The notes beneath the pieces were generated by a model that had not been told where the DNA came from, did no database searches, and worked only from the letters and a program-made list of their open reading frames with translations. From a virus: 30,868 nt of DNA. Positions 1 to 30,868 of the stretch are shown in pieces (position 1 is the stretch's first letter; each line of letters begins with the position of its first letter). The DNA lies in the IMG/VR virus record IMGVR_UViG_3300046093_000012, positions 1 through 30,868 of that record; one strand, written 5' to 3'. A program made the translations under genes and the position numbers.

Positions 1-28
1 ATGTAGTGATACTTGTAGTAGTCGCCAT
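1..28 (-). CDS. Major capsid protein, N-terminal codons across the circular join
   Basis: These 28 bases hold the start of the capsid gene whose body is at 29961-30868. The minus-strand ATG is at 28-26 and gives MATTTSITT. Base 1 then supplies the first base of a Ser codon completed by the last two bases of the window, and the frame continues as SKYISAALL. A good A-rich leader (TAAATAAATAAAA) lies just upstream of the ATG. The whole protein would be 311 residues. This reading depends on the two window ends being adjacent in the real molecule, which the continuous frame and the well-placed start support. Confidence 0.88.
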
Positions 29-49
29 TTTTATTTATTTAGTTTATTA

Positions 50-625
50 TTAATTAAAAAGTTTCGCCATAACTCTATCTTGAGTTGTCATAGGGCGGTT
101 AGATGCAAATTTTTGAACTTGTGGGCTTTTTACTTCTGGAGAATGTGTTAATGGTTCAACACTTAATTCAACTTCTTTAGATTTTAAATCCTCATCAGTT
201 TTATCTTCTTCATCAGCAGAAAGTTTAACACCTTTCAATTCAGCAATTTCGTTTCTTAATTTTTCAATTTCAGAAAAGAACATTTCTTTAGTGATTGATT
301 CAACAATCTTTTTAGGGCTTGCTTCTTCAGCAGCAGCTTCAACCTCAACTTCAACTTCAGGAGCTTCCATTTCTGGTTCAGGCATTACTTCTTCAGGCAT
401 TTCAATAGAAGCAATTACACCTTCAACTTCAACCTTTAAAAGCATTCCATCTTCTAAAAGGTATTCGCCAACTGGTAACGCAATTCTATCTTCCTCGTTA
501 ACTATAAAAACAGCCATTTCAGGTTCAAAAGCTTCAGCTTCTATCACCGTACCGTTTTCAAGTTTCATTTGAGCAAGGTTTACTTCCATACCCAAAAGAG
601 TTTTGATTTCGTTAATTACACTCAT
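50..625 (-). CDS. Head scaffold-like protein
   Basis: This 191-residue acidic protein lies immediately before the major capsid gene in transcription order. That is the usual place of a scaffold, which nucleates procapsid assembly and is removed later. The first 75 residues look like a compact beta-rich domain (VEVEGVIASIEMP). A Glu/Pro/Val-rich linker follows at about 76-105, then a probable coiled coil at about 108-135 (ITKEMFFSEIEKLRNEIAEL). The basic C-terminus, TTQDRVMAKLFN, resembles a tail seen in scaffolds of related Bacteroidota phages, and such tails usually contact the capsid protein. The role is inferred from position, composition and coiled coil. Confidence 0.7.
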   Translation of the reverse strand: MSVINEIKTLLGMEVNLAQMKLENGTVIEAEAFEPEMAVFIVNEEDRIALPVGEYLLEDGMLLKVEVEGVIASIEMPEEVMPEPEMEAPEVEVEVEAAAEEASPKKIVESITKEMFFSEIEKLRNEIAELKGVKLSADEEDKTDEDLKSKEVELSVEPLTHSPEVKSPQVQKFASNRPMTTQDRVMAKLFN

Positions 626-685
626 TTTTAAAATATTTAATTTGTTTATTAATAATTTTATTTTTATTTGTTATAAATTAGGGTT

Positions 686-892
686 TTAACCGTTACTTCT
701 AACAATAGTTTTTACACCATCAATTATTGTAATAGTTGCACCGCCTTGTTGAACTGTACTACCAATTCCTTGTGATTGTAATTCGCCATCACAATTTTTA
801 ACATCGTATTTTCCGTCTTTACCAAGACAACCCCTGTTACCGCCTTTTGGACTTGTTGTTTTTCCCATAATTTTCATTAGTTTATTTAGCAT
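686..892 (-). CDS. Small Cys/Gly-rich structural-region protein
   Basis: This 68-residue protein has no function I can name. It has a short basic start, a Gly/Cys segment (GNRGCLGKDGKYD, then NCDGELQSQGIG) and a hydrophobic C-terminal beta strand (ATITIIDGVKTIV). The GNRGCL/DG.LQ.QGIG pattern recurs in head-gene clusters of flavobacterial phages. Its start overlaps the stop of the upstream gene by one base (TAATG), which suggests translational coupling. It sits between a decoration-like protein and the scaffold, so a minor virion or assembly role is plausible but unproven. Confidence 0.6.
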   Translation of the reverse strand: MLNKLMKIMGKTTSPKGGNRGCLGKDGKYDVKNCDGELQSQGIGSTVQQGGATITIIDGVKTIVRSNG

Positions 893-1512
893 TAATATTT
901 GTGATTCTGTGTTCTTTGTATAAAATAAATTACATCATATATAGTTCCTGTGTGCGAAGCTTTTATTTTAACTTCTAATCCATTTGTTACTACATCTTCA
1001 TCAGAATAGTATTGAAATGTTTTAGCAAATACGTGTTCTACATCATTCCCTTTTGGAAAAGTAATAGTGTCACGAATTCTATCATATGGTGTACCGTTAC
1101 CACCTTCTAAAAACAAATCTATGTAACCATTAGCATTAGCTATTTTTGCTTTAAAAGCAATAGTTACTACATATACATCAGCATCAAATTCAGCATATAA
1201 TTTATTATTGTGATAGTAATCTATATCTGAATGAATATGCGTGTCTATAACATTACCTTTATTGTTAGGCACTACGAATTCAGTAGTAGTAAACGAATAA
1301 GGACTTGCACTTGTATATTGTGTTCCATCATATCTTGCCCAACCCAAACCCATTTTGTCTGATTGTGGTGGGTAAACTCTTACTTGTTCGTTATTGAATC
1401 CCATAAATAAAGATTCATTAGTTACAAGCATAGCTCCTTGTTCAATATTTACATTTTCAACTTCATTTTGTGAAGCTTCTTCTACGTGAACCCTAAATGC
1501 TGTGTTTATCAT
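892..1512 (-). CDS. Conserved virion protein, possible decoration protein
   Basis: This 206-residue beta-rich protein has no signal peptide or membrane segment. Recognisable stretches are MLVTNESLFMGF, YPPQSDKMGLGWARYD and the C-terminal VIYFIQRTQNHKY. I associate these with a conserved protein of Bacteroidota phage head clusters, probably exposed on the virion. It is coupled at both ends: it starts one base inside the stop of the protease gene and its own stop overlaps the next start. A capsid decoration protein is the simplest reading. A short receptor-binding protein is an alternative. Confidence 0.6.
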   Translation of the reverse strand: MINTAFRVHVEEASQNEVENVNIEQGAMLVTNESLFMGFNNEQVRVYPPQSDKMGLGWARYDGTQYTSASPYSFTTTEFVVPNNKGNVIDTHIHSDIDYYHNNKLYAEFDADVYVVTIAFKAKIANANGYIDLFLEGGNGTPYDRIRDTITFPKGNDVEHVFAKTFQYYSDEDVVTNGLEVKIKASHTGTIYDVIYFIQRTQNHKY

Positions 1513-2411
1513 TATTTACTTCTTATAGATTTTAATTTTCTTTGAGCCCATTCAACACCAGCATCACCGCCCCAAGCTAACCACATTAAACGGCCGCAAC
1601 CATCACCAAGTTCCCTGTCAGAATTTTGTCTTTGCCTTTCAAAGCTTGCCATTCTTGCAATAGTATCTTCGCTAATTGGTTCACGGTTTGCTAATTGGTT
1701 TGCTCTTGCTTTGCCTACTGCAGTACCACAACTACCCCAACCATTTTCTTCAGCATAACGCAAAGCTATTTTAGCATTTTCAGTAGCTTGTTTTGGGTAG
1801 TCTGTATAAGATTCTAAATCAACCTTTTTTTTTTGGTCTTTTAAAATTATATCTTTTATTTTTTGTATAAGTTCTTGTTCTTTTTCTAACTGTAAACTCA
1901 TTTCTAATTTATCAGCAAAATAACCTTCAATGCTAAAGCCTTTTACTTTACCTGTTTTTACAAAGTCATTCCAAATAGTGTCATTGTTTACTTTCATACT
2001 AACCATCCAAGTTCCAACTGGTGCATTTAAACCATATTTTTTAGACTTGTCCATTTCAGTATCTTCTACAATCCAAGATTCAACAACTGACAAATCATTT
2101 ATCTTTTTTTGGTGTTCTAACGTAGCGTTGTTTTGGTTGCTATTCATTAAGAATAATTCACTTGCCTTTTTTACTGTAGCATCTGAAAAGAAAATGTAAT
2201 ACTCGTCATCACCATTGCGTCTATAAATGTTCTTGTTTGGAATTAAAGCAGCGCCCATTAAAATACGCTTTTCATCATCTACTTTAGCTAATTGTAATTG
2301 TTGGTTAAGTGCTATGAAGTTTTCTTCTATTGCAGGGAATTCTACAACTGAAATAGCTTCAACACCACTTAAGTCTTCTTTTTCGTCTATTATTAATTCT
2401 ACTATTCGCAT
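1512..2411 (-). CDS. XkdF-like prohead protease with C-terminal extension
   Basis: This 299-residue protein is probably the capsid maturation protease. Residues 1-175 resemble the XkdF-like phage serine protease family, including VEFPAIEENFIAL near the start, NATLEHQ, VVESWIVEDTEMD and the strand GKVKGFSIEGYF. The His and Ser in these motifs are the likely catalytic residues, as in other prohead proteases. Residues about 178-195 are charged and helical. The last 100 residues form a separate domain (QATENAKIALRYAEENG, WGSCGTAVGKARANQLA, CGRLMWLAWGGDAGVEWA). Proteases of this class process scaffold and capsid, which fits the genes that follow. The start has a TATAAATAAAAATAAA leader. Confidence 0.75.
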   Translation of the reverse strand: MRIVELIIDEKEDLSGVEAISVVEFPAIEENFIALNQQLQLAKVDDEKRILMGAALIPNKNIYRRNGDDEYYIFFSDATVKKASELFLMNSNQNNATLEHQKKINDLSVVESWIVEDTEMDKSKKYGLNAPVGTWMVSMKVNNDTIWNDFVKTGKVKGFSIEGYFADKLEMSLQLEKEQELIQKIKDIILKDQKKKVDLESYTDYPKQATENAKIALRYAEENGWGSCGTAVGKARANQLANREPISEDTIARMASFERQRQNSDRELGDGCGRLMWLAWGGDAGVEWAQRKLKSIRSK

Positions 2412-2448
2412 TTTATTTTTATTTATAAATTAAATTATTTGGTTTTTG

Positions 2449-4188
2449 TTAATTACCTAATGTAGCAGTGTTAACAATATTTCTATCTAAGCTTTGTGCA
2501 GTTGTTACATCATTACTAACCACATAGGCCTTAACAGGTGCCTGACTACCTAAAGATTGCGCTATTTGGTTTTGCCCACTTGTACCAACTACGTTAAATG
2601 TAGGTGCAGTAGGTGCAGCAGGTGCTGACCCACCATTGTTACCACCACCAACACCAATACTCGCAGCAGCATTACCACCGCTTGACAATAATTGTTTTGC
2701 CCTTGCTATATTACCAATAACAGAAGCAGCAGTAGAAGCGTACGATACAACTCTTGCAATAGTACCAATTCCAGGAACTAATGGAAAGGCTAATTGTGCA
2801 GCAACCCCTTCAGCATTTGCTAATGTAGATGCCTTAGAAATAGCTACTGCAGAATCAATACCAATTTGAGTTAATGCAATGGCTTTAGATATAACTTGCC
2901 CTGCTTTTGTTTTTGCCAAACCTGAAGCTTCTAAATTAGCTACTATGTTAGTTAAGTTAGCTTTTGAATTAGCTATAGCTTCATTCTTTTTCTTTTCAAA
3001 CTCAATAGCAGCATTTGCTTTTTCTTCTTCTACTAACCTTTCAGCTTCAGCCCTTAATTTATTGTCATCAACAATTTTTTTGTTTTTAGCATTGTTAGCA
3101 GCAATTTCTTCAAAGTATTGGTTTTTTTGTTTTAAAACTAAAGCTTCTTTTGCTAATTGTACTTCATCTTCTACAACTTTTTCTTTATTTATATATTCTT
3201 TTCTTTGTTGTAGTGCTTTTTCATTAGCTGCTTTTCTTTTATCTGCTTCTTCTTTTATTTTAGCAGCACGTTCATCAGCAATGGCTTTTACCCTTGCAGC
3301 TTCTTCTTTGTCTGCTCTAATTTCAGTTTTACGGATAGCACGCCTATCACTTGCACTTTTTTCTTGCAATGCAAATAATTCAGCTTCTGCTTGTGCTTGT
3401 TTGTCTAAATTTTCATCGCTTACATCTGATAAGCTATTTGCTAATTTAATAGCCTTTAGCTTCTTTTCCGCATTTCTTAATTCAGCTTGTGTTTGCTTTT
3501 CTTCAGCTATTCTTACTGCTTCAATAGCTTTTTTCTTTTCAGCATAACTTGCATTCTCATCAGTTATGATTTCTTTCGACCTTGCTAAATCTCTGTTTAA
3601 TTTAGCACGTGAAACACTTAACGAACGTAATGAATCTTCTACTTCTTGTAAATACTTTTTAGCAGTAGCAGCCTGTTTAAATTCTTTTTCAATTTCACTA
3701 CCAAGTCCACCAACTGATTTACGAGCTTCAGATAAAGCCCCTTTAAAGTCTCCAGAAAAGAATTTGGCAATAGCTTTACCAGCAGATAAAACCCTGTCTC
3801 TTAAGACGTTTAATACTGCGCCCAAACCATCCATTATTTGTTCAAGTTTGTCAGCACCATCATTAGTAGAAGCAAATGCTTTATATAATAATGTAACCGC
3901 ACCAACAACAGCCAAAATAGTTGCACCAATTGGGTTAGCAGCTAAAGCTAATAATTGAACACCTAAAGTTTTAGCGCCTTCAATTCCAGATTGAAAAGCA
4001 GGCGAAAGATTTGATAAAGATTTTCCTAATTTATTAAAACCACCTTCGTTTACTGTTTCAGTTTCTTTTTTTAAATCTTTTGTACTTTCTTTAGCACCGT
4101 CAATACTTGTTTTTAAGCCGTCTATTTTTTTAGAAGCATCAGGAATATTAGTGGTTATTTTTAATTCTACTGTTTTTACTTCAGCCAT
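2449..4188 (-). CDS. Tail tape measure protein
   Basis: This 579-residue protein sets tail length and is threaded into the tail tube. Residues 1-60 are a charged helical start (KKIDGLKTSIDGAKESTKDLKK). Residues about 75-105 form a hydrophobic, glycine-containing membrane-active segment (ANPIGATILAVVGAVTLLYK). Residues about 170-400 are a long Ala/Lys/Glu coiled coil. A second hydrophobic helix set follows at about 430-490, and the C-terminus is Gly/Ala/Asn-rich. This layout is standard for siphovirus tape measures. At roughly 1.5 angstrom per residue it would match a tail under 100 nm, which is an inference. Its ATG overlaps the end of a 49-residue ORF. Confidence 0.88.
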   Translation of the reverse strand: MAEVKTVELKITTNIPDASKKIDGLKTSIDGAKESTKDLKKETETVNEGGFNKLGKSLSNLSPAFQSGIEGAKTLGVQLLALAANPIGATILAVVGAVTLLYKAFASTNDGADKLEQIMDGLGAVLNVLRDRVLSAGKAIAKFFSGDFKGALSEARKSVGGLGSEIEKEFKQAATAKKYLQEVEDSLRSLSVSRAKLNRDLARSKEIITDENASYAEKKKAIEAVRIAEEKQTQAELRNAEKKLKAIKLANSLSDVSDENLDKQAQAEAELFALQEKSASDRRAIRKTEIRADKEEAARVKAIADERAAKIKEEADKRKAANEKALQQRKEYINKEKVVEDEVQLAKEALVLKQKNQYFEEIAANNAKNKKIVDDNKLRAEAERLVEEEKANAAIEFEKKKNEAIANSKANLTNIVANLEASGLAKTKAGQVISKAIALTQIGIDSAVAISKASTLANAEGVAAQLAFPLVPGIGTIARVVSYASTAASVIGNIARAKQLLSSGGNAAASIGVGGGNNGGSAPAAPTAPTFNVVGTSGQNQIAQSLGSQAPVKAYVVSNDVTTAQSLDRNIVNTATLGN

Positions 4189-4325
4189 TTTATTTCTCTT
4201 TTAATTTGATTTAATCCTTTACTCCAGCTGTTTGGTAATTCGTATTTTCCTTTTGCTATTTCTATTGTTTCACTTTGCCCGTAATGATTATCTATCATTA
4301 AAAGATTTAGTATTTCTTTTATCAT
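4176..4325 (-). CDS. Small coupled ORF before the tape measure gene
   Basis: This 49-residue ORF begins MIKEILNLLMIDNHYGQ and ends IKREIKWLK. Its ATG overlaps the stop of the large upstream tail gene (ATGA at 4325-4322), and its 3' end overlaps the tape measure start by 13 bases, so all three genes look translationally coupled. It fills what would otherwise be a 133-base gap. I do not recognise the family. The acidic-to-basic small helical protein could help tape measure or baseplate assembly. Confidence 0.65.
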   Translation of the reverse strand: MIKEILNLLMIDNHYGQSETIEIAKGKYELPNSWSKGLNQIKREIKWLK

Positions 4326-6268
4326 AATATTCTATAGTCATTTATTAGAGTTAAACTTACTTCGCCTGAATTTAAGTCTATGTTCATATTATCAATTAAA
4401 TACCTTGTGTCACGTATTATAACCCTGTCATTTAATTTTAATTTAGTTAATAGGCTAACTGGTAAAATAGCTTTTAAGTTATACTTCCTTGTTTTTACAT
4501 TGTATATATTACTTAAATAATTATAATAGTAAACGTTATACAAACTGTTTGAAATTGGTGTTAATAATAAAGAACTAATTTCATTACCAAAATTTAAACT
4601 ATAATTTGTTGAACCAATTAAAGTATCTTGCCCAAAGCAGTTATATGAAGTTACATTAGTTGTAGTTGTATCGTATTTTAAATAGAAATTACAAGTTTGT
4701 AAAGTGTTATAGTCATATAGTATAACTGGTTTTGGTTGGTAGTTTTTAAAGTCTTGCTTTAGCGCGTAACCTACCTGCAAATTTTGCCCAGTTAATTTAT
4801 TGAATAATAAGTTTTCAAATGGTAATTGAACACCATATTCACCACCATCGGTATCTAAATCAGCTAATAAATCTCCATACTCTATTCCGTTGTTAGAAGC
4901 ATAGGCTACATTCATTAATGATTCTGACTTTTGGTATTTAAAATTAATTTTTTTATAAGACTGTAATCTTTCAACAGAAATATCATCACTCAAAACGTAT
5001 TGTGTTATATCTGTAATGTTTCCATCAGCATACCAAGATTCTAATTCTTGTATTTCGTAAACGTTTTTTTCATAGCTAATACAAGTTAAGTTAAACATCT
5101 TTAAAATACCACTAAAGAAATCTTCTACTTTAATATCTGGCATAAAAGAAGAAATGTTTACCAATCCTGATGTAGTTGAAGAAGCTTTACTTGCTGTACC
5201 ATTTGTAAATCCAGTTACAAATACTGTTAAAGCATTTGAGAATGTTAATGGTGCTTCTGATTGAATATAAAATTCATAGCTACCTACGTTTGTAGGTAAA
5301 TCAGACACGAAGTTTAAAAGTGTGAACGTATTTGTAGCAATGTTTTTATTTGGAACAGGAAAAGTAGTAACTAATGAACCATTTTTATAAAGTAATATTT
5401 GGTAATCAATTACAGTTGTAGCTGCAGTAATACTCAATTGAACAGAAGTATTAACAAAAGTAGAAGGTTGTACATACGTTAATGTGCTACCTAAAAACCA
5501 ACGACTACCAACTGGAAAACCTGAACTTGTAGAAAACTCTATTTTAGTTAAACTACTTTTTGGAATAAAAGTTTCTGCATTCTTTAACCACAAAAAAGCA
5601 TTTGTAAACCTTGCATCGGTTAAAAAATCTCCTTGAAATGTAATACCATAATCAGATTCTATTGTATCAAACACTTTACTCAAGCGTAATGCAGGAAATA
5701 ATTCGTTTGTTAATATAGCACCACCTGAAGTAGTTATATTTTCAGTTGTACCTGTTTCAGTCCAAACTCTATTTGAAGTGATTAATGGAAACTTAACATC
5801 ATTAGTTATACCACCACTAACCCTATCAACTACATCACCACCAGTATAAGTAAAGTTATAGTCACTAAAGTCTAAATCAAATAATTTCTTTTCAGCAAAT
5901 GTATCTTTTAAAGAAACCAAACTACCAAAGAAAGTTATAGTATAATCTTCAGGAATACCGTTTTTAATATTTGCTTTTTCTAATTGTATTTTACCTTTTC
6001 TAAATGGTATTGTGTCTAATTCAATGTAAGCATCTTTTCTTTTTCTTGCATCAAAACCATTATCTAAAGAACTGTTATACCAATGGCTAAATATTTTATT
6101 ATTGTTTTCATTTGCTGGCACTGTAAAAGATTGGCTAAAATCCGTTCTTACTTTGGAAATGTCACTAACGTCTTGAACTGAAGATGTAATAGAAATCTTT
6201 TCATCCTCAAATAATTCAACACGATTTGATATTCCGTTAATGTAAATATATAATCCTATTGTTACCAT
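4322..6268 (-). CDS. Large tail-tip/baseplate protein
   Basis: This 648-residue protein lies upstream of the tape measure gene. It is predominantly beta-structured with many Thr, Asn and Ser residues. The N-terminal region has IYINGISNRVELFEDEKISI and then VRTDFSQSFTVPANENNNKI, a pattern I link to tail-tip proteins of Bacteroidota phages. A middle section (about 270-360) looks like a carbohydrate-binding-type beta sandwich. The C-terminal part (DRVIIRDTRYLIDNMNIDL, then GEVSLTLINDY) resembles domains of hub proteins. A tail hub or side-tail role is inferred from size and position. Its start overlaps the stop of the upstream gene by one base. Confidence 0.62.
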   Translation of the reverse strand: MVTIGLYIYINGISNRVELFEDEKISITSSVQDVSDISKVRTDFSQSFTVPANENNNKIFSHWYNSSLDNGFDARKRKDAYIELDTIPFRKGKIQLEKANIKNGIPEDYTITFFGSLVSLKDTFAEKKLFDLDFSDYNFTYTGGDVVDRVSGGITNDVKFPLITSNRVWTETGTTENITTSGGAILTNELFPALRLSKVFDTIESDYGITFQGDFLTDARFTNAFLWLKNAETFIPKSSLTKIEFSTSSGFPVGSRWFLGSTLTYVQPSTFVNTSVQLSITAATTVIDYQILLYKNGSLVTTFPVPNKNIATNTFTLLNFVSDLPTNVGSYEFYIQSEAPLTFSNALTVFVTGFTNGTASKASSTTSGLVNISSFMPDIKVEDFFSGILKMFNLTCISYEKNVYEIQELESWYADGNITDITQYVLSDDISVERLQSYKKINFKYQKSESLMNVAYASNNGIEYGDLLADLDTDGGEYGVQLPFENLLFNKLTGQNLQVGYALKQDFKNYQPKPVILYDYNTLQTCNFYLKYDTTTTNVTSYNCFGQDTLIGSTNYSLNFGNEISSLLLTPISNSLYNVYYYNYLSNIYNVKTRKYNLKAILPVSLLTKLKLNDRVIIRDTRYLIDNMNIDLNSGEVSLTLINDYRIL

Positions 6269-7326
6269 TAAATAACGTTGTTAATTAGGTTAAATGCGTA
6301 ATCAAATTCTATCTCGTAATTAATGTTCTTGTCTTGTAATGATGTCTTTAATGTAGTTGTTTGTGTCTTTACTTCAACTGGTTTGCCATCTAACAATACA
6401 GTTTCACTTAATAACAAATCTTGTATTAAATCAGAATAGTTTTCAGGAACAAATCCTGAACTTAATTTTACAGTTTGTTTACCATTAATATTGAATGACT
6501 TACTTTGACCTTTAGATACATTGTAATTGATTGAATCTTGCAATAGGTTGTAGTTACTACCTTCTACATTTATGTTGTCTGTACGGCTCTTAAAGAACGT
6601 TAAAAATTGCCAACCACCAAATCTATTTATAAAAGAACAGATCACTGGTGAATATTTAGGTTCGCAAATAGGTATGACTCTATACTGAAAAGTAGTTTCG
6701 TTATAAGTAATAGTTAGCGTGTTACCTTTATTATATTTTACACTTGTAGTTGTCAATGGTATTTTAAGCATTCCTTTTGTTTCTGTATATCCAACTACCA
6801 ATTCATTACGACCACGCAAATCTTTGTAAGTTGCTTCTATTACATCGTCACCTGCGGGATTAATCAATACGTTAACATAAGGAATAGATTTGGTAATGTC
6901 ATATCTAATTTCTTTTGAGTTATCAGACAATAACATAAAAGTATCGGATGCGTTTGTTTTATTATACCCATCTAAATATTGCGTATAGCCATTAGTTCCT
7001 AAATAAGTTGTAGTATCTAATAAGGAATATGTGCCTACTGAAGTTTCTTTAAATCGTTTAACTTGAACGTTAACCCACATAGTAGTTGAATCAGTTTCAC
7101 CTGCAGCGTAATTAGGTGCTACGTTGTCAATGTATTCTTTTACAAAAGGGCTTATATTATAAATGTTTTCTATTTGAGTTGAACTTGCAATAGATTTACT
7201 AAATGTATAAGTTGCTGGTGTAGGTGCTGAGCCTGTACCATTCCACAATCTTAATTCTATTTTAGAACCTACTTGTGCTGATTCATTAACTGTTATGAAG
7301 TATGGACTTCTTGAATATATTATCAT
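6268..7326 (-). CDS. Tail protein, possible distal tail protein
   Basis: This 352-residue beta-rich protein begins MIIYSRSPYFITVNE. It carries features such as WNGTGSAPTPATYTFSKSI and RFGGWQFLTFFKSRTD. The RFGG..FLTFF stretch recurs in tail proteins of flavobacterial phages. It lies between the gp10-like protein and the large tail-tip protein, and its stop overlaps the next start. The likely role is a distal tail or adaptor ring between tube and tip. The family is not certain, but coding is clear from length and coupling. Confidence 0.6.
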   Translation of the reverse strand: MIIYSRSPYFITVNESAQVGSKIELRLWNGTGSAPTPATYTFSKSIASSTQIENIYNISPFVKEYIDNVAPNYAAGETDSTTMWVNVQVKRFKETSVGTYSLLDTTTYLGTNGYTQYLDGYNKTNASDTFMLLSDNSKEIRYDITKSIPYVNVLINPAGDDVIEATYKDLRGRNELVVGYTETKGMLKIPLTTTSVKYNKGNTLTITYNETTFQYRVIPICEPKYSPVICSFINRFGGWQFLTFFKSRTDNINVEGSNYNLLQDSINYNVSKGQSKSFNINGKQTVKLSSGFVPENYSDLIQDLLLSETVLLDGKPVEVKTQTTTLKTSLQDKNINYEIEFDYAFNLINNVI

Positions 7327-7327
7327 T

Positions 7328-7870
7328 TTATTTTATATCTTTTAAATTATAATCTACCATTGTTTCAACGTCTTGGCCAAACGCTACCATTAAATCAGTG
7401 TCTATGTATTTCTTATATCCCGCTTCAAAAGGTTTAGTAAAGAATAAACTTGGCTTAATTCCTTTCTGAAAAATACTTCGAGATATAAGATACCCTGTTT
7501 GCTGATAGCTCATAAATTTCCCACTCTCTTTGTCTCGGAATTGAAAACCTTTCACTTGTACCCATTTTAATATGCTTTTAGTTAAACCACCTTTTTTGCC
7601 CGTACCTGATCCAAATCTAAATGGACTTTTTGGTGCTTTTAATGAACTTGATTTACCACGTACACCTTGATCTTGATATGCACCGTATTCAGCCATAGAA
7701 AAGCCTACAATTGAATAATCACCCTCAGTTAGTATTTCGCCTTTTAAACTATTATATAGCTCCTTAGAAACGTTCTTACCACTTTTAGACAGATTGCTGC
7801 GTGATTGTTGTATCACATAATCCCTAAAGCGTTTTAACACTTTCTCAACTTCTTTTAATTCTTGTACCAT
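7328..7870 (-). CDS. HK97 gp10-like head-tail joining protein
   Basis: This 180-residue protein matches the pattern of the HK97 gp10 / tail-component family, which takes part in head-tail joining. It has an N-terminal helix (VEKVLKRFRDYVIQQSRSNL), then a strand with YSIVGFSMAEYGAYQDQGVRGK. The YG.YQ..GVRGK motif is typical, with a Gly/Ser/Lys loop after it. A C-terminal part (ISRSIFQKGIKPSLFFTKPFEAGY) also fits. It follows the tail-terminator-like gene by one base and precedes the next tail gene by one base. That spacing fits a single morphogenesis operon. Confidence 0.75.
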   Translation of the reverse strand: MVQELKEVEKVLKRFRDYVIQQSRSNLSKSGKNVSKELYNSLKGEILTEGDYSIVGFSMAEYGAYQDQGVRGKSSSLKAPKSPFRFGSGTGKKGGLTKSILKWVQVKGFQFRDKESGKFMSYQQTGYLISRSIFQKGIKPSLFFTKPFEAGYKKYIDTDLMVAFGQDVETMVDYNLKDIK

Positions 7871-7871
7871 A

Positions 7872-8327
7872 TTAGCAAATAGTCATATCGTTTTGACCAA
7901 CCACATTCATTGTGACCGTTACGCCTGCAATTTTGTTTTCAAATCTGTCTACAAAGTATTCTATACTTGCTCCGTCTTGCAATTGATAACCATCGTCAAA
8001 CAAATCACCACGTCTTAGCATTTCAAGTAAACGTGTCGCAACCATTTGCTGAGTGTTTAACACATCTTGCTCGTTGTCATTACCTACAAAGATATCAGTA
8101 GTAGCTTCTTTTGATTCATCTACAATATCCATACATAAAACAGAAATACTATAGTTAAAAGTATTACCGTTGTAAGCAGCTGAATTAATCATTATATGTG
8201 ACAATGGAAATATAGTTTGTTTATTTAAATCAACTTTAAATATATCTCCAATTGTAATAGTATTAACAAAAGCATCAGCATCTAACTGGTCTTTAATTGC
8301 TTTGCTTATTTGGTAAAATCCTTTCAT
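7872..8327 (-). CDS. Tail terminator-like protein
   Basis: This 151-residue alpha/beta protein begins MKGFYQISKAIKDQLDADAF. It has a central strand-rich part (HIMINSAAYNGNTFNYSISVLCMDIVD) and ends with EYFVDRFENKIAGVTVTMNVVGQND. Size, fold pattern and place, between the tail chaperone and a gp10-like protein, fit a tail terminator or tail-completion protein of the gpU type. That protein caps the tube and joins it to the head. Its ATG shares a base with the stop of the -1 frameshift extension of the upstream gene (TAATG at 8329-8325). This supports the extension as a real gene end. Confidence 0.62.
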   Translation of the reverse strand: MKGFYQISKAIKDQLDADAFVNTITIGDIFKVDLNKQTIFPLSHIMINSAAYNGNTFNYSISVLCMDIVDESKEATTDIFVGNDNEQDVLNTQQMVATRLLEMLRRGDLFDDGYQLQDGASIEYFVDRFENKIAGVTVTMNVVGQNDMTIC

Positions 8328-9066
8328 TATTTTTTATTTATAAGTTTCATTTCTATTTCTGTTTTTTCCTTTTCAAATGTTAACCAAGTTAAACTTTGGG
8401 TAATTGGTAGCTTGGAAACTTCATCAAATCTTCTAACATTTCCTTGAGCAAGAGCATAGATACTTGAATACCATCCCCAACGTTTTCCAAATTGTGCTTG
8501 TTCAGAATATTCTGCAGCTCCTGATTCTCCTCCAAATAGTTTATCGTACTTTTCAACAAGTCGTTGCCTAAAGTGTAAAAAAAAACCATAGTCCCTAGCA
8601 CCACATCTAATGGTGCGTGGCGCATTACGTCAGCATATGTTACAGAACCTTTGTATTCTTCTATTTGATATTTATTTCCTAACTTATTTGTAATTGGTCT
8701 GTATAACACAGCCATTGCATTGTGCATTGTGTCCCAATCGGTAATGTAATTATCTAAATCCATATACTCGCCTGTAGACATCTCATCAAGGTTAGGTATA
8801 AACCCAAACTCTACACCACCCATTTTAAAGCGCTGTATCAACTTATTTTCTCTACTGAATAGATTGTTAATGTTAGCAGTAATTTCTGCTACATCTTTAT
8901 ATCTAATCTGTGCTACATCTTTTAAATCTATACCACAGAATAATTGCACCATTTTCTGCTGCAAAAATTCGCCTTCTTCATTGTCTTTTGCTATAGATAA
9001 AAACTTTTGGTACTGCACCAGCTTTATATCATTTAGCGTTGTTGGAATTGTTAATTCTATTTTCAT
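8327..9066 (-). CDS. Tail assembly chaperone, -1 frameshifted long form (GT-like)
   Basis: The long product shares the first 163 residues with the short form. It shifts -1 at T TTT TTT (8584-8578) and continues 83 codons from the Leu codon at 8578 to the TAA at 8329-8327, giving 246 residues. I read every codon of the -1 frame and found no stop and no ATG before its last seven codons, so a frameshift is the only obvious way to express it. The extension (FGKRWGWYSSIYALAQGNV, RRFDEVSKLPITQSLTWL) looks like real protein and ends one base into the next ATG. This is the gpG/gpGT arrangement of long-tailed phages, in which the long form recruits tape measure and tube. Confidence 0.85.
8389..9066 (-). 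CDS. Tail assembly chaperone, short form (G-like)
   Basis: The zero-frame protein has 225 residues. It begins MKIELTIPTTLNDIKLVQYQ and is mostly helical in its second half (GNDLLKSTINYLEENQELQ). It is the first large gene after terminator 9118 and the first gene of the tail block. In siphoviruses the tail chaperone sits upstream of the tape measure and has a frameshifted longer form, as found here. After the slip point at residues 162-163 the zero frame adds 62 residues (YTLGNDLLKS to YQLPKV). Its leader is TTATAAATAAAACAATACA before the ATG. No TAnnTTTG promoter lies in the short gap behind the terminator, so read-through or a phage-directed promoter is likely. Confidence 0.82.
   Translation of the reverse strand: MKIELTIPTTLNDIKLVQYQKFLSIAKDNEEGEFLQQKMVQLFCGIDLKDVAQIRYKDVAEITANINNLFSRENKLIQRFKMGGVEFGFIPNLDEMSTGEYMDLDNYITDWDTMHNAMAVLYRPITNKLGNKYQIEEYKGSVTYADVMRHAPLDVVLGTMVFFYTLGNDLLKSTINYLEENQELQNILNKHNLENVGDGIQVSMLLLKEMLEDLMKFPSYQLPKV
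8578..8584 (-). promoter_or_regulatory. -1 ribosomal frameshift slippery site
   Basis: The minus strand carries nine T residues (8585-8577) read as GTT TTT TTT TAC in the zero frame. This contains T TTT TTT in the correct phase for simultaneous P- and A-site slippage. It sits about 165 codons into the chaperone gene. The -1 frame is open from a TGA near 8631 to the TAA at 8329-8327. Transcriptional slippage on the T run is an alternative mechanism that would give similar products. Confidence 0.85.
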
Positions 9067-9117
9067 TGTATTGTTTTATTTATAAATAAACATTTTTGTT
9101 TATTGTATTAAGTGCAT

Positions 9118-9145
9118 AAAAAAAGGCAGCCATTTCTGACCACCT
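9118..9145 (-). terminator. Rho-independent terminator after the 37-aa Cys gene
   Basis: In the minus-strand RNA, AGGUGGUCA pairs with UGGCUGCCU over nine base pairs (some G-U), closed by a GAAA loop and followed by seven U residues (9124-9118). It ends the short transcript of the 65-aa and 37-aa genes, just before the tail genes. Confidence 0.88.
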
Positions 9146-9171
9146 CTTTAACCAACATATTTAAAACCTAA

Positions 9172-9285
9172 TTAATCTTCATCTGCTCGTTCACATTGTT
9201 TGTCACAATATGTTTTTTCACAAGGCTCACCGCAATACCTGCATTCATTTTCAGGGTATTCGTTTTGATAGTCGTAGTATTCCAT
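9172..9285 (-). CDS. 37-aa Cys-rich putative zinc-binding protein
   Basis: This tiny ORF reads MEYYDYQNEYPENECRYCGE and ends ERADED. It has four cysteines (C15, C18, C27, C31) in a CRYC...CDKQC arrangement, plus C21. That resembles a treble-clef zinc ribbon of the kind seen in very small phage regulators and FCS-like fingers. Strongly acidic ends flank the finger. It lies five bases after the stop of the 65-aa gene and directly before a strong terminator. Both genes share the promoter at 9516-9544. The function is unknown; binding to DNA, RNA or a host protein is possible. Confidence 0.68.
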   Translation of the reverse strand: MEYYDYQNEYPENECRYCGEPCEKTYCDKQCERADED

Positions 9286-9290
9286 ATCTA

Positions 9291-9488
9291 TTAATTTAAA
9301 ATTTCAACTTCAGCAATATTATTCAAACCTACAGTAGACCAACAAACGCCATTGAAATCTTTTATTATAGCGTGTCCTTCTCCTAAATGTTTTTCAACAT
9401 AACCTGAAGCTTTCATTACATAATATCCATCTTTGTCATAAGATTGTACTTTTGTACCTAATTTAAAATTGTCAAAATTTGCTTTCAT
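9291..9488 (-). CDS. Small protein of unknown function, promoter-proximal
   Basis: I place the start at 9488, giving 65 residues (MKANFDNFKLGTKVQSYDKD). An in-frame ATG at 9566 lies upstream of the promoter at 9516-9544, so it would not be in that transcript. The protein is a small beta-rich domain (GYYVMKASGYVEKHLGEGHA, then VGLNNIAEVEIL) with the look of a KOW- or SH3-like barrel, but I cannot assign a family. It is the first gene of a two-gene unit ended by terminator 9118. Having its own strong promoter suggests a need for expression independent of neighbouring genes. Confidence 0.68.
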   Translation of the reverse strand: MKANFDNFKLGTKVQSYDKDGYYVMKASGYVEKHLGEGHAIIKDFNGVCWSTVGLNNIAEVEILN

Positions 9489-9515
9489 AATTTCTGATTG
9501 TTTGTTTGTTGAGTA

Positions 9516-9544
9516 CAAATATACATCAGTTATTAACAATACAA
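9516..9544 (-). promoter_or_regulatory. Bacteroidota-type promoter for the 65-aa/37-aa unit
   Basis: On the minus strand, TTG (9544-9542, within TTTTG) is followed by 18 bases and then TATATTTG (9523-9516), which matches the Bacteroidota -33/-7 consensus TTG...TAnnTTTG. The start codon at 9488 lies about 28 bases downstream of the -7 box. An element nearly identical to one at the promoter at 20606 lies upstream at 9555-9575. Confidence 0.8.
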
Positions 9545-9554
9545 AACTTTTTAG

Positions 9555-9575
9555 AAATTTTAACAAAACTTTAAC
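9555..9575 (-). promoter_or_regulatory. Conserved upstream promoter element, copy 1
   Basis: This 21-base AT-rich element starts 11 bases beyond the -33 TTG of the promoter at 9516. It matches the element at 20646-20666 at 19 of 21 bases and at the same offset. Read on the minus strand it holds two GTTAAA-type half-sites about 11 bp apart, one helical turn. This suggests an UP-like or activator site. Confidence 0.55.
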
Positions 9576-9582
9576 TTTTGTT
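9562..9582. repeat. 7-bp inverted repeat upstream of the promoter at 9516
   Basis: AACAAAA (9562-9568) and TTTTGTT (9576-9582) form a perfect dyad around a 7-base spacer. It partly overlaps the conserved upstream element. The minus-strand RNA form has no U run after it, so a protein-binding site is more likely than a terminator. Confidence 0.5.
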
Positions 9583-9588
9583 TAATGT

Positions 9589-9606
9589 TTAAGGTAATAG
9601 CCTTAA
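9589..9606. repeat. Dyad TTAAGG-N6-CCTTAA, copy 1
   Basis: TTAAGG and CCTTAA flank the six bases TAATAG. The same 6+6+6 dyad is repeated 32 bp away at 9621-9638. The 32-bp step is close to three DNA turns, so bound proteins would sit on the same face. It lies upstream of the promoter at 9516 in noncoding DNA. A regulator operator or a replication-initiator site is plausible. Confidence 0.6.
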
Positions 9607-9620
9607 TAAAATTAAATTAC

Positions 9621-9638
9621 TTAAGGTTACACCCTTAA
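9621..9638. repeat. Dyad TTAAGG-N6-CCTTAA, copy 2
   Basis: The arms are identical to those at 9589-9606, with the different spacer TTACAC. The spacer includes the stop codon of the 49-aa ORF (9627-9629), so this copy overlaps the end of a gene while copy 1 is intergenic. Identical arms with different spacers suggest recognition by a dimeric protein that contacts only the arms. Confidence 0.6.
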
Positions 9639-9776
9639 ATATTGTTCAGCCACTTTATACATAGCCTGCATCTTTTTAATTTCCCCAATATTACGAGGCA
9701 GGTTAATTACTACTTCAACACCTTTTATGTGGTGGATGTAACATTGTATTACTGCTATTATATTACCGTATGTCAT
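9627..9776 (-). CDS. 49-aa ORF following terminase
   Basis: This 49-residue ORF begins MTYGNIIAVIQCYIHHIKGV and ends with a helical AMYKVAEQYLRV. It starts 19 bases after the stop of the large terminase gene in the same direction. It fills most of a gap of 230 bases. I do not recognise the family. The amphipathic C-terminal helix and a short hydrophobic N-terminal half are all that can be said. Its stop lies within one of the TTAAGG dyads. Confidence 0.58.
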   Translation of the reverse strand: MTYGNIIAVIQCYIHHIKGVEVVINLPRNIGEIKKMQAMYKVAEQYLRV

Positions 9777-9795
9777 TGTCTATTTGCTTTGCAAA

Positions 9796-10962
9796 TTAAT
9801 AAACGTAATAAGTACCCTTGTTTGGGTTTTCTAATTGTGAAGTAATTGCATAACGCATTGCATCAATAGCGTGGTTGTATGCGTCTATAGGTTTGTTTAA
9901 TTTATTACCCTGTTTGTCTGTCATCCAAATGTAGTTTCTTAATTCATTAATTAAGTTCTTGCTTCTTGATGTAACATAAACTTTATTTTGGTTAATTAAA
10001 TTAAGGCCGTAAACGATGCTATCTCTACCTTTGCTAACTGGTAACACATTGTGTCCATAACTATTTAACTCAGCTATTGATTTAGGCTCTGCACTATCAG
10101 CATAAACTATATCTTCAACGTTGTTTGTTTTAAGTAAGTCGCTAATGTCTGAATTAAGTAATCCTTTTTGGTATATTAGTTCGTCAAATATATAAGCATC
10201 ATTGTATTTGTACATTGCTATTAAAGAAGTTGGATCATTTGAATATCCCCAGTCCATTCCATAGCACAACAATCTTGCTTCTGTTGGTAAATTAATCTCT
10301 TGCCAATCTGGTATACATACTCCTTCTAAAGAACCTGTTAACCCTAATCCGTATACCTGCCACCAGTTAGCCCAATAAGCTGAAGTTAATGCCTTAACCT
10401 TTGCTGATTCTATTTCTTTTACAATAGTGTCAGCTAATGCTTCATTATCTAAATAGGTTAATGTAATAAAGTCTACATCATCTTGCGTTATTATTTCCCT
10501 ATCAACCCAAAATAAACTTGAAGGGTTATAATCTAACCATATTTCCCCACTGGTTCTAATTGCTAATTGGTAGTAAGAATCAAAGTCTACATTGTTACAC
10601 TCGTTAACATATAAAATATTCCTTCTAGCCCCACGTAATTTATCAGGCTGGTCAACTGAAAAGAATTCAATATAACTGCCGTTTCCAAATGTATATTTTA
10701 AAGTAGACTTATTAAACTGATTGTCATTGTACCTACCCAATGCCATCATTATTTTTAAGAAGTCTTTTAAAGCTCCTCTACGTAAATGCGGTATAGATTC
10801 AGATACTACACTAATCTCTAAGTTAGGTGTCTTGATTGCTCTATCTATTAATATAGGCAAAATAGAAAAGGTCTTAGAAGCAGATGTACCACCTCTAACA
10901 ACCTTTATGCGCTTTTTAAGACGCAATAACTTCTTTAAAGCTGTAGTTACTATGAATTCCAT
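9796..10962 (-). CDS. terL: Terminase large subunit
   Basis: This 388-residue packaging motor is complete. The ATPase part has a Walker A variant RGGTSASKT (residues 23-31) and a Walker B ILYVNEC (116-122) with Glu121 as the likely catalytic base. The RNase H-fold nuclease part has MDWGYSNDPTS (D237), VYADSAEP (D289) and NHAIDAMRYA (D367), which would form the metal site. This order fits the Terminase_3 family. It follows the small subunit gene by nine bases. In the circular map it precedes the tail genes and is well separated from portal and capsid genes, an unusual order. The enzyme cuts concatemeric DNA and drives it into the prohead. Confidence 0.95.
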   Translation of the reverse strand: MEFIVTTALKKLLRLKKRIKVVRGGTSASKTFSILPILIDRAIKTPNLEISVVSESIPHLRRGALKDFLKIMMALGRYNDNQFNKSTLKYTFGNGSYIEFFSVDQPDKLRGARRNILYVNECNNVDFDSYYQLAIRTSGEIWLDYNPSSLFWVDREIITQDDVDFITLTYLDNEALADTIVKEIESAKVKALTSAYWANWWQVYGLGLTGSLEGVCIPDWQEINLPTEARLLCYGMDWGYSNDPTSLIAMYKYNDAYIFDELIYQKGLLNSDISDLLKTNNVEDIVYADSAEPKSIAELNSYGHNVLPVSKGRDSIVYGLNLINQNKVYVTSRSKNLINELRNYIWMTDKQGNKLNKPIDAYNHAIDAMRYAITSQLENPNKGTYYVY

Positions 10963-10971
10963 TATTGTTGC

Positions 10972-11253
10972 TTATATGTCTCCTAAATCTTCTAAGTTGA
11001 ATATAGGCTGCTCTGTTGTAAGAGTTACATCTTTTGTTTCTCTTGGTTTACCTGCATAATAGTTATAGAACAATTGAGTGAATTTAAAATCACCTTTCTC
11101 TAATCCTTTTTCTAATGCTGCAAATGCTAATGGTTCTAATGGAGTTAACTTCTCAATTAAAGCTACCTCCTCTGCTTTAGGCTTTCTACCCGCATTTTTA
11201 TTACCACCGTTGAATTTTCTTTTATCTTCCATAGTATAATCATTTAATATCAT
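10972..11253 (-). CDS. terS: Terminase small subunit-like protein
   Basis: This protein of up to 93 residues lies directly before the large terminase. It contains KRKFNGGNKNAGRKPKAEEV, the basic Gly/Lys/Arg start found in small terminases of Bacteroidota phages, then helices (FAALEKGLEKGDFKFTQLFYNYYAGKP). Small terminases bind the packaging-initiation site and regulate the motor. The start may be at 11232 (MEDKRKF) instead of 11253, because the first seven residues look dispensable and neither start has a strong leader. Position and composition make the call good, though length is short for the family. Confidence 0.8.
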   Translation of the reverse strand: MILNDYTMEDKRKFNGGNKNAGRKPKAEEVALIEKLTPLEPLAFAALEKGLEKGDFKFTQLFYNYYAGKPRETKDVTLTTEQPIFNLEDLGDI

Positions 11254-11268
11254 TATTGAAATAATAAT

Positions 11269-11285
11269 AACTATTTCTTATAGTT
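11269..11285 (-). other. Weak hairpin upstream of small terminase gene
   Basis: AACTAT and ATAGTT (11269-11274, 11280-11285) form a six-pair AT-rich stem with a five-base loop. The minus-strand tail is ATTATTATTT, not a U run. It could be a weak attenuator or a small-terminase site. Confidence is low because AT-rich DNA makes such stems by chance. Confidence 0.25.
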
Positions 11286-11286
11286 G

Positions 11287-11454
11287 TTAAATACTCTCTA
11301 ATTCTTTTTTAACTTTGTACCAATAAGCAGATCCCGTTTCAGATATTAATTCATCAACTAATACTAAAGCACACTCTTTTGCTTCTTCATTAAATAGATC
11401 AAACTTATTCCAAAATTTATTCAATATTTGTTTTGCTTTTTCTCTTGGTTCCAT
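11287..11454 (-). CDS. Small conserved Bacteroidota phage protein
   Basis: This 55-residue ORF begins MEPREKAKQILNKFWNKFDL and continues with AKECALVLVDELISETG and WYKVKKELESI. The pattern, an AKxIxxKF helix, then CALxxVDExI, then a W/Y and KxELExL ending, is a very common small hypothetical protein in Bacteroidota phages and prophages. It starts only four bases after the previous gene, so it is part of the terminase operon. Nothing catalytic is visible. It is probably a helical adaptor or host-interaction protein. Confidence 0.7.
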   Translation of the reverse strand: MEPREKAKQILNKFWNKFDLFNEEAKECALVLVDELISETGSAYWYKVKKELESI

Positions 11455-11457
11455 ATT

Positions 11458-11658
11458 TTATTTTTTAAATGTTTCATTGTAGTATTGTTCTGGATTTAAG
11501 CTAACATTTCTATTGTTTGATTTATTAGATTCTGCTATTGCATCAATAATCTGTTGCTTTTCAATTTCTTTGGCAAATTCTAAAATATTGTTGCTAAATG
11601 AAAAATTAAATTCTTTCCACAATTTTTCGTATAACCATTCTACTGCTGTTTGTTTCAT
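11458..11658 (-). CDS. Small conserved helical protein
   Basis: This 66-residue protein begins MKQTAVEWLYEKLWKEFNF and ends with PEQYYNETFKK. The MKQTAVEWL start, an AKEIEKQQIIDA helix and an EQYYNETF ending recur in small proteins of Bacteroidota phages. No enzymatic motif is present. It is followed three bases later by another small conserved gene. The function is unknown. Confidence 0.72.
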   Translation of the reverse strand: MKQTAVEWLYEKLWKEFNFSFSNNILEFAKEIEKQQIIDAIAESNKSNNRNVSLNPEQYYNETFKK

Positions 11659-11660
11659 AA

Positions 11661-12038
11661 CTAATTATTTTGATTTAATATAAATTCATATTCATCTTTG
11701 TATTTCTGTAATCCATTCGGTCTGTTATTCAAAGCTAAAGATAATGAAGAACGATTAATACCTGTCTCCCTACATAGCTGTATCATTCCACTAAATATTT
11801 TACCATCAGACTTCCTTCTAATTGGTTTCATTCCGTGTTGTTGTTCTTTCTGCATCTTTAAACTTTTGTCAGATAGCTCTACGTAATCATATTGGTTCTT
11901 TGTATTGTGGTATTTGTTACCTTGTTTGATTTGATTTAGATTATAATAGTCTATTGCTTCCCATTTAGGTTTAGGTAAGTCCCACAAGTAAGATGTGTTA
12001 TCGTTTCTTAATATTTCTATTATTTCTGTTATCTTCAT
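11661..12038 (-). CDS. NUMOD/HTH-like DNA-binding protein
   Basis: This 125-residue protein has a C-terminal half that reads KPIRRKSDGKIFSGMIQLCR, followed by ETGINRSSLSLALNNRPNG. This resembles nuclease-associated modular (NUMOD1-like) domains and helix-turn-helix DNA binders. An aromatic-charged strand pair (KPIRRKSDGKIF) leads into a helix and then a recognition helix (INRSSLSLALN). The N-terminal half (KITEIIEILRNDNTSYLWDL) is helical with no nuclease motif that I can see. It lies upstream of the terminase genes. A transcription or packaging-site factor is plausible, and a decayed homing endonuclease is an alternative. Confidence 0.55.
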   Translation of the reverse strand: MKITEIIEILRNDNTSYLWDLPKPKWEAIDYYNLNQIKQGNKYHNTKNQYDYVELSDKSLKMQKEQQHGMKPIRRKSDGKIFSGMIQLCRETGINRSSLSLALNNRPNGLQKYKDEYEFILNQNN

Positions 12039-12042
12039 AACC

Positions 12043-12540
12043 TTATAGTCTTATGTTTTTATTCATTGAATAGAATGCTTCTAATCGTAAAGTAATTAAC
12101 TCGTGCTGTTCTGTTCCTTTAGTGTCTATTAAAAGGTTTTCTAATAGCTCTGTTATTCTGTGCTCGTATCTTGGTCTATTTCTTTCTTTATCAAGATTGT
12201 TTTCTAATTCAAATATTCTTCTTTTAAATTCTATTATCTGTAATTGGTTTACATCTGTTGTATCTTTAGCATCCGTAGTTATGTTTAAAATTGTATTCTT
12301 TAATTCTGATAACTTAGGATTGTATTCTTCATATAGACTATAGTTCTTTAAAGAATGTATCACAGTTGCGTGGTTCTTGTTTAAACTATCTCCTATTGAT
12401 TGTAAACTTCTTTTTGGATATAATTGCTTTACTAAATAAAAGTATAAGGCACGAGCTTCTATTATCTCTCTCTTTCTACATTCTTGAGTTATATCTACCT
12501 GTAATTCTTCTTTGATTATTTCTATTATTTTTTCTTCCAT
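12043..12540 (-). CDS. DnaA domain IV-like DNA-binding protein
   Basis: This 165-residue protein matches the C-terminal DNA-binding domain of DnaA (residues 18-70) but lacks the AAA+ ATPase. It reads CRKREIIEARALYFYLVKQL, then SLQSIGDSLNKNHATVIHSL. The R.IxEAR helix, SIG and NH.TV.HS correspond to the domain IV signature (DHTTVLHA in bacteria). Residues 85-150 form a coiled coil (LQIIEFKRRIFELENNLDKE). Host DnaA binds origin boxes. This protein could mark the phage origin or hinder host initiation. It overlaps nothing but is spaced only one base from the exonuclease gene. Confidence 0.75.
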   Translation of the reverse strand: MEEKIIEIIKEELQVDITQECRKREIIEARALYFYLVKQLYPKRSLQSIGDSLNKNHATVIHSLKNYSLYEEYNPKLSELKNTILNITTDAKDTTDVNQLQIIEFKRRIFELENNLDKERNRPRYEHRITELLENLLIDTKGTEQHELITLRLEAFYSMNKNIRL

Positions 12541-12541
12541 T

Positions 12542-13255
12542 TTATTCTGTTTTTAGTTTTAATAAGTTCCAACATTCAATGTATCTCTGTCTTGCTTTTC
12601 CTTTATGTATCTGTTTAAATAGTAAGTATATTTTTTTAGTGTATTGATATTGACTCTTACAATCTTTTAAATACTTTTCTGCAAACTTCTTACCATATCC
12701 TTTACAGTAGTTTACGTTATCAGCAGTATCTCCTATTATCATTTGCTCATAGAAATTATACATTGCTTCTTCTTCTGATATATCGTATATCTCTTTATGC
12801 TTAGCGTGATAGTTATACATCAAACACGGAAATTGCTTATAGTCTTTATCTATTGAAACTATTATTACGTTATCTCTTCCTATTTCTTTCGATAGTTCAT
12901 ACCAATATTTTGCTACTACATCATCTGTCTCACATCCATATCCAAATATTGAATTGTATTGCTCTTTAACAAATGAATGCATCTCATCTAACAATGGTGG
13001 TAAATTGTTGTAATCTCTATTAGCTTTGTATTTCTTTGTGATATACTTTCTAAAGTTCCCTTTACTACCTGAGAATGTTTTAACTTCATTGATCTCATAA
13101 AATTCTTCTAAGTGATTTATTATAGACATAAATACTTCATCAAATTTTGCTATAGCATCCTCTATATTTTTATGGAACCTATCATCATCCACACTTTCTT
13201 TTTTCTTATAACAGCTTGAAAATATCAAACTATCAGCATCAAATAATATTATCAT
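12542..13255 (-). CDS. FEN/PIN-type 5'-3' exonuclease
   Basis: This 237-residue enzyme resembles phage 5'-3' exonucleases/flap endonucleases. Metal ligands are visible in order: FDADSLIF (D6, D8), CETDDVVAKY (E109, D111, D112), VSIDKDYKQFP (D136, D138) and IGDTADNV (D176, D179), followed by CKGYGKKFAEKYL as the helix-hairpin-helix region. FRKYITKKYKANRD (residues 68-81) is the helical arch segment. It would remove RNA primers or resect DNA during replication and recombination. It sits next to a DnaA-like gene, in the replication/packaging unit that starts at the promoter at 13661. The assignment is strong. Confidence 0.87.
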   Translation of the reverse strand: MIILFDADSLIFSSCYKKKESVDDDRFHKNIEDAIAKFDEVFMSIINHLEEFYEINEVKTFSGSKGNFRKYITKKYKANRDYNNLPPLLDEMHSFVKEQYNSIFGYGCETDDVVAKYWYELSKEIGRDNVIIVSIDKDYKQFPCLMYNYHAKHKEIYDISEEEAMYNFYEQMIIGDTADNVNYCKGYGKKFAEKYLKDCKSQYQYTKKIYLLFKQIHKGKARQRYIECWNLLKLKTE

Positions 13256-13261
13256 AGCTTA

Positions 13262-13471
13262 TTAGTTTTGTCTTGCATCGTTAATTATTAAATTGTAGAT
13301 GTAATAATGAATGTGTATATCTCTTTCAGTTGAATCTATCATTGCTAAAAATTGATCCTCATTTAATTGCTCATTAAAGTATTCACTATAAACCCATTGC
13401 AAATCACGTTCAAGCGATTGTATCTTACTGTATATTTTTATTGTAGCTGCTTCATTCATTGTCTTGCTCAA
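13262..13471 (-). CDS. Small helical protein, unknown
   Basis: This 69-residue, probably all-helical protein begins MSKTMNEAATIKIYSKIQSL and continues with ERDLQWVYSEYFNEQLNEDQ. It overlaps the upstream gene by 20 bases, which implies coupled translation. There are no Cys or metal motifs. I do not recognise the family. Confidence 0.62.
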   Translation of the reverse strand: MSKTMNEAATIKIYSKIQSLERDLQWVYSEYFNEQLNEDQFLAMIDSTERDIHIHYYIYNLIINDARQN

Positions 13472-13637
13472 GGTTTAGTATTACATCTATTTCGTTTGTA
13501 AAGTATGCTGATTGCATCCAATCGTATTCTAAAGCTGATAGTACTGCTTTTAGTTTAAGTGCTGCGTAATCGTTTTCTAATGTCTCTAACACATAGATTA
13601 CATTTTCTAATTCTGATTTAATTTCTGTTTTTGTCAT
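13452..13637 (-). CDS. Small acidic helical protein, unknown
   Basis: This 61-residue protein is the first gene after the promoter at 13661. It begins MTKTEIKSELENVIYVLETL and is acidic and helical (ENDYAALKLKAVLSALEYDW). Small acidic proteins at the head of a phage transcription unit are often host-interaction factors, but nothing specific is visible. Its leader region has TTTAAAACAAACAGT before the ATG. The function is unknown. Confidence 0.62.
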   Translation of the reverse strand: MTKTEIKSELENVIYVLETLENDYAALKLKAVLSALEYDWMQSAYFTNEIDVILNLEQDNE

Positions 13638-13660
13638 ACTGTTTGTTTTAAATTGTTATA

Positions 13661-13691
13661 CAAATATAAACAAGTTATTTACATAAAAAAA
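13661..13691 (-). promoter_or_regulatory. Promoter for the replication/terminase unit
   Basis: The minus strand has TATATTTG at 13668-13661, the same -7 octamer as the two other promoters. The -33 element is poor (TTT, about 19-20 bases upstream). An upstream sequence at 13702-13722 partly matches the conserved element (about 15 of 21). It lies between terminator 13723-13752 and the start at 13637, so a new transcription unit begins here. Confidence 0.65.
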
Positions 13692-13722
13692 ATAAAAAGG
13701 TAAATTTTAGCATTTGCTTAAT

Positions 13723-13752
13723 AAAAAGAGGATAGCTAATTGCTACCCTCTA
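13723..13752 (-). terminator. Terminator of the early/middle operon
   Basis: The minus-strand RNA GAGGGUAGC pairs with GCUAUCCUC over nine base pairs (one G-U), with loop AAUUA and a UUUUUAUU tail. The stem contains the last codons and stop of the 42-aa ORF, so coding and termination overlap. Confidence 0.88.
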
Positions 13753-13864
13753 ATTTTTGCTTTATAATCTTTCTATAAACTGCGTTGACTCTTTCAGAGT
13801 TCAAACCTCTATTGTAATTGAATTTCATTACTCTTTGAATTCTTTGTAGTGGTGATTGCTTCAT
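13736..13864 (-). CDS. 42-aa basic coupled ORF ending in a terminator
   Basis: This 42-residue ORF reads MKQSPLQRIQRVMKFNYNRG and ends KIIKQKLEGSN. It is strongly basic and probably helical. Its ATG overlaps the TGA of the upstream MazG-like gene (ATGA at 13864-13861). Its last codons form one arm of the terminator hairpin. It fills a gap that would otherwise be unannotated. The function is unknown; nucleic-acid binding is possible from its charge. Confidence 0.65.
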   Translation of the reverse strand: MKQSPLQRIQRVMKFNYNRGLNSERVNAVYRKIIKQKLEGSN

Positions 13865-14085
13865 AGTCTTTTAAGTTTTTCTAAATACAAAATAAGATCC
13901 ATTGCTTCTTCTTGCGCGTGGTTTATCCATTCTTTATCCGTTAAATCTTCACGGTCTAATGTAGTATTGTATTTCTTTATCCCTACTTCACTACGTTGTT
14001 TAAATTTATTAATTACTGATTGAACTACACTATCTTTAATTTGTGTTTCTATCCATTCTGACATTGTATCTTTTACTTGACTCAT
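13861..14085 (-). CDS. Small MazG-like all-alpha protein
   Basis: This 74-residue protein has the pattern of small phage MazG-like proteins. A basic helix (INKFKQRSEVGIKKYNTTLD) is followed by DREDLTDKEWINHAQEEAMD and LILYLEKLKRL. The EE..D..LY.EK part (residues 59-70) matches one metal-binding half of the all-alpha NTP pyrophosphatases. The protein is too short for the complete four-helix core, so it may act as a dimer or be non-catalytic. It overlaps the next ORF by four bases and the previous one by four. A house-cleaning or nucleotide-sensing role is an inference. Confidence 0.55.
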   Translation of the reverse strand: MSQVKDTMSEWIETQIKDSVVQSVINKFKQRSEVGIKKYNTTLDREDLTDKEWINHAQEEAMDLILYLEKLKRL

Positions 14086-14336
14086 ATTAATTTGCTTTGA
14101 TTTTTATATAACTCCATTATCTTTTTAGTTGCTTCATATTCGCTAAACTCTACCTTCTTATTGTTCTCTTTCAAATATATTACATTTTTATAATCACTCG
14201 GAATGTATTTGACTATGTAGAATTTTTTATTAGTATTAGCTTCTAATGAATATGCTACATTACGTTTTACACAATAAACCATTGCTTCTACTTCTTTGTA
14301 GTTTACAAAGTATATTTCAATTTTCTTTTTAGCCAT
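14082..14336 (-). CDS. Small hypothetical protein
   Basis: This 84-residue alpha/beta protein begins MAKKKIEIYFVNYKEVEAMV. It has strands FYIVKYIPSDYKNVIYLKEN and a C-terminal helix (SEYEATKKIMELYKNQSK). It is coupled at both ends, with eight bases of overlap upstream and an ATGA-type overlap downstream. I see no known motif. The function is unknown. Confidence 0.6.
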   Translation of the reverse strand: MAKKKIEIYFVNYKEVEAMVYCVKRNVAYSLEANTNKKFYIVKYIPSDYKNVIYLKENNKKVEFSEYEATKKIMELYKNQSKLI

Positions 14337-14688
14337 CTATTCTTAAAAATTCAGCTTCACCGTATTTTAAAAACCATTCCTTGTTCTCTTGATACTTTTC
14401 GATTATTGCATTAATCATCACAAGTTCATCTAAATTTGAGGTAGTTAATTTAATAATAACATCCTCAATACTATTTAAGATATTTGTGGTCATTTCTGCA
14501 TCGGCTTCATATATCTTTCTGTACTCATCATAAACAGTTGATTCAAGGTGTAATATCACTTTGTTAAGTAAATGCTTTAAAGCGCCGTTATATTGCTTTG
14601 TGTAGCGTAGATTCTCGTTGCATTCTAAAAGAAGTTGTGATAACAAAACGCTTTTTAAATATTCTAACTGTATTGGATTATTGCTCAT
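14329..14688 (-). CDS. Hypothetical helical protein
   Basis: This 119-residue protein is mainly helical: LEYLKSVLLSQLLLECNENL, LKHLLNKVILHLESTVYDEY, then a C-terminal IEKYQENKEWFLKYGEAEFL. It overlaps its upstream neighbour by 11 bases. No catalytic or metal motif is visible. It lies in the early operon downstream of the sigma-like gene. The function is unknown. Confidence 0.6.
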   Translation of the reverse strand: MSNNPIQLEYLKSVLLSQLLLECNENLRYTKQYNGALKHLLNKVILHLESTVYDEYRKIYEADAEMTTNILNSIEDVIIKLTTSNLDELVMINAIIEKYQENKEWFLKYGEAEFLRIDG

Positions 14689-15064
14689 TTTTATTGTATT
14701 CGTTAAACACTTTTCTTAAATCATTAATTATATCTCTCCAACAAGAAGCACAATTGCTATCATCTAATTTTACTTCAAATACTCTAAAGTAAATGCCTTG
14801 AATTTGCCATTGTTCATTTGGTGTTAAACTTCCTTTCTTTGGTGACACAAAAGGTTTTAAAGCTTCGTAGTCTGATTCAGTTAAGCAATTAACTTTTCTC
14901 CTATATGGAATTAAATTATTAAGCTTTACCTTTCGTTCTTCGCATCCACAATCTAATCCTGTTGCTTTGCTAAATACTTCTACTGCTTTTTTAATTCCTG
15001 TTACTTCTGTAATTTGCTCTATAGTATCTCCTAAACCACGAGCGGGTGCTTTTCTTTTTGCCAT
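14678..15064 (-). CDS. Conserved Cys-containing phage protein
   Basis: This 128-residue protein has the pattern GLGDTIEQITEVTGIKKAV, then KATGLDCGCEERKVKLNNL (C38, C40) and a second pair near the C-terminus, NCASCWRDIINDLR. The GLDCGCEERK motif is common in Bacteroidota phage proteins of unknown role. The four cysteines could bind zinc, joining the two halves. It starts at the stop of the sigma-like gene, with one base shared. The basic start (MAKRKAPARG) is compatible with nucleic-acid binding. The function is not known. Confidence 0.68.
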   Translation of the reverse strand: MAKRKAPARGLGDTIEQITEVTGIKKAVEVFSKATGLDCGCEERKVKLNNLIPYRRKVNCLTESDYEALKPFVSPKKGSLTPNEQWQIQGIYFRVFEVKLDDSNCASCWRDIINDLRKVFNEYNKNEQ

Positions 15065-15603
15065 TAGTACATTATATTATAATCGTTATTAATATATTCT
15101 TGATAATCATTTTCAAATTTTTCTTTCAAAATAATCTTATAATTCTTAATTGAATTAAATATTGAAATCAAACTGATATTTGTTTCTTTTGCTATATCCC
15201 GCATAGATAGATCTGTGTCTCTGTATAGCTTAAATAGTTTCCTATCGTACCAATCCCAATTTTTTATTTCTTCATCTATTAGCATACATATATCATTGTA
15301 GGCTTTGTGCTCCTCTAAATTAGAATCATCAAATAATTCCCAACACCCATCAAAAGATACTTTGTTAATCTTTTTCTTTTTATTATAGTATTGATAAAAT
15401 AAAGAACGCAAAGTAAAATACATATATCCTTTTCGAACTTCACCTGATGAATCTAAAAGTTTATCTGCATCTGCATATTTCCATAATGCAATATAAGACT
15501 CTTGAACTATGTCTTCTGCATAATCATACTCTCCAAATGTTTGAATAACTTTTATCCAATCGTTATGGTACTGTGCCACCTTGGCTAACCATTGATTATT
15601 CAT
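15064..15603 (-). CDS. Sigma-factor-like transcription regulator
   Basis: This 179-residue protein resembles an ECF-type sigma factor. Region 2 appears at residues 23-45 as GEYDYAEDIVQESYIALWKY, matching the DAEDIVQE..l..W motif that binds core RNA polymerase and melts the -10 region. Region 4, a helix-turn-helix, is at about 130-165: KLFKLYRDTDLSMRDIAKET and then ISIFNSIKNYKIIL. The N- and C-terminal parts lie in the right order, and the length is normal for a two-region sigma factor. The morphogenesis genes lack clear TAnnTTTG promoters, so this protein may direct late transcription. That link is an inference. Recognised promoters are unknown. Confidence 0.72.
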   Translation of the reverse strand: MNNQWLAKVAQYHNDWIKVIQTFGEYDYAEDIVQESYIALWKYADADKLLDSSGEVRKGYMYFTLRSLFYQYYNKKKKINKVSFDGCWELFDDSNLEEHKAYNDICMLIDEEIKNWDWYDRKLFKLYRDTDLSMRDIAKETNISLISIFNSIKNYKIILKEKFENDYQEYINNDYNIMY

Positions 15604-15808
15604 AAGTTGTCCAAACTATTGTAAAGCAAATTACACCTAAAAGAACTTGAATAGTGTGTTCTGTTACACGATCTTCTTCTTCAGCATCGTAAAGCCATCC
15701 AACCATAAAACCAATAATAGGATTTATAATTAATTCTCCCCCGTACTTTTGGATCATCATTAAGATAATCCAACAAACTGCTGCTATAGCAAATAAAATT
15801 GTAATCAT
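15596..15808 (-). CDS. Small membrane protein
   Basis: This 70-residue protein has two or three hydrophobic helices: MITILFAIAAVCWIILMMIQ at the start, IINPIIGFMVGWLYDAE in the middle, and TIQVLLGVICFTIVWTTYE at the end. The inner DAEEEDRVTE turn is acidic. Its end overlaps the sigma-like gene by eight bases. Small membrane proteins in early phage operons may alter the host envelope or exclude other phages, but nothing here identifies which. It is too far from the lysis genes to call a holin. Confidence 0.6.
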   Translation of the reverse strand: MITILFAIAAVCWIILMMIQKYGGELIINPIIGFMVGWLYDAEEEDRVTEHTIQVLLGVICFTIVWTTYE

Positions 15809-16104
15809 AAATAAATTTTTGCGTTAATAATACACTCTTTCTTTTCTGATTGTATTGGTCTCACTTGAAAATTTACATTAATATGCGTTAAATTTGTGTC
15901 CGTTTGATAATAATGCTTAACTGCTTCGGCTACATCAGTTAAATGCACTTCGTTTTCTAATTCTAATAATTCTTCTATTTGTTCTAACTTTAAAAGTAAG
16001 TCTTTAAAATATGAAAACATCACGGAATTATCTGAATAAATTAATCCCGTTCTTGAAGCTGTATTCTGTAATTCTTTAATATGGTTTAAAATTGTTGTTC
16101 TCAT
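15805..16104 (-). CDS. Hypothetical protein
   Basis: This 99-residue protein starts MRTTILNHIKELQNTASRTG. A helical middle (YFKDLLLKLEQIEELLELEN) is followed by a C-terminal beta part (THINVNFQVRPIQSEKKEC, IINAKIYL). It overlaps the membrane-protein gene by four bases. No motif is recognised. It is encoded in the same operon as the RepA-like ATPase, 31 bases downstream of it. Confidence 0.58.
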   Translation of the reverse strand: MRTTILNHIKELQNTASRTGLIYSDNSVMFSYFKDLLLKLEQIEELLELENEVHLTDVAEAVKHYYQTDTNLTHINVNFQVRPIQSEKKECIINAKIYL

Positions 16105-16134
16105 TAGGTAAATATATTAAATAGTTATTAACAA

Positions 16135-16986
16135 TTAGAATACTCCTTTTAGTGGATCATATAATGCTCCTTCGACCTGAGGCAATCCAAAGTTGTTTAC
16201 TTTAAAGCTAAACGTTTTAAATGATGCATTCCTGCTTCTTTTGCAGCTTACGGTTACCAAATCTTTGTTTACTGTATTAAGTTCTAATTGTATTTGTGTT
16301 TCTGTTTTCTTTTCTAAAAATGAACCTAAATGTCCTGTAGGTTTATCTGAGCCAAAGTTACTATGTATAACAGTTATAATATGACAATTTAATTCCTTTG
16401 TCCATTTCATTAACTTTTGAACTACTGCATTAGATTCTTCTATATTATTTACATCGGAACATAAATCAGCTACCCCATCAATAATTACTAAACCAATATT
16501 TTTACCTTCAAGCTTTTTATACAATACGTGTTCAATAAGTAAAATTCTTTCTTTAAAGTCTAATTGTCTTAAGCCGTATGTGTGATATTTATCAGTATCA
16601 ACTTCAGTCATATCTAACGGTCTTTTAAATACCATTTGACAATGAAAAGCTCCTTGCTCTGTATCAAAATGTATTAAGTGCTTGCCATCTCTATATCCTC
16701 TTATATCTCCCCCAAAAGTATCTATTTGGCCTTTCATATAAATTGCACTCAAAAGCGATATAAAAAAAGTTTTCTTACTTTTTGGAGGGGCTTGAATAAA
16801 ACTAAAGTTACCATAAGTTCCAATTGCCAATGGGTATTCTTTTAACCCATCTTTAGTTTCATAAGTTTTAAATCCAAGTGATAAAGCAGGATCAGGATGT
16901 TCAATTTTTTGCGTTGGATCTATACGTAATTCTTCTTCGTATAATTCCATTAATATTTCTATTGCATCTGCATCAAGCTTATTCAT
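16135..16986 (-). CDS. RepA-like/AAA_25 helicase-type ATPase
   Basis: This 283-residue RecA-fold ATPase resembles the RepA-like hexameric helicases of phages. A Walker A variant, APPKSKKT (residues 66-73), has Lys72-Thr73 in the usual place; the PKSxKTF form is common in Bacteroidota phage relatives. Further parts are a strand ending IHFDTEQ, Walker B GLVIIDGVADL at about 172-182, and a sensor-like HIITVIHSNFGS near 208. A C-terminal arm (LVTVSCKRSRNASFKTFSF) follows. It would act as replicative helicase or loader. Its start overlaps the stop of the MazG gene by one base, so both are co-expressed. Confidence 0.8.
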   Translation of the reverse strand: MNKLDADAIEILMELYEEELRIDPTQKIEHPDPALSLGFKTYETKDGLKEYPLAIGTYGNFSFIQAPPKSKKTFFISLLSAIYMKGQIDTFGGDIRGYRDGKHLIHFDTEQGAFHCQMVFKRPLDMTEVDTDKYHTYGLRQLDFKERILLIEHVLYKKLEGKNIGLVIIDGVADLCSDVNNIEESNAVVQKLMKWTKELNCHIITVIHSNFGSDKPTGHLGSFLEKKTETQIQLELNTVNKDLVTVSCKRSRNASFKTFSFKVNNFGLPQVEGALYDPLKGVF

Positions 16987-17741
16987 TATTTATCTTTTAT
17001 AAAAGTACCGTTTTCCATTTTTCCTGTTCGTTTGCATATAACACTGTAAGCACTATAGATACAATCTTCAATGTTATAGCCTGCTAACTTAGATAAATTA
17101 GTTAATACAACAACACAATCCCCGATAGCGTCTATAATTTCTTCTTTGTCGTTATTCAATAAAGCTTTTGCTAATTCACCCGATTCCTCTTGTAGTTTTA
17201 TATATTGTGTTTTTACATCGCCTTTGTCAAATATACCTTTTTCTTGTGCCCAATTTCTTATATCGTTGAAAATATTAATCTCAACTTTTTTATTTGCTTT
17301 AATAAAGTTAAGCAACGCATCAATATAAACATACCTTTCTTTGTTGTGTTGTGATGCAGCATTGTGTTTAAGAATCCAATCAATTACGCTATCCGTAAAT
17401 TCAATGTGTTCGCCATTTTGAAGTTCAAGTACCATTGGAAATTTATATCCGGTTAAACTTTGATCTTTAGTATTTTTAAACGTTATTGTTCTATTTGTTA
17501 AATGTATCATATTGCTCATATTTTTTTTTGTTTTATTTATAATTAGTTGTAAGTATGAATTTTTATCTTGTTTGTAATTAAAATAATTTTGATAATATAT
17601 TTCAGCATCAGAAGCATTTTTAATACTGCTTGTCTGATATAATATTTCGTAATCAGTATATCCTTGTGTTAACTCAACTCTTCGCTGTATGTTATTTGTA
17701 CACCCAACTTTAATTTCTTTTATGTGATAAATATAGTACAT
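16986..17741 (-). CDS. GIY-YIG / MazG-like NTP pyrophosphohydrolase fusion
   Basis: This 251-residue fusion has two parts. Residues 1-70 are a short GIY-YIG-type segment: MYYIYHIKEIKVGCTNNIQR, with the arginine pair R20-R21 and a Glu near 47. It lacks the rest of a full nuclease. Residues about 75-251 are an all-alpha NTP pyrophosphatase with the metal motif EESGE (185-189) and EIID (201-204), completed by D208, then NIEDCIYSAYSVICKRTGK. Such enzymes convert dNTPs to dNMP; the T4 dCTPase belongs to this superfamily. ATG 17519 (M75) has an A-rich leader and may yield the enzyme alone. The gene starts two bases after the ThyA-like stop. Confidence 0.78.
   Translation of the reverse strand: MYYIYHIKEIKVGCTNNIQRRVELTQGYTDYEILYQTSSIKNASDAEIYYQNYFNYKQDKNSYLQLIINKTKKNMSNMIHLTNRTITFKNTKDQSLTGYKFPMVLELQNGEHIEFTDSVIDWILKHNAASQHNKERYVYIDALLNFIKANKKVEINIFNDIRNWAQEKGIFDKGDVKTQYIKLQEESGELAKALLNNDKEEIIDAIGDCVVVLTNLSKLAGYNIEDCIYSAYSVICKRTGKMENGTFIKDK
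17519..17540 (-). promoter_or_regulatory. Internal translation start leader for the MazG part
   Basis: The minus strand reads TATAAATAAAACAAAAAAAAAT immediately before ATG 17519-17517. This resembles the leaders of 2411, 8327 and 9066. It lies inside the long ORF, between the GIY-YIG part and the MazG part, and suggests a second product starting at Met75. Confidence 0.5.
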
Positions 17742-17743
17742 AC

Positions 17744-18514
17744 TTAAACAGCTACGGCTGCGGTTATTTTTTTGCCTGATTGATAATTAATTATTTCCAA
17801 ATTATTATTAATATAAGTGTATTTTGGTAAATTAAAAATTGGTTGTAATAAATATTCTTTTATAGAATCAATTTGATTTTTATAAATGTGAGCATCTATA
17901 ATTTGCAATTCTAATTTATTAGCTTTTAAATTTGTTTCTGATGCAATATATAACAATGTTTTTGCAAACAAACAAATATCGTATGGAATTCCTAAAAATA
18001 AATCTCCTGATCTTTGTACAACAAACATATTCAATTTTTTATTTTTATCCACATAAAATTGAAAATATAAATAACAAGGCGGTAATGCCATCTCTTCAAG
18101 CTGTAACGGATTCCATAAACTAATTATATGTCTTCTGCTATCAGGATTTGTTTTAAGGCTATTTATAAGCATCTTTAATTGATCGTAGTATTCACTATTA
18201 AAGTTTCTTAATTGATGCCCATAAACAGGTCCTAAATCACCTGCTTCATTTGCCCAAGCATCCCAAATTTTTATATTATTATCTTTAAACCTTTGAATAT
18301 TTGTTTCGCCATTTATAAACCAATCAAATTCAGTATTAAAAGTATTTGGAAACATTTTTCTACCAGTTATAATTGGAAATTTTTTAGATACATTTACTTT
18401 TATACTTTGATTAAATAAAGAATAACTACCAACTCCTGTTCTATCATTTCGTTCAATTCCATTTTTCAAACAATTATTTAAAATTGATTGATATTTTTTT
18501 TCAAAGCTATTCAT
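17744..18514 (-). CDS. Thymidylate-synthase-fold enzyme, candidate dCMP (hydroxy)methylase
   Basis: This 256-residue protein is a full-length member of the thymidylate synthase family. Conserved parts are NDRTGVGSYSLF (25-34), E62, IWDAW (W84), GDLGPVYG, PDSRRHIISLWN, catalytic C147, QRSGDLFLGIPYD, IDAHIYKN (H209, Y211) and the C-terminal AAVAV. Two differences stand out. The residue equal to E. coli Asn177 is Asp179 (GIPYD; usual GLPFN), and the residue after the catalytic Cys is Tyr148 instead of His. Asp at this site is the known hallmark of T4 dCMP hydroxymethylase and of dCMP-accepting mutants. A cytosine-modifying enzyme is therefore more likely than dTMP synthesis, but ordinary ThyA is not excluded. 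Confidence 0.85.
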   Translation of the reverse strand: MNSFEKKYQSILNNCLKNGIERNDRTGVGSYSLFNQSIKVNVSKKFPIITGRKMFPNTFNTEFDWFINGETNIQRFKDNNIKIWDAWANEAGDLGPVYGHQLRNFNSEYYDQLKMLINSLKTNPDSRRHIISLWNPLQLEEMALPPCYLYFQFYVDKNKKLNMFVVQRSGDLFLGIPYDICLFAKTLLYIASETNLKANKLELQIIDAHIYKNQIDSIKEYLLQPIFNLPKYTYINNNLEIINYQSGKKITAAVAV

Positions 18515-18776
18515 TGGATTTATTGTTTGAATTGTTTAAAGCAGCAATATAGCCAACACAATCAAGTAATGTATCTTCTTTTATATTATAAGACATTCTG
18601 CTTATTTTTAATGCAATCATACACTTATAAAAGTCTTCTCTTGTTATTTCTTTATTACAAAGAATTGATGCTACAGATGCAGCTTTTTCCATAGACTCGT
18701 CAAATGGGCCATACATTCTTTCTTTTTCTTCAGAACGTAAGTTTATAATTTTGTTTGCTTCTTCTAATATATTCAT
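18507..18776 (-). CDS. DUF6378/Nmad1-like small helical protein
   Basis: This 89-residue protein begins MNILEEANKIINLRSEEKER. It has MYGPFDESMEKAASVASIL, then MIALKISRMSYNIKEDTLLD and CVGYIAAL. The YG...K.SR...D...D.xGY pattern matches the DUF6378-type proteins of phages and resembles the nucleotide-modification-associated domain Nmad1/DUF1599. The function is unknown. It overlaps the ThyA-like gene by eight bases, so the two are translationally coupled, which supports a role with that enzyme. The Nmad1 relation is my own reading from short motifs. Confidence 0.68.
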   Translation of the reverse strand: MNILEEANKIINLRSEEKERMYGPFDESMEKAASVASILCNKEITREDFYKCMIALKISRMSYNIKEDTLLDCVGYIAALNNSNNKSNE

Positions 18777-18795
18777 TTTTAATATTTTTAAGTTA

Positions 18796-18828
18796 AATAA
18801 AAGGGAAGCAAATTATATTCACTTCCCT
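18796..18828 (-). terminator. Terminator after the SSB-like gene
   Basis: The minus-strand RNA AGGGAAGUGAA pairs with UUUGCUUCCCU (11 pairs, some G-U) around the loop UAUAA. It is followed by a U-rich tail (UUUAUUU). No promoter is visible before the next start at 18776, so partial read-through is likely. Confidence 0.82.
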
Positions 18829-18835
18829 GATAAAT

Positions 18836-19132
18836 TTAAAATGGCAAATCTGATTCTACTTCTTTAGCAGTTGCAGGTTGCTCTTTTTTTACAGCTACAA
18901 TAGTACCATCAGTCCATACTACATTTCCGTTACCGATATAGTTTTTAGCTTTTTTAGCTTCACGTTCTTCTTTAGTTTGTGAATCTGTTAAAGAAACATT
19001 TTGTCCGAATTGATTAGCTTCATCGTTAATTCCAATAGTGAAGTTATAATACACTTTACCATCTTTACCTGCAACAAATTTTTCTTTAGGTAAAGCATCC
19101 ACACGTAAACTAACATTTAATAATGCACTCAT
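18836..19132 (-). CDS. SSB-like single-stranded DNA-binding protein
   Basis: This 98-residue protein resembles a compact OB-fold SSB. It begins MSALLNVSLRVDALPKEKFV, with a strand containing VYYNFTIGINDEANQFGQNV. Its C-terminus, EVESDLPF, is the acidic-aromatic tip that SSBs use to recruit partner enzymes. It lies next to ERF and the HNH gene in the early operon and is followed by a terminator, so it may be made in excess. It would coat single-stranded DNA during replication and ERF-mediated annealing. The fold is an inference from the tip and length. Confidence 0.75.
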   Translation of the reverse strand: MSALLNVSLRVDALPKEKFVAGKDGKVYYNFTIGINDEANQFGQNVSLTDSQTKEEREAKKAKNYIGNGNVVWTDGTIVAVKKEQPATAKEVESDLPF

Positions 19133-19165
19133 AATAATTTTAGCACTTAACCTTGCAATCGGAAT

Positions 19166-19672
19166 TTAAATTAACTTTAATTGTTTTTCAATTATTTTAT
19201 TACCTTTTTTAAAATTATCACTTGCCCACAAAGGTTGAAAATTGGTATAGTGATTTAACTTAATTACTTCTTCTTCTGTTTTTGCTGAAGATATTGGTAT
19301 TATATGGTCTAAATGTATTTCATTTAAACGTTCTAAACTCATTCCGTCTTTAAATTGTAAAGATATATAATCTAAAAAGAAATCAAAACTACATCCTAAT
19401 ATTTCTTGTGTTTTATTTTTTTTAATAAACTTACCATTACAAGTTCTTGAAAAAGATTGGCTAATAGATGTTCTTATATTCCAAGTCATTCTATATAATG
19501 AATCATCTTTTCTTCTATCTCTTTGGTATTTATTAAAATATTCCCTTCTATTTAATTGGCTATACTTATATTCACATTCTTTACAATCTGAACGATACCC
19601 TGATTTTCTTTCTTTTCTAATTCTGAATTTGTCTAAAGGTTTTTCTATTTTACATTTAGTACATACTTTCAT
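19166..19672 (-). CDS. Free-standing HNH endonuclease
   Basis: This 168-residue protein has an N-terminal zinc ribbon (CTKCKIEKPLDKF...CKEC), a basic middle (YFNKYQRDRRKDDSLY) and an HNH core. The core reads LDHIIPISSAKTEEEVIKLN, then NFQPLWASDNFKKGNK. The DHIIP, N.Q.LW and N..KG elements are diagnostic of HNH nucleases. It is inserted between ERF and SSB and its start is coupled to the ERF stop. Such genes are usually homing endonucleases that cut phages lacking them. A packaging role is less likely here because terminase is far away. Confidence 0.82.
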   Translation of the reverse strand: MKVCTKCKIEKPLDKFRIRKERKSGYRSDCKECEYKYSQLNRREYFNKYQRDRRKDDSLYRMTWNIRTSISQSFSRTCNGKFIKKNKTQEILGCSFDFFLDYISLQFKDGMSLERLNEIHLDHIIPISSAKTEEEVIKLNHYTNFQPLWASDNFKKGNKIIEKQLKLI

Positions 19673-19673
19673 A

Positions 19674-20294
19674 TTATTTTACTTTTAACAATTCGTCTTT
19701 AACTGTTTTGGCTAATTTATACTTTTTTTCAATAGCTTCTATATTACCACCACCTTTTAAGTATTCAATTGATTTACTAAATTCAGGTGTGTTTTTGTTT
19801 AGCCACTTTTTGTCATCTGTAACATATTCCTTACTATTAACACCACCTGTTACTTTTCCCCAAGGGTTTTTATCTTCTGTTTTGTCGTGCTTATTAGCAG
19901 CATCAGAATCTTGTGTATCGTCAATTAGTAATAGGTTGCCTAAAGCATACTTTTTAGCGTATGAACTTGCTGAACCAAATTGTTGTGGAACTTGCATTCC
20001 TTTTTGGTTTAAGTCTACACCTACTATAGCAGTAGCACTTAATTCATTGATACCATTGTTGTCAAATATAGTTGCAGTTGATTGCATCATAGGAATTTGT
20101 ACATTTGTAATTGGTATCATTTTTTCATTAACAGTAAAAGATACACCATACTTTTCATTGAATGGTTTTAAACCTTCTAATATATCTTCAGCACTTCTAA
20201 AGTTATATTTTCCAAAGCTATTGAATCTTGACTTGTTAGCTTTAAATTCAATTTGAATTTTGCTTAATTTTTCGTTTAATGATAACTCTTTCAT
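19674..20294 (-). CDS. erf: ERF-family single-strand annealing protein
   Basis: This 206-residue protein has the ERF-superfamily layout. The N-terminus reads LNEKLSKIQIEFKANKSRFN, and NFRSAEDILEGLKPFNEKYG follows. The core GSASSYAKKYALGNLLLIDD (about 117-136) is the most characteristic part (A.KYALG.LL.IDD.QDSDA). The C-terminal 70 residues are charged and likely flexible. ERF anneals complementary strands in phage recombination and end-pairing. It is the first sizeable gene after the early promoter at 20606, next to HNH and SSB genes. The assignment is good. Confidence 0.85.
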   Translation of the reverse strand: MKELSLNEKLSKIQIEFKANKSRFNSFGKYNFRSAEDILEGLKPFNEKYGVSFTVNEKMIPITNVQIPMMQSTATIFDNNGINELSATAIVGVDLNQKGMQVPQQFGSASSYAKKYALGNLLLIDDTQDSDAANKHDKTEDKNPWGKVTGGVNSKEYVTDDKKWLNKNTPEFSKSIEYLKGGGNIEAIEKKYKLAKTVKDELLKVK

Positions 20295-20295
20295 C

Positions 20296-20475
20296 TTAAT
20301 TTGTTTTTAGTTCGTAAATTTGTTTTTTGATAATTCTTTTGTATTCTTCTGGTATGTTTTCATCTAATGCTTCAAAGCAATATGTAGCCAGTAAGTTGTT
20401 TTCCTGTTTTAGTTTACAAATTTCTGCTTGTAATGCTTCTATTTGAAATCTGTTGAAGTCGATTAAATCTTTCAT
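20296..20475 (-). CDS. 59-aa coiled-coil protein
   Basis: This 59-residue ORF begins MKDLIDFNRFQIEALQAEIC and continues KLKQENNLLATYCFEALDEN. The first half is a classic short coiled coil. The second half is charged (PEEYKRIIKKQIYELKTN). Its start shares a base with the preceding stop (TAATG) and its stop is one base before the ERF start. It has the same coupling and length pattern as genuine small phage genes. The function is unknown; dimerisation is likely. Confidence 0.68.
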   Translation of the reverse strand: MKDLIDFNRFQIEALQAEICKLKQENNLLATYCFEALDENIPEEYKRIIKKQIYELKTN

Positions 20476-20576
20476 TAGTATCTTAAAATTATTTGGATTA
20501 AAAAATACAAGGCTAAAGCCTGTGCGAATAAAATTTGGTAGTTTGCTTTTGTTAAAAATGTTTTGATTGCTTTCAT
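20475..20576 (-). CDS. 33-aa putative membrane peptide, first early gene
   Basis: This 33-residue ORF reads MKAIKTFLTKANYQILFAQA and ends in a hydrophobic LYFLIQIILRY. It is the first ORF after the early promoter (about 30 bases downstream of -7) and has a leader AACAAATAACAAATT. The hydrophobic helix with basic N-terminus suggests a membrane peptide. It overlaps the next ORF at TAATG. Alternatively it is just a leader peptide for the operon. Confidence 0.55.
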   Translation of the reverse strand: MKAIKTFLTKANYQILFAQALALYFLIQIILRY

Positions 20577-20605
20577 AATTTGTTATTTGTTAATGTTTGA
20601 TGTGG

Positions 20606-20635
20606 CAAATATATAACAGGTTTTTTAATAACCAA
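20606..20635 (-). promoter_or_regulatory. Early promoter, Bacteroidota type
   Basis: On the minus strand, TTG (20635-20633) is followed by exactly 19 bases and TATATTTG (20613-20606), a close match to the Bacteroidota consensus. It lies just downstream of the terminator at 20675-20703 and heads the early operon. The conserved upstream element (20646-20666) begins 11 bases beyond TTG. Confidence 0.85.
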
Positions 20636-20645
20636 CTATGATTTT

Positions 20646-20666
20646 AAATTTTAACATAATTTTAAC
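20646..20666 (-). promoter_or_regulatory. Conserved upstream promoter element, copy 2
   Basis: This 21-base AT-rich element is identical at 19 of 21 positions to 9555-9575 and sits at the same distance from its TTG. The minus strand carries the repeated GTTAAAA half-site twice, 11 bp apart. It is a candidate UP element or binding site of an activator shared by the two units. Confidence 0.55.
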
Positions 20667-20674
20667 AGATTGGC

Positions 20675-20703
20675 AAAAAAAGGGCTACCGTTTAAAGTAG
20701 CCC
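20675..20703 (-). terminator. Terminator after the NinG-like gene
   Basis: In the minus-strand RNA, GGGCUAC pairs with GUAGCCC around an eight-base loop, followed by seven U residues (20681-20675). It ends the late transcript before the early promoter. Confidence 0.87.
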
Positions 20704-20734
20704 AATTTAACATTAACCAAATTATAAAGAGAAA

Positions 20735-21124
20735 TCAGAAAAGACTATTTAGTTGTGTGTAGTGTTCAATTAGTTCTTGTAGTTCTACGTCTGTAAATTT
20801 ACGTATTTGTTGCGATTGTATATACAACTCTTCAGGGAAGTTATCACCATATTGTGAACAAAGATATTTAGTATATAAGTATATTTCACCTGCTCTAAAC
20901 ACATTACAAGACGCACATTGCACGTTACAGTTTCGTTCGTCCCAACGTGTGCTATAATGTCTTCTACTTGCCCAATGTCCATTCTGAAGTTTTGACCAAT
21001 GGTCTTTTTTACCACAAGTAACGCATTGTGCTATATCATTCACTGCATCTTTGCGGCGAATATAAATTGAAAACACCGTATCAAGCTTTTTAATAAGAGA
21101 AGTCCTTGTTGGTTTCTTTGCCAT
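20735..21124 (-). CDS. NinG/Rap-like recombination nuclease
   Basis: This 129-residue protein resembles lambda NinG (Rap), a Holliday-junction/branched-DNA endonuclease. The characteristic order is visible: LIKKLDTVFSIYIRRKDA, CVTCGKK, NGHWASRRHYSTRWDERN and VQCASCNVFRAGE, followed by a helical KYLCSQYGDNFPEELY. The two CxxC pairs bind zinc and the H/N residues form an HNH-like active site. It would resolve recombination intermediates made by ERF annealing and so belongs with the nearby recombination genes. It overlaps the GIY-YIG gene by 35 bases and is followed by a terminator. Confidence 0.8.
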   Translation of the reverse strand: MAKKPTRTSLIKKLDTVFSIYIRRKDAVNDIAQCVTCGKKDHWSKLQNGHWASRRHYSTRWDERNCNVQCASCNVFRAGEIYLYTKYLCSQYGDNFPEELYIQSQQIRKFTDVELQELIEHYTQLNSLF

Positions 21125-21617
21125 TTACGTTGTGAATTATGTTTAATTTAGGTTTTAACAATTTAATGTATTTTTCTTCAAGCTTTAAAAGTTCTTGTTC
21201 AGAAATTTCTGCAGGAAGTTTTGCAATTATAGAAAAGCTATTAAATTCTTTTCCTTCATCTTTTTTATGTGTAAGTATTCTACTTTGTATGTTTATAGTT
21301 TTACCTACATATACAATTTCATTGTCTTTTATTAAACAGTAAATAAACTTAAAAAATTCAATTTCTTTTTTAGTGCTTATTAAATAACTTTTTAAATATT
21401 CTTTCTTATTTCTAATAGTTACTTTTTTATCTAAAGCAATACTATCTTTATTAGTTATTTCTTTATTTTGCTTTTTAAGGAATTTAACATTGGTATATCC
21501 TCTTTTAGTAGTTATCCAATTTTTAAAGCTTTGGTATTCTTGTTCGTTATAAAATACTTTATTATAACTTTTACCTGTTCCGTAATATTCACATTTAACT
21601 AAATATTCTAATTTCAT
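21090..21617 (-). CDS. GIY-YIG nuclease family protein
   Basis: This 175-residue protein ends with a GIY-YIG nuclease domain. It reads KFIYCLIKDNEIVYVGKT, then NIQSRILTHKKDEG, and LEEKYIKLLKPKLN with the catalytic-type Glu. The IYC and VYVGKT tyrosines, SR arginine and NPKLN-like end fit the family. The first 90 residues are basic and helical (NWITTKRGYTNVKFLKKQNK) and probably bind DNA. It is likely a free-standing homing or repair nuclease. A TAAATTTG -7-like box lies upstream at 21652-21659. Confidence 0.8.
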   Translation of the reverse strand: MKLEYLVKCEYYGTGKSYNKVFYNEQEYQSFKNWITTKRGYTNVKFLKKQNKEITNKDSIALDKKVTIRNKKEYLKSYLISTKKEIEFFKFIYCLIKDNEIVYVGKTINIQSRILTHKKDEGKEFNSFSIIAKLPAEISEQELLKLEEKYIKLLKPKLNIIHNVNGKETNKDFSY

Positions 21618-21651
21618 ATTTCTTTATATTTGTTTGGTTAAAATTATTACA

Positions 21652-21678
21652 CAAATTTATATAAAAAAAGAACATCAA
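21652..21678 (-). promoter_or_regulatory. Weak promoter candidate for GIY-YIG/NinG genes
   Basis: The minus strand has TAAATTTG (21659-21652) and a TTG 16 bases upstream, shorter than the usual spacing. It lies in a 96-base gap before the GIY-YIG start. The upstream element found at the other promoters is not clear here, so support is modest. Confidence 0.4.
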
Positions 21679-21713
21679 AATTTTGTCAAATGGTATTTTA
21701 TTAACAAGTTATT

Positions 21714-21851
21714 TTATCTACCCTGACCTGCGTATTTTTTCTTGTAGTTTTTACTGCTTTTAAGCGAAGAAGTTTTAGACTTTGAATGTACACAAGGTCT
21801 TGAGATTTTAACATCTAATTTAGCAGATACTTCAGTTTGTTTTTTAGCCAT
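21714..21851 (-). CDS. 45-aa basic protein after the lysis cassette
   Basis: This 45-residue ORF begins MAKKQTEVSAKLDVKISRPC and ends KKYAGQGR. It is very basic (many Lys and Ser). Its ATG shares one base with the stop of the spanin gene (TAATG at 21853-21849). The function is unknown; binding to nucleic acid or ribosome is possible from charge alone. Confidence 0.66.
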   Translation of the reverse strand: MAKKQTEVSAKLDVKISRPCVHSKSKTSSLKSSKNYKKKYAGQGR

Positions 21852-22303
21852 TACAGAAATAGTTTATTTTTAATTTGTCTATAGATATACATTCCTATTG
21901 GAATAAGTAGAAGCCATAAATAAACAAAGTAATTTGCTTTTTTATCTATGTGCTTTTCTTTTATATTTTTAGTTTCTTGCTTTGATTTAGAAACTTGTTT
22001 TAAAACGTTTTTAGACACTATTATCTTACTTGTATCTACTAATACTTTGTTTTGCTTTTTATACTTTAAAACAGCGTTAAAATAGCTTGTACCATCTATT
22101 ACAATAGGTAAACTATCATTCAATGGTTTTATTTCTAATTCTGTAGTGTTTTCAGTAAAATAAACATTTTTGTTTATAATTGAAGTACTATCTGTTTTTG
22201 TGATAGATGTAGAATCTGTATTGGTTTTTATATCTGTTTTAGATACATCTACTTTTCTTGAAGCACAAGAAGTAATTAATAAAAGTAAAACTAAATATTT
22301 CAT
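21851..22303 (-). CDS. Candidate unimolecular spanin (u-spanin)
   Basis: This 150-residue protein has a lipoprotein signal, MKYLVLLLLITSC, with the lipidated Cys at residue 13. A periplasmic charged Thr/Ser/Lys segment spans about 15-120, with a helical part (KKQNKVLV...KQVSKSKQETKNIKEK). A C-terminal membrane helix (YFVYLWLLLIPIGMYIY) ends in a basic tail. An outer-membrane lipid anchor plus an inner-membrane anchor is the architecture of u-spanins, which fuse the two membranes at the end of lysis. It directly follows lysozyme and holin with coupled overlaps. The topology is inferred from the sequence. Confidence 0.75.
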   Translation of the reverse strand: MKYLVLLLLITSCASRKVDVSKTDIKTNTDSTSITKTDSTSIINKNVYFTENTTELEIKPLNDSLPIVIDGTSYFNAVLKYKKQNKVLVDTSKIIVSKNVLKQVSKSKQETKNIKEKHIDKKANYFVYLWLLLIPIGMYIYRQIKNKLFL

Positions 22304-22749
22304 TTTGTAAAGTATAATGCTGATTCAGCAATGCGTCTATTTGTTAAACCATTTAGAACTTTACCTGCAGCTTTGTTCCACTTTAAAAACTCTTTAGCTA
22401 TATTACCATCATTTGGGTTGATGTTAACCAATTTTAACAAAGTAGATTTTTGTAAATTAGCAACTCCTACATTATACGCAAAAGAAGTTAATGCGTTTAA
22501 CTGGTTTACATTTATTTTTGACTTTACAAGTTTCAATACATCTTCAGCAAATTCATCAGCAGTGTGTGCTAATATTTCATTAGCGTATTCTTTTGTAATT
22601 TGTTTGTCTGTAATTTTAACTTTAGTTCCGTTTGGGTAATAAGTATTACCATATCCGATTGTAGAAATACCAGCAGGACATTTGTAAGGTCTGTCACTAT
22701 ATCCTTCAAAACGTTTTATTAACTCGTAACCTTTATCGCTTAATTTCAT
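22300..22749 (-). CDS. GH24 (T4-type) lysozyme endolysin
   Basis: This 149-residue muramidase has the classic GH24 start, LIKRFEGYSDRPYKCPAGIS, followed by TIGYGNT. E15 is the catalytic acid and T30 matches the third residue of the E-8aa-D-5aa-T triad. The Asp position is Cys24; this substitution also occurs in other active phage lysozymes. A C-terminal NVNQLNALTSFAYNVGVANL and RRIAESALY complete the fold. It has no signal peptide, so it needs the holin to escape. It overlaps the holin by 17 bases and the spanin by four. Confidence 0.9.
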   Translation of the reverse strand: MKLSDKGYELIKRFEGYSDRPYKCPAGISTIGYGNTYYPNGTKVKITDKQITKEYANEILAHTADEFAEDVLKLVKSKINVNQLNALTSFAYNVGVANLQKSTLLKLVNINPNDGNIAKEFLKWNKAAGKVLNGLTNRRIAESALYFTK

Positions 22750-23167
22750 TGAAGTCTGCTTTTATTTCTTTAGCTCTATTAAATGCGGTTTTTAATAATT
22801 GCCAAATATCAACTTTAAATGAAGCTTCAATGTTTTCTTTAATAGATACTAATTCAACAAAGATTAATAGTATAGCACAAATCTTGGTGAACATAAAGTC
22901 AAAACCAAAAGCGTGTTTTACGAATTCATTTAAAACGAATTTGTCAATTAAGAATAAAAAGATTATACATATTTCGTATAATGCCATTTTAGAAATTACA
23001 TTGCTTAATTTTCTACTTCTTATTGATTGTAACCCTTCAAGTTTTATGCTTTTAAATATACCAGTGAAAGTATCTAAAATTATTGCACTACCTACGGCTA
23101 TTAATAAACCGTAGATAGGTACAAATAACAAAATTAATGAAGCAAAAAAATAATTAATGTATTTCAT
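22733..23167 (-). CDS. Holin
   Basis: This 144-residue membrane protein has about four hydrophobic segments: INYFFASLILLFVPIYGLL, IAVGSAIILDTFTGIF, LYEICIIFLFLIDKFVL and FTKICAILLIFVELVSI. The DTFTG motif with a GxF helix is typical of Bacteroidota phage holins (DUF/phage_holin_4-like). A charged C-terminal tail (FNRAKEIKADFNEIKR) lies in the cytoplasm. It directly precedes the endolysin with overlap, which supports the call. It would trigger lysis by permeabilising the inner membrane. Confidence 0.75.
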   Translation of the reverse strand: MKYINYFFASLILLFVPIYGLLIAVGSAIILDTFTGIFKSIKLEGLQSIRSRKLSNVISKMALYEICIIFLFLIDKFVLNEFVKHAFGFDFMFTKICAILLIFVELVSIKENIEASFKVDIWQLLKTAFNRAKEIKADFNEIKR

Positions 23168-23185
23168 TCTAAATGTTTATTCTTC

Positions 23186-23527
23186 TTATTCTTCTATTAC
23201 TTCTTCAGTTTGTGCAACCACTTCTTCTTCTACAACTATTTCTTCAATAGGTTCAACTGGTTGTGGTGCTACATAATCGCCAATAATTACTAAATTCAAT
23301 TGACCTGCAATCCAATCCCAAGCGTAATTATCAATTTCCCAAGCTGAATAATCATCGCCAGACATAGTCAAGTTTCCTTGTGCTAATTGTTGCATTGATT
23401 CAGATAGTAAAGAATAGTAAAATGTAGCTGAATTTCCAAGTGATACATTTACTGCGTAAGCATTTAAAACAGTTGCTTCCTGTGTTTGTCCGTTATCCCA
23501 AATTGAGATTGATTCAATTGTTTTCAT
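23186..23527 (-). CDS. Small conserved tail/virion protein
   Basis: This 113-residue protein begins MKTIESISIWDNGQTQEATV. It has a beta-rich core (NAYAVNVSLGNSATFYYSLL, GDDYSAWEIDNYAWDWI) and an acidic Pro/Glu/Val tail. It lies between a tail-fibre-associated gene and the holin. A similar small protein occurs in that place in other flavobacterial phages. The function is unknown. It has its own A-rich leader (AATTAAATAAATAAAA) before the start. Confidence 0.6.
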   Translation of the reverse strand: MKTIESISIWDNGQTQEATVLNAYAVNVSLGNSATFYYSLLSESMQQLAQGNLTMSGDDYSAWEIDNYAWDWIAGQLNLVIIGDYVAPQPVEPIEEIVVEEEVVAQTEEVIEE

Positions 23528-23551
23528 TTTTATTTATTTAATTATTTATTA

Positions 23552-23989
23552 TTAACAAGAAGCTATTTCTACAATTAGCCCCGTTGTGTTTATTTTAAAA
23601 ACTGTGCTATATCCACTTACTTTAAACCAACTATTCCCACCGTTATATTGGCTTGTCAATTCTGGGTCTGTATAAATTGTACTTTCAAATATTAAAGGCG
23701 AAGCTCCAGAATATCGTGTTCTTGAAGTACTTGCACCACAAGCTTCAGCAGCAGTTGCGTAAGGAGCTGAAATTGAATAAGCGTAAGTAGTCTGCAAACA
23801 TAAAGCTTTTACCGCCAACTGATTGTTAGCAGTAAAAGTTACGTTAACACAATATTTATTAACTATATCATCCCTTGTCATACATTGATTAGATGTAACG
23901 TGTGATTCTCCAGTCTTTAATACAAAACCACTTGTTTGTATATCGGTAAAACTTATTGCCTGATTATTTGCTAAATCACTCCAAGCCAT
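23552..23989 (-). CDS. Tail-associated protein with DUF5977-like domain
   Basis: This 145-residue protein ends with a domain I recognise as similar to DUF5977: TIYTDPELTSQYNGGNSWFK and FKINTTGLIVEIASC. A cysteine-containing part (NQCMTRDDIVNKYCVNVTF, CLQTTYAYSISAPYATAAEA) precedes it. Similar domains occur in adhesins and tail proteins of Bacteroidota phages. It starts one base inside the stop of the tail fibre (TAATG), so it is probably an accessory fibre or adhesin subunit. The exact function is unknown. Confidence 0.62.
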   Translation of the reverse strand: MAWSDLANNQAISFTDIQTSGFVLKTGESHVTSNQCMTRDDIVNKYCVNVTFTANNQLAVKALCLQTTYAYSISAPYATAAEACGASTSRTRYSGASPLIFESTIYTDPELTSQYNGGNSWFKVSGYSTVFKINTTGLIVEIASC

Positions 23990-26247
23990 TATATTTTAGA
24001 TTTTAAGTAAGCAATTTCTTTTTCCATTTGAGATATCTTGGCAACGAGGACTTCTACATAGTTAACAGATAAAAATCCTTTTTCGTCTTCATTAACCGCA
24101 TCTGGCATTACTTTTTGAACTTCTTGTGCTGAATATCCAACGTGTTTTTTATTATCTCTACCGTCTTTCCAAAGATAAGTAATTGGTTTAATATCTGAAA
24201 CATTGTAATCGTAATCTATTAAGTCTTTTAATCTGTTATCTGAACTGTTAAAGAATCCTGTTGCAGTAACTGTACCATTAAAAGTTGACGCTCCACTTGC
24301 TAAAATTTGTGTTCCAGCAGCACCTGAATGTAATAAAGTTAATACACCAGTATTTGAACCAGTCCAAGATAAATAAGCTGCATCTACTCCACTTGCAACC
24401 ATTCTTAAAGTATCTCTAAAAGCAGAACCACCATTAACATCTAACTTATACCCTGCGTCTGTTGGAGATGCTCCGATGAATACATTACCGCTTGAGAAGA
24501 TACGCATACGTTCTGAACCTGCAACTCCATTTGAAACTCCACCTGCTCCAAATATTAATTCTCCTTGAGAACCCATTGCTTTTAACGTCAAGTGTGTATT
24601 TCCACCACCTGCTGTAAGTACTGCCGTTGCATCAGTTGAACCAATAGTTAAAATACTATTTGGACTTGTTGTTCCTATTCCTACGTTACCACCTGAAGTG
24701 ATACTTAACCTTTCATAAGTATCTCCTACTCCACCTGTCATAATTCTAATTCTTCCGCTTGAATTACCAATACCACCTAATACAGATGAACCTGCATAGT
24801 TATAAAAAAGTAAATTAGAAAAGTCATCTGAACTTCTATTTAAAATTGCAATAGCTTGAGCTGAACCATTTGATTGAACTGTTAATGGGTTAACAGGACT
24901 TGTTGTACCAATACCTACGTTTCCGCCTTGTGGTTGTAAGGCTAATTTTTTAGAAGTAAACGATGTATTTTTACCAGCCGTTTGAATAATACCACAATCA
25001 ACCGTATCGTCTGCGCCAAGTAATAATTCCGTATAAGCGTTTAAAGTGTTTGATTGAATAGCTATACCATAACTCGATTCTGTTGCTCTTGAAGTATTTT
25101 TTAAAATAGTTAACTTTCCATTGTCGGGTGATGTAGTGCCAATTCCTATATTTGTACCACTATCATAAATCAAAGAATTACCTAAAGCAGTTGAACCTGT
25201 AAATTTAGGTAAGTAATTAGTTGTACCCGTTCCTGTGATTGGATTAGTTAAAGCGTTTTGTTTAGTGTTAAATGTGGTCCAATCAGTTGAACTCAAATAT
25301 CCGTTTACTGAACCACTTGCAGCTGGTATTGAAATTGTACCACTTGTATTAACCAAAGGACTGCTAAATGTTAAAGCGGCTTGTTTTGCGTTCCAAGTTG
25401 CCGCACTTGCAATATAAGCATCCGCTAAATCAGTATTCAAATGCAATTCGTCTAATAAAGTAACTCCACCTAAAATACTCGCAGCGTTTCCACTTCCCGA
25501 GCTTTTTGTAACTGTTAAAGCTTCGCCACTACCACCTTTTGTAATTGAAGCAGCAACACCCGAGCCACTTGCGTGGTTTACAACTAAATCCGAAGCAGTT
25601 AATTTATGTGTTCCTAAATCAACGTTTCCAGTTGCACCAGTGTAAGGAACTAACCCACTTATATCAGTTGTGTAATTAGGTATGTTTAAAGTTGAACCTA
25701 CTAAAGTAGCTGAACCACTTGTACCTGTTGTGGTTAAAGTTATTGTGTTTTGTTTTGCATTTAAAGCGTTTTGTAAATCAGTCTGTGAACTTAATGTCCC
25801 TGTTATTGCACCCCAAATAGCACTGTTAGAAGCGATTTCAATATAAACTGAACCACTCCAACGATATATTTTATTGTTATCTAATGTAACGTATATTTTT
25901 CCAATTTCACCCGTAGCAGGTAAAGCAGCGTAGTTAACCACTTCAATAATGTCATCTACATAAGAAGGTAATTCTGAAGCAGGGACTTTACCGCCTACTA
26001 AATTAGCTTTTAAATTTAAAGCATTTTGCAAATCAGTTTGGTCTGATAGAGTTCCGTATAAATCACCCCACTTGGCAAAAGAACCACCCTTGTTAATGTT
26101 TACTTCAACTACAGTAGGTGTAATGTTTAAAGTTAAATTATCTGCATTATCAGTAACGCTAATGTCTACAATTTGGTCGTTTGGTTGTGCAGTAACTTCA
26201 ATATTGTTTACAATTTCAGTTACACCAATAGTAATATCATCACCCAT
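23989..26247 (-). CDS. Tail fibre with C-terminal S74 chaperone domain
   Basis: This 752-residue protein is the likely receptor-binding fibre. Residues 1-190 form the virion-attachment side, with two copies of a TLS.QTDLQNALN repeat. The middle consists of beta-helical repeats, with three copies of a GIGTTSP motif. Residues about 668-752 are a peptidase S74 intramolecular chaperone: SSDNRLKDLIDYDYN, PITYLWKDG, HVGYSAQEVQKVMPDAV and a C-terminal coiled coil. The S/D and RLK residues fit the autocleavage site. The chaperone would trim itself after trimerisation. The repeats suggest frequent recombination. Confidence 0.86.
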   Translation of the reverse strand: MGDDITIGVTEIVNNIEVTAQPNDQIVDISVTDNADNLTLNITPTVVEVNINKGGSFAKWGDLYGTLSDQTDLQNALNLKANLVGGKVPASELPSYVDDIIEVVNYAALPATGEIGKIYVTLDNNKIYRWSGSVYIEIASNSAIWGAITGTLSSQTDLQNALNAKQNTITLTTTGTSGSATLVGSTLNIPNYTTDISGLVPYTGATGNVDLGTHKLTASDLVVNHASGSGVAASITKGGSGEALTVTKSSGSGNAASILGGVTLLDELHLNTDLADAYIASAATWNAKQAALTFSSPLVNTSGTISIPAASGSVNGYLSSTDWTTFNTKQNALTNPITGTGTTNYLPKFTGSTALGNSLIYDSGTNIGIGTTSPDNGKLTILKNTSRATESSYGIAIQSNTLNAYTELLLGADDTVDCGIIQTAGKNTSFTSKKLALQPQGGNVGIGTTSPVNPLTVQSNGSAQAIAILNRSSDDFSNLLFYNYAGSSVLGGIGNSSGRIRIMTGGVGDTYERLSITSGGNVGIGTTSPNSILTIGSTDATAVLTAGGGNTHLTLKAMGSQGELIFGAGGVSNGVAGSERMRIFSSGNVFIGASPTDAGYKLDVNGGSAFRDTLRMVASGVDAAYLSWTGSNTGVLTLLHSGAAGTQILASGASTFNGTVTATGFFNSSDNRLKDLIDYDYNVSDIKPITYLWKDGRDNKKHVGYSAQEVQKVMPDAVNEDEKGFLSVNYVEVLVAKISQMEKEIAYLKSKI

Positions 26248-26251
26248 TTTT

Positions 26252-26590
26252 TTATCTTGTTACTTCGTTAGTAATATTAAATCCACCTTGTACATACGTT
26301 TTAACTACTCCACTTGATAAAGTAATTTGAATGTCATATACGTAATTGTAAACTTCTATGTCTATAATTTGTGCATTTATTTTAAATCTACCTTCTGATG
26401 CGTTTGTAATTGTAATGCCTGCAGAAGAAACTGAAGTAAGAGACAAAGCAGCTACTGTATCTGAATAGCTTTTTCTTAATTGCATCTTAATAACTGCACC
26501 TGTTAAATTAACCGCAGCTTCATTAATTTTTAATTGAAAAGCAACTTCATCAAAAGTATCGCCTTTTATATGTGTAAATTGTAAACTCAT
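26252..26590 (-). CDS. BppU-like baseplate/tail accessory protein
   Basis: This 112-residue protein has the pattern of the BppU N-terminal / DUF2479-like domain: FTHIKGDTFDEVAFQLKINE, then LTGAVIKMQLRKSYSDTVAA, GRFKINAQIIDIEVYNYVYD and a final strand VVKTYVQGGFNITNE. Such proteins join fibres to a baseplate. It lies just before the tail fibre gene by four bases. The ATGA overlap with the upstream small ORF suggests tight coupling. The assignment to BppU-like proteins is moderate. Confidence 0.68.
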   Translation of the reverse strand: MSLQFTHIKGDTFDEVAFQLKINEAAVNLTGAVIKMQLRKSYSDTVAALSLTSVSSAGITITNASEGRFKINAQIIDIEVYNYVYDIQITLSSGVVKTYVQGGFNITNEVTR

Positions 26591-26676
26591 TTTTTATCTT
26601 TTATTTTATTTAAAAATAGTTGCAGCTTTTTAACATTAACCGCTTTTGGCTTGTAAGTTTCTTTTAGATTACCCAT
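26587..26676 (-). CDS. 29-aa basic coupled ORF
   Basis: This short ORF begins MGNLKETYKPKAVNVKKLQL and ends KIKDKK, 29 residues, very basic. Its ATG lies in the 3' end of the connector gene (13-base overlap) and its TGA overlaps the next ATG (26590). It fills the gap completely. Small size makes coding uncertain, though the position and coupling on both sides are hard to ignore. Confidence 0.45.
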   Translation of the reverse strand: MGNLKETYKPKAVNVKKLQLFLNKIKDKK

Positions 26677-27164
26677 CCTGTAAAATTTGCTTCTGAATCA
26701 GGGAACATATCACCATTTGAATTAGTATTATATTCAGGAAAAGTTGCAGTGTTATAACAAATATAATCCAAGAATCTATTCGTGTAGTGTTGTGCAATAT
26801 CCCTTTCTTTTTCAATTAAGAAATCTACTTCATTCTTTTCTACGTTTGTACTATTCTCACTATTATGTTTGAATACACCTTTATTAGCTATTGTATAGGC
26901 TGCAAAAGGCAAATATTCTACCATAGCAAAGTGTATTACCATTGGCTTTATATAGTCCTTTAAAAGAGCTAAATAAGGATTAGCCAAAGTGCCTGCTACA
27001 ATGTCATCGTTTATTTTATCAAATAACTTTGTACCTAAATAGTTTTGAATGTGTATATCTTGAGCAATCTTTACGAATTGAATAAATTTGTCTGTATCGA
27101 CATTACCATTCATTGCAGTAAATTTTACTATATCTTCTCTTGTTACAAATAATGCTTGAGCCAT
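26664..27164 (-). CDS. Head-tail connector-like protein
   Basis: This 166-residue protein lies just after the portal gene and is mostly helical: MAQALFVTREDIVKFTAMN, FIQFVKIAQDIHIQNYLGT, LALLKDYIKPMVIHFAMVEY and a long helix NEVDFLIEKERDIAQHYTNR. This pattern matches DUF6712-like proteins of Bacteroidota phages, which occupy the connector position in flavobacterial siphoviruses. It probably forms part of the portal-tail interface. It ends close to the next ORFs with overlap. The connector role is inferred from its neighbours. Confidence 0.65.
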   Translation of the reverse strand: MAQALFVTREDIVKFTAMNGNVDTDKFIQFVKIAQDIHIQNYLGTKLFDKINDDIVAGTLANPYLALLKDYIKPMVIHFAMVEYLPFAAYTIANKGVFKHNSENSTNVEKNEVDFLIEKERDIAQHYTNRFLDYICYNTATFPEYNTNSNGDMFPDSEANFTGWVI

Positions 27165-27167
27165 ATT

Positions 27168-28934
27168 TTAATTTTCTTTATTATAGTCAGGATGATGTCC
27201 GTGATTTGGCATATCGTATGGTGTCATAGCAACCTCTTTAGGATTCCTAACTCTATATCCATATTTTTCTGCCTTGTTTGTACTAATTTGTGTTGCATTA
27301 GGATTGGTAACATCAATCTTTACATTGTCAAATGAAACGTAAGTTTGTCTTAACCATTTGTGCTTACAATTAACTCCACCTTTGTATAAGAATAAATCAT
27401 AAGGTAATCCTTTGTGACCTTGACCTGCGTTTACAAAATTGGAATTAGTGTTTACTATATCTTCTTTTCTGTAAAGTTTATCAGCTTTTAACATCTTATT
27501 GCAAAACTCTCTTTCACCTGATTCAGCACCTGAATATTTATATCTTGTAATGAATCTAATACCATCTACATTTTCGTCTTGTGAACTCTTTGCATTAGGT
27601 CTACCTGTAATAGCAGTTGCTAATTTCTGAATTAAAGACAATTCTTTCTTTTTAGGATTATTTAAAGATTCAATTTCAGCATCTAAATCTTCTTCAGATT
27701 CTACATCTACTTCTGTTTCATCAATCAATACCCATTCTTCACCAAGTTGTTCGCCTTTATCAATTAAAGCATTTGCAATAATTGGGTCTGTATGTGCAGA
27801 CATTTTAATACCTGTTTCTTCTTCAGTAGTTTCTGCATTCATTCCTGAAGCATCTACAAATTCTAAAGGCTGGATAGTTTTAAAGTATAATTTCAAGCTA
27901 ATATTATTAACTGCTAAAATTTCATCAATTGCATCAATTAATTCAAGTTGGTATGGTTTGATTACAATATTGTCAAATAACAAAGTAGCGGTTTTAATTT
28001 CATCTGCATTGTTACCTAATCCACCACCTGTATCACGAATACCTAAAAGCATAGGACTTGTAACTCTATGCCCTACAATTAACTTTTCAAAACATTCTTT
28101 AGACAAATAATCATAGTGAGCAGGAGCATCATTTAAAGGAATATCCTCTACAGTAGTTTTACTTTCTGCATTAGCATTAAAAGCTACAATTACTTTTTCA
28201 CCTCTTGATCCAGTTAATTTATTTAATACGTCACGCTTGATTTTGTCACGCATTTCTTCGGTTGGAATACCGTTATTAAAGTTGATTACTTTTGTACCGC
28301 TAAAGCCATTTTGTACATCGTTAATTAAATAGTCGCTAATTTCTTCTTCTAAAACAGAATAAGGCAAAGCACCACTATAGTCAATAGGTGTATAATAATG
28401 AAAACCTGAAACGTATGGTTTAATAACATATATTTCAACTTCATTACCATTACCAAAGCCAAAAGCAGGAATACGTTTTGCAGCTTCTGAAGGCTTCTTT
28501 TTATTCCAGTCAGGGTAATAGTACCAAGCTTCAATTTCTCCCTTGTCGTTGCATTTTTCAGCCCTTAAGGTGTGCATAGGAAAATGATCTAAGGTTTTAA
28601 CTTTACCCTTTTCCATTACTACCTGCATCGCAGCCATACCAAGCATCTTTCTTTCTAAGGCTACTTTCTTTAACATATCGCCTTTAATAATGCTGCGCAT
28701 CTGAGCATATTCATTAGGCTTTTTGTTAGAATCTAAAGCATCAATACCTTTACCGTAAATCATATTGGTTACACCAGTAATGATAGCGTTGTTTGTTGCT
28801 GAATATAGATACCTGTCTATTAAATACTGAAAGTAATTGTTATCGCTTCCGTATTCTATAAAGTCGTTCTTTTTGTTTTCTTGAATTACAGGGCTTGTGT
28901 AAGCACTTAAATTTACAATTGATATATTACTCAT
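27168..28934 (-). CDS. Portal protein with C-terminal Cys/His domain
   Basis: This 588-residue protein is probably the portal: the first 410 residues have YGSDNNYFQYLIDRYLYSAT, IYGKGIDALDS, MLGMAAMQVVMEKGK and GLGNNADEIKTATLLFDNIV. A long acidic linker follows (EVDVESEEDLDAEIESLNNP). A C-terminal domain has REFCNKMLKADKLYRKEDIV, FVNAGQGHKGLPYD and NCKHKWLRQTYVS. The C-H-W-R-Y motif recurs in head proteins of MuF/XkdF type in Bacteroidota phages and may bind metal. The portal is the head vertex channel through which DNA is packaged. It starts within the end of the 109-aa gene (8-base overlap). Confidence 0.8.
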   Translation of the reverse strand: MSNISIVNLSAYTSPVIQENKKNDFIEYGSDNNYFQYLIDRYLYSATNNAIITGVTNMIYGKGIDALDSNKKPNEYAQMRSIIKGDMLKKVALERKMLGMAAMQVVMEKGKVKTLDHFPMHTLRAEKCNDKGEIEAWYYYPDWNKKKPSEAAKRIPAFGFGNGNEVEIYVIKPYVSGFHYYTPIDYSGALPYSVLEEEISDYLINDVQNGFSGTKVINFNNGIPTEEMRDKIKRDVLNKLTGSRGEKVIVAFNANAESKTTVEDIPLNDAPAHYDYLSKECFEKLIVGHRVTSPMLLGIRDTGGGLGNNADEIKTATLLFDNIVIKPYQLELIDAIDEILAVNNISLKLYFKTIQPLEFVDASGMNAETTEEETGIKMSAHTDPIIANALIDKGEQLGEEWVLIDETEVDVESEEDLDAEIESLNNPKKKELSLIQKLATAITGRPNAKSSQDENVDGIRFITRYKYSGAESGEREFCNKMLKADKLYRKEDIVNTNSNFVNAGQGHKGLPYDLFLYKGGVNCKHKWLRQTYVSFDNVKIDVTNPNATQISTNKAEKYGYRVRNPKEVAMTPYDMPNHGHHPDYNKEN

Positions 28935-29256
28935 AAATTATAAAATCGTTATTTGTAGCGTGTGCTACGTATTCATCTTTATTGACTGTATAGTTAACTA
29001 TGTTTTGGTTAGTACAAAAAACTTTATCTTTGTAAACTACTTCAGCACCATTCTTAATAGTTAAATTATAAAATGTATTTTGTAATAAATCAAAAGCAGT
29101 AGTGGTTGTCAAATAATATTTATCTAAAGCAAATGATGCAGAAATAGTCTGTACTTCGTTTGTAGTTTCATTTCTTAATACAATAGTATCTGCCCCATAA
29201 CTACGTGGTATGAATTTTAAAACTTGTGCAGCTTCTTGTTCTTTTAAGATTATCAT
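28927..29256 (-). CDS. Hypothetical beta-rich virion protein
   Basis: This 109-residue protein begins MIILKEQEAAQVLKFIPRSY and has strands such as TIVLRNETTNEVQTISASFA and FYNLTIKNGAEVVYKDKVF. A small beta-sandwich is likely. It sits between the tail tube and portal genes and overlaps the portal start by eight bases. Similar small beta proteins are found at this place in flavobacterial phages, but I know no function. The transcript must pass a terminator at 29306-29334 to reach it. Confidence 0.58.
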   Translation of the reverse strand: MIILKEQEAAQVLKFIPRSYGADTIVLRNETTNEVQTISASFALDKYYLTTTTAFDLLQNTFYNLTIKNGAEVVYKDKVFCTNQNIVNYTVNKDEYVAHATNNDFIIYE

Positions 29257-29305
29257 TATATTTTTTATTTAATAATAAATCTATACGGTTATTGTTATTT
29301 AAAAC

Positions 29306-29334
29306 AAAAAAAGGGTAGCCGAAGCCACCCCTTT
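29306..29334 (-). terminator. Terminator after the tail tube gene
   Basis: The minus-strand RNA has AAGGGGUGGC pairing with GCUACCCUU around a UUCG tetraloop, followed by seven U residues (29312-29306). It is one of the strongest terminators here. No convincing promoter follows before the start at 29256. Confidence 0.87.
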
Positions 29335-29355
29335 CCCAATCAAAAAAACAAACAA

Positions 29356-29883
29356 TTATGAACCTGAAACTACAGTAAATCCAGCAGCAGTTAAAGTAGT
29401 AGTCAAGAAGTTAGCAGGTAAAGCTTCTTGGCCTGATAATGTTAAAGTATATCCTGACAAATCACCCATAGCAGCACCAGTTACAATAGTACCACCTGAT
29501 ACATCCATACCGTTTTCTAAACCACAAAGGAATAAGTTTCCATTGTTGTCTTCAACAACAACTTGTGGGCGTCCGTAAGCTAATAATTTAATTTGTTTGT
29601 GGTCTACAACTGAAAGTTTCTTTAAAGTTAAGTTCAAAGTTTGTTCAAAATATGTAGTTCCATTTTCTCTTGAAGAAGTAATTGCTTGTTCAAATGAACT
29701 ATTACCTTTCAAGTCATATTTGTATGCACTTGGTGTTCCTGCAACTGCACTAATAGCATCTGTATTAGTAGCGTCATAAGTTACACCTGTCATATCTCCC
29801 CAGTTTACAAAGTAAACCGCTTTTAATCCACCGTTTGAATCCTTACAAGGTTCAATTCTACCTAATGAAATTTCACAAGCCAT
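29356..29883 (-). CDS. Tail tube (major tail) protein
   Basis: This 175-residue protein matches tail tube proteins of Bacteroidota phages. It reads MACEISLGRIEPCKDSNGGL, then AVYFVNWGDMTGVTYD, YKYDLKGNSSFEQAI and SSRENGTTYFEQTLNLTLKK, LLAYGRPQVVVEDNNGN, with the C-terminal GAAMGDLSGYTLTLSGQEAL. The alternating strand pattern fits the tube fold. It lies directly after the major capsid gene, with a terminator on each side. A strong terminator after it suggests a need for extra copies. It would stack as rings around the tape measure. The assignment is strong. Confidence 0.82.
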   Translation of the reverse strand: MACEISLGRIEPCKDSNGGLKAVYFVNWGDMTGVTYDATNTDAISAVAGTPSAYKYDLKGNSSFEQAITSSRENGTTYFEQTLNLTLKKLSVVDHKQIKLLAYGRPQVVVEDNNGNLFLCGLENGMDVSGGTIVTGAAMGDLSGYTLTLSGQEALPANFLTTTLTAAGFTVVSGS

Positions 29884-29907
29884 CTATATATATTTTTAAA
29901 AGTTAAT

Positions 29908-29937
29908 AAAAAAAAAGGGAAGGCATTTTACCTCCCC
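29908..29937 (-). terminator. Terminator after the major capsid gene
   Basis: The minus-strand RNA GGGGAGGUA pairs with UGCCUUCCC (nine pairs, some G-U) around an AAA loop, followed by nine U residues (29916-29908). It would trim most messages after capsid mRNA. No promoter is seen in the 24 bases before the tail tube start, so some read-through is needed. Confidence 0.86.
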
Positions 29938-29960
29938 TTTTTAATTTAAAAAGCTAATTT

Positions 29961-30868
29961 TTAGTTAGCAGAGTTTGTGATTCCGTAAGTCACGATATCC
30001 TCTACAATTCCGTATTGAACTGCAGCAGTAAAACGCATTACTACACGAACGTTTTGTGATCCATCAACTGGAGCCATATCAATTACTTGAACTTCGTTTT
30101 GGTCAGATAACAAACCAGTTCCAAAGAATAAGTTAGATTTTTCAGCAGCAATAGCAGTGTTAGCAGCTAATCCGTTTGCAACAAAGATTTTAACACCATC
30201 AAAAGAAAGTGAACCATTGTTAAACCATTGTGTTCCTTGAGCGTTTGTACCATTAGCACCTAATCCTGAAGCACCAAATCCACCTAAAGCACGAACGTAA
30301 GCACGAGCGATGTTTTGAGAAACGTATAAGTACAAATCTTCTTTTCCGTACAATGCAGCAGGGATAGCGTCAACGATTTTACCTAATTCAGCAACAACGT
30401 TAGAAGCAGTAACTGTAGTTCCAGCAACTTCGTTAGCAGTTGGTAAAGCAGCATCAGCAGCTAATAAAGCAGCAAATCCGTTGAATTCACCTGCATTAGC
30501 AGTAGCACCTCTCCAGATGTTTTGTTCTGTTTTTTCAGCAACTTTAGCAGCAACGTGAGAAATTAAGAAATCAGCAAAGCTTGAAGGCAATGAATCAAAA
30601 GCAGAATAACCCATTGAAATCGCTTCCCAAGTTGAATGGAAGTCTTTTTTACACAACTGTAGGTTCACTTGGAATTCCTCAGGAGTGATAATTCTTTCGC
30701 TTAATGTTACAGTAGATGTAGCAGAAAAATCACAAGTTGCATCTTTTACGATAGCATCAGTAGCAATTTTTTGGATTACAGATTTATACTTAACATTAGG
30801 CATTACCTCAATTCCACCATTTTCAATAGTAGAAGCAGATAATAAAGCAGCAGAGATATATTTTGAAG
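29961..30868 (-). CDS. Major capsid protein (most of gene; continues across the join)
   Basis: The reading frame stays open to the right edge of the window and continues at 28-1, giving 311 residues in total. An internal ATG at 30803 exists but the frame before it (SKYISAALLSASTIENGGIE) is clearly protein and leads to a well-placed start at 28. Internal features include RIITPEEFQVNLQLCKKDF, WEAISMGYSAFDSLPSSFA and a C-terminal MRFTAAVQYGIVEDIVTYG, which fit HK97-fold capsid proteins of Bacteroidota phages. It follows the scaffold and is ended by a strong terminator. The fold is inferred from context, size and family-like pattern. Confidence 0.87.
   Translation of the reverse strand, partial: SKYISAALLSASTIENGGIEVMPNVKYKSVIQKIATDAIVKDATCDFSATSTVTLSERIITPEEFQVNLQLCKKDFHSTWEAISMGYSAFDSLPSSFADFLISHVAAKVAEKTEQNIWRGATANAGEFNGFAALLAADAALPTANEVAGTTVTASNVVAELGKIVDAIPAALYGKEDLYLYVSQNIARAYVRALGGFGASGLGANGTNAQGTQWFNNGSLSFDGVKIFVANGLAANTAIAAEKSNLFFGTGLLSDQNEVQVIDMAPVDGSQNVRVVMRFTAAVQYGIVEDIVTYGITNSAN

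Follow-up and report, generated by a model that had tools for sequence, protein, structure and literature searches.

The stretch of DNA analysed here (the window) comprises 30,868 bases of one virus record, with a GC content of 0.305 and without an exact terminal repeat. Its gene content looks like that of a tailed phage, and the host probably belongs to the Bacteroidota, as judged from a relative in a Bacteroidetes MAG. No tRNA and no Rfam RNA at the gathering threshold were found within the window. The genes at the locus are listed in Table 1. Elsewhere in the window, positions 12043–12540 encode a protein that has the C-terminal DNA-binding domain of DnaA (Pfam 2e-13) but no AAA+ match; it could direct host replication to DnaA boxes. 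A sigma-70-like protein is encoded at 15064–15603 (PHROG RNA polymerase sigma factor, 5e-07; Pfam UPF0122/sigma region 2).

Table 1. Features of the enzyme locus; coordinates are those of the window.
Feature	Position	Strand	Basis
DUF6378 protein directly upstream, 8-base overlap with the enzyme gene	18507..18776	(-)	Pfam 4.6e-15
ThyA-family enzyme of 256 aa; dCMP as predicted substrate	17744..18514	(-)	Pfam Thymidylat_synt, AlphaFold model, conservation over 82 loci
Leu144 codon, Cys-3 position	18083..18085	(-)	Leu in 82/82
Catalytic Cys147 codon (E. coli Cys146)	18074..18076	(-)	Invariant, 82/82
Tyr148 codon, replacing His147	18071..18073	(-)	Tyr in 82/82 of the clade
Asp179 codon, replacing Asn177, the pyrimidine-reading residue	17978..17980	(-)	Asp in 82/82; role from PMC8670742, PMC6400193
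C-terminal tail ITAAVAV, thymidylate synthase-like	17747..17767	(-)	Alignments
MazG-type NTP pyrophosphohydrolase partner with an extra N-terminal domain	16986..17741	(-)	Pfam MazG and PRA-PH above cut-off
Partner N-terminal domain, GIY-YIG resemblance by eye	17562..17741	(-)	Motif MYYIYHI..K(I/V)GxTxN; putative
Partner MazG core, residues 156-250, metal-binding pattern EExGE ... D...D	16992..17276	(-)	PHROG 715 match, 156-250

The enzyme is a full-length member of the ThyA superfamily with the thymidylate synthase (TS) fold. The Pfam profile Thymidylat_synt (PF00303) is matched over its whole length, from end to end, with an E-value of 7e-77. The AlphaFold model has a pLDDT of 80.8 and a pTM of 0.84, with low confidence at residues 97–99 and 143–146. 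Its best match in the PDB is a thymidylate synthase (Z 28.4, 248 residues, 2.0 Å).

The sequence-only reading had singled out several active-site residues, and alignment with canonical ThyA bears them out. Asp179 is part of GIPYD and occupies the position of E. coli Asn177. Tyr148 follows the catalytic Cys147 at the position of E. coli His147; the 24 canonical ThyA sequences aligned, from viruses and hosts, all have this histidine. Glu62, Trp84, Arg168, His209 and Tyr211 are kept, as that reading had claimed. A third difference to canonical ThyA had gone unmentioned: Lys48 of the E. coli enzyme is replaced by Arg52 in 81 of 82 loci. The remaining active-site residues that were checked are retained.

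Relatives of the enzyme were collected by a first scan of viral contigs (19 relatives, 66–98% identity), then by a profile scan, and one MAG contig was added. The resulting clade consists of 82 distinct loci including the window, and the relatives are 60–98% identical to the window enzyme. Full-text searches of the literature yielded no paper on this clade and no assayed enzyme from it. Leu144, Cys147, Tyr148, Gly170, Asp171, Asp179, Glu62, Trp84, Trp87, Tyr98, His209 and Tyr211 are invariant in all members. Since the key residues are kept in every one of these loci, the Asp/Tyr pattern is more than a chance variation. The DUF6378 gene lies upstream of the enzyme in 25 of the 82 loci. In 42 loci, the upstream position is taken by a family of about 112 residues without a Pfam match (L090:4661-4996 and similar).

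A scan with the motif RSxD...G.PYD gave at least 120 viral contigs, and the matching PFN scan supplied canonical genes. According to the residues at the catalytic Cys, the PYD enzymes fall into the types CY with QRSGD (the window clade), LPCC (MedDCM-like), CH, CP (Xp12-like) and CT (T4-like). In 122 PYD genes among the matches listed, Cys is followed by His in 52, Tyr in 43, Thr in 10, Pro in 8 and Phe in 5. In the PFN genes from IMG/VR (118 among the matches listed) the residue after Cys is His in 100 of the 104 in which the Cys could be located. The CH-type genes are preceded by short proteins related to the family of about 112 residues.

For the careful tree the trait columns were removed, and the T4-type rows were omitted owing to the long branch of T4 gp42. 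The window clade is recovered with a support of 100/99 and joins the LPCC group, its sister among the PYD enzymes, at 95/90. Canonical ThyA (23 rows, Bacteroidetes host ThyA among them) stands apart at 98/94. The Xp12-like rows form a clade of their own (100/100), and the window enzyme is not part of it. A quick tree that included the T4-type rows showed the same groups. As no root was inferred, gain and loss of Asp look alike in this unrooted tree. A single TS with the PFN motif and thus Asn (L348) joins the CH-type Asp enzymes at 100/98 and may be a reversion or an ancestor-like form. In the presumed host phylum, the PFN motif occurs in 9 of 41 genomes and the PYD motif in 1 of 296, the latter being the MAG contig of the viral clade.

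The window enzyme has neither the Asn at position 177 nor the place inside the ThyA clade that characterize canonical dUMP-specific TS. A position within ordinary ThyA, with Asp as a common natural variant, had been named as the finding that would speak against a change of substrate and was not observed. It is highly improbable that the enzyme has remained a dUMP thymidylate synthase that tolerates Asp and Tyr. Nearly all other ThyA active-site residues are kept and the nearest folds in the PDB are thymidylate synthases, which is in line with such an enzyme. However, the Asp enzymes are separated from canonical ThyA in the tree, there is no reversion across the 82 loci, and the published mutants with Asp in place of Asn have changed over to dCMP (PMC8670742).

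The MazG-type partner gene is found downstream of the enzyme gene in all 82 loci, at a distance of 30 bases or less in 80 of them and farther away in two. The acidic residues typical of MazG-type enzymes (E185, E186, E189, D204 and D208) are invariant. The model of the partner matches MazG proteins, the MazG-like enzyme of S-2L and mouse dCTPase (Z 8–10). The partner may be specific for dCTP, although the likeness of its fold to mouse dCTPase is no proof of this. In T4, the corresponding role falls to an enzyme that cleaves dCTP (PMC6400193). The Pfam profile GIY-YIG gave no match in the N-terminal domain. Seven relatives of the partner consist of the MazG core alone; thus, the N-terminal domain appears to be dispensable. 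Homologues of the partner adjoin 44 of 52 CH-type genes, 25 of 31 LPCC-type genes, 14 of 15 sampled genes of the window clade and 2 of 111 canonical genes, counts from related loci that are not independent. A short protein with no assigned function (window 13861–14085) has homologues in 62 of the 82 clade loci, commonly soon after the partner.

The MetaGPA study (PMC8670742) compared thymidylate synthases, 433 in all, between phage contigs with and without modification. Positions 147 and 177 were the two most discriminating for cytosine-modified contigs, with Asp177 mostly on modified ones. Mutation of Asn to Asp at 177 switches TS to dCMP, with 5-methyl-dCMP as the product. Furthermore, the pyrophosphohydrolase family PF01503 co-occurs with TS, often on modified contigs alone (PMC8670742). 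The window enzyme combines the Asp at 177 with the catalytic Cys, as expected for a TS homologue acting on dCMP. Because of the invariance within the clade, the tree, the association of these residues in MetaGPA and the constant pyrophosphohydrolase partner, dCMP is a well-supported prediction for the substrate.

The nature of the product is less clear. T4 dCMP hydroxymethylase lacks the TS tail and requires Asp145 at the position three residues before Cys (Cys-3); the D145N variant forms no product, and Asp or Glu at Cys-3 is the signature of T4-type dCMP hydroxymethylases (PMC6400193). Asp is present at Cys-3 in all 8 T4-type rows and in SPO1 gp29, a dUMP hydroxymethylase; the window clade has Leu throughout. 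The C-terminal tail of TS is missing in T4 gp42, SPO1 gp29 and the Xp12-like enzymes, and the window enzyme ends in a tail of the AVAV type. Accordingly, it has neither of the two T4-type hydroxymethylase features, Asp or Glu at Cys-3 and loss of the tail. The sequence-only reading had likened the Asp to the switch of dCMP hydroxymethylases: the switch in substrate stands, but not the likeness to a hydroxymethylase in these other traits. Leu at Cys-3 together with the tail, both as in TS, favors 5-methyl-dCMP. In the Xp12-like enzymes, Cys-3 is Asn and the TS tail is missing; hence, the product cannot simply be read from these features. Trp80 was dropped as a discriminator of the product since T4 gp42 retains it.

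The distribution of dihydrofolate reductase (DHFR) points in the other direction. TS depends on DHFR to restore its tetrahydrofolate, whereas hydroxymethylase does not (PMC4528723). The loci around each gene were searched with a profile built on phage DHFRs. Among the matches listed, DHFR was found near 62 of 118 canonical and 6 of 8 Xp12-like genes. It was found near none of 99 clade loci (some contigs twice), 52 CH-type, 32 LPCC-type and 10 T4-type genes, all of them related loci in which a host DHFR could serve. A low GC content does not explain this difference, as canonical loci below 36% GC still have DHFR in 11 of 22 cases. A search of entire records with Pfam DHFR_1 was discarded, as it failed to find the annotated DHFR in one of them (L119; its enzyme lies close to the RDJL1 phage enzyme).

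Absence of DHFR near the clade genes, together with the need of TS for it, favors a hydroxymethylase. Such an enzyme, with an active site unlike that of T4 gp42, would let water capture the methylene intermediate and would release 5-hydroxymethyl-dCMP and tetrahydrofolate, with no need for DHFR. It is a possible alternative of lower probability than methylation. The pattern at the clade, CH-type and LPCC-type loci equals that of the T4-type loci and differs from that of the canonical loci, AT-rich ones included, and of the Xp12-like loci. On the other hand, Cys-3 is Leu and not Asp, the TS tail is intact, and the DHFR counts are non-independent owing to the shared ancestry of the loci. Furthermore, carbamoyltransferase was without a match in 36 clade records, as were glycosyltransferase families in the scanned ORFs of one full-length relative. 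The 5hmC carbamoyltransferase family PF02543 is in itself uninformative about the product, with 0 of 36 clade records and a single match below cut-off in 50 further PYD records. The residue evidence was given more weight than the DHFR evidence, and methylation is therefore placed above hydroxymethylation. 5-Methyl-dCMP as the product, and with it a dCMP methylase that acts with the MazG partner and host replication of 5-methyl-dCTP, is held at about even confidence. The sequence-only reading had named 5-methyl- or 5-hydroxymethyl-dCMP; methylation is at least as likely, and the absent DHFR leaves room for hydroxymethylation.

For a dCMP methylase, the following pathway is proposed. In place of the uracil-reading Asn, Asp179 would bind and protonate cytosine, with Tyr148 probably readjusting the network of water molecules at C4. 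Cys147 would attack C6, and methylene-tetrahydrofolate would donate one carbon. Hydride transfer from the folate would then yield 5-methyl-dCMP, most likely the product because the residues of the last step and the tail are those of thymidylate synthase. The MazG-type partner most likely hydrolyses dCTP to dCMP, which would supply the substrate and deplete unmodified dCTP. Finally, the phage DNA would receive 5-methyl-dCTP through the kinases and the replicase of the host and may thus contain modified cytosine.

DNA polymerase A, T4-type dNMP kinase, carbamoyltransferase and dCMP deaminase were all without a match in 36 clade records, which may be fragments, so that each absence is weak singly. 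A full-length relative (G010, 67.6 kb, with the same genes at both ends) encodes RNR, a primase-helicase, ERF and crAss-type muzzle proteins; the scan of 45 of its ORFs gave Pfam families that include neither a glycosyltransferase nor a kinase. The annotated ORFs of the window do not include these crAss-type genes, and the cassette therefore seems to be present in different kinds of phages.

Alternatively, the enzyme could serve the nucleotide pool, with 5-methyl-dCMP deaminated to dTMP by a host enzyme and little modified cytosine in the DNA. The missing T4-type kinase and DNA polymerase A would fit this role, as does the dCMP deaminase that adjoins the Xp12-like or MedDCM-like enzymes in their phages. 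Nevertheless, we consider it unlikely: dCMP deaminase is found in 0 of 36 clade records, the constant MazG partner suits the removal of dCTP (compare the T4 dCTPase), and MetaGPA links the residue pair 147/177 to modified DNA (PMC8670742).

Taken as a whole, we tentatively propose that these enzymes are a widespread phage family of dCMP 5-methylases with an origin separate from Xp12. It would form a two-gene cassette with a GIY-YIG-like/MazG pyrophosphohydrolase, be carried by unrelated phages of Bacteroidota and rely on host kinases, DHFR and replicase for cytosine-methylated genomes. Against the methylase pathway as a whole stands the avoidance of CATG in the window, which would be odd if all cytosines were protected. 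CATG is absent (56 expected), CTAG occurs twice (76 expected) and GATC 21 times (53 expected). CATG reaches on average 0.47 of expectation in the clade and 0.79 in canonical AT-rich TS loci. If the proposal is right, uncultured phages that infect Bacteroidota and marine bacteria would commonly use cytosine modification at the nucleotide level, recognizable by two residues together with a partner gene. The residues and the DHFR association predict different products here, which would make the clade a test set for methylation versus hydroxymethylation in the ThyA fold.

A close likeness is to the cytosine-modification TS of MetaGPA (PMC8670742), which share the Asp at 177, an altered 147, co-occurrence with a PF01503 pyrophosphohydrolase and an origin in environmental phages. 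The MetaGPA contigs came from an experimental enrichment for modified cytosine. In contrast to them, no carbamoyltransferase was found in the clade records scanned. The top named phage hit is thyA of the uncultured marine phage MedDCM-OCT-S28-C10 (AP013540; 44.5% identity). It likewise has the Cys-Tyr and PYD motifs and an NTP-pyrophosphohydrolase nearby, but it belongs to another clade, the sister group, with an LPCC motif, FRSSD, a replaced Trp83 and a P-loop kinase and dCMP deaminase alongside. The comparison with Xp12-like enzymes rests on AXL1, DLP4 and PaMx28 and not on the sequence of Xp12 itself. AXL1 and its relatives share the Asp at 177, an adjacent pyrophosphohydrolase gene and 5-methyl-dCMP as the predicted product, and differ by Pro after Cys, Asn at Cys-3, the lack of a TS tail, dCMP deaminase and DHFR alongside and a separate clade. 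T4 gp42 and its dCTPase gp56 correspond in the catalytic Cys, the Asp179 switch and the pairing with a dCTP pyrophosphatase (PMC6400193). T4 differs by Asp at Cys-3, Thr after Cys, the missing C-terminal tail, an adjoining glucosyltransferase gene and a dNMP kinase of its own. The principle is already known from phages T4 and Xp12, and the window enzyme belongs to a large environmental branch.
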